Source of the DNA: Alterluteimonas quercicellularis
Lineage (GTDB): Bacteria > Pseudomonadota > Gammaproteobacteria > Xanthomonadales > Xanthomonadaceae
NCBI RefSeq assembly: GCF_021191635.1
Contig: NZ_JAIWPR010000005.1
Location: 62,001-126,000, forward strand
DNA length: 64,000 nt
Direction: 5' to 3'
A program made the position numbers and the translations under genes. The first letter of the stretch is position 1, and every line of letters starts with the position of its first letter. Below the pieces are notes generated by a model. It saw only the letters and a list, made by a program, of their open reading frames with translations, was not told the DNA's origin and searched no databases. This document shows, in pieces, positions 1 through 64,000 of the stretch.

Positions 1-1
1 C

Positions 2-562
2 GCGCAGTGGAAGGTCGGCCTGGGCATCCGCGGCCGCCACGGCTTCGCCGGCCTGGCGCGGGTGAACATCGACCAGAGCACCGAGTTCGACGTGCAGGGC
101 GCCAACTTCCGCCCGCTGCGGCAGGAGACGCTGCGCAAGGCGCTGGTGTTCACCCGCCGCGCCACCGGGGTCTACGACTGGGAGTCTCGCAGCGCGCGAT
201 GGACCGGCGACATCAGCAAGCGGCGGCGCGACCCGGTGCCGCTGCAGGACGGCGACATGAGCGCGCTGCTGATCAACCTCGCGATCATCCGCGACGCCCG
301 CCCGGGCGCCACCCTGCGCTACCGCTTCGTCGACGGCGGCCGCGCGCGCGACCACGTCTACCAGGTGGCGCCGGAACCCGAGATCGTCGAGGTCGGCGAG
401 CTCAGCTACAACGCGCTGCGCGTTTCACGGGTGGAGGATGGCCGCGATGAGATGATCGTGTGGGTCGCCGACGGCGTGCCGACGCCGGTGCGCATCCTCC
501 AGCTCGACGAAGGCGAGGACGGCATCGACCTGCGCCTGACCGAATACCAGGGAGTCCAATGA
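2..562 (+). CDS. DUF3108 protein, 5'-truncated by the window edge
   Basis: The reading frame is open from the first full codon of the window to a TGA at 560-562, so the start and any signal peptide lie upstream. The visible part resembles the complete gene that follows. Both share a YDWES/YDWSK and RWTGD segment, a stretch of the type MSALLINLAIIRDARPG, a YRFVDGGRARD block and a C-terminal VPTPVRILQ...DGIDLRL ending. This pattern fits the DUF3108 family of exported, probably periplasmic beta-rich proteins with no assigned reaction. It overlaps the next gene by four bases (ATGA), so the two should be co-transcribed. Family call from pattern; function unknown. Confidence 0.75.
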   Translation, partial: AQWKVGLGIRGRHGFAGLARVNIDQSTEFDVQGANFRPLRQETLRKALVFTRRATGVYDWESRSARWTGDISKRRRDPVPLQDGDMSALLINLAIIRDARPGATLRYRFVDGGRARDHVYQVAPEPEIVEVGELSYNALRVSRVEDGRDEMIVWVADGVPTPVRILQLDEGEDGIDLRLTEYQGVQ

Positions 563-1305
563 CGATGACGATCCGCCCGACCACCACCGCCAACATCCCC
601 CCGACCCCGCACCGCTGGGGCCGCCGCGCGGCCGTCGCCGCGCTGCTGCTGGCCGCGACCGGCGCCTCCTGGGCGTTCGAGCCCTTCACCGCGCAGTACC
701 GTGCCAACTTCATGGGCATGCAGGCCGACGGCACCATGCGCCTGGCCGCGGCCGGCAACAACCGCTGGACCTACAGCCTGGAGGTGTCCGGCATGGGCGC
801 GCGCCTGGCGCAGAGCACCACCTTCGAGCGCCACGGCAACGGCTACCGCCCGCTGTCGAGCACCGACTCCCAGGGCGGCCAGTCCGGCATGGCCGCGATG
901 CTGGTCAAGCGCCAGAACATCGAGGCGACCTACGACTGGTCGAAGAACGAGGCGCGCTGGACCGGCGACGTCGACGCCGACAAGGCCGGCCCGGTCGCGC
1001 TGCGCGAGGGCGACCTCGACGGCATGCTGATGAACCTGGTGCTGGTGCAGGACGTCGCCGCCGGCCGCCCGCTCGACTACCGCCTGGTCGACGACGGCCG
1101 CGCCCGCGACCAGAGCTTCAGCGTCCAGGGCAAGGAGTCGATCACCGTCGGCGGGCAGTCGCACCAGGCCACCAAGGTCATGCGCGACGACGGCCGGCGC
1201 CAGATCACCGCCTGGATCGTCGACGGCCTGCCGGTGCCGGCGCGCATCCTGCAGCGCCGCAACGGCCGCGACCACATCGACCTGCAGCTGCAGTCGATCG
1301 ACTGA
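559..1305 (+). CDS. DUF3108 family exported protein
   Basis: A 248-residue protein. The ATG at 559 overlaps the upstream TGA and is followed by a typical signal peptide: the basic segment HRWGRR, a hydrophobic AAVAALLLAATGASWA stretch, and probable cleavage before FEPF at about residue 41. The mature part is a DUF3108 domain and is clearly a paralogue of the gene upstream, so this is a tandem duplication. The predicted location is the periplasm. A longer in-frame ORF begins at 460, but it lies inside the upstream gene and would hide the signal peptide, so 559 is preferred. The gene ends next to an inverted REP pair that separates it from the convergent murA. Molecular role unknown. Confidence 0.8.
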   Translation: MTMTIRPTTTANIPPTPHRWGRRAAVAALLLAATGASWAFEPFTAQYRANFMGMQADGTMRLAAAGNNRWTYSLEVSGMGARLAQSTTFERHGNGYRPLSSTDSQGGQSGMAAMLVKRQNIEATYDWSKNEARWTGDVDADKAGPVALREGDLDGMLMNLVLVQDVAAGRPLDYRLVDDGRARDQSFSVQGKESITVGGQSHQATKVMRDDGRRQITAWIVDGLPVPARILQRRNGRDHIDLQLQSID

Positions 1306-1315
1306 CCGAGCCCGT

Positions 1316-1389
1316 GTAGGAGCGCGCTCGCGCGCGATTGCTCTTCTTCTTCGTTCCGGGAAGGCATTCGCGCGCGAGCGCGCTCCTAC
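1316..1389. repeat. REP-like inverted pair in the DUF3108/murA convergent gap
   Basis: A 22-base element starting GTAGGAGCGCGCTCGCG at 1316-1337 recurs in inverse orientation at 1368-1389, with a 30-base spacer. The two arms can form a long G+C-rich stem between two converging genes, so a bidirectional terminator role is plausible. The same element appears near 10633, 10680, 15597, 16531, 16661 and 27746. It is like the short palindromic REPs that RAYT transposases mobilise in Pseudomonas and Xanthomonadaceae; no such transposase lies in this window. Confidence 0.8.
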
Positions 1390-1392
1390 GGA

Positions 1393-2950
<1,558 letters not shown>

Positions 2951-3079
2951 GACCGGCGACTCCTGCTGGATTAAGCTCGCCTGAGCCGGAAGACCCGGCG
3001 GGGCGCCGCGCCGGGCCTTTCGCCGCCCGGAACGCATAAAATGAGCCGCTTAGCCTAACGGAAAGGGTCCCGCCGAGAA

Positions 3080-4087
3080 ATGGCCGTCGATGGAACAGCG
3101 CCCGCGCCCGATGCCGCCGGTCCCGACTTCGCCGCCAGCGGGCGGCGGGTGATCGAGACCGAGACGCGCGCCCTCGAAGCCGTCGGCGCCCGCATCGACG
3201 GCGCGTTCTCCGCCGCCTGCCGCATCCTCGTCGCCTGCCGCGGCCGGGTGGTCTGCACCGGCATGGGCAAGTCCGGCCACGTCGCGCGCAAGATCGCCGC
3301 CACCTTCGCCTCCACCGGCACGCCGGCGTTCTTCGTCCACCCGGGCGAGGCGGGCCACGGCGACCTCGGCATGATCACCGACGCCGACGTGGTGCTGGCG
3401 CTGTCCTACTCCGGCGAGTCCGACGAGATCCTCACCCTGCTGCCGGTGTTCAAGCGCCAGGGCAACCCGCTGATCGCCATGACCGGGCGCGAGCGCTCGA
3501 CGCTGGCGCGCGAGGCCGACGTGCACCTGGACGTCAGCGTGCCCGCCGAGGCCTGCCCGCTGCACCTGGCGCCGACCTCCAGCACCACCGCCTCGCTGGC
3601 GATGGGCGACGCGCTGGCGGTGGCGCTGCTGGAGGCGCGCGGCTTCACCGCCGACGACTTCGCCCGCTCGCACCCGGCCGGCGCGCTGGGGCGGCGCCTG
3701 CTGCTGCACATCGCCGACGTCATGCACGTCGGCGAGGAAGTCCCGAGCGTCGGCGTCGACGCCACCCTCGGCGACGTGCTGCTGGAGATGAGCCGCAAGC
3801 GGCTGGGCATGACCGCGGTGGTGGACGCCGACGGCCGCCTGGTCGGCCTGTTCACCGACGGCGACGTGCGCCGCACCCTGGCCGACGAGCGCACCGACAT
3901 CCGCGCCACCCGCATCGCCGAGGTGATGACCCGCTCGCCGGTCACCATCGGTGCCGATGCGCTGGCCGCCGAGGCCGCGCGCCTCATGGAGACCCACAAG
4001 ATCAACGCGCTGCTGGTGCTCGACGCCGAACGGCGGGTGGTGGGCGCGCTGAACATCCACGATCTGCTGCGCGCGCGCGTGGTATAG
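3080..4087 (+). CDS. kdsD: D-arabinose 5-phosphate isomerase KdsD
   Basis: Interconverts ribulose 5-phosphate and arabinose 5-phosphate, the first step toward the LPS sugar Kdo. At 335 residues it has the family architecture: an N-terminal SIS sugar-isomerase domain (about residues 45-185, with CTGMGKSGHVARKIA, then SYSGESDEI and SSTTASLAMGDALA), the SHPAGALGRRLL linker, then two CBS domains (about 212-270 and 280-335). The start at 3080 is the first ATG after the gap from the divergent ibaG. The gene opens a run of seven same-strand genes for Kdo and LPS export and is 10 bases ahead of kdsC. A CATAAA box about 45 bases upstream could be part of its promoter. Confidence 0.96.
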   Translation: MAVDGTAPAPDAAGPDFAASGRRVIETETRALEAVGARIDGAFSAACRILVACRGRVVCTGMGKSGHVARKIAATFASTGTPAFFVHPGEAGHGDLGMITDADVVLALSYSGESDEILTLLPVFKRQGNPLIAMTGRERSTLAREADVHLDVSVPAEACPLHLAPTSSTTASLAMGDALAVALLEARGFTADDFARSHPAGALGRRLLLHIADVMHVGEEVPSVGVDATLGDVLLEMSRKRLGMTAVVDADGRLVGLFTDGDVRRTLADERTDIRATRIAEVMTRSPVTIGADALAAEAARLMETHKINALLVLDAERRVVGALNIHDLLRARVV

Positions 4088-4097
4088 GGATCGGTCC

Positions 4098-4685
4098 ATG
4101 GCCTCCCTCCCCGCCCCCGCCCCCGCCCCCGCCGCCGCGACGCCGCCCGCCGGCGCCCCCTGGCCCGCCGACCTGCTCGCGCGCGCCGCGGCGATCCGCC
4201 TGGTCTGCCTGGACGTGGACGGCACCCTGACCGACGGCCGCCTGCTCTACGACAGCGCCGGCGTCGAGGCCAAGGCCTTCCACGTCCACGACGGCCAGGG
4301 CCTGGCGCTGCTGCGCCGCGCCGGCATCGAGGCCGCGCTGGTCACCGCGCGCCTGAGCCCCGCGGTCGAGCGAAGAGGCGCGGAGCTGGGCGTGGCGGTG
4401 CACCTGGGCGTGCGCGACAAGCTGACCTGCATCGACGCGCTGCGCACGGGCCTGGGCCTGGACTGGGACGCGGTGGCGGTGATGGGCGACGACCTGCCCG
4501 ACCTGACCGCCATGCGCGCGGCCGGGCTGGCCGCGGCGCCGGCCGACGCCCACCCGTGGACCGCCCGCCACGCGCACTTCCGCAGCCGAGCGCCCGGCGG
4601 CGCCGGCGCGGTGCGCGAGCTGTGCGACCTGCTGCTGACGGCGCAGGACCGCCTCGGCGACTTCCTGCCCGGAGACGCGCAATGA
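4098..4685 (+). CDS. kdsC: 3-deoxy-D-manno-octulosonate 8-phosphate phosphatase KdsC
   Basis: A HAD-superfamily phosphatase that hydrolyses Kdo 8-phosphate to Kdo in the cytoplasm. The nucleophile motif LDVDGTLTDG (Asp39, Asp41) is intact, as are the VTAR and GVRDK segments and the MGDDLPDL metal-binding motif. It lacks a large cap domain, as expected for the tetrameric C0-type KdsC. The N-terminal 25 residues are an Ala/Pro-rich extension that may mean translation begins later, but no better start is visible. Stop overlaps the lptC start (ATGA), so coupling is likely. Confidence 0.94.
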   Translation: MASLPAPAPAPAAATPPAGAPWPADLLARAAAIRLVCLDVDGTLTDGRLLYDSAGVEAKAFHVHDGQGLALLRRAGIEAALVTARLSPAVERRGAELGVAVHLGVRDKLTCIDALRTGLGLDWDAVAVMGDDLPDLTAMRAAGLAAAPADAHPWTARHAHFRSRAPGGAGAVRELCDLLLTAQDRLGDFLPGDAQ

Positions 4686-5242
4686 ACTGGCGCCTCGCCC
4701 TCACCCTGGTGCTGCTGGCCGCCGCGATCGTCACCGGCTGGTCGGCCTGGCTGCAGCGCGGCGACGCGCCGTCCGGCGCGGCGGCGCCGGGCCGCTCGGA
4801 CTACGTGCTGCGCGACTTCGAGATGATCGCGCTCAACGGCGAGGGCCAGGAATCGTTCACCCTGCGCGCGCCGCTGCTCGAGCAGCACCCCAGCGAGCGC
4901 ACCATTTCCATCCAGACCCCGCTGTTCCTGGTCCCCGAGCGCGAGGGCGGGCACTGGCAGGCGCGCTCGCGCACCGGCTGGGTGAGCGCCGGCCACGACG
5001 AGCTGCGCCTGGAGGGCGACGTGCGCATGACCAGCCCCGAGGAAGGCGGGCGCGACGTGCTGCTGACCACCGAATCCATGACCATCCTCCCAGACCCCAA
5101 CCTGGCCCGCAGCGAGGATTTGGTGACCGTCCAGCAGCCCGGCTCTAGAATCACCGGGCGCGGCATGGAAGTGGACCTGTCCAGCAAGCGATACCAGTTC
5201 TTTTCCGAGGTGAAACAACGCTATGAACCCAGGCGTCGATAA
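4682..5242 (+). CDS. lptC: LPS export protein LptC
   Basis: A 186-residue protein with one N-terminal membrane segment (about residues 5-23, LALTLVLLAAAIVTGWSAW) and a periplasmic beta-jellyroll of the LptC type (DYVLRDFEMIALNGEGQESFTL...). In known systems LptC is anchored to LptB2FG and passes LPS to LptA. The ATG at 4682 overlaps the kdsC stop, which fixes the start. Its 3' end overlaps lptA by 20 bases in another frame. Position between kdsC and lptA confirms the call even though LptC sequences diverge strongly. Confidence 0.93.
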   Translation: MNWRLALTLVLLAAAIVTGWSAWLQRGDAPSGAAAPGRSDYVLRDFEMIALNGEGQESFTLRAPLLEQHPSERTISIQTPLFLVPEREGGHWQARSRTGWVSAGHDELRLEGDVRMTSPEEGGRDVLLTTESMTILPDPNLARSEDLVTVQQPGSRITGRGMEVDLSSKRYQFFSEVKQRYEPRRR

Positions 5243-5759
5243 CAGGAAGGGACGCGCGCGCGTCCTGCCGAGGTTCGCGCTGTTGCTCGCCGCGCTGCTG
5301 CTGCCGCTGGCCGCGCACGCGCGCAAGACCGACCGCGACCAGCCCATGGACATCGACGCCGGCCGCCAGGAGGGCGCGCTGGACGAGCGTGCGCCGACGG
5401 TGCTGTCGCAGGGCGTGGTGATCACCCAGGGCACGCTGCACATCCAGTCCGACCGCGCCGAGATCCACCTGCGCGACGGCGACATCAGCCGCACCATCCT
5501 CACCGGCCGCCCCGTCCAGCTGCGGCAGGAGATGGACGACGGCCAGCCGATGAACGCCCGCGCGCAGACCGTGGACTACGACCTGAGCACCGACATCGTC
5601 ACCCTGACCGGCGATGCCTACATCGAGCAGCCGCGCGGCACCATGGCCGGGCAGCGCATCGTCTACAACATGGCCACCGGCCACGTCGAGAGCGGCGGCC
5701 AGAACGCCGGCCGCGTGCAGATGCGGATCAATCCCCGCAACCGGCCGGACGGCGGCTGA
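5223..5759 (+). CDS. lptA: LPS transport periplasmic protein LptA
   Basis: A 178-residue protein that polymerises into the periplasmic bridge carrying LPS to the outer membrane. A signal peptide covers about residues 1-33 (basic start, [14 protein letters not shown]). The mature part is the OstA/LptA jellyroll: [47 protein letters not shown]. The start lies inside lptC. The stop overlaps the lptB start (TGATG), so lptC, lptA and lptB are translationally coupled. Confidence 0.94.
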
Positions 5760-6478
5760 TGCTGGTCGCCGAGGGGCTGCGCAAGCGCTATCGCCAGCGC
5801 GAGGTCGTGCGCGAGTTCGGGCTGTCGCTCGACGCCGGCGAGGTCGTGGGCCTGCTCGGGCCCAACGGCGCCGGCAAGACCACCTGCTTCTACATGATCG
5901 TCGGCCTGGTGCCGGCGGACGAGGGGCGCATCGTGCTCGACGGGCAGGACATCACCGCCGAGCCGATGTACCGCCGCGCGCGCCTGGGCGTGGGCTACCT
6001 GCCGCAGGAACCGTCGGTGTTCCGCAAGCTGAGCGTGGCCGACAACATCCGCCTGGTGCTGGAGCTGCGCGAGGACCTCGACCGCGCCGGCCGCGAGCGC
6101 GAACTGGCCTCGCTGATGGAGGAACTGCAGATCTCGCACGTGGCCGACCAGATCGGCGCCAGCCTCTCGGGCGGCGAGCGGCGCCGGGTCGAGATCTCCC
6201 GCGCCCTGGCCGCGAAGCCGCGCCTGATGCTGCTCGACGAGCCCTTCGCCGGCGTCGACCCGATCTCCGTGGGCGAGATCCAGCGCATCATCCGCCACCT
6301 CAAGAACCGCGGCATCGGCGTGCTGATCACCGACCACAACGTCCGCGAGACCTTGGGCATCTGCGACCGGGCGTATATCCTCGCCGAAGGCAGCGTGCTC
6401 GCGCAGGGGGCTCCGGACGCGCTGCTGGCCGATCCCGACGTGCGTCGGGTCTACCTCGGAGACGCGTTCCGGCTGTAG
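5759..6478 (+). CDS. lptB: LPS export ABC transporter ATP-binding protein LptB
   Basis: Cytoplasmic ATPase of the LptB2FG extractor. At 239 residues it has all ABC motifs: Walker [10 protein letters not shown] (residues 34-42), Q-loop [16 protein letters not shown], signature LSGGERRR, Walker [12 protein letters not shown] and the H-loop TDHN. The [12 protein letters not shown] stretch is characteristic of LptB rather than of other ABC proteins. LptF and LptG are not encoded in the window. A 142-base gap follows before rpoN. Confidence 0.97.
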
Positions 6479-6620
6479 GACGCGCCGTGGACTTCGGAAG
6501 GGCCCTTCGCCCGGCACCGGCGGCGCACCGTCGCCGCACCCGCGGCGTGCGGGAAGCCTTCCCCGAAGCGCATGGCACACTCCCGGCCGACCGGCGCCTC
6601 CGCCGGTCCGGTAGGGGACG

Positions 6621-8042
6621 ATGAAGCCACGCCTGCAGACATCGCTGGGGCAACACCTGGTCCTGACGCCGCAGTTGCGCCAGGCCCTGCACCTGCTGCA
6701 GCTCTCCTCGCTGGAACTGGAGGCGGAGATCGCCGCGGCGGTGGAGAGCAATCCCCTGCTCGACTGGCAGCCCGAGGACGAGGTGGCGGTGCGCGCGGCC
6801 GGCGACGACGCGGCCGTGCCCGGCGCCGAGGCGCGCGACGGGGCGCCGGCCGAGGAGGCCGTGCGCTGGGACGGCCTGGACGACGGCTGGCCGGCGGCGG
6901 CCGGCTTCGGCGGCGACGAGGACGGCCTCGACCCCGCCGAGCGGATCGCCGAGACGGAGAGCCTGCGCGGGCACCTGGCCTGGCAGCTGCACCTGGCCCC
7001 GCTCTCGCCGCGCGACCGCCGCATCGGCGAGGCGATCATCGACGCCATCGACGACGACGGCTATCTGCGCGCCTCGTTCCAGGACATCGCCGCGGCGCTG
7101 CCGGCCGAAGACCGCTGCGGCGACGACGAACTGCTGGCGGTGCTGCGCCAGGTCCAGCGCTTCGACCCGGTCGGGGTGGGCGCGCGCGACCTAGGCGAAT
7201 GCCTGGCGGTGCAGTTGCAGGCGCTGCCCGAGGACACGCCGGGGCGCGCGCTGGCGCTGCGCATCGCCTGCGAGCTGATCGCCGCGCTGCCGCGGCTGGG
7301 CGCGGCCGGCCTGGCCGAGGCGCTGGGCTGCGGCGACCGCGAGGCCGAGACCGCGCTGCGCCTGCTGCGCTCGCTGGACCCGCGGCCGGGCGCGCGCATC
7401 GGCGGCATCGACCACGACGCCTACGTCGCCCCCGACTGCGCGATCGAGCGCCGCGAGGGCGTGTGGAAGGTCTCGCTGGTCGGCGGGCCGCACTCGCGGC
7501 TCACCATCCATCGCGGCTACGAGCGCATGATCCGCCACGCCAGCGAGGCCGACGCCGGCTACCTGCGCGGCCGCCTGCAGGAAGCGCGCTGGCTGCTGCG
7601 CAACGTGCAGGCGCGCGGCGAGACCCTGCTGAAGGTGGTCCGCTGCCTGGCCCGGCAGCAGTCGGGCTTCCTCGAGTTCGGGCCGCAGGCGCTGCGCCCG
7701 CTGACCCTGCGCGAGGTCGCCGCCGAGATCGGCATGCACGAGTCCACCGTCTCGCGGGCGGTGGCGCGCAAGTACGCGCTGACCCCGCGCGGCACCCTGC
7801 CGCTGCGCGCGTTCTTCGCCTCCGGCATCGGCACCGAGACCGGCGGCCAGGCCTCCAGCACCGCGATCCAGCAGATGATCCGCGCGCTGGTCGAGGCCGA
7901 GAACCCCCGCCGCCCGCTGTCCGACGCCCGCCTCGCCGACGCGCTCAAGGCCGCCGGCGTGCCCGTGGCCCGGCGCACGGTCGCCAAGTACCGGGAAGCG
8001 CTGAACATTCCTTCCTCGCAGGAGCGCGTGCGGCTGGACTGA
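6621..8042 (+). CDS. rpoN: RNA polymerase sigma-54 factor RpoN
   Basis: Directs transcription from -24/-12 promoters with enhancer-binding activators. At 473 residues it begins with the Gln/Leu-rich activator-interacting region (QTSLGQHLVLTPQLRQALHLLQL). An acidic linker follows at about 50-115, then the core-binding domain, a helix-turn-helix near 375-395 (EIGMHESTVSRAVARKY) and the C-terminal RpoN box ARRTVAKYRE, so the gene is full length. It stands between lptB and hpf as in E. coli and Pseudomonas. Confidence 0.97.
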   Translation: MKPRLQTSLGQHLVLTPQLRQALHLLQLSSLELEAEIAAAVESNPLLDWQPEDEVAVRAAGDDAAVPGAEARDGAPAEEAVRWDGLDDGWPAAAGFGGDEDGLDPAERIAETESLRGHLAWQLHLAPLSPRDRRIGEAIIDAIDDDGYLRASFQDIAAALPAEDRCGDDELLAVLRQVQRFDPVGVGARDLGECLAVQLQALPEDTPGRALALRIACELIAALPRLGAAGLAEALGCGDREAETALRLLRSLDPRPGARIGGIDHDAYVAPDCAIERREGVWKVSLVGGPHSRLTIHRGYERMIRHASEADAGYLRGRLQEARWLLRNVQARGETLLKVVRCLARQQSGFLEFGPQALRPLTLREVAAEIGMHESTVSRAVARKYALTPRGTLPLRAFFASGIGTETGGQASSTAIQQMIRALVEAENPRRPLSDARLADALKAAGVPVARRTVAKYREALNIPSSQERVRLD

Positions 8043-8271
8043 GGCGCGCCGCGCAGGCCCGCCCCGCCGGCGCCCGGCCCCCGAAGCGTCCCCGCGTGGC
8101 CGGCCGGTGAACCTCCCCCGCCGCCCGCGGTCCCACCCTGCAGCGGCGCGGAACCGCGGACCGGACCATTCGCCCAGGAGGAATTAACCACTTTTCAACC
8201 TACGTCCACGCGATCCGCGCGATGCTGGAACCGTTCCCAACCACACGCCAGAAGAAGAAGGAGCCATGCCG

Positions 8272-8598
8272 ATGCGCATCGAGACCCACGGCCACCAGAT
8301 CGAGGTCACCCCTGCCCTGCGCGACTACGTCGAGACCAAGATGGAGCGCCTGACCAGGCATTTCGACCGGCCCTGCGAACTCCGGGTCCAGCTCAGCATC
8401 GACAAGCCCAACCACAAGGCCGAGGGCACCGTGTCCATCTCCGGGCGCACCCTGCACGCCGACGCCGGCGGGGTCGACATGTACGCCGCGATCGACCTGC
8501 TGGCCGACAAGCTCGACCGCCTGCTGGTGAAGCAGAAGAGCAAGATGGTCGACCACCACCGCGGCGAGAGCCCGGCGCGCAGCGCGAGCTTCGGCTGA
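8272..8598 (+). CDS. hpf: Ribosome hibernation promoting factor (HPF/RaiA family)
   Basis: A short HPF of 108 residues (110 if the ATG at 8266 is used). The body ([27 protein letters not shown], counted in two halves) is the S30AE fold that binds the 30S decoding centre and stabilises idle ribosomes in stationary phase. The start at 8272 is preferred because GAAGGAG then lies eight bases upstream, whereas it is only two bases from the ATG at 8266. There is no long C-terminal dimerisation domain, so this is the short gammaproteobacterial type. It sits between rpoN and the PTS regulatory genes, as in enterobacteria. Confidence 0.95.
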
Positions 8599-8606
8599 CC
8601 GGGCGC

Positions 8607-8628
8607 GCCGCCCGCTGCGGCGGGCGGC
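8607..8628 (+). terminator. G+C-rich hairpin after hpf
   Basis: GCCGCCCGC and its complement GCGGGCGGC face each other across a TGCG loop nine bases after the hpf stop. No T-run follows, so it may act as a pause, an mRNA 3'-end stabiliser or a weak terminator between hpf and hprK. Confidence 0.45.
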
Positions 8629-8782
8629 ATCGCGGCGGCGGGAGGATTACAGGCGACCCCGACTGCGGGTACCCTCCCGCGTTCGCCGTCCGGTTGCCGG
8701 GCGCGCGCGGGGACCGCCACGGTCCGCCGCGCGCGACGGGCAGCGGCGGTGGACCGTCGACTCACAGGGGCGCCCGGCAGGC

Positions 8783-9742
8783 ATGAACGCAAGTCTCTCC
8801 GCGCAGGATCTCTTCGACCAGCAGCAGGAACGGCTCGCGCTGCGCTGGATCGCCGGCGAACAGGGCCAGACCCGCCTGATCGAGGCGGTCGAGACGGTGG
8901 CCCGGCGGCCCTCGCTGGCCGGCTACCTCAACATCATCTATCCGAACAAGGTGCAGATCCTCGGCACCGAGGAACTGGCCTGGCTCGACGCGCTGGACTC
9001 GCGCCAGCGCTGGGAGACCATCGAGAAGATCACCCAGTTCCGCCCGCTGGCGCTGGTGATCAGCAAGAACCAGGCCTGCCCGGAGGACCTGCGCGAGGCG
9101 GCGGAGGAATCCGACACGCCGCTGTGGGTCTCGCCGCGGCGCGGCCACGAGCTGCTCAACCACCTGCAGTACCACCTCGCCCGCGTGCTGGCGCCGCGGG
9201 TCACCCTGCACGGCGTGTTCATGGAGATCTACTCCATCGGCGTGCTGATCACCGGCGAATCGGGCTCCGGCAAGAGCGAACTGGCGCTGGAGCTGATCAC
9301 CCGCGGCCACCGCCTGGTCGCCGACGACGCGCCCGAGTTCACCCAGATCGCGCCCGACGTGCTCGACGGCACCTGCCCCGACCTGCTGCAGGACCTGCTG
9401 GAACTGCGCGGGCTGGGGGTGCTGAACATCCGCGAGATGTTCGGCGACACCGCGGTCAAGCGGAACAAGTACCTGCGCCTGATCGTCCACCTCGCCAAGC
9501 CCGACCACTACGAGCCCAGCCCGCACCACGAGGGCATGGAGCGGCTGACCGGCGACCTCGGCTCGCGCGCGGTGCTCGACCTGCAGGTGCCGATGATCAC
9601 CCTGCCGGTCATGCCCGGGCGCAACCTGGCCGTGCTGACCGAGGCGGCGGCGCGCACCCACATCCTGCGCGCGAAGGGCGTCGACCCGGCCGCGGCCTTC
9701 CTGGCCCGCCACTCGCACTTCCTCGAGCGGGGCCTGCCATGA
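8783..9742 (+). CDS. hprK: HPr kinase/phosphorylase HprK
   Basis: A bifunctional enzyme that phosphorylates HPr on Ser46 and removes that phosphate. At 319 residues it has the N-terminal domain followed by the P-loop GESGSGKSE (residues 158-166), [14 protein letters not shown], the signature [17 protein letters not shown] and the C-terminal [17 protein letters not shown]. The ptsH product in this window keeps Ser46, so enzyme and target are matched. The stop overlaps the rapZ start (ATGA). In Gram-negative bacteria HprK usually serves a regulatory PTS rather than classical catabolite repression; that role is inference here. Confidence 0.95.
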
Positions 9743-10608
9743 GCGAGCGCCCGACGATGGTGGTGGTCTCGGGGATGTCCGGCAGCGGCAAGTCGGTGGC
9801 CCTGGCGACGCTGGAGGACCTCGGCTACTACTGCACCGACAACCTGCCCGCCGACCTGCTGCCCGACTTCGTGCGCAGCGTGGGGCGCGAGGCGGAGACG
9901 CCGCAGAAGCTGGCGGTGGGCATCGACGTGCGCAACCGCCACCAGCACCTGTCGCGCATCCCGCGCTGGCTGTCGGCGGTGGGCGAGCTCGACTTCGATC
10001 CCCGGCTGGTGTTCTTCGACACCGCCGACCCGGTGCTGATCAAGCGCTACGCCGAGACCCGCCGCCGCCACCCGCTCAGCCACCGCGGGCTGTCGCTGGC
10101 CGACGCGATCGCGCTGGAGCGGCAGATCCTGAAGCCGCTGCGCATGCTGGCCGACGTGGTCATCGACACCTCCGAGCTCAACGTGCACCAGATGCGGCGC
10201 CGGGTGACTACCGAGCTGGGCCTGACCGGCGACTCCGGGCTGTCGCTGCTGTTCGAGTCCTTCGCCTATCGCCGCGGCGTGCCGGGCGACGCGGACTTCG
10301 TGTTCGACGCGCGCGGCCTGCCCAACCCGCACTGGGAACCGCGGCTGCGGCCGCTGTCCGGCCGCGACCCCGAGGTCAGCGAATACCTGGACCGCAGCCC
10401 CGAGTTCGGCGAGTACTTCGGCCAGGTCGCCGCCTTCCTCGACACCTGGCTGCCGCGCATGCGCTCTGACACGCGCAGCTACGTCACCATCGCCTTCGGC
10501 TGCAGCGGCGGCCGCCACCGCTCGGTCTATCTGGCCGAGAAGCTGGCCGCGCACGCGCGCGACCGCGGCTGGGAGGACGTGGCGACCTACCATCGCGAAC
10601 TGGACTAG
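9739..10608 (+). CDS. rapZ: RNase adapter protein RapZ
   Basis: A 289-residue P-loop protein. Its start overlaps the hprK stop. Walker A is GMSGSGKS (residues 12-19). Other family blocks are [38 protein letters not shown] (noted in two parts) and a C-terminal [14 protein letters not shown], the last being the RNA/metabolite-binding half of RapZ. In E. coli RapZ presents the GlmZ small RNA to RNase E and senses glucosamine 6-phosphate; whether that partner exists here cannot be seen. Longer in-frame ORF upstream of 9739 is antisense-like noise. Confidence 0.94.
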
Positions 10609-10632
10609 ATCCGCATCGCTTGGGAGATGGGG

Positions 10633-10747
10633 TCGCGCGCGAGCGCGCTCCTGCGGTGCACGACCGCACGGGATTCTCCGTAGGAGCGCGCTCGCGCGCG
10701 ACCCGGGATCCGTGGGGAAAGCGTCTTAACGCGCGAGCGCGCCGTTA
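10633..10747. repeat. REP-like cluster after rapZ
   Basis: Three copies of the GTAGGAGCGCGCTCGCG element: inverse at 10633-10654 (last bases CTGC instead of CTAC), direct at 10680-10701, and a partial inverse copy at about 10729-10747. The last overlaps the stop codon of the next minus-strand gene. The convergent pair can fold into a large stem, so it probably separates rapZ from the two converging unknown genes. Confidence 0.75.
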
Positions 10748-11065
10748 CGCCGCGGGACGATCGAGTTCGAGCTGGTCGGCGATGCTCAGCTGCGCCAGCA
10801 CCCGGCGCAGGCGCTCGCCGCGCTCCACGCCCAGCGCGTGGATGCGCGCGTGCATCCAGGCTTCGGCGGCCTCGCGGCCGTCCTCGCGAACCCGCCGGGC
10901 GAACTCGGGCGCGGCCGCCTGCATCGCGTCCTGGACCGCCTGCTGCATGCCGTCGTACTCGCGGAACAGCAGCTCGCGGTCGTCCTCGGTGATGGCGTCG
11001 ATGTCGCGCAGCCCGGTCACCGACGCCGCCCACTCCCGGCGCTTGCGCCAGGCGTCGTCGTGCAT
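10745..11065 (-). CDS. Hypothetical protein, 106 residues
   Basis: A soluble, mostly helical, highly charged protein with no signal peptide or membrane segment. Segments such as ITEDDRELLFREYDGMQQAVQDAMQ and REDGREAAEAWMHARIHALG look like a helical bundle. I do not recognise a family. The ATG overlaps the TGA of the preceding minus-strand gene (TGATG), so the two form an operon and probably function together. The stop codon falls inside a partial REP copy. The codon choice is the usual strong G/C third position, which supports it being real rather than a shadow. Confidence 0.6.
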   Translation of the reverse strand: MHDDAWRKRREWAASVTGLRDIDAITEDDRELLFREYDGMQQAVQDAMQAAAPEFARRVREDGREAAEAWMHARIHALGVERGERLRRVLAQLSIADQLELDRPAA

Positions 11066-11403
11066 CAGCCGTTCCAGCCCTGCTGCACGCCGCCCAGGAA
11101 GGTGCCCGCCAGCGAGGCGGCGAAGTTGCCGAAGTCGCCCAGGTCGCCGGCCTGCGCCAGGGCGTCGGAGGCGGCGGGCAGCAGCGCGTCGCGCGCCAGC
11201 GATTCGACCGTGTCGAAGCCGGCGTTGACGATCGGGCCGCCGATCGCCTGCGCCAGCACGCCGGAGCCCGGCAGCACCGCGTTGGCCGCGGTCGACAGGA
11301 GATTGGTGACCAGGCCCGGCGCCATGTCGAGGGCGCGGTCGAGCAGGTTGCCGGCGAAGTTGCCGGTGAGGCTGGACAGGTTGCCGGCGATCGAATCGAA
11401 CAT
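11065..11403 (-). CDS. Hypothetical small hydrophobic Gly/Ala-rich protein
   Basis: A 112-residue protein beginning MFDSIAGNLSSLTGNFAGNL, with repeated GN and amphipathic segments (DRALDMAPGLVTNLLSTAANAV, LAQAIGGPIVNAGFD) and ending GTFLGGVQQGWNG. No classical signal peptide is seen. The spacing of Gly and small residues suggests membrane-associating amphipathic helices. The family is not recognised. It is the first gene of a two-gene minus-strand unit with the 106-residue protein. It starts about 190 bases from the oppositely oriented EIIA gene, so the two transcripts diverge. A C-terminal role in secretion or bacteriocin-like activity cannot be claimed. Confidence 0.6.
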   Translation of the reverse strand: MFDSIAGNLSSLTGNFAGNLLDRALDMAPGLVTNLLSTAANAVLPGSGVLAQAIGGPIVNAGFDTVESLARDALLPAASDALAQAGDLGDFGNFAASLAGTFLGGVQQGWNG

Positions 11404-11595
11404 GGCGGGGCTCCTCGGCGACGGGGGACGGCCCCGCAGGCGCACTGTGCCGCCCGGCGCGGACCGGCCGCCACCTGGGGCGTACCCGAGGACGCGCGGG
11501 GGATGGCACGAAGGGACGTCTCCATTGTCGCGATCGTGCAACGACCGGCGCGAAACCGCTTCCTGAACGTCACGGACGTCTGCTAACGTGTGGCG

Positions 11596-11988
11596 ATGGC
11601 CGTCGGCGTCCTCCTCATCACCCATCCCGGCATCGGCACCGCGCTGCTCGCGGTGGCGCAGCGGCTGCTGGCCCGGCTGCCGCTGAAGGCGACCGCGTTC
11701 GAGGTGCCCTTCGACGCCGACCCGGACGCCCTGCTGCCGGCCGCCAGCGCTGCGCTGCGCAGCGTCGAGGGCGATGCGGGCGTGCTGGTGCTGACCGACC
11801 TCTACGGCGCCACGCCGTCGAACCTGGCCGCGCGCGTCGCCCGGCTGGGCACGCCGGTACGGCGGGTCTCGGGGCTCAGCCTGCCGATGCTGCTGCGGGT
11901 GATGAACTACCCGGAGCTCGGGCTGCAGGACATGCCGGCGGTGGCCGCCGCCGGCGCGCGTACCGGGGTGATCCATGACGAAGCCTGA
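11596..11988 (+). CDS. PTS mannose-family EIIA component
   Basis: A 130-residue EIIA-Man domain standing alone. The phosphorylated histidine is His10 in LLITHPGIG, and VLTDLYGATPSNLAARV is the second family signature. The ATG at 11596 is preferred over an in-frame GTG six bases earlier. In sugar-transporting systems this domain is fused or linked to EIIB, EIIC and EIID, none of which is nearby. The gene lies 42 bases before ptsH, which, with hprK upstream, points to a phosphorelay that regulates rather than transports sugar. The final acceptor is unknown. Confidence 0.9.
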   Translation: MAVGVLLITHPGIGTALLAVAQRLLARLPLKATAFEVPFDADPDALLPAASAALRSVEGDAGVLVLTDLYGATPSNLAARVARLGTPVRRVSGLSLPMLLRVMNYPELGLQDMPAVAAAGARTGVIHDEA

Positions 11989-12030
11989 GCGCCGCGCGCC
12001 ACAGCGGCCGGCGCGGCCGGAAGGCGGCGC

Positions 12031-12300
12031 ATGATCGAGCGCGAGCTGGTGGTCTCCAACCGCCTGGGCCTGCACGCCCGGGCCACCGCGCGCCTGGTGC
12101 AGCTGCTGTCGGGCTACAAGTGCGGCGCCACCCTGATCGCGAAGGGCCGCGAGGTGAACGCCAAGAGCATCATGGGCGTGATGCTGCTGGCCGCGGGCCC
12201 GGGCACGCCGGTGGTGCTGCGGGTCGACGGCGAGGACGAGGCGGCCGCCGCCGACGCGGTCGCCGAACTGTTCGAGCGGCGCTTCGACGAGGAGAGCTGA
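12031..12300 (+). CDS. ptsH: Phosphocarrier protein HPr
   Basis: An 89-residue HPr. His15 in NRLGLHARATA is the phosphate acceptor from enzyme I, and Ser46 in NAKSIMGVM is the HprK site. Both lie at canonical positions. It should pass phosphate to the EIIA encoded upstream. The stop overlaps the ptsI start (TGATG). Confidence 0.97.
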   Translation: MIERELVVSNRLGLHARATARLVQLLSGYKCGATLIAKGREVNAKSIMGVMLLAAGPGTPVVLRVDGEDEAAAADAVAELFERRFDEES

Positions 12301-14015
12301 TGCGCCGGGCCTTCGCCGGGCATGGCGCCTCCAGGGGCAACGCCCTGGGCCGTGCGCGGGTCCGGCTCCCCGCCGTCTTCGAGGCCTCCGAGGAACACAT
12401 CCCCGCCTCCGCGGTGGAGGCCGAGCTGGAGCGCCTGCACGCGGCGATCGCCACGGTGCGCGCGGAACTGCATGCCGCGCGCGAGCGCCTGCACGGCGCG
12501 CTGGCGCACGAGATCGGCGAGTTCCTCGACCTGCACGCCCTGCTGCTGGACGATCCCGAACTGCTGCAGGGCCTCGACGCCCTGATCCGCGAGGAACGCT
12601 GCAGCGCCGACTACGCCCTGCGCCTGCAGCGCAACCGCCTGGCCGCGGTCTTCGAGGGCATGGACGACGACTACTTCCGCAGCCGCATCGAGGACATCGA
12701 CCACGTCATCGGGCGGCTGCACGCCGCGCTGCACCGCGGCGACGCCGCGGTGCGCGGCACCGCCGGCGAGATCCTGGTGACCGACAGCGTGGCGCCCTCG
12801 GAGCTGGCGCAGCTGCAGGCCGAGGGCGTGCTGGCGGTGGTCACCTCGGGCGGCAGCCTGCTCTCGCACAGCGCGATCCTGGCCCGCAGCCTGCACCTGC
12901 CGCTGGTGGTGGGCGCGAGCGACGTGCTGCAGCACATCAACGACGGCGACGTGCTGACCGTCGACGGCACCGCCGGCCAGGTGGTCGTCTCGCCCGGCGC
13001 GGCCGACCTGCGCGCCTACCGCGCGCGCAAGCGCGAAGAGAAGCGCGAGCGCCAGCAGCTGCACCGGCTGCGCCGCGAGCCCACCCGCACCCGCGACGGC
13101 GTGGACATCCGCCTGTACGCGAACGCGGAATCGCGCCAGGACGTAGCCGAGGCGCACGCGCTCGGCGCCGCCGGGGTGGGCCTGTACCGCACCGAGTTCC
13201 TGTTCCTGCAGCGCGACCGCCTGCCCGACGAGGACGAGCAGTTCGCCGCCTACCGCGACGCGGTGCTGGGCATGACCGGGCGCATGGTGACCATCCGCAC
13301 CCTCGACCTGGGCGCCGACAAGGCCGACCGCACCGGGCTGGCCCTGCAGCACGAGCCCAACCCGGCGCTGGGCTGCCGCGGGGTGCGGCTGTCGCTGGCG
13401 CGCGGCGACGTGTTCGCCACCCAGATGCGCGCGATCGTGCGCGCCTCCGGCTACGGCCCGCTGCGCATCCTGGTGCCGATGGTGTCCCGCCGCGAGGAGA
13501 TGCAGCGGGTGGCGGCGCTGTTGCAGCGCACGCGCGAGGCGCTGCGCGCCGAGGGGCACGAGATCGCCGACGAGATCCCGCTGGGCGCGATGATCGAGGT
13601 GCCGGCCGCGGCGCTGGCGCTGCCGGGCTTCATCGACACGCTCGACTTCCTCTCGATCGGCACCAACGACCTGATCCAGTACCTGCTGGCCGCCGACCGC
13701 GACAACGACGCCCTCGGCGACCTCTACAGCCCCCTTCACCCGGCGGTGCTGCGGGTGCTGCACGACGTGATCCAGCTCGGCCGCCGCCGCGGCAAGCCGG
13801 TGGCGGTGTGCGGCGAGGTGGCGGGCGACGCGCTGTTCTCGCCGCTGCTGCTGGCGCTGGGGCTGGAGGAGTTCAGCCTGCACCCCGGCACGCTGCTGGA
13901 AGTGCGGCAGGCGATCCGCGACGCCGACCTGGCCGCGCTGCGCCGGCGCAGCGGCGCCCTGCTGCGCGCGCGCGACCGTGCCGAGATCGAGCGCTGGATG
14001 GCGCGCTGCGGCTAG
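12300..14015 (+). CDS. ptsI: PTS enzyme I (PEP-protein phosphotransferase)
   Basis: Autophosphorylates from PEP and phosphorylates HPr. The start overlaps the ptsH stop, giving 571 residues, the normal length for a plain enzyme I without GAF domain (so not PtsP). Order of parts: HPr-binding helical domain (about 30-140), active-site histidine in TSGGSLLSHSAILARSL (near 190), GLYRTEFLF, LDLGADK and LGCRGVRL. The PEP-binding barrel follows with IEVPAAAL, FLSIGTNDLIQYLLAADR and the catalytic cysteine in VAVCGEVAGD. It closes the regulatory PTS block. Confidence 0.96.
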   Translation: MRRAFAGHGASRGNALGRARVRLPAVFEASEEHIPASAVEAELERLHAAIATVRAELHAARERLHGALAHEIGEFLDLHALLLDDPELLQGLDALIREERCSADYALRLQRNRLAAVFEGMDDDYFRSRIEDIDHVIGRLHAALHRGDAAVRGTAGEILVTDSVAPSELAQLQAEGVLAVVTSGGSLLSHSAILARSLHLPLVVGASDVLQHINDGDVLTVDGTAGQVVVSPGAADLRAYRARKREEKRERQQLHRLRREPTRTRDGVDIRLYANAESRQDVAEAHALGAAGVGLYRTEFLFLQRDRLPDEDEQFAAYRDAVLGMTGRMVTIRTLDLGADKADRTGLALQHEPNPALGCRGVRLSLARGDVFATQMRAIVRASGYGPLRILVPMVSRREEMQRVAALLQRTREALRAEGHEIADEIPLGAMIEVPAAALALPGFIDTLDFLSIGTNDLIQYLLAADRDNDALGDLYSPLHPAVLRVLHDVIQLGRRRGKPVAVCGEVAGDALFSPLLLALGLEEFSLHPGTLLEVRQAIRDADLAALRRRSGALLRARDRAEIERWMARCG

Positions 14016-14164
14016 GGCCTGCTAACGCCAAGGGCCCTGGCGGCGGGCGCACCCGGCGGTCCGTCGCCCGGTCGAGATGGGCAGCGCCGGCGGCTCGGGC
14101 GATAATGCACGGATGAACGCCTGACCTGTCGCGCCTCACGGGCACGACGCCGCCGGAAGCTCCC

Positions 14165-15526
14165 ATGGCCGAGATCGCCCGCCACGACAAGACCGCGCGC
14201 CAGCTGCGTCTGCTCTCCGACGCGCTCGACAGCGGCCGCCTGGGCCCGGTGCGCCGGCTGGTGCACACGCTGTCCCCGGCCGAGATCGGCAACCTGCTCG
14301 AATCGCTGCCGCACGACAAGCGCATGGTCGTGTGGGGGCTGGTCGATCCCGACGACGACGGCGAGGTGCTGGTCCACGTCGGCGACGAGGTGCGCGAGAG
14401 CCTGATCGCGGACATGGACCCGGACGAGCTGGTCGCCGCGGTCGAGGACCTCGACATCGACGACCTCGCCGACCTGGTCGAGGACCTGCCGGACACGGTC
14501 ATCGACGAAGTGCTGAAGTCGATGGACCGCGACCACCGCGAGCGGCTGGAGCAGGCGCTCTCCTACGAGGAGGACACCGCCGGCCGCCTGATGAACCCGG
14601 ACGTGGTGACCGTGCGCGCCGACACCACCGTGGACGTGGTGCTGCGCTTCCTGCGCCTCAGGGGCGAGCTGCCCGAGCAGACCGACCACCTGTACGTGGT
14701 CAACCGACGCCACCAGCTGCTGGGCTGGGTGGCGCTGCAGGACCTGGTCACCCGCGAGCCCGGCACCCCGCTCAACCAGCTGATCGACGATTCGCTGACC
14801 GCGATCCACGTCTCCGAGTCGGCGCAGGAGGTGGCGCGGCAGTTCTCCGACCACGACTGGGTCTCGGCGCCGGTGGTCGGCGACGGCAACGTGCTGCTGG
14901 GCCGTATCACCGTCGACGACGTGGTCGACATCATCCGCGAGCAGGCCGAGCACCAGGCGCTGGGCGCCGCCGGCCTGGACGAGGACGAGGACCTGTTCTC
15001 GCCGATCCGCCGCGCGGTGCGCGGCCGCGTGGTCTGGCTGGGGGTCAACCTGATCACCGCCTTCCTGGCCGCGTCGGTGATCGGCCAGTTCGAGGCGACC
15101 ATCGAGCGCATCGTGGCGCTGGCGGTGCTGATGCCGATCGTGGCCGGCATCGGCGGCAACGCCGCGGTGCAGGTGCTGACGCTGATGGTGCGCGGCCTGG
15201 CGCTGGGCCAGGTGGGCGCCAGCAACGCCCGCATCCTGCTGTGGAAGGAGATCCGGGTCGCGCTCATCAACGGCCTGCTGATCGGCGGGCTGGTCGGCCT
15301 GGTCGCGCTGGCCTGGTTCCGCGACTGGGACCTGTCGCTGGTGATCGCCGCCGCGCTGGTCATCAACCTGTGCTCGGCCGCGCTCGCCGGCGTGCTGGTG
15401 CCGCTGGCGATGAAGCGCATGCGCATCGACCCGGCGGTGGCCGGCACCGTGGTGGTCACCGCGGTGACCGACGTGATGGGCTTCTTCAGTTTCCTCGGCC
15501 TGGCGACGCTGATCCTGCTGCGCTGA
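14165..15526 (+). CDS. mgtE: Magnesium transporter MgtE
   Basis: A Mg2+ channel of 453 residues. It has an acidic N-domain (about 1-130, with repeats such as DDLADLVEDLPDTVIDEVL), two CBS domains (about 135-260, including the AGRLMNPDVVTV entry motif) and a C-terminal pore region of five hydrophobic helices (about 290-453). Pore signatures are GGNAAVQVLTLMVRGLALG and PLAMKRMRIDPAVAG. In characterised MgtE the cytosolic domains close the pore when Mg2+ is high. A GATAAT box at 14101-14106 could be a -10 element. Not linked functionally to its neighbours. Confidence 0.94.
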   Translation: MAEIARHDKTARQLRLLSDALDSGRLGPVRRLVHTLSPAEIGNLLESLPHDKRMVVWGLVDPDDDGEVLVHVGDEVRESLIADMDPDELVAAVEDLDIDDLADLVEDLPDTVIDEVLKSMDRDHRERLEQALSYEEDTAGRLMNPDVVTVRADTTVDVVLRFLRLRGELPEQTDHLYVVNRRHQLLGWVALQDLVTREPGTPLNQLIDDSLTAIHVSESAQEVARQFSDHDWVSAPVVGDGNVLLGRITVDDVVDIIREQAEHQALGAAGLDEDEDLFSPIRRAVRGRVVWLGVNLITAFLAASVIGQFEATIERIVALAVLMPIVAGIGGNAAVQVLTLMVRGLALGQVGASNARILLWKEIRVALINGLLIGGLVGLVALAWFRDWDLSLVIAAALVINLCSAALAGVLVPLAMKRMRIDPAVAGTVVVTAVTDVMGFFSFLGLATLILLR

Positions 15527-15560
15527 GCTGCCCGGCGCAGTCCGGCGACGCGTCGACCCG

Positions 15561-15600
15561 CCGGCATCGCGGCGCCCGGCATCGCGGCGCCCGGCATCGC
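15561..15600. repeat. 15-bp tandem repeat, about 2.7 copies
   Basis: The unit CCGGCATCGCGGCGC occurs at 15561 and 15576, and a third copy starting at 15591 runs straight into a REP element at 15597. It lies in the gap between mgtE and the lipoprotein esterase and could be a slippage-prone site. Confidence 0.7.
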
Positions 15601-15618
15601 GCGCGAGCGCGCTCCTAC
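15597..15618 (-). repeat. REP-like element, single inverse copy
   Basis: One 22-base copy reading as the complement of GTAGGAGCGCGCTCGCG, directly joined to the 15-bp tandem repeat, about 70 bases after the mgtE stop. Confidence 0.75.
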
Positions 15619-15679
15619 AGGCAGCACGCGCCGCGTGCCGGGACTGGCCCGCGTGCCGCACGTCGGGCATGCTGCACGC

Positions 15680-16534
15680 ATGCATCCGATCCCCGTTCCG
15701 CCGGCGCGCACGCGCGTCCCGGCCCCGCGCCGCCCGCTGCGATGGGCCGCGCTGCTGATCCTGGGCCTGCTCATGTCCGCCTGCGCCACATCGCCGGCCC
15801 CGTCCACGGGCAGCTTCGTCCAGCGCACCCTCGAGCTCGACGGCCGCGCCCACGCCTACCAGGTGTTCGTGCCCGCCGGCCGCCGCAGCCGCGACGGCAC
15901 GCCGGTGATCCTGTTCCTGCACGGCTCGGGCGAGCGCGGCGACGACGGCGACAAGCCGACCCTGGTCGGCCTGGGCCCGTACCTGCGGCAGCACGCCGAC
16001 GACTTCCCCGCGCTGGTGGTGTTCCCGCAGGCGGCCGCGGACACCGAATGGAGCGACGGCGCGCCGGTCGCGCTGGCCGCGCTGGAGGCCGCCACGCGCG
16101 AGTTCGGCGGCGACCGCGAGCGCACCTACCTCACCGGCATCTCGATGGGCGGCTACGGCACCTGGGAACTGGCGCTGGCCGAGCCCGGGCGCTTCGCCGC
16201 GCTGGTGCCGGTGTGCGGCGGCATGACCCCGCCCTACCCGGGCCGCCCCACGCTGCGCGTGTACGCGGTGGCCGATGCCGCCGACCCCTACGCGGCCACC
16301 GCGCAGCGCCTGCACGCGATCCCGACCTGGCTCTTCCACGGCGCGCGCGACGACCTGGTGCGCCCGGAGCAGTCGCGGCGCATGGTCGCGGCGCTGGAGG
16401 CGGCCGGCGCGCGCGACGTGCGCTACACCGAGTTCCCCGACGCCAACCACAACAGCTGGGACCCGGCCTACGCCACCCCGGCGCTGTGGGACTGGCTGTT
16501 CGCGCAGCGGCTGGACCGCGCCGCGAACCGGTAG
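15680..16534 (+). CDS. Alpha/beta-hydrolase (polyhydroxybutyrate depolymerase-like) lipoprotein
   Basis: A 284-residue esterase-like protein. From the ATG at 15680 a signal peptide runs to a near-canonical lipobox (LLMSAC, Cys35), so it should be a lipid-anchored envelope protein. The hydrolase core shows FLHGSGERGDDG (oxyanion region), the nucleophile elbow GISMGGYG (Ser155), a late acid in RDDLVRPEQ and the histidine of DANHNSWD. This is the pattern of secreted phospholipase/depolymerase-like carboxylesterases with an unknown substrate. The UAG stop is supplied by a REP element that begins one base earlier. Confidence 0.8.
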   Translation: MHPIPVPPARTRVPAPRRPLRWAALLILGLLMSACATSPAPSTGSFVQRTLELDGRAHAYQVFVPAGRRSRDGTPVILFLHGSGERGDDGDKPTLVGLGPYLRQHADDFPALVVFPQAAADTEWSDGAPVALAALEAATREFGGDRERTYLTGISMGGYGTWELALAEPGRFAALVPVCGGMTPPYPGRPTLRVYAVADAADPYAATAQRLHAIPTWLFHGARDDLVRPEQSRRMVAALEAAGARDVRYTEFPDANHNSWDPAYATPALWDWLFAQRLDRAANR

Positions 16535-16682
16535 GAGCGCGCTCGCGCGCGACCGGGCCAGGTGCCGCCGGACCTGCGGCAGAAGAAGAACGCGTCCCCA
16601 CGCGCGGACGCAGGTGAAGGGCGGCTGGCACCGCTTCTTTCAGCTCTCGCAGGAAAGCTGTCGCGCGCCAGCGCGCTCCTAC
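16531..16682. repeat. REP-like inverted pair between the esterase and pyrB
   Basis: Direct copy at 16531-16552 (containing the esterase stop codon) and inverse copy at 16661-16682 with one changed base (GCGCGCCAGC). They flank a 108-base spacer in a convergent intergenic region and could form a terminator stem. Confidence 0.75.
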
Positions 16683-16713
16683 CGGGCTGCGCCGATGACC
16701 GCCCGTCGCGCGC

Positions 16714-17664
16714 TTAGCAGCCCGCCGGCCGATCGCCCAGCAGCCCCTCCAGCACCGCCGCGCGCACCGCGACGCCGTTGGCGACCTGGCGCAGGATCAG
16801 CGACTGCGGGCCGTCGGCCACCTCGTCGTCGATCTCGACGCCGCGGTTCATCGGACCGGGATGCAGCACCACCGCGTCCGGCGCGGCCAGGCGCAGGCGC
16901 GCGGCGGTCAGGCCGTACTCGGCGTGGTAGGCCTCCAGCGAGGGCACCAGCCCCTCCTCCATGCGCTCGCGCTGCAGGCGCAGCATCATCACCGCGTCGA
17001 CGCCCTCCAGGGCGGCATCGAAGTCGTCGTAGCTCTCGACGCCGTCCAGCGTCGCGTCGTCGGGCAGCAACGAGGCCGGCGCGCAGGCGCGGACCTCGCC
17101 GACACCCAGCGTCCGCAGCGCGTGCAGGTCGGAGCGCGCCACCCGCGAATGGCGGATGTCGCCGACAACGACCACACGCAGCGCGGAGAAGTCCACGCCC
17201 TTGGCCTGGCGCAGCGTGAGCATGTCGAGCAGGCCCTGGGTGGGATGGGCATGGCGGCCGTCGCCGGCGTTGACCAGCGCGGTGCCGGGCGCCGCGGCCG
17301 CGGCCAGTGCGTCGACCGCGCCGTTGTCGGCGTGGCGCACCACAAAGCCGTGCACGCCCATCGCCTCGATGTTCTTCAGGGTGTCGCGCGCGGTCTCGCC
17401 CTTGGTGGTGGACGAGGTGGAGGCGTCGAAGTTCAGCACGTCCGCACCGAGCCGCTGCGCGGCGCGCTGGAAGCTCATGCGCGTGCGCGTGGACGGCTCG
17501 AAGAACAGCGTGCACACCGCGCGCCCGGCCAGCGGGGCCGAGTCGACGCCGCGCTCGGCGATCGCCTGCGCGCGCTCCAGCAGCCGCTCCAGGACCGCCC
17601 GCGGCAGGCCCTCGAGGGTGAGCAGGTGGCGCAGGCGGCCTTCGGCATCGAGCTGTTCGGTCAT
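16714..17664 (-). CDS. pyrB: Aspartate carbamoyltransferase catalytic subunit
   Basis: Joins carbamoyl phosphate and aspartate in pyrimidine synthesis. It is 316 residues. Carbamoyl-phosphate contacts are FEPSTRTRMSF (about 51-61) and HPTQGLLDMLTL; aspartate-side contacts include RLQRERM and HPGPMNRG. The STTKGETARDT stretch is the 80s-loop region. No pyrI regulatory gene or inactive dihydroorotase partner lies beside it. It starts 50 bases from the end of ruvX on the same strand. No leader or riboswitch is evident. Confidence 0.96.
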   Translation of the reverse strand: MTEQLDAEGRLRHLLTLEGLPRAVLERLLERAQAIAERGVDSAPLAGRAVCTLFFEPSTRTRMSFQRAAQRLGADVLNFDASTSSTTKGETARDTLKNIEAMGVHGFVVRHADNGAVDALAAAAAPGTALVNAGDGRHAHPTQGLLDMLTLRQAKGVDFSALRVVVVGDIRHSRVARSDLHALRTLGVGEVRACAPASLLPDDATLDGVESYDDFDAALEGVDAVMMLRLQRERMEEGLVPSLEAYHAEYGLTAARLRLAAPDAVVLHPGPMNRGVEIDDEVADGPQSLILRQVANGVAVRAAVLEGLLGDRPAGC

Positions 17665-17713
17665 GGCGTCGGGAATCTCGGGCGCGGCGCGGGCCGCGGC
17701 GGTGGGGGAAAGG

Positions 17714-18172
17714 TCAGACCGGGACGGCGTCGTCGGGCGCGGCCAGCCAGCGCTCGACGATGATCGCCGCGGCCACGGCGTCGAGCGCGGCGGCGTCGCG
17801 GCGGCGGCGGCGTCCCTGCGCGCGCTCGTCGGCGAAGCGCTGCGCGGCCTCGATCGAACTGGCGCGCTCGTCCATCAGCAGCACGGGCAGGCCGTAGCGG
17901 GCGCGCAGTTCGCGGGCGAAGCCGTGGGCGCGGCGGCGGATAGGCTGGTCGCCGCCGTCGAGGGTCATCGGGTCGCCGACGATGATCCCGTCCGGCTTCC
18001 ATTCCTCGCGCAGGCGGTCGATGGCGCGCCAGTCCGGCAGGTCGTCGTGGACGTCGATCACCGCCAGCGCGCGCGCGCCATGGCCGAACCGGCTGCCCAC
18101 CGCCACGCCGATCCGCCGCGCGCCGACGTCGAAGCCGAACACGGTGCCGTCGGGGCGGATGGCCGGGGTCAT
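17714..18172 (-). CDS. ruvX: Holliday junction resolvase-like RuvX (YqgF)
   Basis: A 152-residue RNase H-fold protein. It shows [15 protein letters not shown] (first catalytic Asp), [21 protein letters not shown] (Glu) and a late [14 protein letters not shown] (Asp). YqgF proteins are known to act in pre-16S rRNA 5'-end maturation, and a junction resolvase role has been proposed. The start overlaps the end of yqgE by four bases, the same pair as in enterobacteria. Confidence 0.92.
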
Positions 18173-18735
18173 GCGTGGCCCGCGTAGTCCGCCATGCGCT
18201 GCATGTCGACGCCGATGCGGCCGGCGGCCGCCTCCCAGCGCGCGTCCAGCGGCAGCGCGAACAGCAGCTCGGCGTCCGACGGCGCGGTGAGCCAGGCGTT
18301 CTCGGTCAGCTCGTGCTCCAGCTGGCCGGCGCCCCAGCCCGCGCAGCCCAGCGCCACGGCGATGCGCTGCGGGCCGTCGCCGCGCGCGATCGCCTCGAGC
18401 ACGTCGCGCGAGGTGGTGACGAACAGGTCGTCGGCGATGCGCAGGCTCGAATCCCAGCCCTGTTCGCCGTCGTGCAGCACGAAGCCGCGCTCGGGATGCA
18501 CCGGCCCGCCGGCGAGCACCGGCTGCGCACGCAGCAGGGCGTCGCCGCCCTCGATGCCCATCTGCTCCAGCACGTCGCCCAGGGTGTACTCGGAGACCCG
18601 GTTGACGATCACGCCCATCGCGCCGTCGGCGTCGTGCTGGCAGATCAGCGCGACGCTGCGGGCGAAGTGCGGGTCGGACAGCGCCGGCAGCGCGATCAGC
18701 AGTTGGTTGGCGAGCGGAGTGGGATCGGGCGGCAT
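18169..18735 (-). CDS. YqgE/AlgH family protein
   Basis: A 188-residue DUF179 protein. Typical segments are [46 protein letters not shown] and [15 protein letters not shown]. The fold is known but the biochemical function is not; Pseudomonas AlgH affects alginate output. It overlaps the ruvX start (ATGA), so the two are co-translated. The ATG at 18735 is the first start and gives the usual length. Confidence 0.92.
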
Positions 18736-18954
18736 GCGGTCATTCTAGAACGTGCCGTGCATTTTGGAGCGCATCGTCCGCGTGCGGGCGGTGCCCCGAA
18801 GGGGTGGCACGCGCTGCCCGCAACGCCCACGGCCCAGGCGGGCAGCGCCTCCCCGGACGTCCGGCGTCGCGACGCGGTCTGCACGGCCGGCGGCCAGACC
18901 GCGCGGCCGCTGCGCAGGCGAAGCCGCCCGCGCCGGCGCGCCGGGCCCGCCGGC

Positions 18955-19413
18955 TCAGCGCAGGCCGAACTGCAATTCGTCGGGCGTGGCCAGGCGCACG
19001 TCCACCACCTCGACCTCGGCGACGAAGGTCCGGCCGGCCAGCGGGTGGTTGCCGTCCACGGTGATGGTGTCGCCCTCGATGGCGGTGACCACCACCTCCA
19101 GCGGGCCCTTGGCGGTCTCCGCCTTCAGCTTCTGGCCGACCACCGGCTCGGCGGACGCCTGCAGGGTCTCGCGCGGCACCGACTGCACCAGGGCGTCGTG
19201 GCGCGGCCCGAAGCCGCGCTCGGGCGGCACCGAAACCTCGAAGCGGTCGCCGGGCGAGCGGCCCTCCAGCGCCTCCTCCAGGCCCGGCACCACCGTGCCG
19301 GTGCCGTGCAGGTACACCAGCGGACGGTGGCCGTGGGTGCTGGTGATCTGTTGGCCGGCCTCGTCCCTCAGCGTGAAGTGGACGGTGCCGACCCGGCGAT
19401 AGGCGATTTCCAT
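18955..19413 (-). CDS. FKBP-type peptidyl-prolyl isomerase (SlyD-like)
   Basis: A 152-residue protein starting at MEIAYRRVG; an upstream in-frame start adds 26 unlikely residues. The FKBP core with an inserted flap is visible: LVYLHGTGTVVPGLEEALEG, GDRFEVSVPPERGFGPRHD, then the insert-in-flap and DGNHPLAGRTFVAEVEVVDV. It lacks the C-terminal His/Cys metal-binding tail of E. coli SlyD and ends ELQFGLR, so it is closer to FkpB/SlpA-like or tail-less SlyD proteins. The product should act as a cytoplasmic folding helper or chaperone. Confidence 0.88.
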   Translation of the reverse strand: MEIAYRRVGTVHFTLRDEAGQQITSTHGHRPLVYLHGTGTVVPGLEEALEGRSPGDRFEVSVPPERGFGPRHDALVQSVPRETLQASAEPVVGQKLKAETAKGPLEVVVTAIEGDTITVDGNHPLAGRTFVAEVEVVDVRLATPDELQFGLR

Positions 19414-19486
19414 GGACCTGCCTGCGGAAGGGGCTGGCCCGAATCTTTGCGCGAGCGCGGCCGGCGGCGCAAGCGGGCGCGGACAG

Positions 19487-19515
19487 CGCAACGCCGGGCG
19501 GGGCCCGGCGTTGCG
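19487..19515 (-). terminator. Perfect 13-bp-stem hairpin after superoxide dismutase
   Basis: CGCAACGCCGGGC and its exact complement flank a GGG loop, starting 28 bases beyond the sod stop on the minus strand. No T-run follows, but the stem is very stable and well placed to end the sod transcript. Confidence 0.6.
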
Positions 19516-19542
19516 GAACGCGTCACGGAAGGAAGGCGTCGA

Positions 19543-20163
<621 letters not shown>

Positions 20164-20489
20164 CGGTGGTTTCCAGTCAGGGTCTGAACAGGGCACCCAT
20201 TGTGCCGCGCGCGGGGTAAAAAATGGATCAACCGCTCCGCACACTGCTTTCCAGGCAACCTCGACCGCGGTCCAGATTGCGCAGCGGCGGCCGGACGCGG
20301 GGGAGCCGGCGCCTTGCGCGACCGCGAGGACCCCCGGCACCGCGCGCCTGCTCCGGCCGGGCGTCCGCCCCGCCGCCCCATGGGCCTTCGCCGGCGGGCG
20401 TCGACGCGAGCGCGACGCGCGGTTAACGTTCCGGCGCCGGGTCCGCACGCCGCCGGTCCCACGCCTGCGCTTTCCCGAGGACATCCGCC
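20164..20489. other. Divergent intergenic region, sod / VOC
   Basis: A 326-base gap between two divergent genes. It should hold both promoters, but I see no convincing -35/-10 pair, no repeat and no protein-coding pattern. A short A-run (GGTAAAAAATGG near 20215) lies in the sod leader. Confidence 0.5.
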
Positions 20490-20840
20490 ATGCCGCAGCA
20501 CGAGAAGATCGACTACGTCGAGTTCCCCGCCCGCGATCTCGCCGCCACCCAGGCCTTCTTCGAGTCCGCGTTCGGCTGGTCCTTCCAGGCGTTCGGCCCC
20601 GACTACGCCGCGTTCTCCGGCCAGGGCCTGGACGGCGGCTTCTACCGGTCCGGGCTGGTCGCCCGCGCAGACCGCGGCAGCGCGCTGATCGTCTTCTACA
20701 GCGCGCGCCTCGAAGACACGCTGGACAAGGTGAAGGCCGCAGGCGGTCTCGTCGTGAAGCCGGTGTTCGCCTTCCCCGGCGGCCGGCGCTTCCACTTCAC
20801 CGAACCCAGCGGCAACGAGTTCGCGGTGTGGTCGGAGTAG
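20490..20840 (+). CDS. VOC family (glyoxalase/bleomycin-resistance-like) protein
   Basis: A 116-residue single VOC module. It opens [24 protein letters not shown] and closes [20 protein letters not shown]. The last Glu and Ser-Gly-Asn pattern matches the YdhL/YkcA-type glyoxalase-like proteins rather than true lactoylglutathione lyase. Substrate unknown; cytoplasmic. It stands at the left edge of an A+T-richer insert and has the host-like G+C-rich codon use itself. Confidence 0.85.
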
Positions 20841-21161
20841 GCGGCGCATCCAACGCAACGACGTGCCGGTGTTCAGCACGTCACCGCGACCCGCTCGACC
20901 TGCCCTGCACGGCGAGGCACGCTCGCCAGCGGCCACGTCGATGCCGCACTGGACGACGGGCCTGCCTCCCGCGCAACGTGTACTGCTACTTCGACAGCGA
21001 CATTGACGCCTCACGCCGTTCGACACGCAGTCGCCGGCGCGACGGCTGAACGGGCAAACCGCTCCTATCGCCGCAGTAGCACGGTCGCCCCGACCCTCCG
21101 CGCGCAGTCGGTCGCAACGGGACGGGGAGGCTCCTGTCCTCCCCACCCTGAAATCCGATCG
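20841..21161. other. Non-coding left flank of the low-G+C insert
   Basis: A 321-base stretch with no credible gene: small ORFs on both strands have mixed codon use and no family character. Base composition falls from left to right here. No direct repeats or tRNA fragment marking an integration site were found by eye. Confidence 0.5.
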
Positions 21162-22136
21162 TCAGAAGCCGCGATTGATGTAGTGACCGAAATCCAATGG
21201 CGGCGCCACATCCACATCACTGCAACTCGAGTTGCGCGAGAGAGGCCACTGCGTCAGGTAATGCACCGTTCTCGATGTGGCGTTGATCGCGGAACGAAGC
21301 TCGGCGGCGTCGGACGCATCGTTGTAGAACGCCTCACCCACGATGACGCCTTGGATGCGGAACCCGTTCCTGTTGAGCGCACTATCGATCGTGAGGAACA
21401 ACAGCTCCGCCGTGCCATAGACATGGAAACTGAACAAATGCGGAATATTGTCTCCATACGTATTTCGAAACCGGGCCACCCGATCAGCGATGCTGCTTGG
21501 CGCGACCGAAAATCCTACCGACTCGGAAAGATCGAACAGCGAAGTGAAGTTCCACCACAACTTCCAGACGTATGTCTTCCAGACCTCCGAACTGCCGCTC
21601 GATGGCGAAAGCTCGTTCCCCAAATCCACACGATATGGAACCGGAGAACTCCTGATGAGCGGCATCAGGTTGTGGATCAGGTTCCAGTTCTCCTGAAAGT
21701 AGCTCTCGTGAGTCGCGTTCCACACGCTTCCTGACCATTCGATCGGACTATTGCCCGCAATGGGATGGAACGCGATCATCACTTCCTCATAGCCGACTTC
21801 CGCCATCATCGAAAGAAGATCGGACAAGTTCTGCCGCTGCTGCGCAGGCAGATTCCCGCCCGAAGAATTGATGACCGTGCCGGTCTCCACGTCCCTCGAA
21901 TGGAATACTCCGATTCTCAGGCGCCGCTGGCCGCCGGCATACATCTCTTCGAGATCGCTTCTGACGACATCCCGATAGAGATGAAGATTCTTCAGGACGC
22001 CAAAGTCTTCGCGGAAGCAACCCTCGATATGGAACCAGTTGTAGTTGGAGCCACCCCTCCACTGCGCCATCCCGACGCATGGAACGACGACGACACAGAG
22101 TGCCAGAAGAACCCTGATCCAGATGATCCTGCACAT
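21162..22136 (-). CDS. Secreted protein with clan GH-A glycosidase-like motifs
   Basis: A 324-residue protein. Signal peptide about 1-24 (WIRVLLALCVVVVPCVGMA). The rest reads like a TIM-barrel glycosidase. VMIAFHPIAGNSP matches a central strand, DLGNELSP has the Asn-Glu pair (174-175) expected for the acid/base at strand 4, LFSFHVYG has His238 as near strand 6, and GVIVGEAFYND has Glu268 where the nucleophile of strand 7 would be. No specific family recognised. It ends SRNSSCSDVDV...HYINRGF. A strong AAGGAGG precedes the ATG. It follows a methyltransferase gene by 40 bases, and its codon use is clearly less G+C-rich than the neighbours, suggesting lateral origin. Confidence 0.65.
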   Translation of the reverse strand: MCRIIWIRVLLALCVVVVPCVGMAQWRGGSNYNWFHIEGCFREDFGVLKNLHLYRDVVRSDLEEMYAGGQRRLRIGVFHSRDVETGTVINSSGGNLPAQQRQNLSDLLSMMAEVGYEEVMIAFHPIAGNSPIEWSGSVWNATHESYFQENWNLIHNLMPLIRSSPVPYRVDLGNELSPSSGSSEVWKTYVWKLWWNFTSLFDLSESVGFSVAPSSIADRVARFRNTYGDNIPHLFSFHVYGTAELLFLTIDSALNRNGFRIQGVIVGEAFYNDASDAAELRSAINATSRTVHYLTQWPLSRNSSCSDVDVAPPLDFGHYINRGF

Positions 22137-22176
22137 ACTTCCTCCTTGATCGGCAATCGGATCCCCACCTGATCTT

Positions 22177-23103
22177 TCAGAAAACGAGGTCCCCGAGGCT
22201 CGCAGGCTGCGCCGCTTGGATCGGTTCGCTCTTCCGCGCTCTCCACATCCATAGCGCTCCGCCCGAATTCTTCTCGAAGGGCAGCCTCACGCTCTCGGTC
22301 AACGAATTCCGCGCCCTGCCGACGGCATCGTTCATCAGCAAGAGCTGGAAGTCGGTATTGAACTGGAGAAAGGCGCGGAGCAGGTACGCCTCGTTCCAGG
22401 AGCGCCCCTCGACGATCCAGTCGATCGGATACTCGAAAGGAAAGAAGATGTCGTGGACGTGGATCACCACGCCCTGCTTCAGCCGCGGGAGAACGCGAAA
22501 GAACAGCCAGTTGACGTCGCTCGCCGCCTTGGCAACGTGACTGGAATCGACGAACAGCACATCGCCTTCCTCCAGCATGTCGAAGAAATCCAGGGCAACC
22601 TCCTGGACCGGCCGCTGATGGAAGACGACCTCGCCATTCGCGATGACTTCCGCGAGACCGTCGTCGTCGAGAACATACGGATCGACGGAGTGGAATTCGA
22701 TCCCTCCATCGAAGTACTTTCGATTGACGTCGCAGATCAGACAAGTCGAGAGCCCGGCGCCGATCTCGATGATCCGGGCCGGCTTCAGGCTGCGGATCAT
22801 TGCCTGGGCAATGGCTCCGTCGGCCCATGCGTAGGAGGGATTGCCGAAGTAATAGCGGGCATCGCTGTTGCGCGTCTCGTGGAAAATCTCGTTTCCGTAC
22901 CTGGAGAGCAGTCCTTCCACGAGGGCGATCTGGCGAGATTCGTCGTATGCGACCCCGCCGCCAGCCAAATCATCGGCTGGCGCCTGAGACTTCAACCTGT
23001 CGACGTCTTCGATCCCGACCGAAGGGGAGTAGAAGTGGCCATCCGACCACCCTCGCCTACCCATGAGATGCGCGGCGAAGGCCTTCAAACGGCGAATCAA
23101 CAT
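22177..23103 (-). CDS. Class I SAM-dependent methyltransferase
   Basis: A 308-residue protein with a Rossmann methyltransferase core. Motif I is IIEIGAGLST (about 112-121), followed by an acidic VDPYVLDDD end of strand 2, and GDVLFVDSSHVAKAASDV (about 181-198), the DSSH motif of the Methyltransf_24 type. An extra N-terminal region of about 95 residues precedes the core. The ATG at 23103 is chosen because GAGG lies ten bases upstream; a TTG immediately before is also in frame. Such enzymes often modify sugars of surface polysaccharides, but no substrate is indicated. With the downstream secreted protein it forms a two-gene low-G+C unit next to pilU. Confidence 0.75.
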   Translation of the reverse strand: MLIRRLKAFAAHLMGRRGWSDGHFYSPSVGIEDVDRLKSQAPADDLAGGGVAYDESRQIALVEGLLSRYGNEIFHETRNSDARYYFGNPSYAWADGAIAQAMIRSLKPARIIEIGAGLSTCLICDVNRKYFDGGIEFHSVDPYVLDDDGLAEVIANGEVVFHQRPVQEVALDFFDMLEEGDVLFVDSSHVAKAASDVNWLFFRVLPRLKQGVVIHVHDIFFPFEYPIDWIVEGRSWNEAYLLRAFLQFNTDFQLLLMNDAVGRARNSLTESVRLPFEKNSGGALWMWRARKSEPIQAAQPASLGDLVF

Positions 23104-23172
23104 CAACTTTTCCTCGGAGTAGCGCGTGCTTCTCGGTTACCCCCCGACGACGGATTATGCCCGATGGCACCC

Positions 23173-24303
23173 TCAACGCACCTCCGAGATCTCCACCCCG
23201 TCCAGCCCCTGGCTGAGGGTGCGCGCGTCGCCGCCCTGGGCCAGCTTGATGCGCAGGCGCACCTCGTTGGCGGAGTCGGCGTGGCGCAGGGCGTCCTCGT
23301 AGGAGATCTCGCCGGCCTGGTACAGCTCGAACAGGCTCTGGTCGAAGGTCTTCATGCCGAGGTTGGTGGATTCCTTCATCACGTCCTTGAGCTTGTGGAT
23401 CTCGCCCTCGCGGATGTAGTCCTGCACCAGCGGGGTGCCGAGCAGGATCTCCAGCGCGACGCGCCGGCCCTTGCCGTCGGGCGTGGGCAGCAGCTGCTGG
23501 GCGACCACGCCCTTGAGGTTCAGCGACAGGTCCATCAGCAGCTGGCCGCGCCGGTCCTCGGGAAAGAAGTTGATGATGCGGTCCATCGCCTGGTTGGCGT
23601 TGTTGGCGTGCAGCGTGCACAGCACCAGGTGGCCGGTCTCGGCGAAGGCGATGGCGTGGTCCATGCCCTCGCGGGTGCGCACCTCGCCGATCATGATCAC
23701 GTCGGGCGCCTGGCGCAGGGTGTTCTTCAGCGCCACCTCCCAGCTGTCGGTGTCGATGCCGACCTCGCGCTGGGTGATGATGCAGCCCTCGTGCTTGTGC
23801 ACGAACTCGATCGGGTCCTCGATGGTGATGATGTGCCCGGTCGAGTTGTGGTTGCGGTAGCCGATCATCGCCGCCAACGAGGTCGACTTGCCGGTGCCGG
23901 TGGCGCCGACCATCATCACGATGCCGCGCTTGGTCATCGCCAGCGTCTTGACGATCGGCGGCAGGTTGAGCTCCTCGACCGTGGGGATGCGGGTCTCGAT
24001 CCGCCGCAGCACCATGCCGACCTGGTTGCGCTGGTAGAAGCAGGAGACGCGGAAGCGGCCGACGCCGGACAGGCCGATGGCGAAGTTGCACTCGTGGGTC
24101 TTCTCGAATTCCTCGCGCTGCGGCGGGGTCATCACGTTGAGCACGAGGTCGCGCGCCTGCTGCGGCGTGAGCGGGTTCTGGGTGATCGGCGCGATCTTGC
24201 CGTGCACCTTGATCGACGGCGGCAGCCCGGCGGTCACGAACAGGTCCGAGGCCTTCTGGTGGGCCATCAGCTTGAGGAAGGAGGTGAAGTCGATGCTGCT
24301 CAT
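23173..24303 (-). CDS. pilU: Type IV pilus retraction ATPase PilU
   Basis: A 376-residue GspE/PilT-family ATPase. It has an N-terminal PAS-like domain (residues 1-100), Walker A GATGTGKST (133-141), Asp box IITIEDPIEFVH, Walker B VIMIGEVRTREGM and His box GHLVLCTLHANNANQAMDRI. The longer C-terminal tail ending LSQGLDGVEISEVR and the MSSIDF start separate it from PilT. PilU works with PilT to retract type IV pili. It lies downstream of pilT on the same strand. Confidence 0.95.
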   Translation of the reverse strand: MSSIDFTSFLKLMAHQKASDLFVTAGLPPSIKVHGKIAPITQNPLTPQQARDLVLNVMTPPQREEFEKTHECNFAIGLSGVGRFRVSCFYQRNQVGMVLRRIETRIPTVEELNLPPIVKTLAMTKRGIVMMVGATGTGKSTSLAAMIGYRNHNSTGHIITIEDPIEFVHKHEGCIITQREVGIDTDSWEVALKNTLRQAPDVIMIGEVRTREGMDHAIAFAETGHLVLCTLHANNANQAMDRIINFFPEDRRGQLLMDLSLNLKGVVAQQLLPTPDGKGRRVALEILLGTPLVQDYIREGEIHKLKDVMKESTNLGMKTFDQSLFELYQAGEISYEDALRHADSANEVRLRIKLAQGGDARTLSQGLDGVEISEVR

Positions 24304-24318
24304 GGGCGCTCCTTCGGA

Positions 24319-24427
24319 GCCGGGAATCGGGAATGGAGAATCGGGAATCGCAAGAACCGGCTATCGGCAGCGGAAGGGGAAGACCGTCGCTTCCACCATT
24401 CCCCATTCCCCACTCCCGATTCCCGGC
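24319..24427. repeat. GGGAATCGGGAAT inverted repeat in the pilT-pilU gap
   Basis: Arms at 24319-24350 (repeats of CGGGAATC/GGGAATGG) and 24397-24427 (ATTCCCCATTCCCC and the complement) face each other. They lie between pilT and pilU and touch the pilT stop codon. The same family occurs at 29064-29152 and, as a one-sided copy, at 26432-26470. Confidence 0.75.
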
Positions 24428-25464
24428 TACTCGAAAATGCGCTTGTCCTTCGCGTAGTCCTTCGCCTGGGCGCGGGTGACGAGGCCGCGCTTGACGAGGT
24501 CCTGGAGGTGCTGGTCGAGCGTCATCATGCCGTGCTGCTGGCCGGTCTGGATGGCGGAGTACATCTGCGCGACCTTGTCCTCGCGGATCAGGTTGCGGAT
24601 GGCGGGGATGCCGACCATGATCTCCCAGGCCGCGGTGCGGCCGCCGCCGACCTTCTTCAGCAGCGCCTGCGAGATCACCGCGCGCAGGGACTCCGACAGC
24701 ATCGAGCGCACCATCGGCTTCTCGCCGGCGGGGAACACGTCGATGATGCGGTCGATGGTCTTGGCCGCGCTGGAGGTGTGCAGGGTGGCGAACACGAGGT
24801 GGCCCGTCTCGGCGGCGGTCAGCGCCAGGCGGATGGTCTCGATGTCGCGCATCTCGCCGACCAGGATGTAGTCCGGGTCCTCGCGCAGCGCCGAGCGCAG
24901 CGCCTCGTTGAAGCCGTGGGTGTCGCGGTGCACCTCGCGCTGGTTGATCAGGCACTTCTGCGCGGTGTGCACGAACTCGATCGGGTCCTCGATGGTGAGG
25001 ATGTGCCCGTACTCGTTCTTGTTGATGTGGTCGACCATCGCCGCCAGCGTGGTCGACTTGCCCGAGCCGGTCGGCCCGGTGACCAGGATCAGGCCCTGTG
25101 GCTGGTCGATGAGCTGGCGGAAGATCGGCGGGCAGCCCAGGTCCTCCAGCGTCAGCACCTCGGACGGCACGGTGCGGAACACCGCGCCGGCGCCGCGGTT
25201 CTGGTTGAAGGCGTTGACGCGGAAGCGCGCCAGGCCCGGGATCTCGAACGAGAAGTCGACCTCGAGGAACTCCTCGTAGTCGCGCCGCTGCTTGTCCGAC
25301 ATGATGTCGTAGACCAGCGCGTGCACCTGCTTGTGGTCCAGCGCCGGGATGTTGATGCGGCGCACGTCGCCGTCGACGCGGATCATCGGCGGCAGGCCCG
25401 CGGAAAGATGCAGGTCCGACGCCTTGTTCTTGACCGAGAACGCCAACAGCTCGGCGATGTCCAT
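24427..25464 (-). CDS. pilT: Type IV pilus twitching motility ATPase PilT
   Basis: The main pilus retraction motor, 345 residues. It has DIAELLAFSVKNKASDLHLS at the N terminus, Walker A GPTGSGKST (130-138), ILTIEDPIEFVH, Walker B YILVGEMRDIETI, His box ATLHTSSAAKTIDRI and the diagnostic C-terminal AIRNLIRE motif required for retraction. Start at 25464 gives the family length; the upstream in-frame extension is shadow of yggS. It is transcribed away from yggS-proC, the same arrangement as in Pseudomonas. Confidence 0.96.
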   Translation of the reverse strand: MDIAELLAFSVKNKASDLHLSAGLPPMIRVDGDVRRINIPALDHKQVHALVYDIMSDKQRRDYEEFLEVDFSFEIPGLARFRVNAFNQNRGAGAVFRTVPSEVLTLEDLGCPPIFRQLIDQPQGLILVTGPTGSGKSTTLAAMVDHINKNEYGHILTIEDPIEFVHTAQKCLINQREVHRDTHGFNEALRSALREDPDYILVGEMRDIETIRLALTAAETGHLVFATLHTSSAAKTIDRIIDVFPAGEKPMVRSMLSESLRAVISQALLKKVGGGRTAAWEIMVGIPAIRNLIREDKVAQMYSAIQTGQQHGMMTLDQHLQDLVKRGLVTRAQAKDYAKDKRIFE

Positions 25465-25641
25465 CGAATGTCCCCTGGTGCCCTGATGCCCTGTCCGAGC
25501 CGCCGGCGGCGGCCGCGCGATCCGGGCCGGAGCGCCGTTCGCCTGGCGCCCGCCCCACCCCGTGAAGCAGTATAGCCCCCTACCCGCACCCCGAAACCAG
25601 CCGGCGCCCGCGGTTTTCGCGCGCGCCGTCGCATCGCCGAC

Positions 25642-26361
<720 letters not shown>

Positions 26362-26428
26362 AGGCCGCGGAAGCGATCCCTGCCGGCCCCTCTGCTATGT
26401 TGCCTGCCCGCCCGCCCCGACGCCGATC

Positions 26429-27280
26429 ATGTCCGTCCCGAATCCCGAGTCCCGAAGCCCGAATCCCGAGCACGTCGCCTTCGTCGGCGGCGGCAACATG
26501 GCGCGCAGCCTGATCGGCGGCCTGGTGGGCGGCGGCCGGCCGGCCGCGGCGATCCGCGTGGCCGAGCCGGGCGAGGACAAGCGCCGGGCGCTGGCGGCGG
26601 ACTTCGGCGTGCAGGTCTTCGCCGACGCCGCATCGGCCGCCGACGGCGCGTCGGTGTGGGTGCTGTCGGTCAAGCCGCAGGCGATGCGCGAGGTCTGCAC
26701 CGGGCTGGCGGCGCTGGCGCGTGCGCAGCGGCCGCTGGTGGTCTCGATCGCGGCCGGCATCACCCTGGCGCAGCTGGCGCGCTGGCTGGGCGACGGCGTC
26801 GCCACGGTGCGGGCGATGCCGAACACGCCGGCACTGCTGGGCGCCGGCATGACCGGCCTGTGCGCCAACGCGCACGTCGATGCGGCCGCGCGCGCGCGCG
26901 CCGAGGCGGTCATGGCGGCCGCCGGCCGCACCGCCTGGATCGACGACGAGGCGCTGATGGACGCGGTCACCGCGGTCTCGGGCAGCGGCCCGGCCTACGC
27001 GTTCCTGCTCGCCGAGGCGCTGGAGGACGCGGCGCGCGGCCAGGGCCTGCCCGCCGACACCGCCCGCCTGCTGGTGCAGCAGACCCTGCTCGGCGCCGCG
27101 CGCATGCTCGCCGAGTCCGGCGAGGCGCCTGCCACGCTGCGGCAGCAGGTCACCTCGCCCGGCGGCACCACCCAGGCCGCGCTGGAGGCCTTCGAGGCCG
27201 GCGGCCTGCGCCGCCTGGTCGCCGAGGCGGTGGCCGCCGCGCAACGCCGCGGCGGCGAGCTCTCGGCGGCGCATGACTGA
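26429..27280 (+). CDS. proC: Pyrroline-5-carboxylate reductase ProC
   Basis: The last step of proline synthesis, reducing pyrroline-5-carboxylate with NAD(P)H. At 283 residues the Rossmann entry is VAFVGGGNMARSLIGGL and the C-terminal signature is TAVSGSGPAYAFLLAEAL, followed by QQTLLGAARML and the TSPGGTTQAALEAF end. The first 15 residues (SVPNPESRSPNPEH) are encoded by a copy of the GGGAATC-type repeat and are not part of the fold. No other start lies before VAFVGGG, so the repeat has become the N terminus. Overlaps the next gene by eight bases. Confidence 0.95.
   Translation: MSVPNPESRSPNPEHVAFVGGGNMARSLIGGLVGGGRPAAAIRVAEPGEDKRRALAADFGVQVFADAASAADGASVWVLSVKPQAMREVCTGLAALARAQRPLVVSIAAGITLAQLARWLGDGVATVRAMPNTPALLGAGMTGLCANAHVDAAARARAEAVMAAAGRTAWIDDEALMDAVTAVSGSGPAYAFLLAEALEDAARGQGLPADTARLLVQQTLLGAARMLAESGEAPATLRQQVTSPGGTTQAALEAFEAGGLRRLVAEAVAAAQRRGGELSAAHD
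26432..26470. repeat. One-sided copy of the GGGAATC-type repeat inside proC
   Basis: Repeats of CCCGAATCC/CCCGAGTC form the first codons of proC. The same unit forms inverted repeats at 24319-24427 and 29064-29152. Confidence 0.65.
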
Positions 27281-27749
27281 ACCCCGCGCCGCCGCGATCG
27301 GCCTGCTGGCGCTCGCGCTGGGCGCCTGCGGCGTCGCGCCGGCCCCGCCGGAAGGCCACGCCGCCCGCGCCCGCGAGGAGGCGGTGACCCGCAGCGACGA
27401 CCTCACCGTGCGCGCCAGCGTGGTGCCGACGATGGCGATGGGCGAGGCGGTGGCGCGCGAGTACGGTGTGGAGCGCCACCCGCGCGCGCTGCTGCTGATG
27501 GTGGGCGTGCGCCGCGGCGAAGGTGCCGCCGAGACCGCGGTGCCCGCGCGGGTGACCGCCAACGCCATCGACCTGCGCGGCGTGCGCACGACGATTCCGC
27601 TGCGCGAGGTGGCCTCGGGCCCCTTGACCGACCACATCGGCGTGGTGCGCATCGTGCCGCCGGAGACGCTGCGCTTCCACATCGAGGTGCAGGCCGCGAG
27701 CGGGCGGCCGCTGGCGCTGCAGTTCAGCCGCGACTTCTACCCCCCGTAG
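27273..27749 (+). CDS. DUF4426 lipoprotein
   Basis: A 158-residue protein with a short signal peptide and lipobox LGAC (Cys19), then a DUF4426-like domain (VRASVVPTMAMGEAVAREYGV, RHPRALLLMVGVRR, VTANAIDLRGVRTTIPLREV, FSRDFYP). In Pseudomonas a DUF4426 gene lies near proC and the metXW genes, so the linkage is conserved, but its role is not known. It overlaps the proC stop, indicating co-transcription. The TAG stop belongs to the REP element that begins at 27746. Confidence 0.85.
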   Translation: MTEPRAAAIGLLALALGACGVAPAPPEGHAARAREEAVTRSDDLTVRASVVPTMAMGEAVAREYGVERHPRALLLMVGVRRGEGAAETAVPARVTANAIDLRGVRTTIPLREVASGPLTDHIGVVRIVPPETLRFHIEVQAASGRPLALQFSRDFYPP

Positions 27750-27767
27750 GAGCGCGCTCGCGCGCGA
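27746..27767 (+). repeat. REP-like element supplying a stop codon
   Basis: A single direct copy of the GTAGGAGCGCGCTCGCG element; its TAG (27747-27749) ends the DUF4426 gene. Confidence 0.75.
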
Positions 27768-27791
27768 TGCTCGCTTGATCCAGCGCGCCGG

Positions 27792-28187
27792 TCAGCGCTG
27801 GTTGGCGGAATAGCGCCCCGGGCCGATCAGCGCCACCACGACCGCGCCGGCCAGGAACATGGCCTGCAGCTCGATCGCCCAGCCGCCGGTGTCGTTGAGC
27901 CGGCCCAGCTCGCGCATGTGCACCAGGGCGATGGCGACCACCATGTTGATCGCGATGACGGCCCCACCGATGCGCGCATGCAGGCCGACGATCACCATCA
28001 GCGGCGCGACCACCTCGCCGACCAGCGACAGGTAGGCCAGCATCGCGGGCAGGCCGCGCGCCTCGAGCATGCCCTCGATCCCGCCCAGGCCGTTGCGCAG
28101 CTTGGCGACGCCGTGCAGCAGCACCAGCCCGCCGACGGCCAGCCGCAGCAGCAGCCGCCCGAGGTCCTGCATGGCCGCCTGGTTCAT
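27792..28187 (-). CDS. DoxX family membrane protein
   Basis: A 131-residue inner-membrane protein with about four hydrophobic segments: GRLLLRLAVGGLVLLHGVAKL, MLAYLSLVGEVVAPLMVIVGL, GGAVIAINMVVAIALVHM and ELQAMFLAGAVVVALIG. The GxxxLxHGxxKL entry and FxGxxxP-like pattern fit DoxX/DoxD-type proteins, several of which relate to redox or detoxification. No specific role here. It converges on the DUF4426 gene and follows the BtuF-like gene by 78 bases on the same strand. Confidence 0.88.
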   Translation of the reverse strand: MNQAAMQDLGRLLLRLAVGGLVLLHGVAKLRNGLGGIEGMLEARGLPAMLAYLSLVGEVVAPLMVIVGLHARIGGAVIAINMVVAIALVHMRELGRLNDTGGWAIELQAMFLAGAVVVALIGPGRYSANQR

Positions 28188-28265
28188 CGTGCGCTCCGGG
28201 AACGGGGGAAGTGGCGCGCCATGATCGCAGGCCGCCCCGATGCGGGAAAGGCCCGCGCCGCCCCG

Positions 28266-29183
28266 TCAGCCGTGGCGGCGCGCCCAGTCCTGCACGATCG
28301 CGGCGATCGCGCGCACGCCGTCGGTCAGCGCGGCCGGCCCGGGCTGCAGGATCAGCGGCGACTTGATCTCGTGCAGCTCGCCGTCGCGCACGGCGGGGAT
28401 CGCCTGCCAGCCCGGCCGCGCGGCCACGCGCTCGGGCCGGAACTTCTTGCCGCACCAGGAGCCGAGGACGATGTCGGGCGCGCGCGCGACGACCGGGTCG
28501 CCGCTGGCGAGGATGCGCGCCTTCGCCAGCGGCTCGGCGGCCAGCTCGGGGAACACGTCGTCGCCGCCGGCGATGCGGATCAGCTCGCCGACCCAGCCGA
28601 TGCCGGTGATGATCGGCTCGTCCCACTCCTCGAAGTACACTTTCGGCCGCCGCGGCAACGTCTCGGCGGCGCGCGCCACCTCGTCCAGCCCGCGCCGCAG
28701 CGCATCGGCGTAGTCGCGCGCCCGCTCCGGCAGGCCTACCAGCGCGCCCAGGCGCTCGACGTAGCCGAGGATGCCCTCGACGCTGCGGTGGTTGGCGATC
28801 CAGACCTCCACCCCGCGCCGCACCAGCTCGGCGGCGATGTCGGCCTGGATGTCGGAGAAGCCGACCACGAAGTCCGGCCGCAGCTTCAGGATCTCGTCGA
28901 TCTTCGCGCTGGTGAAGGCGCTGACCTTGGGTTTCTCGCGCCGCGCCTGCGGCGGCCGCACGGTGAAGCCGCTGATGCCGACGATGCGGTCCTGCGCCCC
29001 CAGCGCGTAGAGCGTCTCCGTCGGCTCCTCGGTCAGGCAGACAATGCGGCGGGGGCCGCATCGCCGGGAATCGGGAATCGGGAATGGGGAATCGGAAACA
29101 GCAAAGGCTCCCCGCTTTTCCAATTCCCGATTCTCGATTCCCGAATCCCGGCCCTTCAAGGAAACAACATCCGCTTCGACCAC
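28266..29183 (-). CDS. BtuF-like periplasmic-binding-fold (cobalamin-binding type) protein
   Basis: The fold starts at [18 protein letters not shown] and continues through the class III binding-protein pattern ([75 protein letters not shown]). It belongs to the cobalamin/siderophore-type ABC binding family. No signal peptide is seen, and the first 40 residues are translated from a GGGAATC-type inverted repeat, so the original start may have been lost. Candidate starts are the GTG at 29183, which overlaps pdxH by 28 bases, and a TTG at 29159. No BtuC or BtuD gene is nearby and no cobalamin riboswitch was seen. A cytoplasmic or impaired protein is possible. Confidence 0.75.
29064..29152. repeat. 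GGGAATC-type inverted repeat between pdxH and the BtuF-like gene
   Basis: A left arm (CCGGGAATCGGGAATCGGG) and right arm (TTCCCGATTCTCGATTCCCG) surround a spacer rich in A+T. The element lies between the pdxH stop and the conserved part of the BtuF-like frame and is read through in that frame. Confidence 0.8.
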
Positions 29184-29758
29184 GCCTCCGCGGCGTCGCA
29201 GGCGTAGAGCCAGCGCTCGTGCAGGCGGAACTGCGCGCCGTACCAGAACTCGATCCGCTCCGGCCGCACGCGCAGGCCGCTCCAGCGCGGCGGGCGCGGC
29301 ACCTCGCGGCCGTCGAACTCGGCCTCGGCGTTCGCCAGGCGCTGCTCGAATTCCTCGGCCGAGGCCAGCCGCTCCGACTGCCGCGAGGCCCAGGCGCCGA
29401 GCTGGCTGCCGCGCGGCCGGCTGGCGAAGTAGGCGTCGGCCTCGGCGTCGTCCACCACCGCGACCGCGCCCTCGATGCGCACCTGCACCCCGTGGCGCAC
29501 GCGCGGCCAGTGGAACAGCAGCGCCGCGCGCGGGTTCTCCTGCAGCTCGCGGCCCTTGCGGCCGTCGAGGTGGGTGTAGAACACGAAGCCGCGCGCGTCG
29601 TGGCCCTTCAGCAGCACCATGCGCGCCGAGGGCCGCGCATCCAGCCCGGCGGTGGCGACGGTCATCGCGGTGGGGTCGGGTTCGCCGGCGGCCGCGGCCT
29701 CGACGAACAGGGTGCCGAAGGTCGAAAGCGCCTCGGCGTAGAGAGCGTCCTGGTCCAT
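29156..29758 (-). CDS. pdxH: Pyridoxamine/pyridoxine 5'-phosphate oxidase
   Basis: An FMN enzyme that makes pyridoxal 5'-phosphate. It is 200 residues from the ATG at 29758. It shows [24 protein letters not shown] (FMN), [42 protein letters not shown] and the C-terminal [15 protein letters not shown]-type signature. An upstream extension in the longer ORF overlaps a divergent gene and is rejected. Start codons of this gene and the next are only 17 bases apart and point away from each other, so they share a very compact control region. Confidence 0.95.
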
Positions 29759-29775
29759 TGGGCTATTGTGGCGCG

Positions 29776-30675
29776 ATGCCGCGGCCGACGCATCCGCCCT
29801 CCGCCGTGCCGTCCCCCGCCCCGGCGGCCGCGGGCGGCTTCGCCGCCGACTTCGTGGCGCGCGTGCTCGCCGACGCCCTGCGCGAGGGCGTGCGCGTGTA
29901 CGGCCTGAGCGGGCTGCAGGGCACCGGCAAGTCCACCCTCGCCGCCCAGCTCGCCGAGGCGGCCCGCGCGCACGGGCTGCGGGTGGCAACGCTGTCGCTC
30001 GACGACGTCTACCTCGACCGCCCGCAGCGCGAGGCCCTGGCGCGCGAGGTGCACCCGCTGCTGGCGACCCGCGGGCCGCCCGGCACCCACGACCTGCCGC
30101 TGGCGCTGGCCACGCTCGACGCGCTCCGCGCCGGCCGCCCGGTGCGCCTGCCCCGCTTCGACAAGCTGGCCGACTGCCGCCGGCCCGAGGCCAGCTGGCC
30201 GCTGGTGGAAGCGGTGGACCTGACGATCCTGGAAGGCTGGTGCCTGGGCGCGCCGGCGCAGGCGCCCGACGCCCTGGCCGCCCCGCTCAACGCGCTCGAA
30301 CGCGGCGAGGACGCCGACGGCCGCTGGCGGCGCTGGTGCAACGACGCGCTGGCGCGCGACTACCCGGCGCTGTGGGCGCGCGTGGACCGCCTGCTGTTCC
30401 TGCAGCCGCCGGGCTTCGACGTCGTGCCCGCGTGGCGCTGGCAGCAGGAGTGCGCGCTGCAGGCGGCCGAGCCCGCGCGGCGCGGCATGACGCGCGCGCA
30501 GGTCGAGCGCTTCGTGCAGCACTACGAACGGGTCAGCCGGCAGGCGCTGCGCACGTTGCCGGCGCTGGCCGACGCCGTCGCCCCGCTCGACGCCGCGCGG
30601 GCGCCCGCGCCGGATGCGCCGCGCGTCCGCCGAGCCGCACCGCCGGACGCGCGCGCTACTCGACCACGAAGGTGA
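29776..30675 (+). CDS. P-loop kinase, D-glycerate 3-kinase/Tda10-like
   Basis: A 299-residue kinase of the glycerate 3-kinase (plant GLYK, yeast YGR205W) group. The P-loop is GLQGTGKST, followed by [35 protein letters not shown], the acid [18 protein letters not shown] and [12 protein letters not shown]. These features match this uncommon family better than adenylylsulfate or uridine kinases. The C-terminal Ala/Pro/Arg-rich tail overlaps the 3' end of the converging dodecin gene by 20 bases. The physiological substrate is inferred to be glycerate. Confidence 0.8.
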
Positions 30676-30865
30676 TCCTGAGGTTGACCCGCCACTCGAC
30701 GATCGCCCCCTTGTCGTCGGTCTCGGCCTTGATCTCGTTGACCCAGACGCCCTTGATGCCCTTGACGGTCTCGGCGGTCTTGGCGAGGCCGTGCTTCACC
30801 GCCTCCTCGATGCTGGTGGTGGACGAGGCGTTGACCTCGATGACCTTGGCGACGGACATGTGCAT
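30656..30865 (-). CDS. Dodecin
   Basis: A 69-residue flavin-binding dodecin. The pattern [21 protein letters not shown] (one helix after the first strand), [20 protein letters not shown] with the conserved Trp that stacks on flavin, and RITFVVE is typical. Dodecins form 12-mers that store or buffer flavins (or CoA). Stands alone, converging on the kinase gene. GGGAGACATGCAC-type leader gives a GGAG near the ATG; a second ATG two codons later is also possible. Confidence 0.93.
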
Positions 30866-31003
30866 GTCTCCCGTTGGCTGGCGGACTCCCGCCGGAGCGC
30901 CCCACTATGGACCGGCGGCCATGTGCCCGGCGGCAACACCGCGTGAAGCGGATGCAAAACGGGACCGCGGGCGCCGACGCCGCGCTGCTAGCATTGCCCG
31001 GGC

Positions 31004-31567
31004 ATGAACCCCGCCCCGAACCTCGTCCTGGTCGGCCCGATGGGCGCCGGCAAGTCGTCGATCGGCCGCCGCCTGGCCGGCCGCTTCGGGCTGCGCTTCG
31101 TCGACCTGGACCACGAGGTCGAGCAGCGCACCGGGGCGACGATCCCGACGATCTTCGCCTGCGAGGGCGAGCCCGGCTTCCGCGCCCGCGAGCGCGCGGT
31201 GCTGCACGACCTGCTGCAGGACGAGGGCCTGCTGCTGTCGAGCGGCGGCGGCGCGGTGCTCGACGCGGACAATCGCCGCACCATGGCCGCGCGCGGTTTC
31301 GTGGTCCACCTGCACGTCGGCGTCGAGCACCAGCTGGCGCGGCTGGCGCGCGACCGCAGCCGGCCGCTGCTGGCCCGCGGCGACCGCGCCGAGGTGCTGC
31401 GCGCGCTGGCCGTGGCGCGCGACCCGCTGTACGCCGAGGTCGCCGACCTGCGCTTCGACACCGAGACCTGCGCCGCCGCCGCGGCCACCGCGCGGCTGGG
31501 CCGCCTGCTCGCCCGGCACTGGCGGCGCGACGCCGCCGATGCCGATCCGCTCCCGGACGGAACATAA
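31004..31567 (+). CDS. aroK: Shikimate kinase
   Basis: Phosphorylates shikimate on the aromatic amino-acid pathway. It is 187 residues. Walker A is [11 protein letters not shown] (11-21), followed by the shikimate-binding [30 protein letters not shown], here split by me at the conserved Asp and Arg. The lid and adenine-binding parts ([24 protein letters not shown]) are also present. It is 26 bases ahead of aroB, the usual aroKB pair. Confidence 0.95.
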
Positions 31568-31593
31568 TCGCGTTCCGCGAACCCCCCGCCCCC

Positions 31594-32688
31594 ATGACCG
31601 CATCCCGCAAGACCGTCGACGTCGGCGGCACCGCCCCGTACCGCATCGCCATCGGCCCCGGCCTGCTGGACGATCCCGCCGCCCTCGCCGGCCCGCTGCG
31701 CGGCCGCCAGGCGCTGCTGGTCACCGATTCCCACGTCGGCCCGCTGTACGCCGAGGCGGTCGCCGCGCGCCTGCGCGACGCGCGCCCGGGCCTGGCCGTG
31801 GCCACCTTCGCCCTGCCCGCGGGCGAGGCCTCGAAGACGCTGGAGGGCTTCGCCGGCGCGATCGACGCGCTGGCCGCGCTCGGCGCGCGCCGCGACGCCT
31901 GCGTGTACGCGCTGGGCGGCGGCGTGGTCGGCGACCTGGCCGGCTTCGCCGCGGCCTGCTGGATGCGCGGGGTGGACTGCGTGCAGCTGCCGACCTCGCT
32001 GCTGGCGATGGTGGATTCCTCGGTGGGCGGCAAGACCGCGGTCGACCTGCCGCAGGGCAAGAACCTGGTCGGCGCCTTCCACCCGCCGCGCGCGGTGCTG
32101 GCCGACACCAAGGTGCTGCAGAGCCTGCCGCCGCGCGAACTGCGCGCGGGCCTTGCCGAGGTGGTCAAGTACGGCGCGATCGTGGACGCGCCCTTCCTCG
32201 ACTGGCTGGAAGCGCGCGCCGACGCCCTGCTGGCGATGGACGACGACACGCTCGCCGAGGCCATCGCCCGCAGCTGCGCGCACAAGGCCGCGATCGTCGA
32301 GCGCGATCCCTTCGAGCACGGCGAGCGCGCGCTGCTGAACTTCGGCCACACCTTCGGCCACGCGATCGAGACCGAGCAGGGCTACGGCGGGCTCAACCAC
32401 GGCGAGGCGGTGGCGGTGGGCATGGCGCTGGCCGCGCGGCTGTCCGAGGCGCTGGGCCTGGCGAAGCCGGCCGACGGCGAGCGCCTGCGCGGGCTGCTGA
32501 CGCGGCTGGGGCTGCCGGTGGCGCTGCCGCCCGGGCTGGACCCGGAACGCCTGCTCGCGCACATGCGCCTGGACAAGAAAGCGCAGGCCGGCGGGCTGCG
32601 CTTCATCGTCTGGACCGGCGCCGGCCGCGCCCAGGTGCTGGCCGACGTACCGGAGCGCGCGGTGCTGGGCGTGCTGGGCGGGGATTGA
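31594..32688 (+). CDS. aroB: 3-dehydroquinate synthase
   Basis: An NAD- and metal-dependent cyclase converting DAHP to 3-dehydroquinate, 364 residues. The NAD site appears as [21 protein letters not shown] and [21 protein letters not shown]; the metal ligands as [30 protein letters not shown] and [12 protein letters not shown]. The start at 31594 is the first ATG after aroK. Followed after 28 bases by the convergent type I secretion channel gene. Confidence 0.96.
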
Positions 32689-32716
32689 GGACGCTCCCGC
32701 CGGCGCGCGGCGCCGG

Positions 32717-34159
32717 TCACGGCGACGCCCCCGCGACGGCGGGACCGATCGGTGCCGGATGCGCGGCGCCGGCGGCGGGCACCCCGAAGCAGGCGGCGAT
32801 GCGCTGGACGTCCGCGCGGCCCAGCGCACCCGCCTGCCAGCGCAGCGACAGCCAGGCCAGCAGGAAGTCGTAGCGCGCGCGGGCGGCGTCGCGCTGCGTC
32901 TGGTAGCGGGCCTGCTCCGCGTCCAGCACGTCGAGATGGGTGCGCTCGCCGCCGAGCACGCTCTTCCGGGTCGCGGCCACCCGCTGCTCGGCGGCGGCGA
33001 GCGCCTGCTGGTACGCCTCGATCTTCGCCGGCCCGCTGCGGACCCGCAGGTACTGCCGTTCGAGGTCGTCCAGCAGGTCCGTCGTGGCCGCCTCCAGCTC
33101 GTGCTCGGCCTCGTCGAGCAGCGCGCGCGCCTGCCGCGAAGCGGCCGAGGTGCCGCCGCCGGCGTACAGCGGGACGCTGAGCTCGATCCCGATGGTGCCG
33201 GTGTCGTAGCGCTGGCCGATCTGGTTCTCGGCGTTGGAGCTGCTGAGCTGCTGCCGGACCAGCAGGTCCAGGCTGGGCAGGTGGCCGGCGCGCTGGCGCT
33301 GGTGCCTGCGGCGGGCCGCCTCGACCAGGCTGCGTTGCGCGGCCAGCTCGGGATTGCCCGCGAGCAGCCGCCGGCGCCAGGCCTCCAGCGGCTCGAGCCC
33401 GTCTTCCAGCGGAAGCCCGCGCGACAGCAGCGGCGCGACGCCGCCCTGCGGCACGGCGCCGCCGATCAGCGCGCGCAGGGCGTTGAGCGCGTCCCGGCGG
33501 CGGTCTCCGGACTCGATCCGCGCGACCTCGGCCAGATGCCGCCGCGCCTGCGCCTCGGCGCGCTCGGTGACGGTGCCTTCGCCGAGGCGCAGGAAGCGCT
33601 CGACGCGCTCGGCGTCCGCCGTCAGCGCCTGGAGGTGCGCCTCGGCCAGCGCCAGCTCGTCCTCGGCGTACAGCACGTCCAGGTAGGCCTGCAGGGTGCG
33701 CACCGCCAGCGCCTGGTGCGCGCGCTCCAGCACGTGCTCGGCGGCATCGGCGCGCGCCCGGCCCTCGCGGTAGCGCGCGTAGGCGGCGGCATCGAACAGC
33801 GGCTGGACCAGGGTCAGGCTGGAGGCGTAGCCGTCGTAGTCCACGTCCCGGACCGACGGGCCGAACAGCGTCGTCTCCCTGACCTCCGACCGGTTGCGCG
33901 AGCGCCAGTAGCGGTAGCCGACGTTGGGCAGCAGGCCGCTGCGGCCGAGCGCGCGCTCCTCGGCATCGGCCTCGCGCCGCGACCGCGCGGCCTGCCACGT
34001 CGGGTCGTGCTGCAGGGCGAGTTCGTAGGCGCGCAGGAAGTCCAGGCGGTCCGGCGCGCTCTCGCAGCGTGCCGGCGCGGCGAGCGCGGCGGCCAGCAGC
34101 GCGAGCCCGGCGAGCAGGCCTGCGCGGACGCGCGGGCCCGCCCGGCGCCGGGCCGTCAT
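32717..34159 (-). CDS. hasF: TolC-like outer-membrane channel of the hemophore exporter
   Basis: A 480-residue TolC-family protein. It has a signal peptide (about residues 6-28, GLLAGLALLAAALAAPARC) followed by two homologous helical/beta halves: DFLRAYELALQHDPTWQAARS with LVQPLFDAAAYARYREG, and LLSRGLPLEDGLEPL... with IGIELSVPLYAGGGTSAAS. It should form the outer-membrane exit of the type I system encoded upstream. Its ATG overlaps the adaptor stop (ATGA). The symbol reflects context; the family call is firm. Confidence 0.92.
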   Translation of the reverse strand: MTARRRAGPRVRAGLLAGLALLAAALAAPARCESAPDRLDFLRAYELALQHDPTWQAARSRREADAEERALGRSGLLPNVGYRYWRSRNRSEVRETTLFGPSVRDVDYDGYASSLTLVQPLFDAAAYARYREGRARADAAEHVLERAHQALAVRTLQAYLDVLYAEDELALAEAHLQALTADAERVERFLRLGEGTVTERAEAQARRHLAEVARIESGDRRRDALNALRALIGGAVPQGGVAPLLSRGLPLEDGLEPLEAWRRRLLAGNPELAAQRSLVEAARRRHQRQRAGHLPSLDLLVRQQLSSSNAENQIGQRYDTGTIGIELSVPLYAGGGTSAASRQARALLDEAEHELEAATTDLLDDLERQYLRVRSGPAKIEAYQQALAAAEQRVAATRKSVLGGERTHLDVLDAEQARYQTQRDAARARYDFLLAWLSLRWQAGALGRADVQRIAACFGVPAAGAAHPAPIGPAVAGASP

Positions 34160-35577
34160 TCGTCGCCCCATGCCGTGCCCAGCCGGTCGAACAGGGGCTT
34201 GAACAGGTAGCTCATCAGCGAGCGCTCGCCGGTGCGCACGAAGACGCTCACCGGCATGCCCGCGCGCAGCGGCTGCGAGCCGAGCCGCAGGCGCTGCAGC
34301 TGCTCCGGCGCGACCGACACGCGCACCCGGTAGTAGGGCTCGCCGCTGCGCTCGTCCTCCAGCCGGTCCGCCGACACCAGTTCGACGGTGCCTTCCAGGC
34401 GCGGCGTGCGGCTCTGCTCGAAGGCGGTGAACAGCAGTTCCACCGGAAGCCCGCCGTGCACCTTGTCCACGCTGGAGACCGGCAGCCGGCCTTCCACGAT
34501 CAGGGGCTGGTCCTCCGGGACGATCTCCATCAGGCGGCCGCCGGGCGCCACCACGCCGCCGACGGTGTGGACGGACAGGCCGACCACGATCCCGGCGGCC
34601 GGCGCGCGGATCTCGGTGCGCGCCAGCTCGAACTCCGCCGCGTCCAGCTGGTTCGCCAGCGACTGGCCTTCCAGCCGGGCGTCGGCCAGCTCGCCGCGGA
34701 CCTCCTGCTGGTGGGCGTCGCGGCGCTGCGCGATCTGCAGGCCCAGCTCGGCGATCTGGCGGCGCGCCTGGCCGAGGCTGCCGAGGTCGCGCGAGATGTC
34801 CGCCAGCAGCGAGGCGTGAAGCCGCTCGGTCTCCAGCAGGCGGTTGCGCGCCACGTAGCCTTCGCTCGCCAGCTGCCGCAGGTTGCCCAGCTGCTCGCCC
34901 AGCGCGCGCGACTGCTCGCGCTTGTGGGCGAGCGCGGACTCGATGCCGGCCACCAGCTCGCGCTGCCCGGCCAGGTTCTGCCGCAGGCTGCCCAGCTCCT
35001 GCTCCAGCGCCGAGCGGCGGCTGGCGAACAGCTGCGCCTGCAGCTCGACCGTGGCGCGGATGTCGGGATCGTCGGATCCGCGCAGCGGCGCGGGCAGTTC
35101 GATGCGATCGAGGCCGTCGCGCTCGGCGCCCAGCCTGGCCTCGCGCGCCTGCACCGCGGCCAGGCGCGCGCGCAGGGCCTGCGCCTCCGCGCGCGCCCGG
35201 GTCGGATCCAGGCGCACCAGCACCTGCCCGGCCTCGACCCGGTCGCCCTCGCCCACCGGCAGCGCGGCGACGATGCCCCCGCCCACGTGCTCCACCGCCT
35301 GCCGGTGGCCGGCGACGACGACCGTGCCCGGCGCGGACACGCCGTTGTCCAGCGGCGCGAACGTCGCCCAGGCCAGGAAGCCGCCGAAGCCGAGCGCCAG
35401 CAGCCACCAGCCCAGGCGAGCCGGCGAGCCGCGCGGCGCCTGCGACGCTTCCTCCGCCGCCAGCGCCGCCAGCGTGGGCGCGCCGCCGGGCGGCGAAGGC
35501 GCGATCGGCGCACCCCGCGCACGGCCGGGCCGGCGCCCGGCGCGGGACATCGCGTCCTGCGGGCCGGACCGGTTCAT
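34156..35577 (-). CDS. hasE: HlyD-type membrane fusion protein of the hemophore exporter
   Basis: A 473-residue type I secretion adaptor. It has a cytoplasmic Pro-rich start, one membrane helix (about 55-74, GWWLLALGFGGFLAWATFA) and a lipoyl half (GTVVVAGHRQAVEHVGGGIV). A long helical hairpin follows (about 110-290, Gln/Leu/Arg-rich heptads), then the second lipoyl and beta-barrel part with IRAPAAGIVVGLSVHTVGGV and the signature LRAGMPVSVFVRTGERS...YLFKPL. Both ends overlap neighbouring genes (ATGA), so the three exporter genes are translationally coupled. Matches PrtE/HasE. Confidence 0.94.
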   Translation of the reverse strand: MNRSGPQDAMSRAGRRPGRARGAPIAPSPPGGAPTLAALAAEEASQAPRGSPARLGWWLLALGFGGFLAWATFAPLDNGVSAPGTVVVAGHRQAVEHVGGGIVAALPVGEGDRVEAGQVLVRLDPTRARAEAQALRARLAAVQAREARLGAERDGLDRIELPAPLRGSDDPDIRATVELQAQLFASRRSALEQELGSLRQNLAGQRELVAGIESALAHKREQSRALGEQLGNLRQLASEGYVARNRLLETERLHASLLADISRDLGSLGQARRQIAELGLQIAQRRDAHQQEVRGELADARLEGQSLANQLDAAEFELARTEIRAPAAGIVVGLSVHTVGGVVAPGGRLMEIVPEDQPLIVEGRLPVSSVDKVHGGLPVELLFTAFEQSRTPRLEGTVELVSADRLEDERSGEPYYRVRVSVAPEQLQRLRLGSQPLRAGMPVSVFVRTGERSLMSYLFKPLFDRLGTAWGDE

Positions 35578-37391
35578 TCCTGCGCCTCCGCCGCGCGCCG
35601 CGGATCGCCCGGCGCCGGAACGCTGCGGGCGCTCCAGAACGGAACGGCGGCGGCGGAACGGACACCGACCGCAGCGGGAGCTGCGGCGGGCGCGGGCCGA
35701 TCCGCCTGCAGCCGCCCCAGCACTTCGGCGGTGGGGCCGCAGGCCACCACCCGGCCGGCCTTGAGCGCCAGCAGGCGGGTCGCGGCCTCGAGCACCCTGG
35801 GACGGTGGGTAGCGACCACTACCGCGGCGCCGCACTGCCGCAACCGCTGCAGGCAGGCCAGCAGGGCCTGCTCGCCCTCCTCGTCGAGGCTGGCGTTGGG
35901 TTCGTCCAGCACCACCAGGCGCGGCGTGCCGTAGACCGCGCGGGCCAGCGCGATGCGTTGCCGCTGCCCTCCCGACAGCCCCTGCCCGCCCGGGCCCAGC
36001 ACGGTGTCGTAGCCGCCGGGCAGCGCCAGGATCGCCGCGTGCGCACCGGCCAGCTGCGCCGCCTCCACCACCTGCTGCGGATCGGCATCGTCCGCGGCGA
36101 AGCGGGCGATGTTCTCGGCCACGCTGCCGGCGAACAGGTCCACCTCCTGCGGCAGGTAGCCGACGTACTGCCCGAGCCGGTCCCGGTCCCACTGCCGGAG
36201 GTCGGCGCCGTCCAGGCGGACCGTGCCCACGCGCGCCGGCCAGACGCCGGTCAGCACCCGCGCCAGCGTGGACTTGCCGGAACCGGACGGGCCGACCACG
36301 CCGAGGATCTCCCCGGGCCGCAGGGAGAAGGTCACCGCCACCAGCGTGGCGGCCGCCGCCGATGCGCCCGGCGGCAGCGCCGTCACGCCGTCCACGTGCA
36401 GTTCGCCGGACGGCGGCGGCAGCGGCTGCCGCGCGGGCCGCGGCGGATGCGCGCCCAGCAGCGCCCGGGTCCGCTCCCAGGCCCGCCGGGTCCCGCTCCA
36501 CTGCCGCCAGGCAGCGATCACCTGGTCGATCGGTCCGAGCACGCGCCCCATGAGGATCGACCCCGCGATCATCATGCCGGGGCTGATGCGGTTCTCGATC
36601 GCGAGCCACGCGCCGACCCCCAGCGCCAGCGACTGCAGCAGCAGGCGCAGGCTCTTGGACAGCGAGCCGATCCGCGCGCTGCGCTCGCTGGCCACGGCCT
36701 GGCGCCGCACGGCGCCGCGATGCACGGTGTTCCAGCGCCCGGACAGCCGCCCGAGCATGCCCATCGCCTCGATCGTGCCGGCGCTGCGCAACTGGTCGTC
36801 GGCCATCCGCGAGGACTGGTCCGCGAGCTGCCCGGCCTCGGCGAGCAGCCGGCGGCCGGCCCGGTCGTTGAGCCAGGCCAGCGCCGACAGCAGTACGATC
36901 CCGGCCACCGCGAGCGCGCCCAGCCAGGGGTGGAGCAGGAACATCACCAGCAGGAAGATCGGGCACCACGGCGCGTCGAAGAACGCCGGCACCGCGCTGC
37001 CGGTGAGGAACTGGCGGACGCTGTCGAGGTCGCGCCCGGCCTGGTCGGCCTGGGCCTGCCCGCCGGCGAGGCCGCGCTCGAAGGCGGCCTCGTAGACCCG
37101 CAGGCCCAGCCGGTCGTCCAGGCGCGAGCCCGCGTCGATCACCACCCGGCTGCGGGCGTACTCCAGCGCGCCCAGCAGCGCCAGCAGGCCGGCGGCGACG
37201 AGGGTCAGCATCAGCAGGGTAAAGCCGTTGCCCGAGGCCAGCGCGCGGTCGTAGACCTGCAGCATGTAGATCGACGGCGTCAGCAGCAGCGCGTTGATCG
37301 CGGCGCTGAACGCGCCGATGCCGATCGCGCTGCCGCGCAGGCCGCCGAGCGCCGCGGCGACGCCGTCGCGGTCAGCCGTTGCAGCGTTCAT
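35574..37391 (-). CDS. hasD: Type I secretion ABC transporter (PrtD/HasD family)
   Basis: The inner-membrane energy unit of the exporter, 605 residues. The transmembrane domain (about 20-320) carries the family stretch SIYMLQVYDRALASGNGFTLLML and FFDAPWCPIFL. The nucleotide domain has Walker A GPSGSGKST near residue 367, VGYLPQEVDLFAGSVAENIARF, signature LSGGQRQRIALARA and Walker B LVVLDEPNASLD. There is no C39 peptidase domain, as expected for exporters of hemophores and proteases with uncleaved C-terminal signals. It follows the hemophore gene by 151 bases containing a stable hairpin. Confidence 0.95.
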   Translation of the reverse strand: MNAATADRDGVAAALGGLRGSAIGIGAFSAAINALLLTPSIYMLQVYDRALASGNGFTLLMLTLVAAGLLALLGALEYARSRVVIDAGSRLDDRLGLRVYEAAFERGLAGGQAQADQAGRDLDSVRQFLTGSAVPAFFDAPWCPIFLLVMFLLHPWLGALAVAGIVLLSALAWLNDRAGRRLLAEAGQLADQSSRMADDQLRSAGTIEAMGMLGRLSGRWNTVHRGAVRRQAVASERSARIGSLSKSLRLLLQSLALGVGAWLAIENRISPGMMIAGSILMGRVLGPIDQVIAAWRQWSGTRRAWERTRALLGAHPPRPARQPLPPPSGELHVDGVTALPPGASAAAATLVAVTFSLRPGEILGVVGPSGSGKSTLARVLTGVWPARVGTVRLDGADLRQWDRDRLGQYVGYLPQEVDLFAGSVAENIARFAADDADPQQVVEAAQLAGAHAAILALPGGYDTVLGPGGQGLSGGQRQRIALARAVYGTPRLVVLDEPNASLDEEGEQALLACLQRLRQCGAAVVVATHRPRVLEAATRLLALKAGRVVACGPTAEVLGRLQADRPAPAAAPAAVGVRSAAAVPFWSARSVPAPGDPRRAAEAQE

Positions 37392-37461
37392 CGCGTTCGT
37401 ATCGTCCTGGGCGTGGGCCGGTGGGGGTGGCGTGCATCGCGCGGTGTTCGGGGGCCTGTTG

Positions 37462-37488
37462 CCGCCGTGGCCTCGCGGGCCACGGCGG
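37462..37488 (-). terminator. Hairpin between hasA and the exporter genes
   Basis: An 11-bp stem (CCGCCGTGGCC with its complement) around a TCGCG loop, 55 bases beyond the hasA stop. It probably attenuates read-through so that more hemophore than exporter is made, or stabilises the hasA message. Confidence 0.55.
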
Positions 37489-37542
37489 TGTTCCGTGTCT
37501 CCCGTCCGGCAGCGCCGGGCCGGGAGCCGATGGGGCCCGGAC

Positions 37543-38142
37543 TCAGGCCGCCAGCGCGTACTCGGTCTCGGTGACGGCGAAGTCGCCGACCAGGTCGGCC
37601 GCGCCCGGCACGTAGAGGTCGGCCACCGTGGTGCCGGCGGTCACGCCCTGGTCCTCCAGCGCGGCGATCAGGCCGCCCGGGCTGACCGTGCCGGCGCTGT
37701 CGCTGGCGCCGTCGACCGAACCGTTCATCAGGCCCCAGAGGACGTCGTGGACCACGTTGGCGCGGCCCTCGGCCAGGGTGCCCTGCAGCGCGGCGTCGAA
37801 CTCGATGGTCAGGAACGGGCTGACGACCTCGCCGGTGGAGGTGACGCCGGCGCCCAGGGTGATCGACTCCAGCGACCCCCACAGGGTGTGGGTGGGGAAG
37901 TCGTAGGTCAGGTTGCCGGTGGCGACGAAGGCGTAGCCGTCCACCGTGGCGCTGGTGAAGCCGTAGCTGGTGCCGGAGAAGGCGTCGCCGCCCCAGAAGC
38001 CGCCGTAGTTCGGCACGCCGGTGTGCTCGCCGGCGACGCCGCTGTCGTCGAAGGCGCGCAGGACGTCGAACAGCGGATCGTTGACGGTGTAGCCCCCTTC
38101 GGGGAACAGCGTTTCGTTGTACTGGGTCACGTAGGCAGACAT
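37543..38142 (-). CDS. hasA: Secreted heme-binding hemophore HasA
   Basis: A 199-residue HasA-family protein. Both known heme-iron ligand positions can be found: the first-loop histidine in AGEHTGVPN (His40) and the tyrosine in TGNLTYDFPTHTLWG (Tyr80), with the supporting His85. GFWGGDAFSGTSYGF, FDVLRAFDD and VHDVLWGLMNG also match Serratia and Pseudomonas HasA. There is no N-terminal signal peptide. The extreme C terminus ends in small hydrophobic residues (EYALAA), the type I secretion signal of this family. It is placed between the receptor and exporter genes. It would scavenge heme from hemoproteins outside the cell. Confidence 0.93.
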   Translation of the reverse strand: MSAYVTQYNETLFPEGGYTVNDPLFDVLRAFDDSGVAGEHTGVPNYGGFWGGDAFSGTSYGFTSATVDGYAFVATGNLTYDFPTHTLWGSLESITLGAGVTSTGEVVSPFLTIEFDAALQGTLAEGRANVVHDVLWGLMNGSVDGASDSAGTVSPGGLIAALEDQGVTAGTTVADLYVPGAADLVGDFAVTETEYALAA

Positions 38143-38206
38143 GGTGCTTTCCTCGTTGAGTGATGGAAAAGGATGTCGCGTTCGCTCGGGACGTCTCCCT
38201 GGCTTC

Positions 38207-38230
38207 GGGCCTCGCTGCGAAGCGGGGCCC
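38207..38230 (-). repeat. Stem-loop in the hasR-hasA gap
   Basis: GGGCCTCGCT pairs with AGCGGGGCCC (one G-T pair) around GCGA. Lies between the hasR end and the hasA start and could be part of a terminator or hasA leader. Confidence 0.45.
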
Positions 38231-38268
38231 TAGTTCGGCACGCGGACGGCGCCCGCACGCCTTCTGCG

Positions 38269-38288
38269 CGTCCCGCGGCCGCGGGACG
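38269..38288 (-). terminator. Perfect palindrome just after hasR
   Basis: CGTCCCGCGG followed directly by its complement, immediately adjacent to the hasR stop codon. It is stable but has no T-run. A terminator or processing site for the receptor transcript. Confidence 0.5.
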
Positions 38289-41200
38289 TCAGAAGCTCCA
38301 CTCGAATCCGACCTGGGTGGTCCGGCCCGGCGCCGCCACCCACGCCAGGTGGTCCGCGCCGGTGTCGACGTAGTTGCGGTCGCGCAGGTTCTCGACCGAG
38401 GCGAACAGCTTCAGGTTCGCGTTGACCCGGAAGCTGGCATACCAGTCCAGCAGCGTGTAGCTGTGCCAGACGTCGACGTCGCGGTAGGCCGCGCCGTAGG
38501 CGTTGCCCAGGAAGCCGCCGCTGCCGCTGTAGGTCAGGCGCAGGCCGGTGTCCAGGCGCCGGTCGAACAGGCGGGTGCCCAGGACCAGGTGGCCCTTGTC
38601 CAGCGGACGCCCGGCGATGCTGTTGAACACGCCGACGGTGTCGTCGCAGACGACCTGGTCGTCGGCCCACGCCTGCCAGCTGTCGTAGCCGGCCTCGACC
38701 GCCATCCGGTGCGGTTCCGGGTACACGCCGTTCTCGTCGGGCCGGTCGTACTTGCTGTCGCCGGCGCCGGCGAAGTACAGGTCCTGGCAGAAGCGGTTGT
38801 CGCCGCCCACGTAGCGGATGTAGGAGAACTGCGCATACACCGGGCCCGCGTCGTAGCGGCCCTCCAGCTCGATGCCGCGGAAGCGGGTCGGCGCGCGGTT
38901 GTTGACGAAGGCGGTCTTGCCCAGGCCGAACAGCGCGTTGGTGCCGGTGCCGGGCGTGTTGTTGTTCAAGGTGGTGATGACGTAGTCGTCGGCGCGGGTG
39001 TCGAAGTAGCCGAGCTTCAGGAACAGCGCGTCGCCCTGCGCGAACACGCCCTCGAAGGCCAGGTTGGCGCCCATCTCCCAGGTCCGGCTGGTCTCCGGGT
39101 CCAGGTTCGGGTTGGAGTACATGTAGGCGAAGTTGTCGCCCGGGTGGCTGCCGGCCATCAGCGTCTCGTTGATGGCCGGCGGGCGCCACGACCTGCCCCA
39201 GTTGGCGTACAGCTCCAGCCAGCGCGTGGGCCGGATCGCCGCGGCCAGGGCCGGCAGCCACTTCCCCTGCGAACGGTCGACGCGGTAGTCGTACAGGCCG
39301 GTCGAGTCGACCCAGCGCGGCGAGAAGTTGCCGCTGGTGTAGTAGTTGGGCTGGTTGTCGATGACCCAGGGCTCGCCGAACTCGCGGGCGTTGCCGCATC
39401 GCTCCACGAAGTAGTCGCCGGAGCGCGTGCACATGTAGGCCAGGTACTGGTCGTAGCGCGTCCGGTACACGCTCCGCGTCCCCGGCACCTGGGTGTCGCC
39501 CTCGAGCGAGTAGCGGTCGTAGCGCAGCCCGGCGGAGACGGTGTAGAAGTCGTCTTCGAGCGTGAGGTTGGCGAACGCGCTGGCCATCGCGCGCTTGCCC
39601 TCGGGATTGAGGCTCTCGCCCTGGCCGTACTGGTTGTAGTGCTCGATCGTGCGGCCCTCGTGGTCGCGGGTGATCGTCGAGCCGGCCTCGTCGCGGAAGT
39701 ACTCCAGGCCGTAGTTCGCGGTCAGCAGCGCGCTGTCGCCCACGTCGAAGCGCGAGGTGTTGTCGAGCTGCAGGCCGCGCGTCTCGGTGCGGATGCGCTG
39801 GTTGAGGCCGATGCCGTAGGTGCAGGCGGTGGCGATGCTGCCGGCGATCGAGTCGCCCTCGCACTGGCCGCGGTCCCACAGGCCGTCGATGTAGGTGCCG
39901 ATGTAGTCCTCGCCCAGCCCCATCGCCTCGTACTGGGCGTTGGTGAAGCCGAACAGCGTGGCCGGGTAGCGCGGCTCGGTGCGGTTCCTGTTGCGGGTGT
40001 CCACGGTGTAGATCTTGGCCCGCAGGTCGATCCAGTCGCTGCCGGGCGGCGCCCAGCGCCAGTCCAGCGCATAGCTCTCGGTGTCGACCCGGGCGTCGCC
40101 GCTGCGGCGCCAGGGCGACTCGCCCACGGCCAGATCCAACGCGGAGGCCCGCTGCTCGGACAGGTTGGCGTAGTCCAGGCCGGTGCCGATGTAGGTGAAC
40201 TGCAGCCACTGCCCGTCGCCGACGTCGAAGCGGGCCTTGAACAGGTCCGAGTCCTGCTTCTGGCTGGCGAAGCGGATGGTCTGCAATCCGGTCAGCGCCT
40301 CGTAGTCCTCCAGGTCGGTCAGCAGCGCATCGCCCCACCAGCCGGCGTCGCCGCGGCGGCCGACGTCGTAGTCGCCGATCGAGCGCCGGCTGCGCGCCGC
40401 CAGCACCCGCCAGCGCTCGCCCAGCTTCGCGGCGCCGGCCGCGCTGCCGATGAAGTCGACGCCGTTGCCCTCGCCGCCGAGGCCGCCGTTGCCGCGCAGG
40501 CGCAGGCCGTAGCCGCCGTCGTCGCGGATCAGGTCGGCGAAGTCGAGGGTGTGGAAGTTCACCTGGCCGGCGATGGCGGACATGCCGTGCACGTCGTTGC
40601 GCGGGCCGCGCTCGATGGTGACCCCGGACAGCAATTCGGCGTCGATGTACATCTGCCCGTTGCGCTGCTGGTGGCCGTTGCGCACGAAGTTCTGGCGCAT
40701 GCCGTCGATCATCATGTTGACGCGGCCGAAGTCCTGCATGCCGCGGATGTTGATCGACAGCGCGGGGTCCAGGCGGTTGACCGCGCTGGCGACGCCCGGC
40801 GTGGCCTCGATCAGCTCCGCGGCGTGCCGCACCGGGATGCGGTCCATGTCCTCGCGGGTGACCACGCTGAGCGCGCGCGGGGCCTCGTAGATCGCCTCGG
40901 CGGCCGGTGCGCCGCCGCCGGCGCCCTGCAGGCGCCGGCCTTCGACCTGGAGCGTGCCCAGCACGATCCCGTCCGCCGGCCGCTTCTCGACGACGGCGAT
41001 GCCGGGCTCCTGCCAGCGCCAGGCCAGGGGCGTGCCCGCGAGCAGGCGCGACAGCGCCTCCTCGGCGGTGTAGCGGCCGGACAGCGCCCGGCTGCGGACG
41101 CCGGCGGCGTCGGCGGAGGCGAACAGGATGCGCAGCTCGCCCTGGTCGGCCAGGCGGGTCAGCGCCGCGTCCAGCGGCTGGGCGGGGATGTCGAACTCGC

Positions 41201-41348
41201 GGGCCGGCACGGCGGCCGCCTGCGTCGGCGCGGGCGCCTGTGCCATCGCCGGGCCGGCGCACAGGACCAGGGCGATGCCGGCGGCCAGCAGGGAACCCGG
41301 GCGGGCACGGGAAGGACGGCAGGGGGAAGGAAGGCGGGAAGGCGTCAT
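38289..41348 (-). CDS. hasR: TonB-dependent heme/hemophore receptor HasR with signalling domain
   Basis: A 1019-residue outer-membrane receptor. The signal peptide is SLLAAGIALVLCAGPAMAQ (about 20-37, using the ATG at 41348; an earlier in-frame ATG at 41420 would add 24 residues). Then comes an STN signalling domain (EFDIPAQPLDAALTRLADQG, ILFASADAAGVRSRALSG, TAEEALSRLLAGTPLAWRWQ), a TonB plug (PRALSVVTREDMDRIPV, NIRGMQDFGRVNMMIDGMRQ, GVTIERGPRNDVHG) and a 22-strand barrel. The barrel has NPNLDPETSRTWEMG and the C-terminal VGFEWSF ending. The STN domain, with the adjacent FecR and sigma genes, indicates cell-surface signalling. Longer than Serratia HasR. Confidence 0.92.
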   Translation of the reverse strand: MTPSRLPSPCRPSRARPGSLLAAGIALVLCAGPAMAQAPAPTQAAAVPAREFDIPAQPLDAALTRLADQGELRILFASADAAGVRSRALSGRYTAEEALSRLLAGTPLAWRWQEPGIAVVEKRPADGIVLGTLQVEGRRLQGAGGGAPAAEAIYEAPRALSVVTREDMDRIPVRHAAELIEATPGVASAVNRLDPALSINIRGMQDFGRVNMMIDGMRQNFVRNGHQQRNGQMYIDAELLSGVTIERGPRNDVHGMSAIAGQVNFHTLDFADLIRDDGGYGLRLRGNGGLGGEGNGVDFIGSAAGAAKLGERWRVLAARSRRSIGDYDVGRRGDAGWWGDALLTDLEDYEALTGLQTIRFASQKQDSDLFKARFDVGDGQWLQFTYIGTGLDYANLSEQRASALDLAVGESPWRRSGDARVDTESYALDWRWAPPGSDWIDLRAKIYTVDTRNRNRTEPRYPATLFGFTNAQYEAMGLGEDYIGTYIDGLWDRGQCEGDSIAGSIATACTYGIGLNQRIRTETRGLQLDNTSRFDVGDSALLTANYGLEYFRDEAGSTITRDHEGRTIEHYNQYGQGESLNPEGKRAMASAFANLTLEDDFYTVSAGLRYDRYSLEGDTQVPGTRSVYRTRYDQYLAYMCTRSGDYFVERCGNAREFGEPWVIDNQPNYYTSGNFSPRWVDSTGLYDYRVDRSQGKWLPALAAAIRPTRWLELYANWGRSWRPPAINETLMAGSHPGDNFAYMYSNPNLDPETSRTWEMGANLAFEGVFAQGDALFLKLGYFDTRADDYVITTLNNNTPGTGTNALFGLGKTAFVNNRAPTRFRGIELEGRYDAGPVYAQFSYIRYVGGDNRFCQDLYFAGAGDSKYDRPDENGVYPEPHRMAVEAGYDSWQAWADDQVVCDDTVGVFNSIAGRPLDKGHLVLGTRLFDRRLDTGLRLTYSGSGGFLGNAYGAAYRDVDVWHSYTLLDWYASFRVNANLKLFASVENLRDRNYVDTGADHLAWVAAPGRTTQVGFEWSF

Positions 41349-41425
41349 GGGTCCAGTCGGCGGTCCGGGGGCACGGGCACCCGCACCCGCGGCGCTGCGC
41401 CGGATGCGAATGTCTCTCATTCCTA

Positions 41426-41453
41426 TAGACGAACCTGGCGCGCCGAAATTGCA
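41426..41453 (-). promoter_or_regulatory. ECF-sigma-type promoter upstream of hasR
   Basis: On the minus strand TGCAATT (41453-41447) is followed after 15 bases by CGTCTA (41431-41426). The identical pair with the identical spacing lies upstream of the FecR gene. This is the FecI-like arrangement of a -35 AAT-type box and a CGT-type -10 box. It places transcription start about 70 bases before the hasR ATG. Confidence 0.65.
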
Positions 41454-41533
41454 GTCCCGGTCGCGGGCCGGTGGCGCCCTCCCCGCCGACGCCCCATCCC
41501 GCGCCGCGCCGCGCGGCCGGCCGGATCAGCGGA

Positions 41534-42487
41534 TCAGCGGATCAGCGTCAGCAGCGGCAGGCGGACGATGTCGGCGCGGGCGACCCCGGCGACGGTGCGC
41601 AGCAGGGCGTCGGCGTCGTCGAGGCCGAACACGCCTGAAATCTCGAAGCGCCGCAGGCGCTCGCCCACGACGATCACGCGGCCGGCCGTGTAGCGCTCCA
41701 GCTCGGCGGCGACGGCCGCCAGCGGCTGCCGGTTGAAGATCAGCTTGCCGCGGGTCCAGGCGGCGAGCGCGGCGGCGTCGACCGCCTCGACCAGCCCCAG
41801 CACGCCAGGACCGAAGGCCACGCGCTGGTCGCCGTGGACAGCGACGGTCCCCGCCTCGTTGCGGACCTCGACCGTCCCGGACAGCACGACGACCGCGCTG
41901 TGCCGTGCCTCGCGCCGCAGGACGTAGCGCGCGCCGGCGGTGCCGGCCTCGCCGTCGCGGCTTCTGGCGACGAACGGCCGCGCCTCGGGGCCGACCTCGA
42001 ACAGCGCTTCGCCCGCCGCGACCGAGACCGTGCGCAGCGTCGCGGAGAAGTCCACGGACAGCGCGCTGGCGGTGTTGAGCCAGGCCGGCGATCCGTCGGG
42101 CAGGGTCAGTCGCCGGCGCTGGCCGACGCGGGTGGTCTCGTCGGCGAAGACGCCCGCCGCCGGCCCCAGCAGGCCGCTGCCGGCCAGGCCCGCCACGGCC
42201 GCCGCGGACGCGCCGCCGACCAGCAGCGCACGGCGGCTGATGCCACGCCGCGGGGGCGGGGCCAGCGCCCGGACCCAGCGGCGGTGCTCGGCCGCCGTCT
42301 CCGTCCGGCCGACGTCCTCCAGCAGCGCACGGGCCTGGCGGACGGCCTCGACATGGGCCGGCGAGCGCCGGCACCAGGCCTCGAACGCGGCCCGCGCTTC
42401 CGGGCCGGGGTCGCCGCCCAGGCGGACCACCCACTCGATCGCCTCGTCGCTGAGCGCATCGTTGCGGGGGCGGAAGCGATCGGACAT
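41534..42487 (-). CDS. FecR/HasS-type anti-sigma factor
   Basis: A 317-residue inner-membrane regulator. The cytoplasmic N part (ALSDEAIEWVVRLGGDPGPEARAAFEAW) is the FecR N domain that holds the sigma factor. A membrane segment at about 87-108 follows a twin arginine (ISRRALLVGG), suggesting Tat-dependent insertion as described for E. coli FecR. The periplasmic FecR domain follows (RRLTLPDGSPAWLNTASALSV, LRTVSVAAGEALFEV) and a C-terminal STN-like part (RYTAGRVIVVGERLRRFEISGVF) that would contact the receptor STN domain. It follows the sigma gene by 164 bases and has its own ECF-type promoter. Confidence 0.92.
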   Translation of the reverse strand: MSDRFRPRNDALSDEAIEWVVRLGGDPGPEARAAFEAWCRRSPAHVEAVRQARALLEDVGRTETAAEHRRWVRALAPPPRRGISRRALLVGGASAAAVAGLAGSGLLGPAAGVFADETTRVGQRRRLTLPDGSPAWLNTASALSVDFSATLRTVSVAAGEALFEVGPEARPFVARSRDGEAGTAGARYVLRREARHSAVVVLSGTVEVRNEAGTVAVHGDQRVAFGPGVLGLVEAVDAAALAAWTRGKLIFNRQPLAAVAAELERYTAGRVIVVGERLRRFEISGVFGLDDADALLRTVAGVARADIVRLPLLTLIR

Positions 42488-42605
42488 TGCGGCGTGGCGG
42501 TCGGCTGCGCGGGATGGGCGGTCGGCGGCGCGGAGCGAGCGCCGACCCGGCTGAGGAAGGCCCGAGCGGGTCCGTCCGTGGACCCGTTCGGACCTCCCTC
42601 ACCAT

Positions 42606-42633
42606 TAGACGTTCCGCGGAGGGCGGAATTGCA
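42606..42633 (-). promoter_or_regulatory. ECF-sigma-type promoter upstream of the FecR gene
   Basis: TGCAATT (42633-42627) and CGTCTA (42611-42606), 15 bases apart, starting 18 bases after the sigma gene stop. It matches the hasR promoter in both boxes and spacing, while the spacers differ, as expected for conserved binding elements. It implies that the anti-sigma gene is switched on by the sigma factor it restrains. Confidence 0.65.
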
Positions 42634-42651
42634 ATGGCCGGCCGGACGCGG

Positions 42652-43149
42652 TCACGGCGCCGGCAGGCGGTTGCGGCAGTGGCGCATGGCCTGGCCGATG
42701 TACTTGGCGACCATGCTCTCCGAGACCGCGAGCCGGCGCGCGATCTGGGCGTGCGACAGGCCGTCCACGCGGAACAGCAGCAGCGCCAGGCGGGCGTTCG
42801 GCGGCAGTTCCCGCAGCGCGCGGTCGAGCTGCTGCAGGCGCTCGTGCGCCAGCGCGCGCTGCTCGGGGCCCGGGGACGGATCGGGGATCGACGGCGGCGG
42901 CTCGCCGTCGCCGGCGCCGCGCTGGTCGCGGCGGGCCGCGTCGATGGCGAGGTTGCCGGCCACGCGGTAGATGAAGGCGCGCCGGTCGCGGATCTCCTGC
43001 GAGGACTCGACGTCCAGCAGCCGCAGGTACGTGTCCTGGACGGCGTCTTCCGCGCGCGCGCCGTCGCCGGTGCGGCGGCGCAGGTTGCGGGCCAGCTCGT
43101 CGTAGAGACCGAGGAAGCTGTCGATCAATCGGGGCGGGGGACGGGTCAT
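42652..43149 (-). CDS. ECF sigma factor, FecI/HasI type
   Basis: A 165-residue ECF sigma factor with regions 2 (LIDSFLGLYDELARNLRRR...AEDAVQDTYLRLL, RRAFIYRVAGNLAIDAARR) and 4 (LDRALRELPPNARLALLLFRVDG, then the helix-turn-helix LSHAQIARRLAVSESMVAKYI). The ATG at 43149 gives the usual length; the longer frame upstream is shadow. Its genes of control should be the FecR and hasR units downstream. I found no clear Fur box ahead of it, although iron control would be expected. Confidence 0.92.
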   Translation of the reverse strand: MTRPPPRLIDSFLGLYDELARNLRRRTGDGARAEDAVQDTYLRLLDVESSQEIRDRRAFIYRVAGNLAIDAARRDQRGAGDGEPPPSIPDPSPGPEQRALAHERLQQLDRALRELPPNARLALLLFRVDGLSHAQIARRLAVSESMVAKYIGQAMRHCRNRLPAP

Positions 43150-43306
43150 CGGCAGCGCCTGGGGAAGCCTGCAGCGAGGCGACGGGCGGCTGGCATGGCG
43201 CTGGCTGGCCTCGCCATCATACCGGTCCCCGGACCGCGGGGCCTCGCGACGCCCGGGGAACGCCGGGCCGTCCGGCGTCGTGCCGGGCATGCGCGCGCGG
43301 CGGCGG

Positions 43307-44002
43307 CTAGCGCGCCTCGCCGTCGCCGCCGGCGGCGCCGAGCCCGGCCCCCAGGCCGGCGCCCATGCCCATCCCGGCGCCCATTCCGCCTCCCATCCCG
43401 CCACCGCCGCCGCCACTGCCGCGTCCGCCGCCCTCGCCGCCGCCGCGCTTGCCGGTGTCGCCGCTGCGCAGCGGCCCCTGGTCGGGGATCGCCAGCCCGT
43501 CCGGCACCGGCTCCAGGTCCAGCGCCTGGCGGATGAAGGCACGCAGGGACACCACCAGCGCGGCGGTGCGCACCGCGCGCCCGTCCGCCATGTCCCGGGC
43601 GGCCTGCGCCGCCAGCCGGACCTGCTCCTCGGTGCCGAGCAGGATCACGTCCGACAGCGCCGCTTCCACCGCATCGCGGATGCGGCGCCTGCGGTCGGAG
43701 CCGAGGGGGTCCTCCGTCGCGGCGGCGCCGGCCTCCGGCGTGCCGGCCTGCGCGCGACGGCGCAGGTCGCGCAGGTGCGAGGGATCGACCGCGAGCTCGC
43801 CGGTGAACGAGCCGCCGAGGGTCTTGTACGCCGCGATCAGCGTCTTCAGGCGCTCGTTGATCTGCCTGTTCTCGCGCTCGCGGCGGCGCTGCACCACCTG
43901 CATGAAGGCCAGGCGGATGCCGACCGCGACCAGCGAGACCACGACGATCCCCAGCAGGGTCGTCAGCACGGCGTTCCAGGAAGTGAAGTCGAGGCTGCGC
44001 AT
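43307..44002 (-). CDS. Unknown membrane-anchored protein with Gly/Met-rich tail
   Basis: A 231-residue protein. A single N-terminal membrane helix (about 9-30, [24 protein letters not shown]) is followed by a basic helical linker ([19 protein letters not shown]), a helical domain with repeated Arg/Ala segments and a C terminus from about 195 that is almost only Gly with Met and Ala. The family is not recognised. The first helix and [25 protein letters not shown] resemble proteins annotated only as hypothetical. It diverges from hemE and lies beside the ECF sigma gene, but nothing ties it to heme uptake. The start at 44002 removes a 70-residue basic extension lying over the hemE promoter. Confidence 0.65.
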
Positions 44003-44147
44003 GGCTCGGGCATTTCGCGCGGGCGCGCGGATGCGCCGGATCATACGGCCTGGCGCGTCGCGCGCCCGTACAATGCCGCCCCATGCGCCGCCGCGGCGGC
44101 CCGTCCTCCCGCGCCCGCCGCGCGGCCGCACCGCAAGGAACACCCTC

Positions 44148-45221
44148 TTGTCCGCACCGCCGAAGAACGACCGCCTGCTGCGCGCCCTGAAGCGCGAACC
44201 CGTGGACCGCACCCCCGTCTGGCTGATGCGCCAGGCCGGCCGCTACCTGCCCGAGTACCGCGCCACCCGCAAGGCGGCCGGCAGCTTCCTGGCGATGGCG
44301 AAGAACCCGGACATCGCCTGCGAGGTCACCCTGCAGCCGCTGCGGCGCTTCCCGCTCGACGCGGCGATCCTGTTCTCCGACATCCTCACCATTCCCGACG
44401 CGATGGGGCTGGAGCTGTACTTCGTCGAGGGCGAGGGCCCGAAGTTCCGCCACCCGGTGCGCGACGCCGCGGCGATCGCGAAGCTGGGCGTGCCCGACAT
44501 GGAGACCGGGCTGCGCTACGTGATGGACGCGGTGCGGGTCATCCGCCGCGAGCTGGACGGCAGCGTGCCGCTGATCGGCTTCTCCGGCAGCCCGTGGACG
44601 CTGGCCTGCTACATGGTCGAGGGCGGCGGCAGCAAGGACTTCGCGCGGATCAAGGCGCTGGCGCTCAACGACCCCAAGGCGCTGCACGCGCTGCTGGCGG
44701 TCAACACCGACGCGGTGATCGCCTACCTCGCCGCGCAGCGCGCGGCCGGCGCGCAGGCGCTGCAGGTGTTCGACACCTGGGGCGGCGTGCTGTCGCCGGC
44801 GATGTACCGCGAGTTCTCGCTGCCGTACCTGGCCCGCATCGCGCGCGAACTCGAACGCGGCGCAGGCGACGCGCGCACGCCCCTGATCCTGTTCGGCAAG
44901 GGCACCGCGGCCTACCTCGAGGACCTGGCGCGGACCGGCGCCGAGGGCGTCGGCGTCGACTGGCTGGTCGAGCTGGGCGACGCCGCGCGCCGCACCGGCG
45001 GCCGCGTCGCACTGCAGGGCAACCTGGACCCGGCGACGCTGTACGGCTCGCCCGAGGCGATCCGCGCCGAGGCCCGCCGCGCGCTCGACAGCTACCGCGA
45101 CGGCAACGGCGGCTCGCGCGAGGGCCACGTGTTCAACCTCGGCCACGGCATGTCGCCGGACATGGACCCCGACCGCGTCGCAGTGCTGGTCGACGAGGTC
45201 CACGCCTACAGCGCGCGCTGA
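44148..45221 (+). CDS. hemE: Uroporphyrinogen decarboxylase
   Basis: Decarboxylates uroporphyrinogen III to coproporphyrinogen III in heme synthesis. It is 357 residues. The start is a TTG, with CAAGGAA eight bases upstream, giving [22 protein letters not shown]; no ATG or GTG fits. The two family signatures are [16 protein letters not shown] and [20 protein letters not shown]; the catalytic Asp lies in [20 protein letters not shown], and the end is [20 protein letters not shown] heme-synthesis gene next to a heme-uptake locus is notable but may be coincidental. Confidence 0.95.
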
Positions 45222-45239
45222 GCGCGCGCGGGACGGGCC

Positions 45240-46340
45240 TCAGCCCTCCAGCGCGGGCTTCGCGAGCTGCTTCTGCACGTCGTCGCGCAGGCGCGCCAGT
45301 TCGCCTTCCGCCTGCCGGCGCTGGGCGATGCCGTCGCGGTGGATGCCGCGCACCTCCTCCACCGTCTGGATCAGCTGCTCGTGCACGTGGCGCAGGGTCT
45401 CGACGTCGATGACCGCGCGCTGGTTGGCCTTGGCGGTCTCGACCGAGGTCTCGCGCAGCAGGTCGGCGTTGCGGCGCATCAGGTCGTTGGTGGCGTCGTC
45501 GATCGCGTTGGACAGCTCGACCGCGTTCTTCTGCTCGCCCAGCGAGAGCTGGATGGCGAACTGGCGCTTCCACGACGGGATGGTGATGTTGCGCACCGTG
45601 TTGAACTTCTCGACCAGCTGGATCGCGTTGGCCTGGATCAGCCGGATCATCGGCAGCGACTGGTCGGCCGCGTGCTGCATCACGGTGAGGTCGCCCACGC
45701 GCTTGTCGAGCAGGCGGACGGCGTTGTCGATCTCGGCACGGCGCGTGCGCGATGCGGGATCGTCGCGGCCGGCCAGCGACTGCTGCTCGGCGGCCAGTGA
45801 GGACAGCCGCTGCTTGCCGGCCGCCACGTACACGCCCAGCGTGCGCCGTTCCTCCAGCACGATGTCGTGCATGCGGTCGAAATCGGACACGCGCTGGGTC
45901 AGCAGCCCCTGCTGGCGGCCGATGTCCTGCATCAGCCGCTCGATCTGCTCGTTGGTGCTGCTGAACTTCTGCACCAGCTCGTCGCGCGAGGCGCGCAGGC
46001 GGTCGAGCAGCGGGCCGATCACCGGCACCTTGGAGCGGCCGGCGAAGCTGCCGAGGTCGAGCGAACGGGCGATCCGCACCACCTCGCCGAGCTTCTCACC
46101 GGCGCCGTCGAGGTCCTGGTTGCGGACCTGGTCGAGCAGCTGGCTGGAGAAGGCGGCGGTCTTGCCGGCGGCATCGCGGCCGTAGACGTGCAGGTTGCCG
46201 GGGGTGATGTCCTCCAGCGAACGTCCCGCCGCCTCGATCTCGGTGCGGTCGGCCGCGCTCAGGCCCAGCGCCTGCAGCGAGGCGTCGTCCAGCGGCGGCG
46301 CCGCGGGCACCAGCGCGCGGTCGGAGGTGTCCTGGGTCAT
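45240..46340 (-). CDS. TelA-type toxic anion resistance protein
   Basis: A 366-residue soluble, largely coiled-coil protein of the TelA/KlaA family. It shows VPVIGPLLDRLRASRDELVQKF, IERLMQDIGRQQGLLTQRV and ELRRTLGVYVAAGKQRL-like stretches, and the diagnostic FNTVRNITIPSWKRQFAIQL followed by AVELSNAIDDATNDLMRRNADLL. TelA proteins were named for plasmid tellurite resistance, but the chromosomal ones belong to wider stress-response clusters. The ATG overlaps the stop of the upstream small gene (ATGA). It is the last gene of the flotillin cluster. Biochemical activity unknown. Confidence 0.9.
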   Translation of the reverse strand: MTQDTSDRALVPAAPPLDDASLQALGLSAADRTEIEAAGRSLEDITPGNLHVYGRDAAGKTAAFSSQLLDQVRNQDLDGAGEKLGEVVRIARSLDLGSFAGRSKVPVIGPLLDRLRASRDELVQKFSSTNEQIERLMQDIGRQQGLLTQRVSDFDRMHDIVLEERRTLGVYVAAGKQRLSSLAAEQQSLAGRDDPASRTRRAEIDNAVRLLDKRVGDLTVMQHAADQSLPMIRLIQANAIQLVEKFNTVRNITIPSWKRQFAIQLSLGEQKNAVELSNAIDDATNDLMRRNADLLRETSVETAKANQRAVIDVETLRHVHEQLIQTVEEVRGIHRDGIAQRRQAEGELARLRDDVQKQLAKPALEG

Positions 46341-47101
46341 GCGGCGTTCTCCTGGTCTTGGGGACGGGCGGGGCGGCGCCCGCCGAGTGTACCGGCCATG
46401 GCGGCGACTTCGGCGGCGATCGCGGACTCGATCTCGGCGGCGGCGCCGGCGCGCCGCGCGCCGTCCGCGGCGCCGTCGCCGAGGCGGCGCTGGCGCCACG
46501 CCGGCAGCAGCACGTCGCGGATGTTGCGGTAGCGGGCGAGCAGCCCCGCGCTCTGCTCCTGCAGCAGCGCGAGCTGCCGCGCGGCGAGTTCATGCGTGGC
46601 GAGCACCGTGCGCAGGTGGTCGAGGCGGCGCTCGAGCGCTTCGCGCAATGGCTCCGGCGCCGCCACGTCGGCCGTGCGCAGCCAGGCGCGCGCGTCGGCC
46701 TCCAGCCCGGCGAGCCGGCGGCAGCCGGCCTCGACCCGGCCCGCGCACGCGGCCTGCCCGGCCGCATGCGCGGCCAGCGTCCCGGCGGCGCGGTCGGCCT
46801 CGTGCACCAGCACGCCCAGCCGCCCGGCCAGCGCGCCGGCCTCGGATTCCAGCGCCACGTCGCGGCCCAGCAGCCGGCCGAACAGGCCGACGCGGCGGCG
46901 CAGGCCGGCGGGGTCGGCCGACTGCATGGCCAGGCGCAGCGCGCCGAGCCGGTCGACCAGCGCGGCCGCGGGTGCGGGGTCGAGCGCGGCCTCGATCCCG
47001 ACCGCCGCGAGGTCGGCCAGGGCCGCCTCGCCGTGGGCCGCAGCGGCGCCGACGCTGTCGAGGCCGGCGGGCGGGCGCGGCCCGGGCGGCGGCGCGCTCA
47101 C
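46337..47101 (-). CDS. Small helical protein, probable diverged TelA paralogue
   Basis: A 254-residue protein starting at GTG, overlapping the ATPase stop (GTGA), and ending in the TelA start (ATGA). Segment RNIRDVLLPAWRQRRL near residue 205 lines up with the TelA hallmark NTVRNITIPSWKRQF, and the preceding helix (ATHELAARQLALLQEQSAGLLARY) corresponds to QHAADQSLPMIRLIQANAI in TelA. The part before that is coiled-coil-like with small residues. I infer a shortened, divergent TelA relative, perhaps a partner of TelA. Not recognised as a named family. Translation coupling on both sides supports a shared complex. Confidence 0.7.
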   Translation of the reverse strand: MSAPPPGPRPPAGLDSVGAAAAHGEAALADLAAVGIEAALDPAPAAALVDRLGALRLAMQSADPAGLRRRVGLFGRLLGRDVALESEAGALAGRLGVLVHEADRAAGTLAAHAAGQAACAGRVEAGCRRLAGLEADARAWLRTADVAAPEPLREALERRLDHLRTVLATHELAARQLALLQEQSAGLLARYRNIRDVLLPAWRQRRLGDGAADGARRAGAAAEIESAIAAEVAAMAGTLGGRRPARPQDQENAA

Positions 47102-50100
47102 GGTGCCGCGCTCCCGGGGCCTTCGAAGAACCGCAGCTGGTCCAGCGCCTCGTCCAGCCGGCGCTCGGCCGGCGTGCGTTCGCGGCGCTTGCGTGCGCCT
47201 GCGCCCGCGCCCGCCGGCGCTTCGGCCATGCGCTCGCGCATCAGCTCGACCAGTTGCACGATGACCGCGCCCAGGCCCGCCTGGTGCTCGTGCGACTGCC
47301 GCAGGCGCTCCAGCAGCGGCTCGATCGCGGTGCGCACCGAGTCCGGCAGCGCCTGCGCCAGCGCCTCGCCCGGGGCCGAGGGCGGCTCGCGCTCGGCGAT
47401 GCGCTGCAGCGCCGCCAGCACCTCCGGCCACGGCACCGGGTCCGGCGTCCGGCCGCCGTCGTCCGCCGGGGCGGCGCCCGCCGTCCCCAGCGCCTGCAGG
47501 CCTTGGGCGATGTCGGCCAGCTGCGCCACCACGCGCGCGCCGGTGTCGGCGTCCTCGCCGCCCATGGCCTTGTCGCGCAGGAAGTCGCGCTTGATCTGCG
47601 CCCAGCGCGCCGCCTGCTCGGGCGTCGCGTTGCCGCGCAGTTCGGCCAGCTTGAGCAGGTTCTCCTCGGCGCCGGTGGTCAGCAGCTGCGCTTCGCCCTG
47701 GTAATGGTCGGCGATCAGCTGCTGCAGCTCGGCGTCGTTCATCACCGGCGAGATCTTCTCGGCCAGCTTGTTCATGTTGCGGTAGCTGCCCTGCAGCCGG
47801 AACGGCGGCTCGGTGCGGTAGCGGTCGGCCTGCGCGGCGCTGGCGATGTATTGCTGGTTGACGCGGTAGACCACGTCGCGCACCTGCATCAGCCGCCGCA
47901 GCGTGGCGACGATCTCGTTGACCTCGGCGCCGCTGTAGGCGTGGGACAGGTCGTTGCTGGAGACCTCCTTGCCGGCGGCGCGGTCGGCCAGCAGGTACAG
48001 GTCGGCCATGTCGCGGGTGGCCAGCGGCGCCAGCACCGGGCTGGAGGTGAGGCTGTTCTCGATGTAGCTGAGCTTGAACGCGTCCTCCATGCCGCCGAGC
48101 ACGTCGCCCAGGTTGTAGATGTCGGCGCGGTTGGCGAGCATGTCCGGGATCTTGAACACCTCGCCGGACTCGGTGTACGGGTTGCCCGCCATGACCACGC
48201 AGAACTTCCTGCCGCGCATGTCGTAGGTACGCGTGCGGCCCTGCCACACGCCCTCGATGCGGCGGGTGCCGTCGCACAGCGAGATGAACTTCTGCAGGAA
48301 CTCGGGATGGGTGTGCTGGATGTCGTCGACGTACAGCATCGTGTTGCTGCCCATCTCCAGCGCGAGGTTGAGCTTCTCCAGTTCCTGGCACGAGGTCGCG
48401 TCGGGGGCCTGCGCCGGGTCGAGCGAGCGCACCTCGTGGCCGAGCGCGGGGCCGTTGATCTTCATGAAGACCAGGCCCAGCCGGCTGGCCACGTACTCCA
48501 TCAGCGTGGTCTTGCCGTAGCCGGGCGGCGAGATCAGCATCAGCAGGCCCATCAGGTCGCTGCGCTTGTCCTCGCCGACGGTGCCCATCTGCTTGGCGAG
48601 GTTGTCGCCGATGATCGGCAGGTAGACCTCGTCGATCAGCCTGTTGCGCACGAACGAGGTCAGCGGGCGCGCCTTGAACTCCGACAGCCGCAGCGCCTCG
48701 CGCTCGCGCGAGACGATGCGCTGGCGCACGGCCTGGTAGCGGTGGAAGCCGGTCACGAAGCGCTCGCGGTGCATGCGCAGCCGGGCCAGGAAGTCGTCGA
48801 TCGGCAGGTGCAGGCGGCCCTCGGCGATGCGCGGGTGCTCGCCCAGCAGGCCCTCGACCTCCGCCACCAGCGCGGCCTCGCGCACCTGGTGGCGCAGTTC
48901 GCGGCCGGCCAGCAGCAGCGCGATCGCCTCGGGCGCGTAGCCGGCCAGCGGCGCCCGCGCCGGGTCGCTGCACAGGCCCTGCAGCCAGTGCGAGGCCAGC
49001 GCCCACTGCGCGCCGGGCCGCCCGGCCTGCCGCTGCAGCGAGCGCGCGAAGGCGTCCTGCATGCCGGCCTCGGCCAGCGCCTCCTGCAGCGCGTCGACCA
49101 GCTGCCGTGCGTAGCGGCTGAAGCCGAAGGTCGGCTCGCCGTCCTGCAGCTCGGCGAGCAGGTAGCGTGCGGACTCGCCCGCCACGGCCGGGTCGAGCGG
49201 CAGCGCCGCGCGCTCGGCGAACGCGGCCAGCGCCGCGGCGATCTCGGCCTGCAGCGCGTCGAGGCCGTCCCGGGTACCGAACAGGCGCCGGATCGCCAGC
49301 GCGCCGGCGCTGCGCTCGGGCCACTGCGCGGCTTCCTCCGATCCGCGTTCCCGGGCCCAGAACAGCGCCGCCAGCGCCCGCGCCGCCGGCGCGTGGACCA
49401 GCGGCCCGGCGGCGGCGTACACCGGCACCAGCGCACGCAGGATCAGCGCCGCGTCGTGGTCGTGGATGCCCTTCTCGTAGCCCTCGCGGTAGCGCGGGGC
49501 GGCGAACGCGCGCACCGTGCGTTCCAGCGCGTCGGCCTCGGGCAGCTGGCGCGAGAGCAGATCGAGGCTCAGGCCCTCGCGGCCGTCGAGGGCCGCCTCC
49601 AGCACCAGCCCGGCCAGATGCTCGCTGCGCGAGATCGCGGGCGACTCGGAGTCCAGCGCCACCTGCCAGTAGTCGCGCAGCGCTTCCAGCGCCTCGTCGC
49701 GGATCGGCGCGTAGAAGTCGGTGCCGGTCAGGTGGATCGACAGACCCTCGCCGCGCGGCAGGATGGTGAGGTCGAGCGGCTGGGTATTGACGCTGAAGCG
49801 GTGCCGCGGGCCGAGTCGGACGACCTGGCCGCCGCCCTCGAACAGCTCGGTGCGGTCGCGCAGCGCGCGCACCGCCTCGTCGCGCACGCCCTTGAGCCGC
49901 GCCTCGACGTCGTCGGCCTTGACGTTGTCGCGGTAGCCGCGCAGCCGCTCGGCCAGCTCGCGCAGCTTGAGGATCAGGGGGTCGCCGGCGAAGAAGGCGT
50001 TGAGCTCGTCGGCGCTCGCGAAGCGTTCGGTGCGCCGCGGCAGGCCATCGAGGATGCGGGCGGCGGCGTCCAGCACCGCCTGCGCCTTGCGCTGGCGCTC

Positions 50101-52431
50101 GTCCAGCAGCGCCTGCTTGTGCGACTCGAAGGTCTCCAGCAGTTCCTCGCGCTTGGCCAGGATGTCGGAGAGGAACTGTTCGTGCTCGCCGAACTGGCTC
50201 TCCAGCTCTTCCAGTTGCACCAGCAGGCGCGAGAGCTGCTCGTCGGCGCGTTCCGGGTCGGTGGCCAGGCCGAGCGCGCTGGCGATGGCCTGGCCGAACA
50301 GCGAGAACTGGGCGCCGAACTGCGCCACCGCCTCGGCCGAGCCGAGCGCGCGCCGGCGCTGGTCGGCGCGCGCCCGCGCCTGGTTGAGGCGGGCGTAGAT
50401 GCCGGAGACCGCCTCCACCACGCGGGTGCGCTCGGTGGCGTCGTCCACCTTCAGCGTGGCCATCAGCTCCGACAGCGTGTCCAGGTCGGCCGCCATCGCC
50501 TGCATGCGCCCGATCTGCTCGGCGAGCGCCGTGGCGGTCTGCGCCTGCTGCGCAGCCCGGTCGATCTCCTGCAGGCGCTGGGCGAAGGGCAGCAGCGCCT
50601 TGTCGCCGGCCAGGAAGACACCGGTCGCCGCGCCCACCCGGTCCTGCGCCTCCTGTAGCGCCTCGCCCATGCGGTCGATCGCGCCGGTGTCGACGTAGCG
50701 CAGCTCGCGGATGGTCAGCAGGTGGCCGCGCTGGCGCGCGATCTCGCCCAGCGCCTCGACGAAGGCGTCGATGGCGTCCCAGTTCTCGGGCTGCAGCCGC
50801 GCCAGCAGCGCGCGATGCGCCCGCCCGGCCTCGTCCATCGCCTGCGCCGACTGGCCGCGGATGCTCTCGACCTTCTCGTACTCGTCGAGCACCGATTCGC
50901 CGGTGGCGCTGATCTCGTGCAGCAGCGCGCCCAGGTCGCCGCACTCCGGCGCCTCCAGCCAGTGGTGGGCGTCGAACAGGCGGCGGGTGTTGTGCACCAG
51001 CAGCTGGTAGCGCTGCACCGAGACCTCGGCGCCGTCGATCTCGCGGGCCAGGTCGAGCAGGTTGGACAGGCCGCGCACCAGCTCGGGATTGCCGATGCGG
51101 CCCATGAAGGTGTTGGCGGCCGGCGCGCGCGCGGCGAACTCGTCGCTGGCGAACGGGGTCTGCCAGACCTGCATCGGGTGGATGCGGGTCGGCCCGTCGC
51201 CCTCGGCGTGGAACAGCACCATGCGCCCGTCGTGCAGCAGCGCGTAGCCGTGCCCGAACACCGGGTTCTGCAGCGCGCGCTGGATGGTGTTGTAGACGAA
51301 CAGCGCCGAGCGGCCGGCCTCGCGGTCGTAGAAGACGTACATGACGTCCTCGCCGTTGGGCGAGCGGATCGCGCGCTTGAACTGCATGCCGGCCATCTGC
51401 GCGTCGAAGGCCTTGTGCTCGCCGTTCTGCAGGTAGTAGCCGCCGGGGAAGATGATCCCGTGGTCCTCGGGCAGCTGCACGCAGGCCTGGACGATGGCGT
51501 CGTTGCGGACGATCCTGCCGGTCAGCGTGTTGTAGATCAGCCCGCGCCAGGCCTGCTCGCGGTAGGGCAGCACCTTGAGCAGGACCAGCGAGCCGACCCG
51601 GGCGAAGTCGAACACCGCGTCGTCGATCGACTGGGTGCGGTCCTCGACCGGCTCGCTGTAGACGCCCTGCCCGGTCTCGGTGTTGTTCTCGACCTTGACC
51701 GTCAGGTCGCCGCCGGTGGTCTCGACGAACACGGTGTCGAGGATGTTGAGGTGCGGGTGGCGCCCGTCCACCGCCAGCTCGCGGGTGGCGCGGGTCCACT
51801 CGAAGTCGAACGGCGGCGGCAGCGCGATGTCGCGCTCGCCGCGCGCGTCGAGGTAGGTCAGCTCGCCGGTGTTGGCGATCGCCCAGCGGAACACGCGCAC
51901 GTCGGTGCTGCGCTCGCCGATCTGGAACGCCGCCAGCAGCTTGCTTTCGCGCACGATCAGCTGCAGCAGCCGGGCGTGCTTGTAGTAGGCGTACAGCTCG
52001 GTGAAGTCGTGCACGAAGCCGGGCTGGCCGAGGAAGCTGCCCGCCGGGTCCACCGGGGCGACGTCGTAGCCCTCCGGCCCCTCGGTCAGGCGGTACAGGC
52101 CGAACACGTCCTCGATACGGGTCTGCGTCTTCAGCCCGATGTAGACGTTGTAGCCGAACAGCAGGTGGTCGCCGGGCACCTGCACGATGTCGCGGCCGAC
52201 GCAGTTGTTCTCGGTGCGGATGCGGAAGCGCCCGGTCACCTCCATCCGGCTGTCGCCGAACTCCTGCAGGCGCTGCGCGTTCAGCGCCTCGGCCTTCGCG
52301 CGCAGGCGGGCGCCCTGCTCCGCCAGGCGCCGGCGCAGCACCTCGTAGGCGCCACCCTGGGCGACCGCCTGGTCGACCTGGCTGGAGGACGCGGGCGACG
52401 CCTGCGCGGCGTCGGGGTTCGGCTCGGACAT
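47098..52431 (-). CDS. Giant AAA+ ATPase (DUF3686, DNA repair ATPase-like)
   Basis: A 1777-residue protein. The first about 450 residues are beta-rich and typical of the DUF3686 family (RFRIRTENNCVGRDIVQVPG, GYNVYIGLKTQTRIEDVFGLY, YELVIRESKLLAAF-like). A long helical coiled-coil part follows at about 480-800. The single AAA+ domain lies near 1270-1500, with Walker A SPPGYGKTT (about 1300) and Walker B MLYVDDIQHTHPEF (about 1365), then a sensor-containing GRKFCVVMAGNPYTESGEVF. The family is often labelled DNA repair ATPase, but I see no DNA-binding motif. The gene sits between flotillin and TelA genes with overlaps, so a membrane-linked stress role is more likely. Complete, no frameshift seen. 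Confidence 0.85.
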   Translation of the reverse strand: MSEPNPDAAQASPASSSQVDQAVAQGGAYEVLRRRLAEQGARLRAKAEALNAQRLQEFGDSRMEVTGRFRIRTENNCVGRDIVQVPGDHLLFGYNVYIGLKTQTRIEDVFGLYRLTEGPEGYDVAPVDPAGSFLGQPGFVHDFTELYAYYKHARLLQLIVRESKLLAAFQIGERSTDVRVFRWAIANTGELTYLDARGERDIALPPPFDFEWTRATRELAVDGRHPHLNILDTVFVETTGGDLTVKVENNTETGQGVYSEPVEDRTQSIDDAVFDFARVGSLVLLKVLPYREQAWRGLIYNTLTGRIVRNDAIVQACVQLPEDHGIIFPGGYYLQNGEHKAFDAQMAGMQFKRAIRSPNGEDVMYVFYDREAGRSALFVYNTIQRALQNPVFGHGYALLHDGRMVLFHAEGDGPTRIHPMQVWQTPFASDEFAARAPAANTFMGRIGNPELVRGLSNLLDLAREIDGAEVSVQRYQLLVHNTRRLFDAHHWLEAPECGDLGALLHEISATGESVLDEYEKVESIRGQSAQAMDEAGRAHRALLARLQPENWDAIDAFVEALGEIARQRGHLLTIRELRYVDTGAIDRMGEALQEAQDRVGAATGVFLAGDKALLPFAQRLQEIDRAAQQAQTATALAEQIGRMQAMAADLDTLSELMATLKVDDATERTRVVEAVSGIYARLNQARARADQRRRALGSAEAVAQFGAQFSLFGQAIASALGLATDPERADEQLSRLLVQLEELESQFGEHEQFLSDILAKREELLETFESHKQALLDERQRKAQAVLDAAARILDGLPRRTERFASADELNAFFAGDPLILKLRELAERLRGYRDNVKADDVEARLKGVRDEAVRALRDRTELFEGGGQVVRLGPRHRFSVNTQPLDLTILPRGEGLSIHLTGTDFYAPIRDEALEALRDYWQVALDSESPAISRSEHLAGLVLEAALDGREGLSLDLLSRQLPEADALERTVRAFAAPRYREGYEKGIHDHDAALILRALVPVYAAAGPLVHAPAARALAALFWARERGSEEAAQWPERSAGALAIRRLFGTRDGLDALQAEIAAALAAFAERAALPLDPAVAGESARYLLAELQDGEPTFGFSRYARQLVDALQEALAEAGMQDAFARSLQRQAGRPGAQWALASHWLQGLCSDPARAPLAGYAPEAIALLLAGRELRHQVREAALVAEVEGLLGEHPRIAEGRLHLPIDDFLARLRMHRERFVTGFHRYQAVRQRIVSREREALRLSEFKARPLTSFVRNRLIDEVYLPIIGDNLAKQMGTVGEDKRSDLMGLLMLISPPGYGKTTLMEYVASRLGLVFMKINGPALGHEVRSLDPAQAPDATSCQELEKLNLALEMGSNTMLYVDDIQHTHPEFLQKFISLCDGTRRIEGVWQGRTRTYDMRGRKFCVVMAGNPYTESGEVFKIPDMLANRADIYNLGDVLGGMEDAFKLSYIENSLTSSPVLAPLATRDMADLYLLADRAAGKEVSSNDLSHAYSGAEVNEIVATLRRLMQVRDVVYRVNQQYIASAAQADRYRTEPPFRLQGSYRNMNKLAEKISPVMNDAELQQLIADHYQGEAQLLTTGAEENLLKLAELRGNATPEQAARWAQIKRDFLRDKAMGGEDADTGARVVAQLADIAQGLQALGTAGAAPADDGGRTPDPVPWPEVLAALQRIAEREPPSAPGEALAQALPDSVRTAIEPLLERLRQSHEHQAGLGAVIVQLVELMRERMAEAPAGAGAGARKRRERTPAERRLDEALDQLRFFEGPGSAAP

Positions 52432-52524
52432 CGGCTCCTATCCCGGCTGGCGCAGGCGCGCGGCGATGCCGCGTGCCTGCCGGTTCGACGCGCGCCGCGC
52501 GGCCACGGCCGGCGGCGCGTCCAC

Positions 52525-54543
52525 TCAGGCGGCGCCGTCGCCGGCGACCGCGCGCTGGCCGTCCGCGCCCACCCGGGGCGGTGCGGCGCCGTCGCCGCCG
52601 CGCGTCGCGGTCGCCACGCCCAGGTAGCGCTGCATCAGGTCCTGCACGATCGGGCTCTTGCCCGCCAGGCCCTCGATCGACTTGCCCAGCGAGACGGCCT
52701 TGACCAGGCTGTCGAACATGCCGCCGTCGCCGCCGACCAGGTCGATGTCGGCGTTGCGCAGCGCGGTGGCGATGACCTCGGCGTTCTCCTTCGAGATCTC
52801 CTTGCCGGCGTCGATCGACGCCAGCGCCTGCTTGAGGCTGGTGTCGAGCGCCATGCGGAACTCCTCGTGCGAGCGCGCCGTATCGCTGAGCGCGTCGATC
52901 GCCTGGAACTTCTGCGTCAGGCCCTCGGCCTCGGCGAGCAGCTTCTTCTGCACCACCGTCGCCTCGGCGCTGCCGATCGACTCCACCGCCTCGGCGCGGG
53001 CGCGGCCCATCTGCGCCTCGCCCTGGGCCTGCGCGCCCAGCGTCTCGGCCAGCACCTTGGCCTCGGCGCTGCCCTGCTTCAGGTTGGCCTCGGCCTTGGC
53101 CTCGATGACGCGCGCCTCGGCGACGCCGACCTTCTCGATCGCCACCGCGCCGGCCTCCTGCACCTGCGCCTCGGCCAGGCCCGGCGCGGCGCGCTCGGCG
53201 CGCACGCCGTCGGCCAGCAGCTTCTTGGCCTCGGCCTGCTTGCCGGAAGCGTCGAACTCGGCCTGGGCCAGGGTGGTGATCTCGACCGCGCGGTGGCGAG
53301 CCGCGGTCTCGCGCGCCTCGGCCTCCTTCACCTGGCGCACCAGCGCCTCCTGCGCCTTGGCCTCGGCGTCGAGGATCGTGACCTGCTTCAGGCGGTCGGC
53401 CTCGGAGACCTCGCGCACCTCCTTGATCCGCTCCTCCTCCTGCGCCACGGTCTTGTCAATGGCGATGCGCTCGCGGGTGATGTTGGCCACGTCCATCCGG
53501 CCCTGCTCCACCACCTTGTCGCGCTCCACGCCCTGCAGCTGCACCTCGCGGTCGGTGGTCACCTGCTCCAGCTGGCGCGCGCGCTCCACCCGCTCGGCCT
53601 CGATCGCCACCGCGCGCTGGCGGTTCTGCGCGGCGACCTCGACCTCGCGCAGGCGGTTCTCCTCGCGGATGTCGATGAGCTGCTGCGCCTCGATGCGCGC
53701 GTTCTCGGCCAGCTGGCGCTGCTCCTCCTGCACCCGGGCGGTCTCGGCCTCCTCGCGCGCGCGGATGGTGTCCACCTCGCGCTTCTGACGCGCCTCGGCC
53801 TCGGCCTGCTGCCGCTCCAGCGCCAGCGTCGCCTCGCGCGCCTCGACGTTCTTCTTGGTGATCGCCAGCCGCTCGTTCTGCTCCAGCTCGTTGGTGACCA
53901 CGTTCTGCGAGGCGGTCAGCTCGGTGATCTTGCGGATGCCCTCGGCGTCGAGGATGTTGTGCGGGTCGAGCACGCTCTTGGGCGTCTGCTCCAGGTAGTC
54001 GATCGCCACGTCCTCGAGCACGTAGCCGTTGAGGTCGTTGCCGATCACCTTGATGATCTCGTCGCGGAACTCCTGCCGCTTCTCGAACAGCTCGGTGAAC
54101 TCGAACTTCTTGCCCACCGTCTTCAACGCCTCGGAGAACTTGGCGTTGAACAGCTCGTCGACCGCGTGCTTGTCGCTGGCGCGGTCGGCGCCCAGCGCCT
54201 TGGCGACCCGCAGCACGTCGGCCTGGGTCTCGTTGACGCGCAGGTAGAACGCCACCGCGATGTCGGCGCGCATGTTGTCGCGGCAGATCAGCCCCTCCTT
54301 GCCGCGGCGGTCGATCTGCAGCGTGATCAGGCTGATCTTCATCAGCTCGGCCCGGTACAGCACCGGGATGATCAGCGCACCGGTGAAATGCACCTTGGGC
54401 TGCGCGCTCATGTCGTTGACGATCAGCGCGGTGCCCTGGTCGACCTTCTTGTAGAAGGCCTTGAACAGGCCGGCGATGCCGAGGAACAGCACCAGCAGGA
54501 CCCCGAGGCCGATCAGGAACGGGGCGATCGCGGCAATGCTCAT
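52525..54543 (-). CDS. Flotillin-like SPFH protein (YqiK type)
   Basis: A 672-residue flotillin. It has an N-terminal membrane helix (about 5-27), an SPFH domain (about 30-220, with GTALIVNDMSAQPKVHFTGAL and RRGKEGLICRDNMRADIAVAFYL), then a long Glu/Ala/Arg coiled coil (about 225-560) with the EA-rich flotillin repeats. A C-terminal oligomerisation region follows (SLKQALASIDAGKEISKENAEV). Flotillins organise membrane microdomains. Paired here with a YqiJ-like protein upstream, as yqiJ-yqiK in E. coli, and with an AAA+ ATPase downstream. Confidence 0.93.
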   Translation of the reverse strand: MSIAAIAPFLIGLGVLLVLFLGIAGLFKAFYKKVDQGTALIVNDMSAQPKVHFTGALIIPVLYRAELMKISLITLQIDRRGKEGLICRDNMRADIAVAFYLRVNETQADVLRVAKALGADRASDKHAVDELFNAKFSEALKTVGKKFEFTELFEKRQEFRDEIIKVIGNDLNGYVLEDVAIDYLEQTPKSVLDPHNILDAEGIRKITELTASQNVVTNELEQNERLAITKKNVEAREATLALERQQAEAEARQKREVDTIRAREEAETARVQEEQRQLAENARIEAQQLIDIREENRLREVEVAAQNRQRAVAIEAERVERARQLEQVTTDREVQLQGVERDKVVEQGRMDVANITRERIAIDKTVAQEEERIKEVREVSEADRLKQVTILDAEAKAQEALVRQVKEAEARETAARHRAVEITTLAQAEFDASGKQAEAKKLLADGVRAERAAPGLAEAQVQEAGAVAIEKVGVAEARVIEAKAEANLKQGSAEAKVLAETLGAQAQGEAQMGRARAEAVESIGSAEATVVQKKLLAEAEGLTQKFQAIDALSDTARSHEEFRMALDTSLKQALASIDAGKEISKENAEVIATALRNADIDLVGGDGGMFDSLVKAVSLGKSIEGLAGKSPIVQDLMQRYLGVATATRGGDGAAPPRVGADGQRAVAGDGAA

Positions 54544-54591
54544 TGAAGGTCCTCCTCAACTCGTGGCCCGTACCCGGACGGGCCCCGGGGA

Positions 54592-55218
54592 TCAAATGTG
54601 ACGGAACTCGTCTTCCGGGACGACGCGGTAGGTGTTCTCGGGGGCGTTGAACTCGACCAGCACCACCCGGTCGCCGCGCCGCGGCGCGGCGGCGGCGTCG
54701 CTGCGCACCTGCAGGATCAGGCCCGCGCCGCCGTCGTCGAGGTCGGCGCTGCCGTTCGAGGGCGAGACCTCGGGGGAACGCACCACCGCGGTCCTGCCCA
54801 GCAGCGACTGCTGGCTCGGCGGGCGCAGCGCCAGCAGCCAACGCCGGACCGGCCGCAGCACCGCGGCGGTGACCAGGACGGCCGGCAGCAGCGCCAGCAG
54901 CGCGATGCCGGTGCCGGCCAGCCAGCGCAGCCCGCCCGACAGCGGCCCCAGCAGCAACAGGTGCGCGAAATAGGTGCACAGCCAGCCGACCAGCGCCAGC
55001 AGCGTCAGCACCGCCATGACCGGCACGCGGTCCAGGCCCAGCCGCGCGAACACGCCGGCCACGCCGTGCGTCTCGCCCGCGTCCAGGCCATCCAGCGCGT
55101 CCAGGTCGATGTCGACCAGGCCGGTGGCGGCCAGCAGCCAGTAGGCGACGCAGAACGCCAGCGCCACGCTGTAGACGAGCGTGGGATAGCCGAGGGCGGT
55201 GGACAGAAACTCCGACAT
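54592..55218 (-). CDS. YqiJ-like OB-fold membrane protein
   Basis: A 208-residue protein. It has about three hydrophobic segments (TLVYSVALAFCVAYWLLAATG, VMAVLTLLALVGWLCTYFAHL, GIALLALLPAVLVTAAVL) then a C-terminal NfeD/OB-like domain (LLGRTAVVRSPEVSPSNG...GLILQVRSD...GDRVVLVEFNAPENTYRVV). Such proteins pair with flotillins and are thought to modulate them at the membrane. The ATG at 55218 is the first giving a clean N terminus. Same strand and 48 bases from the flotillin gene. Confidence 0.87.
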   Translation of the reverse strand: MSEFLSTALGYPTLVYSVALAFCVAYWLLAATGLVDIDLDALDGLDAGETHGVAGVFARLGLDRVPVMAVLTLLALVGWLCTYFAHLLLLGPLSGGLRWLAGTGIALLALLPAVLVTAAVLRPVRRWLLALRPPSQQSLLGRTAVVRSPEVSPSNGSADLDDGGAGLILQVRSDAAAAPRRGDRVVLVEFNAPENTYRVVPEDEFRHI

Positions 55219-55334
55219 GGACGTGACGCTCCTGCAGCCGGCGGCGCCACCGGGCAGGCGGGCGGACCGGCATTTCCCCAACGCAGGCGAACGCTGCGCC
55301 GGCGCGTATCATGCCAGCCTGAAGCGTCAGGCAG

Positions 55335-56030
55335 TCAAGTTCGTGGCATCCGCCGCGCGATCCGGGCCTCCGCCGGCACCTCCACCACCGCGCCCGGCGC
55401 GCAGACGTAGACGCGTTCGCCGGGCGCGGGCGAGATCGCCAGGCCGCCGGCAAACGCGGTGAACGCGGGCAGCAGGCCGCCAGCGCCGAAGCGGAACGCC
55501 GGCAGCCGCGGCAGCCCCGGCAGGCGCAGCACCGGATGCAGGTGGCCGGACAGGACGTAGCCCGGTCCGCCGGCCGGCGCGTCCTCCTCGGCATGCACGA
55601 ACGCGAACGGCGGCTCGTGCAGCAGCGACGCGTGCACCGCGCTCAGGGCCAGCGCCTGCGCGCGCGCCGGCTGGCGGCGCAGCGCGCGGTCGTGGTTGCC
55701 GGCGACCACGTCGACCGCCAGCCCGGTATGGCGCTCGCGGAACGCGCGCCAGCGCGCCAGCCACGGCGCGTCCGGGATCGGGCCGTGCAGCAGATCGCCG
55801 AGCACCAGCAGGCGGGCGGCGCCGGTGCGCGCCAGCAGCGCGTCCAGCCGTTCCAGGTCGTGGCCGGTGCCGCCGGCCGGCAGGGCGATGCCGGCGCGGC
55901 GGAAGTGGTCGGCCTTGCCCAGGTGCAGGTCGGCGATCACCAGGGTCCGGGCGCGCGGCCAGTACAGCGCGCGCTCGGCCAGCAGCAGCAGCGCTTCGCC
56001 GGCCAGCGCGATGGCGCGCTCATCCGCCAT
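55335..56030 (-). CDS. pdeM: Ligase-associated DNA damage response endonuclease PdeM
   Basis: A 231-residue calcineurin-like metallophosphoesterase. Metal-binding motifs appear in order: VIADLHLGKADHFRRAG, VLGDLLHG, VVAGNHDRAL and LSGHLHPVLRL. The start at 56030 overlaps the end of the helicase gene by 11 bases. PdeM is the nuclease partner of the LigC-type ligase, helicase and exonuclease set, all present here in one minus-strand operon. The exact DNA substrate is not known. Confidence 0.93.
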   Translation of the reverse strand: MADERAIALAGEALLLLAERALYWPRARTLVIADLHLGKADHFRRAGIALPAGGTGHDLERLDALLARTGAARLLVLGDLLHGPIPDAPWLARWRAFRERHTGLAVDVVAGNHDRALRRQPARAQALALSAVHASLLHEPPFAFVHAEEDAPAGGPGYVLSGHLHPVLRLPGLPRLPAFRFGAGGLLPAFTAFAGGLAISPAPGERVYVCAPGAVVEVPAEARIARRMPRT

Positions 56031-58503
56031 GGCGGCGCTCCAGCTGCGCGGCGGCGCGCTCCACCCGCGTGCGCCAGTCCTCGTTGCTGAGCCGGCCGCG
56101 CATGGCCTCGGCCCACAGCGGGAACGACAGCGGGGTGAACGAGCGCAGCGCGTGCAGCGACAGCGCGCGCCGCGCGCAGTCGTCCAGCGTCTCGCGCAGG
56201 CGCGCCACCTCCAGCTGCGCGGCGAACACCTCACGCTCGGCCTGCTCCAGCAGCATGTGCCCGGGGTCGAAGCGCTGCAGCACGTCGAACAGCAGGCCGC
56301 TGGAGGCCTGCAGCTGACGCAGCGAGCGCGGCGCGCGCCCCGGCAGCGAGGGCGGCAGCAGGCCGGCCACGCGCGCGATCTCGCGGAACTGGCGCCGCGC
56401 CAGCTCGCCGAGGTTGAGGCTCTCGCGCAGGTCGTCGAGCAGCCCGGCGGGATCGAGCAGCGCGCGCAGCCGCGGCTCGTCCATCGGCGCCTCGCGCGCC
56501 GGCGACAGCACCAGCCCGTAGTCGTTGACCGAGAACGCGAAGCTGTTGGCCTGCATCCGCGCCCAGCGCAGCGACAGCAGCGCGGCCAGCCCCTCGTGGA
56601 CCTGGCGCCCGGCGAAGGGGAACACGAACAGGTGCGCGCCGCCGCGCGCGCGGACCCATTCGGCCAGCAGCCGGCCGGGCCCCGGCAGCGCCGACAGCTT
56701 CGCCTGCAGCCGCAGCAGGCGGCCGATGGCGCGCAGCTCGGGCGCGTCGAAGCCGCCGTCGAAGGCGCGCTCCACCTCGCGCGCCAGCGCGCTCGACAGC
56801 GGCATGCGCCCGCCCATCCACTTCGGCACGCTGCCGTCGCCGCCCTTGGCCACGCGCACGTAGGCGGTCATGTCCTCCAGCCGCACCAGCTCCAGCAGGC
56901 GGCCGGCGAACTGGAAGCGGTCGCCGCGGCGCAGCCGGCCGACGAAGCTCTCCTCCACCGAGCCCAACCCGCCGCCGCGCAGGAACTGCACCCGCACCGC
57001 GCCGTCGCTGGCGATGGTGCCGATGGACAGCCGGTGGCGCAGGGCGACGCGGCGGTCCTCGACGCGGTAGACGCCGTCCTCGCCGCGCACCACGCGGCGG
57101 AAGTCGGGATAGTTCGACAGCGCGCGGCCGCCCTGCACCACGAAGTCCAGCACCGCCTGCCACATGGCGGGGGTCAGGTCGCGGAAGGCGTGGGCGCCGC
57201 GCACCTCCGCGTACAGCGCGTCGGCCTCGAAGCCGCCGCCCAGGGCCAGGGTGACGCAGTGCTGGGCCAGCACGTCCAGGCTGAGCCGCGGCGACGGCCG
57301 CGCCTCGATCTCGCCGCGCGCCACCGCCTCGCGCGCGGCGGCGTACTCCACCAGTTCCAGCGCGTGGGTGGGCACGCAGACCACGGTGCCCGACTCGCCG
57401 GGCCGGTGGCGGGCGCGGCCGGCGCGCTGCAGCAGGCGCGCCACGCCCTTGGGGCTGCCGAGCTGCAGCACCTGGTCGACCGCGGGGAAGTCCACGCCCA
57501 GGTCGAGGCTGGAGGTGGCCACCACGCAGCGCACGCTGCCCTCGCGCAGGCCCTGCTCGGCGGCGGCGCGCAGCGCGGGGTCGAGCGAGCCGTGGTGCAG
57601 CGCCAGCGTCTCCGGCGCCTCCGGCCACACCGAAGCGAGCGCGCGGTGCCACAGCTCGGCCTGCGAGCGGGTGTTGGCGAAGACCAGGCTGGTGCGCTCG
57701 GCCAGCAGCGTCTCCAGCACCCGCGGCAGTTGCGCCAGGCCCAGGTGGCCGGCCCAGGGGAAGCGCTCGTCCTCGGCCGGCAGCAGGGTGCGCAGGGCGA
57801 AGCCGCGCGGCGTCGCCCCCGCCACCACCGCGGCGTCGGGACGATCCGGCAGCAGGGCGTCGCGGGCCTCGTCGAGGTTGCCCAGCGTCGCCGACAGCCC
57901 CCAGGTGCGCAGCGCGGGATTCAGCGCGCGCAGCCGCGCCAGCCCCAGCTGCAGCAGCACGCCGCGCTTGTTGCCCAGCAGCTCGTGCCACTCGTCGACG
58001 ATCACGCAGCGCAGCCGCGCGAGCTGCGGCGCGGTGTCGGGGTAGGACAGCAGCAGCGCCAGCGATTCCGGCGTGATCACCAGCAGGTCGAGCCGGCCGG
58101 CGCGGGCCAGCCGCTTGTCGCGCGCGCTGGCGTCGCCGGTGCGCAGGCCGAGCTGCCAGTCCAGGCCCACCGCCTCGGTCGCCTCGCGCAGCGAGCGCAG
58201 GGTGTCGGCGGCGAGCGCGCGCAGCGGCGTGACCCACAGCACCTGCAGCTGCGGGCGGCGCTTGCCGCGGGGCGGCGCCGGCGCGTCGCGCTGGTCCGCC
58301 AGCGCCTCCAGCAGCGGCCCGCCGAACGCGGCCAGGGTCTTGCCGCTGCCGGTCGGCGTGTGCAGCAGGCCCGACTCGCCGGCCAGGTAGCGGCGCCAGA
58401 CCTCGCGCTGGAACGGCGCCGGGCGCCAGCCGCGCGCGGCGAACCAGGCCGCCAGCGGGGCGTCGAAAGCGCGCGCGCGGGCGCGACGGGCCGGCGCGGT
58501 CAC
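56020..58503 (-). CDS. Ligase-associated DEXH helicase (Lhr-type)
   Basis: An 827-residue superfamily 2 helicase of the short Lhr type. It has Q-like PFQREVWRRYLAGES, Walker A HTPTGSGKTLAAF, motif Ia TPLRALA, DEWH box VIVDEWHELLG, motif III GLSATLGN and motif VI LQRAGRARHRPGES, followed by the Lhr winged-helix and beta-sheet core (about 430-820). The GTG start overlaps the ligase stop (GTGA). It probably unwinds DNA-RNA or damaged duplexes for the associated nuclease and ligase. Confidence 0.94.
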   Translation of the reverse strand: MTAPARRARARAFDAPLAAWFAARGWRPAPFQREVWRRYLAGESGLLHTPTGSGKTLAAFGGPLLEALADQRDAPAPPRGKRRPQLQVLWVTPLRALAADTLRSLREATEAVGLDWQLGLRTGDASARDKRLARAGRLDLLVITPESLALLLSYPDTAPQLARLRCVIVDEWHELLGNKRGVLLQLGLARLRALNPALRTWGLSATLGNLDEARDALLPDRPDAAVVAGATPRGFALRTLLPAEDERFPWAGHLGLAQLPRVLETLLAERTSLVFANTRSQAELWHRALASVWPEAPETLALHHGSLDPALRAAAEQGLREGSVRCVVATSSLDLGVDFPAVDQVLQLGSPKGVARLLQRAGRARHRPGESGTVVCVPTHALELVEYAAAREAVARGEIEARPSPRLSLDVLAQHCVTLALGGGFEADALYAEVRGAHAFRDLTPAMWQAVLDFVVQGGRALSNYPDFRRVVRGEDGVYRVEDRRVALRHRLSIGTIASDGAVRVQFLRGGGLGSVEESFVGRLRRGDRFQFAGRLLELVRLEDMTAYVRVAKGGDGSVPKWMGGRMPLSSALAREVERAFDGGFDAPELRAIGRLLRLQAKLSALPGPGRLLAEWVRARGGAHLFVFPFAGRQVHEGLAALLSLRWARMQANSFAFSVNDYGLVLSPAREAPMDEPRLRALLDPAGLLDDLRESLNLGELARRQFREIARVAGLLPPSLPGRAPRSLRQLQASSGLLFDVLQRFDPGHMLLEQAEREVFAAQLEVARLRETLDDCARRALSLHALRSFTPLSFPLWAEAMRGRLSNEDWRTRVERAAAQLERRHGG

Positions 58504-60116
58504 CGCGCGAGCGCCTTCAGCGCGTCGAGCCGGTCCGCTTCGGCGATCGGCTTGTCGTGGCGCCAGCGCAGGATGCGCGGGAAGCGCACCGCCACCCCGG
58601 ACTTGTGGCGGCTGCTGCGGTTGACCGCCTCGAAGCCCAGCTCGAAGACGTGGTGGGCGGGCACCGAGCGCACCGGCCCGAAGCGCTCCAGGGTGTGCGC
58701 GCGGATCCAGCGGTCCAGCGCCAGGATCTCCTTGTCGTCCAGGCCGGAGTAGGCCTTGGCCACCGGCACCAGCGTGTCGCCGTCCCACAGGCCGAAGGTG
58801 TAGTCGGTGTACAGCGTGCTGCGGCGGCCGTGGCCGGACTGCGCGTACAGCAGCACCGCGTCCACGGTCAGCGGGTCGACCTTCCACTTCCACCAGTCGC
58901 CGCGGCGGCGGCCGGCCTGATAGGCGGAACCGCGGCGCTTGAGCATCAGCCCCTCCACGCCGCGCTCGCGCGACGCCTCGCGCAGCGCCGCGGCGGCCGC
59001 CCAGTCGGCCACGCGCACCTCGGGCGAAAGCACGATGCGCGGGTCGCCGTGCGCGGCCAGCAACTCGGCCAGCAGCGCACGGCGCGCGTCGAGCGGCCGC
59101 TCGCGCAGGTCCTCGCCGTCGAGTTCCAGCAGGTCGTAGGCCTGCACCCGCACCGGCGTGTCGGCCAGCGTCTTCGCGCCGGGCTTGAGCCGCTGGATGC
59201 GCTTCTGAAGCGCGGTGAACGGCATCGGCGCCTCGCCATCGGCCCAGGCCAGCAGTTCGCCGTCGATCACGCAGCGGCGCGGCAGCGAGGCCGCCGCGGC
59301 CTCGATCTCCGGGAAGCGCCCGTCCAGCCGCTCCTCGCCGCGCGACCACAGCGCGGCCTCGGCGTCGCGATGGATCAGCTGCAGGCGGATGCCGTCCCAC
59401 TTCCACTCCAGCAGCCAGTCGTCGATCGCGCCCAGGCGCTCGCCGGGCGAGGCCTCGGCCTCCAGTTCCAGCGGCGAGGCGAGGAAGAACGGGTACGGCT
59501 GCTGGCGGTCGGCCGGCAGCGCCTCGGGCGAGAGCAGGTCGCGCACGAACGCCGGCGTCGGCGCCCAGGTGCCGAGCATGCGCTGGGCGATGCGGGCGAT
59601 GTCCACGCCGCTCATCTCGGCCAGCGCCTGCTGCACCAGCCGCTGCGACACGCCCACCCGCAGCGCGCCGGTCAGCAGCTTGTTGAAGGCCAGCCGCTCC
59701 TCGAAGCACAGCGAGCGCCAGGCGCCGGTCACCACCGCGCGCCGCACCTCCGGCGCCTGGTTGGCCACCGGCAGCAGGCGGGCTTCGATCCAGTCCGCCA
59801 GGCCCAGGTCCGGTGCCGGCGCGGCCGGGTCGTCGAGCAGCAGGGCCAGGGTCTCGGCCAGGTCGCCGACCTGGTCGTAGCTGTCGTCGACCAGCCAGTC
59901 GGGCAGCCCCGCCTCGGCGGCGATCCACTCGCGCAGCTCGCGGGTGCCGGCGATGCGCCGCTTCGGCCCCGCCACCTTGCCGCCGGCGAGCAGGTGCAGC
60001 GCCCAGGCCGCGTCGCGCGGCGGGGCGTCGCGGAAGTAGGCGACCAGCGCCGCGCGCTTGTCGAGCGTGGCGGTGCTGCGGTCGAGCTCGGTGTACAGCG
60101 CGGCGAAGCGCCTCAC
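58500..60116 (-). CDS. ATP-dependent DNA ligase (ligase-associated repair type)
   Basis: A 538-residue ligase. It has an N-terminal helical DNA-binding domain (about 1-200), an adenylation domain with the nucleophile Lys239 in LLEWKWDGIRLQL, motif III-type CVIDGELLAW, and ERGVEGLMLKRRGS, and an OB-fold domain with AKAYSGLDDKEI and the final EVRF-type VAVRFPRILRWRHDKP. This combination and the operon place it in the bacterial LigC/LigB-like group for damage repair, distinct from the replicative NAD-dependent ligase. Start at 60116 is clean; 27 bases after the exonuclease stop. Confidence 0.94.
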   Translation of the reverse strand: MRRFAALYTELDRSTATLDKRAALVAYFRDAPPRDAAWALHLLAGGKVAGPKRRIAGTRELREWIAAEAGLPDWLVDDSYDQVGDLAETLALLLDDPAAPAPDLGLADWIEARLLPVANQAPEVRRAVVTGAWRSLCFEERLAFNKLLTGALRVGVSQRLVQQALAEMSGVDIARIAQRMLGTWAPTPAFVRDLLSPEALPADRQQPYPFFLASPLELEAEASPGERLGAIDDWLLEWKWDGIRLQLIHRDAEAALWSRGEERLDGRFPEIEAAAASLPRRCVIDGELLAWADGEAPMPFTALQKRIQRLKPGAKTLADTPVRVQAYDLLELDGEDLRERPLDARRALLAELLAAHGDPRIVLSPEVRVADWAAAAALREASRERGVEGLMLKRRGSAYQAGRRRGDWWKWKVDPLTVDAVLLYAQSGHGRRSTLYTDYTFGLWDGDTLVPVAKAYSGLDDKEILALDRWIRAHTLERFGPVRSVPAHHVFELGFEAVNRSSRHKSGVAVRFPRILRWRHDKPIAEADRLDALKALAR

Positions 60117-60143
60117 CGCGGCGCCTCCGTCGGCCGGCCCGGC

Positions 60144-61151
60144 TCAGTCCTCATCGCCATAACCTGTCCGGAACGCCTCGGCCGCGACGCCGTCCTCGAC
60201 CAGCGCGCGGACGATGGCGTCGGTGTTGCCGTGGGTGGCGATCACCCGCCGCGCGCCGGTTTCGCGCACGGTGCGCATCAGGTCCGGCCAGTCGGCGTGG
60301 TCGGAGACCACGAAGCCGCGGTCGTAGTTGCGCCGGCGGCGGTTGCCGCGCAACCGCATCCAGCCCGAGGCGAAGCCGGTCTGCGCGCGGCGGAAGCGGC
60401 GCATCCATGCGCTGCCGGCGGCCGAAGGCGGCGCCAGCACCAGCTCGCCCGCGAAATCTCGGCCCTTCTCCTCCTCCGCCACCGGGCGCGTCGGCGGCAG
60501 GTCCACCCCGGCCTCGCGGTACACCTGCACGCCCGCTGCGATCGCGCCGTGCAGCAGCACCGGCCGCCGCTCGTGTGCGCCGATCTCGGCCAGCACGCGC
60601 TGCGCCTTGCCCAGCGCGTAGCAGAACAGCACCGCGGCCTCGCCGCGCGCCTCGCAGCGGCGTCGCCAGTCGACGATGTCGGCGGCGACCGCCGCGGTGT
60701 CCGGCCAGCGATACACCGGCAGCCCGAACGTCGCCTCGGTGATGAAGGTGTCGCAGGGCACGACCTCGAACGGCGCGCAGGTGGGATCGGCCTGGCGCTT
60801 GTAGTCGCCGGAGGCCACCCAGACCTCGCCGCCAGCCTCGATGCGCACCTGCACCGAGCCCAGCACGTGCCCGGCCGGGTGCAGCGACACCGTAGCCGCG
60901 CCCAGCACGAAGCGCTCGCCGTGCGCGTAGGCGCGGTAGCGCTGCTCGCCCAGCCGCCAGCGCAGGATCGGCAGCGAGGCCTCGCTGCAGTGGTACTCGC
61001 CCATGCCCCCGCGCGCATGGTCGCCGTGGCCGTGGGTGATCACCGCGCGCGGCACCGGGCGCCACGGATCGATGTGGAAATCGCCGGCGGGGCAGTAGAG
61101 ACCGTCGGCGGTGAGAACGACGAGGTCGCGGGAGACGGGCATGTGGGACAT
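60144..61151 (-). CDS. Ligase-associated DNA exonuclease (MBL-fold)
   Basis: A 335-residue metallo-beta-lactamase-fold nuclease of the beta-CASP type. The metal motif THGHGDHARGG is clear. Following parts are GSVQVRIEAGGEVWVASGDYK, FITEATFGLP and the C-terminal VVSDHADWPDLM. Three in-frame starts are possible: GTG at 61172, ATG at 61151 and ATG at 61142. I chose 61151, with no strong Shine-Dalgarno to decide; DLVVLTADGLYCPAGD is the conserved beginning. It is the first gene of the repair operon. Its 5' side faces the distal end of the cassette array. Confidence 0.92.
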   Translation of the reverse strand: MSHMPVSRDLVVLTADGLYCPAGDFHIDPWRPVPRAVITHGHGDHARGGMGEYHCSEASLPILRWRLGEQRYRAYAHGERFVLGAATVSLHPAGHVLGSVQVRIEAGGEVWVASGDYKRQADPTCAPFEVVPCDTFITEATFGLPVYRWPDTAAVAADIVDWRRRCEARGEAAVLFCYALGKAQRVLAEIGAHERRPVLLHGAIAAGVQVYREAGVDLPPTRPVAEEEKGRDFAGELVLAPPSAAGSAWMRRFRRAQTGFASGWMRLRGNRRRRNYDRGFVVSDHADWPDLMRTVRETGARRVIATHGNTDAIVRALVEDGVAAEAFRTGYGDED

Positions 61152-61258
61152 CAGGGCATGGCGCGCGTGCACGCGGTGCCAAGCCTGGGTGGGGGGTGTC
61201 TCAGTGGCTGAGACGCTGGGCGAGCGGTGCCGGCCGTGACCCTATCGATGACCATGCT

Positions 61259-61319
61259 GGTTAACGCCCTGGATTAAGGCGCTCCGCGAAGCGGCATCGG
61301 CTTGAATGAATTGTTAGGC
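61259..61319 (-). repeat. attC site 1 (array-distal end)
   Basis: A 61-base aadA-type attC with the minus-strand 5' core GCCTAAC (61319-61313), the central CGCTTCGCGG hairpin tip, and a degenerate 3' core (GTTAACC). It ends the cassette array beside the exonuclease gene. The stop codon of cassette F lies in the 5' core. Confidence 0.88.
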
Positions 61320-61586
61320 ATCAAGCCTACACCAGAAGGCAACGGTGTATTTGTCCAGGCTAATGGACTCCCAGTCCGCCGACTCGTGGATTGGCATGTT
61401 GAGCGTGATAATCTTGAGGCCAACGTGGCTGGAGAATTCAGACAGAAGAATCTCAGCTGCGCCGGCGCCCAGCGAATGAGTGGCGCGGAAGTGCTTGAAC
61501 GTGTCCGTTGTCTTGTCCGGGCCAACATGAATAGCGCCGCGATCGAGCAGTGTGTCGCCCTCAAATAGCCCAAGATCAACTCGCAT
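61314..61586 (-). CDS. Cassette F protein, unknown, 90 residues
   Basis: An ATG-started protein beginning MRVDLGLFEGDTLLDRG and ending TVAFWCRLDA. It is predicted soluble, with alternating strands (LKIITLNMPI, YTVAFWC) and no signal peptide. Its TAA stop lies inside the GCCTAAC core of attC 1, as is normal for integron cassettes. The A+T-richer codon use contrasts with the core genes. No family recognised. Confidence 0.65.
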   Translation of the reverse strand: MRVDLGLFEGDTLLDRGAIHVGPDKTTDTFKHFRATHSLGAGAAEILLSEFSSHVGLKIITLNMPIHESADWESISLDKYTVAFWCRLDA

Positions 61587-61600
61587 AGTCTGCTCTTGAT

Positions 61601-61660
61601 GCCTAACGCCTGAATTAAGCCGCGCCGCGAAGCGGCGTCGGCTTGAATGAATTTTTAGCG
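61601..61660 (-). repeat. attC site 2 (partly decayed)
   Basis: A 60-base copy nearly identical to the consensus, with the intact GTTAGGC core on its minus-strand 3' side (61607-61601). The other core is altered (GCTAAAA instead of GCCTAAC), which would weaken recombination. Confidence 0.85.
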
Positions 61661-61691
61661 CCCACTTGCGATCTCTGCCAGAAGTGCTTTT

Positions 61692-61939
61692 CTAAGGTTG
61701 TCCGCGCATGCCGATATTGTTTATGACTGTAGTGCGCGTACCGATGTTTGTTGCTGAAACCGAAATCACATCTTGTTTGTGCCTACCTGGGAAGAACAGA
61801 GTGCTTATGTTGCAGTACGCACGCAGGCGTATCCGCTCGGAGCGACGAGCCAATAAATGGCGACAAGAGCTGCGGCAAGTGCGCCAAGACCGGAAACCCA
61901 GTCGGCGAGCGAACCCCAATTGATCTGCCAAGTGCACAT
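61692..61939 (-). pseudogene. Cassette E: frameshifted small membrane protein
   Basis: The ATG at 61939 opens a frame MCTWQINWGSLADWVSGLG, continuing ALAAALVAIYWL, which runs off into a TAA at 61805. The adjacent frame then continues RRSERIRLRAYC and KQDVISVSATNIGTRTTVINN to a TAG at 61692. Together they give one sensible protein: an N-terminal membrane helix followed by a cytoplasmic beta-rich domain. The length of 248 bases is not a multiple of three, so a one-base insertion or deletion near the IYWL codons (about 61845-61860) has broken it, or the sequence has an error there. The flanking attC sites are also decayed. Confidence 0.6.
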
Positions 61940-61951
61940 ATGATGGTTGGG

Positions 61952-62010
61952 GCGCCAGCGCCTGAGTTAAGCCGCGCCGCGAAGGCGTCGGCTTAAATGA
62001 ATTGTTAGGG
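61952..62010 (-). repeat. attC site 3 (decayed)
   Basis: A 59-base copy with CCCTAAC core at 62010-62004 but two bases missing in the hairpin (CGCGAAGGCG instead of CGCGAAGCGGCG), and the opposite core is mutated (CGCTGGCG in place of CGTTAGGC). Recombination here should be poor. Confidence 0.8.
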
Positions 62011-62382
62011 AGCACCCGTGGCCTCGGGAAAGGGAAGGCCGACACGGAACATCATGCCTCCCTGCTCAGCGGGCCAGAATGCAATTAGTAACGAAACAGC
62101 CTTGCCGCAGAAAGTAGCGTCCCAACGCTCATAAGTCGTCGGATTGTCCCCCTCTGTGTTGTCGTTGCCCGGTGGGGAGAACGACTCTGGAAGCACTTGA
62201 GCCTCTACGGCCTCTACGGTAGGGCAGTTGAATTGACTTGGACCTAGCAGTGCCACCGTCCTGAGCGTGTCTACGAGTAGCGTCTCGTTTGCTGTGGTAT
62301 CGCCGGTAAAGCGCACCTGTTGAGCGAATGCAGGAAGCGAAGATGCCAAGACGGCAGCGAGAATTAACGCCCGAACTATCAT
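62005..62382 (-). CDS. Cassette D: small secreted protein
   Basis: A 125-residue protein with a clear signal peptide (MIVRALILAAVLASSLPAFAQ, cleavage after AFA). Mature part begins QQVRFTGDTTANETLLVDTL, contains two cysteines (QFNCPTVEA and DATFCGKAV) that could form a disulfide, and ends GLPFPEATGAP. Stop codon lies in the attC 3 core. The family is not recognised; the product is probably periplasmic. An eight-residue earlier start overlapping attC 4 is less likely. Confidence 0.7.
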   Translation of the reverse strand: MIVRALILAAVLASSLPAFAQQVRFTGDTTANETLLVDTLRTVALLGPSQFNCPTVEAVEAQVLPESFSPPGNDNTEGDNPTTYERWDATFCGKAVSLLIAFWPAEQGGMMFRVGLPFPEATGAP

Positions 62383-62397
62383 GCTGTCTCCTGTACC

Positions 62398-62457
62398 CCC
62401 TAACACCTGGATTAACCCGTGCCGCGAAGCGGCGTTGGCTTGAATGAACTGTTAGGC
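62398..62457 (-). repeat. attC site 4
   Basis: A 60-base copy with both cores intact on the minus strand (GCCTAAC at 62457-62451, GTTAGGG at 62404-62398) and several compensating or neutral changes in the stem. Confidence 0.87.
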
Positions 62458-62712
62458 CGCATCTGACCGCGCAATGGCCCAGCACAGCGCTGCCGCCAAG
62501 CCAGCCCAGATGATGCCCGTTGTGAAGCGCACGGTGAGCAGGTAGGCCGCGACAGCGCCGCAAGCCGAATCCACCAGTGTGCATACCGCAATCTTACGCT
62601 GCCGCTTAAGCCGAGCGACCTCCACAGCGCGCGTGGCGCGGATCTCCCCTTGTGCCTGAAGATCGGACTCCATAATCGCCCGCGCGATTGCGCCAGCTTG
62701 AGTCTTGCTCAT
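62452..62712 (-). CDS. Cassette C: small membrane protein
   Basis: An 86-residue protein with a basic helical N terminus (KTQAGAIARAIMESDLQAQG, ATRAVEVARLKRQRK) and two hydrophobic helices (about 47-60 AVCTLVDSACGAVAAYLL and 66-82 GIIWAGLAAALCWAIA). The stop is inside the attC 4 core. Likely an inner-membrane hairpin protein; no family recognised. Confidence 0.65.
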   Translation of the reverse strand: MSKTQAGAIARAIMESDLQAQGEIRATRAVEVARLKRQRKIAVCTLVDSACGAVAAYLLTVRFTTGIIWAGLAAALCWAIARSDAA

Positions 62713-62735
62713 GGCCCCGTGCACCTCCCCGTGCG

Positions 62736-62795
62736 GCTTAACGCCTGAACTAAGCCACGCTGCGAAGCGGCGTCGGCTTGAATGAATTGTTAGGC
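62736..62795 (-). repeat. attC site 5
   Basis: A 60-base copy with GCCTAAC (62795-62789) and GTTAAGC (62742-62736) cores. The cassette B coding frame reads through it. Confidence 0.87.
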
Positions 62796-63103
62796 ACCGC
62801 CACGCGGAGTGGGTGCGCCGGATTGTCACGGATGAACGCCTCAACCTCCGACAGCCTGTCCGGAAGCGGCGCCCCGGAAGTGCTGCGATAGCTGAAGAAG
62901 CGGAAGCCTGCGACAAACAGCGCCTGCACTTTTTCCCATTGTTCTAGGTCTCGCGCAGGCGGCGCCTTGAACGAGCGACCCATCTCATGAATCGTGCCGC
63001 CGCAACTTGGGCAGACAGCCAACAAGTCTTGGCGAGGAGCCACCTTGAAGCTCTTGCGACAGTCAAAGCAGGCGTGTGCAATCAAGTATCGTGGGCTCGG
63101 CAT
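62750..63103 (-). CDS. Cassette B: zinc-ribbon protein extending through attC
   Basis: A 117-residue protein. The N terminus has two CxxC pairs (CFDCRKSF and VCPSCGG) that should bind one zinc ion; the middle is helical (LEQWEKVQALFVAGFRFFSYR). The last dozen residues (NNSFKPTPLRSVA) are encoded by attC 5 itself, so the frame is open across the recombination site and stops at 62750. An in-frame GTG three codons upstream is possible. Such attC-encoded tails are a common sign of cassette proteins. Function unknown. Confidence 0.68.
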   Translation of the reverse strand: MPSPRYLIAHACFDCRKSFKVAPRQDLLAVCPSCGGTIHEMGRSFKAPPARDLEQWEKVQALFVAGFRFFSYRSTSGAPLPDRLSEVEAFIRDNPAHPLRVAVPNNSFKPTPLRSVA

Positions 63104-63122
63104 GCGATTCACCTGCTAAGGC

Positions 63123-63182
63123 GCCTAACGCCTGAATTAAGCCGCGCCGCGAAGCGGCGTCGGCTTGAATGGATTGTTAGGT
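63123..63182 (-). repeat. attC site 6
   Basis: A 60-base copy with ACCTAAC (63182-63176) and GTTAGGC (63129-63123) cores and a fully paired arm, the closest to consensus in the array. Confidence 0.88.
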
Positions 63183-63659
63183 GCGTGTTCGACGACGCAC
63201 TACGATCTGTTGCGTAATGCGGCGATTAATCTTGCGCTTCCATTCAAGTTGCTTGGGCGAGAGGTTGCGCGTCAGGCGGGTCGACACAAGGAAATCATAC
63301 TCAGAATCATAGATGAAGCCGAGCTTTAGCCCGTGGTGAATTACGTCAAGATTTGCATTGGCGCAAGGATCTTTTGCTATTCGCTTGAGACCGTCGAACA
63401 GCTTCCCAGTGGAAATTCCGAGGAATCGATTAATACAGACGTTTCCGACGTAGGTTGATTCGCCTGTTACTCGATTTGTGATGTAGCAGTGCTCTTTGAT
63501 CTCCTGGCCGCAGGGACAGTGATCGAAGTCCTCAGTGATCTCCACGCCAACTAAGTCCCACTCGGTGCGCGCCACGTCAAACCGATCCGACTGCGAAAGA
63601 GGAAGGATGTGTGCTTTTAGCCTTTCGAGGTTGTGCTCCACTGCGGCCTCCAAACGCAC
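63177..63659 (-). CDS. Cassette A: Cys-rich protein of unknown function
   Basis: A 160-residue protein from a GTG directly at the cassette boundary. A central part, HCPCGQEIKEHCYITN...VGNVCINRF (about 47-78), has four cysteines and two histidines in a treble-clef-like spacing, so it probably binds zinc. The C terminus is strongly basic (RKINRRITQQIVVRRRTRT), suggesting nucleic-acid contact. No signal peptide. Stop lies in the attC 6 core. Base composition is much less G+C-rich than core genes. It is the first cassette if the array is read from its higher-coordinate end. Confidence 0.65.
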   Translation of the reverse strand: MRLEAAVEHNLERLKAHILPLSQSDRFDVARTEWDLVGVEITEDFDHCPCGQEIKEHCYITNRVTGESTYVGNVCINRFLGISTGKLFDGLKRIAKDPCANANLDVIHHGLKLGFIYDSEYDFLVSTRLTRNLSPKQLEWKRKINRRITQQIVVRRRTRT

Positions 63660-63674
63660 CTAACTACTATTATC
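63658..63674 (-). promoter_or_regulatory. Cassette-entry core with a -10-like box
   Basis: On the minus strand GATAAT (63674-63669) stands next to a GTTAGGT core (63664-63658) at the very start of cassette A. No matching attC partner core lies 60 bases away, so this may be an attI-like entry site or the remains of one. A weak -35 (GGTGCA) is 17 bases upstream of GATAAT. A short hairpin (CCCGC, GCAA, GCGGG) is adjacent. Confidence 0.35.
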
Positions 63675-63928
63675 CCGCGCAAGCGGGGCGTTGCACCCGA
63701 GTATGCCTGCACTTCGCAGCAGGCACCACTGGAGAAATTCCCACGTCAAATCAGCGGATTGGCGACTGATGGCGAGCGTCGACGTCGGTCAGGCTGCGTG
63801 CGTTATCAGGCGTGTGGAAGCGCGTGGTGTTACCGGGCAAGGACGGAGGGATAACAGGTCTACCGTAGACGCTATCAGGCCCCCTCGCTCCTGCTACCGA
63901 ACGGTCGAGCATCCGGTTCAAGCCTGCA
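63665..63928. other. Non-coding flank of the cassette array
   Basis: A 264-base stretch without a credible gene on either strand. No integrase start and no repeats seen apart from the entry core. Confidence 0.5.
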
Positions 63929-64000
63929 TCAAGGCGGGCCGGATTCGGCTGCCCGCGGCGCCTGCACCGGCCCGATGCGCGCCAGCGCGTCGGCGAGGAT
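63929..64000 (-). CDS. 3' end of a minus-strand gene, cut by the window edge
   Basis: The last 23 residues (ADALARIGPVQAPRAAESG plus neighbours) and a TGA at 63931-63929 are in the window. Codon use is host-like and G+C-rich. It does not look like the C terminus of an integron integrase (no late Tyr region or THV-type ending), but so short a piece cannot be identified. It runs in the same direction as the cassettes. Confidence 0.5.
   Translation of the reverse strand: MLADALARIGPVQAPRAAESGPP

Follow-up and report, generated by a model that had tools for sequence, protein, structure and literature searches.

A Hemophore Operon Probably Controlled through the Promoter Code of a Siderophore-Type FecI/FecR Cassette in Alterluteimonas quercicellularis

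Results

Gene Content and Setting of the Hemophore Locus

The window, that is, the whole stretch of DNA analyzed here, comprises 64,000 nt of the Alterluteimonas quercicellularis contig NZ_JAIWPR010000005.1 (positions 62,001 to 126,000; GCF_021191635.1). It contains a hemophore locus with all genes on the minus strand, in the order sigma factor, FecR, HasR, HasA, HasD, HasE, and TolC-family channel. The features of the locus and its surroundings are as follows.

31594-32688, strand opposite to the operon: aroB (TIGR01357 over cut-off)
32717..34159, minus strand: TolC-family outer-membrane channel, final gene before aroB (TIGR01844 over cut-off)
34156..35577, minus strand: hasE, type I secretion membrane-fusion protein (TIGR01843 over cut-off)
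35574..37391, minus strand: hasD, type I secretion ABC protein (TIGR01842 over cut-off)
37543..38142, minus strand: hasA, hemophore, 199 aa (PF06438 over cut-off, E 1.4e-17; matches solved HasA structures)
38289..41348, minus strand: hasR, TonB-dependent heme receptor, 1019 aa, with STN, plug, and barrel (TIGR01785 over cut-off)
41403..41421, minus strand: Fur-like box over the predicted hasR transcript start (15/19 match to an AATGAGA-type consensus)
41426..41453, minus strand: predicted promoter of hasR (-35 TGCAATT at 41447-41453, -10 CGTCTA at 41426-41431)
41534..42487, minus strand: FecR-type anti-sigma factor at the hasS position, 317 aa (DUF4880 and FecR; tree)
42552..42601, minus strand: hairpin of 21 bp (one mismatch), where the hasS transcript is predicted to begin
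42606..42633, minus strand: predicted promoter of hasS (fecR) (-35 TGCAATT at 42627-42633, -10 CGTCTA at 42606-42611)
42652..43149, minus strand: ECF sigma factor at the hasI position, 165 aa, FecI type (Sigma70_r2 and r4_2; tree, AU test)
Within 42652..43149, minus strand: region 4.2 helix of the sigma factor, VSESMVAKYIGQAMRHC
43310-44002, minus strand: small gene separating the island from hemE, matching no NCBIfam family

With an ECF sigma factor, a FecR protein carrying DUF4880, and a receptor carrying an STN domain, the FecI/FecR cell-surface signaling set is complete. The receptor matches the Serratia HasR chain 5c58_A at an E value of 7e-148, and its start was set at 41348 because the ATG at 41420 would coincide with the predicted transcript start. 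No NCBIfam match was found for the 199-aa HasA. The Tyr and His of its NLTY...HTL(Y/W)G part are kept, and the residue aligned with the first-loop histidine of the Serratia protein is not a histidine; the Tyr and the two His positions are those of the heme ligands. The HasDE type I exporter adjoins hasA. HasB, a TonB paralog, was not found within the operon: hasE is followed by the TolC-family gene, at the place where Serratia has hasB, and then by aroB on the other strand. GC-rich hairpins, mildly above shuffled sequences, lie on the minus strand between hasA and hasD (37392-37538, z -1.3) and between hasR and hasA (38143-38288, z -1.8).

The distance from aroB (ending at 32688) to hemE (starting at 44148) is 11.5 kb in the window. 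In a flank comparison that covered 9 of a set of 12 other genus members, the two genes share one contig and one strand in 9/9, with 298 to 1,192 bases between the matches. Of five genomes of the genus examined for the small gene at 43310-44002, one (L217) contains a relative of it, 77% identical and likewise situated between hemE and aroB; the gene is probably native to the site, so that the island would extend from tolC through the sigma gene. The island has a G+C content of 74.5%, compared with 71.9% and 72.7% in its flanks. Contamination is argued against by hemE, which is 86-90% identical to same-genus copies. PF06438 HasA was detected in 1/395 genomes of the family, 1/369 of the class sample, and 1/52 of the genus, always in this genome; the search was negative in all 14 control genomes, and its sensitivity is gauged from this genome only.

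Predicted Twin Promoter Sites Private to the Operon

The original prediction had placed twin ECF promoters ahead of fecR and hasR, and the sites are as it described. TGCAATT and CGTCTA are exact at both, 15 bases apart, on the minus strand; boxes and spacing are identical, and the spacers differ. When up to two mismatches were allowed, TGCAATT-N15-CGTCTA was matched three times in the window against 0.15 expected, two of the matches being exact. The further remark that the pattern had been seen nowhere else withstood the genome-wide two-box scan that had been proposed for finding the full regulon: in 4,515,788 bases on 109 contigs, these two are the sole exact matches, accompanied by two with a single mismatch. 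One of the latter (L004) falls within a long plus-strand ORF; the other (L003) lies 87 bases past the end of a plus-strand ORF, where only mechanical minus-strand ORFs cover it. No heme gene was recognized among the ORFs around either site. Random recurrence across the genome, the weakness that the original prediction had itself named, is confined to degenerate matches: at up to two mismatches, 25 were counted, compared with 29 for a reversed control pattern, so that the exact pair stands out and the looser matches represent background. A wider regulon was considered and no further members are proposed, the looser matches being at control level.

The pairing is also specific to the two upstream stretches. 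Their dyad score of 14 was reached by none of 100 dinucleotide shuffles. In a comparison with locus classes set by hand, the hasS stretch of the window scored at best 11 against 66 foreign hasR stretches, and its hasR stretch at best 12 against 66 foreign hasS stretches, compared with 14 for the own pair. The twin sites are thus a real pair, private to the has operon. Between 32500 and 44300, no sigma-70 promoter-like match was found (0.3 in shuffles) and one terminator-like match (1.8 in shuffles).

Boxes of Other Has Systems

When genome contigs were scanned for HasR, 79 loci were obtained from the best 80 of 177. Matches to hasI, hasS, and hasR occur in that order in 66 of the 79, and the 13 others were left out of the stretch comparisons. 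Among these 79 loci, from the best 80 of 177, none contains an exact TGCAATT-N15-CGTCTA. Serratia loci carry TTTACGGGTTT ahead of both hasS and hasR; since a review names the same sequence as the one recognized by HasI (PMC9249621), its recovery serves as a check on the method. Other loci have different shared boxes: CGTTA is paired with TTTTTACTG in Achromobacter and with TGAGG in Halomonas relatives, and CGTC with TTTACTGAC in some Pseudomonas. Of the 132 stretches that the 66 other has loci provide, 97 contain TTAC[CTG]G-N17-CGT[CT], and several Pseudomonas loci have TTACCG or TTACGG before hasS but TTACTG before hasR. Twin dyads are no blanket rule across has loci and form a modest trend: 38 of 67 stretch pairs, the window included, pass at no more than 5/100 shuffles, and the reverse complement scores as high in 23 of 67.

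On one point the sites depart from the HasI-like system that had been expected. Their -35 box is TGCAATT and not of the HasI type, be it the TTTACGGGTTT of Serratia or the TTAC[CTG]G-N17-CGT[CT] of other has loci.

Ancestry of the Sigma and Anti-Sigma Factors

Has-linked sigma factors were matched in 67 of the 79 has loci, and none of them exceeds 39% identity to the window sigma. A 398-genome sample of the phylum, in contrast, yielded sigma factors 54-57% identical to it in five genomes besides this one, which represent two genera. Downstream of these best relatives stand a FecR and a receptor that shares 27-29% identity with HasR where the two match. The siderophore-receptor model TIGR01783 was passed by both of the two receptors that were scanned, for which RhtA and FoxA are the top models, below the curated cut-offs.

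In a tree of 92 sigma factors, including 34 has rows, the window sigma groups with siderophore-receptor-linked FecI proteins at 100/97, on a long branch (0.65) and with a weakly supported exact sister inside the subfamily (91/23). Joining it to 22 classical HasI proteins costs 66 log units and is rejected by the AU test (p 0.0008); on the tree and this test, classical HasI orthology is rejected for the window sigma. The has-linked sigma factors are themselves hardly one clade, as an AU test restricted to 29 of them, with the window row left out, returned p 0.039. The label "has-linked" changes six times on the tree with the window row and five times without it, a soft number because several has-linked rows sit on long branches; for this count, the L108 row was relabeled, as the sigma factor it represents is a neighboring one of TGCAA type rather than the has-linked one. 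In the FecR tree (58 rows), the window FecR falls in the same subfamily at 99/99, and its placement with the classical has group gave p 0.058 in the AU test, above 0.05. Judged from these trees and from the boxes described below, the window sigma belongs to a FecI subfamily that adjoins siderophore receptors and has TGCAA boxes, and the anti-sigma factor probably stems from another FecI/FecR lineage than classical HasS.

The TGCAA Code of the Siderophore-Type Relatives

The relatives' cassettes comprise 41 loci from two genera, of which 40 (19 and 21) are readable and one (L279) is severed by a contig end. TGCAA-N17-CGT, which has the window spacing, lies between fecR and the receptor gene in all 40 readable loci and in none on the opposite strand; with two genera only and many sites near copies, the 40 are far from independent cases. 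Because the first search had used the window's own pattern, an unguided count was made in the 40 stretches, covering every 5-mer/4-mer dyad whose halves are 10-22 bases apart. TGCAA-N17-CGTC came first and, with its one-base shift, is missing from no locus of either genus (19 and 21). TGCAA-N12-CGT (17) and TGCAA-N20-CGT (19) were also seen; in the listed sites of one genus (g328), these variants are neighboring CGT triplets of the same site. None of the 66 other has loci has TGCAA-N17-CGT in either stretch; of the 67 pairs, only that of the window carries it, and does so at both positions.

A matrix built from 42 relatives' sites, with no window sequence included, ranks the window sites first (42633) and second (41453) on both strands of the 64 kb, with scores of 18.5 and 14.3 followed by 13.7. 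This ranking is partly circular, since the sites had been collected with TGCAA and CGT required; the unguided count makes the discovery of the boxes independent of that requirement but leaves the ranking subject to it. With a matrix from the other genus (g474) only, both window sites lead clearly, and with one from g328 only, the hasS site alone leads and the hasR site is outside the top four. When a classical has matrix was built likewise, from TTAC[CTG]G sites, the window sites came 42nd and 549th in the 64 kb.

The recognition helix follows the same division. It reads VSESMVAKYI in the window sigma and VS[EN]SMV[AG]KYI in most relatives, whereas classes that use other boxes have SSVQKHL, STVEKHL, or STVEKDM. 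As such a fit also follows ancestry, it is support and not proof. FecI triads from the same family (L036-L055) were tried as a source of the motif and rejected; their one match within two mismatches (L051) lies inside a receptor match and not upstream.

In two Pseudomonas loci, a TGCAA-type sigma/FecR/receptor cassette (L108 2849-5066 and L110 2818-5047, minus strand) and a classical has cluster point away from each other, their sigma matches about 260-280 bp apart; cassettes could readily be exchanged in such an arrangement. TGCAA-N17-CGT occurs just after fecR in both, and a second pattern match lies about 600 bases on, inside the receptor match.

As to the anti-sigma gene, sigma and fecR overlap in g328 and leave no room for a fecR promoter. 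In g474, the gap between them is 119-138 bases in 18 of 21 loci. In these g474 siderophore cassettes (L223, L225, L282-L300), CGTC lies 31-35 bases after the sigma stop in 21/21; at the position where the window has TGCAATT, 15 of 21 have TG and none has TGCAA. This pattern provides a lead that a promoter for the anti-sigma gene may be older than its use in the window.

Separate Histories of Receptor and Sigma Factor

In a tree obtained by a quick method, the window HasR lies among has receptors, nearest to those of Altericroceibacterium and Halotalea. With the receptor there and the sigma among siderophore-type FecI proteins, the two appear to have different histories. The plug and barrel of HasR are clearly has-type, with identities of 60% and 40% to has receptors compared with 24% and 16% to the relatives' receptors. 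Its STN domain, on the other hand, averages 38.6% identity to the relatives' receptors, 37.5% to those of other triads of the family, and 32.9% to has receptors, and its lean toward the relatives, a mild one, ranks second in size when 37 has receptors are compared. The highest individual STN identity, 43.8%, is to a receptor of a third kind (L048), and a siderophore-cassette origin of the STN domain is at most suggested.

Iron Box and hasS Leader Hairpin

No Fur-like box was found in the 300 nt ahead of the sigma gene, where the best match is 8/19 and the shuffle mean 7.7; across has loci, scores of at least 13 occur in 47 of 67. The Fur-like box that lies over the predicted hasR transcript start was equaled in none of 500 shuffles. 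A second form of the Fur consensus gave 11/19 at best, which 9 of 500 shuffles equaled. In the 40 relatives' stretches, Fur-like matches lie 24-25 before or 33-53 after the start of TGCAA, as counted without a shuffle control. Iron is predicted to exert its control on the promoter of the receptor gene rather than on the sigma gene.

The hairpin at 42552..42601 has z scores of -3.7 and -5.3 in two foldings and no T run after it. The next best value is -1.6 among 58 other has loci, and values reach -2.9 in g474 cassettes. It could insulate hasI from hasS or stabilize the hasS transcript.

Discussion

A Has Operon with a Probable Siderophore-Type Regulatory Cassette

The regulatory logic apparent at this locus is known from the has system of Serratia marcescens, where HasI drives hasS and hasR (PMC9249621). 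The window resembles it in the order of sigma factor, anti-sigma factor, receptor, hemophore, and exporter, in a receptor that is 42% identical to Serratia HasR in the alignment, and in a sigma factor predicted to act on both the anti-sigma and the receptor gene. It differs in having TGCAATT in place of TTTACGGGTTT as the -35 box, a sigma and probably an anti-sigma factor from another FecI/FecR lineage, a TolC-family gene where Serratia has hasB, and no Fur-like box in the 300 nt ahead of the sigma gene. The siderophore cassettes (L221-L225, L265-L300) share with the window the sigma clade, the recognition helix, TGCAA-N17-CGTC, and the FecR clade, and are distinguished by their receptors, 27-33% identical to HasR where the two match; the partner in the window is HasR and not a siderophore receptor. 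The HemI-HemR-HemAD system of Stenotrophomonas maltophilia is likewise a FecIRA-like heme signaling system (PMC12772443); the accessible text describes one Fur-repressed operon without autoregulation and does not name a hemophore gene (PMC12772443). What appears to be new in the window is the siderophore-type sigma cassette on has genes. Searches of the openly available literature returned no title that deals with control of a has operon by a siderophore-type FecI, nor one that describes a TGCAA code for this FecI subfamily.

Based on these data, the has effector operon is very probably under the control of a FecI/FecR cassette of siderophore type, whose promoter code it shares. Both sites would be promoters read by the adjoining ECF sigma factor, a role that the original prediction had assigned to it along with the anti-sigma and receptor genes as targets, and that the computed evidence supports. 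HasR would sense heme or heme-loaded HasA, and its STN domain would signal via the FecR-type anti-sigma factor. The freed sigma would then transcribe hasS, resetting the brake, as well as hasR and, by read-through, the hasA, hasD, hasE, and tolC genes behind it. As sigma and anti-sigma belong to the siderophore-type subfamily, the has effector module appears coupled to a cassette of that type, with both has promoters carrying the code of the cassette. The relatives' receptors would be controlled by their own sigma factors in the same manner.

Alternative Explanations

The strongest alternative is that the sigma and anti-sigma factors are orthologous to HasI and HasS, as the original prediction had implied by likening the system to that of Serratia, and that the -35 boxes have merely drifted together with the sigma. 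The gene order and the two-promoter logic are indeed those of Serratia, and in this respect the likeness stands; boxes shared by hasS and hasR also occur in Serratia, Achromobacter, and Halomonas relatives, and the AU value for FecR (p 0.058) would allow common ancestry. The sigma factor itself speaks against orthology (AU p 0.0008), and this part of the likeness is lost. Moreover, the boxes of the siderophore cassettes fit the window sites while the classical has boxes do not, and the closest sigma relatives stand beside non-HasR receptors, of which the two scanned are RhtA- and FoxA-like. We therefore regard orthology as unlikely.

A second alternative, that a single long transcript starts at hasI and that both boxes are relics or weak sites, would agree with all genes lying on one strand. 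It leaves unexplained why boxes and spacing are identical despite differing spacers and why the receptor site is kept in 40/40 readable loci of the relatives, and the 21-bp hairpin between hasI and hasS also disfavors it; its probability is very low. That the twin pair is a chance coincidence has in its favor only that the boxes are short, and is negligible given 0/100 shuffles, two exact matches in 4.5 Mb, both here, and the same boxes with the same spacing in the relatives.

Implications for Cell-Surface Signaling

More generally, coupling of the has genes to a siderophore-type cassette would suggest that effector genes (receptor barrel, hemophore, and exporter) and sensing cassette (sigma, anti-sigma, receptor STN, and both promoters) are separable. 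On balance, we lean toward a history in which a siderophore-type cassette replaced HasI/HasS, perhaps including the STN domain, and in which has systems have made use of several FecI lineages.

If this holds, the locus represents a cell-surface signaling circuit rewired in nature, in which one heme-uptake module is controlled by one sigma factor or another, and the -35 code differs with the sigma factor, in keeping with its region 4.2 helix. Such loci would provide natural pairs for learning which residues of ECF sigma factors read which -35 bases. Control of an anti-sigma gene by its sigma factor is described in the review as a departure special to has (PMC9249621). The window and its relatives would indicate that promoters for anti-sigma genes exist beyond the classical has systems.
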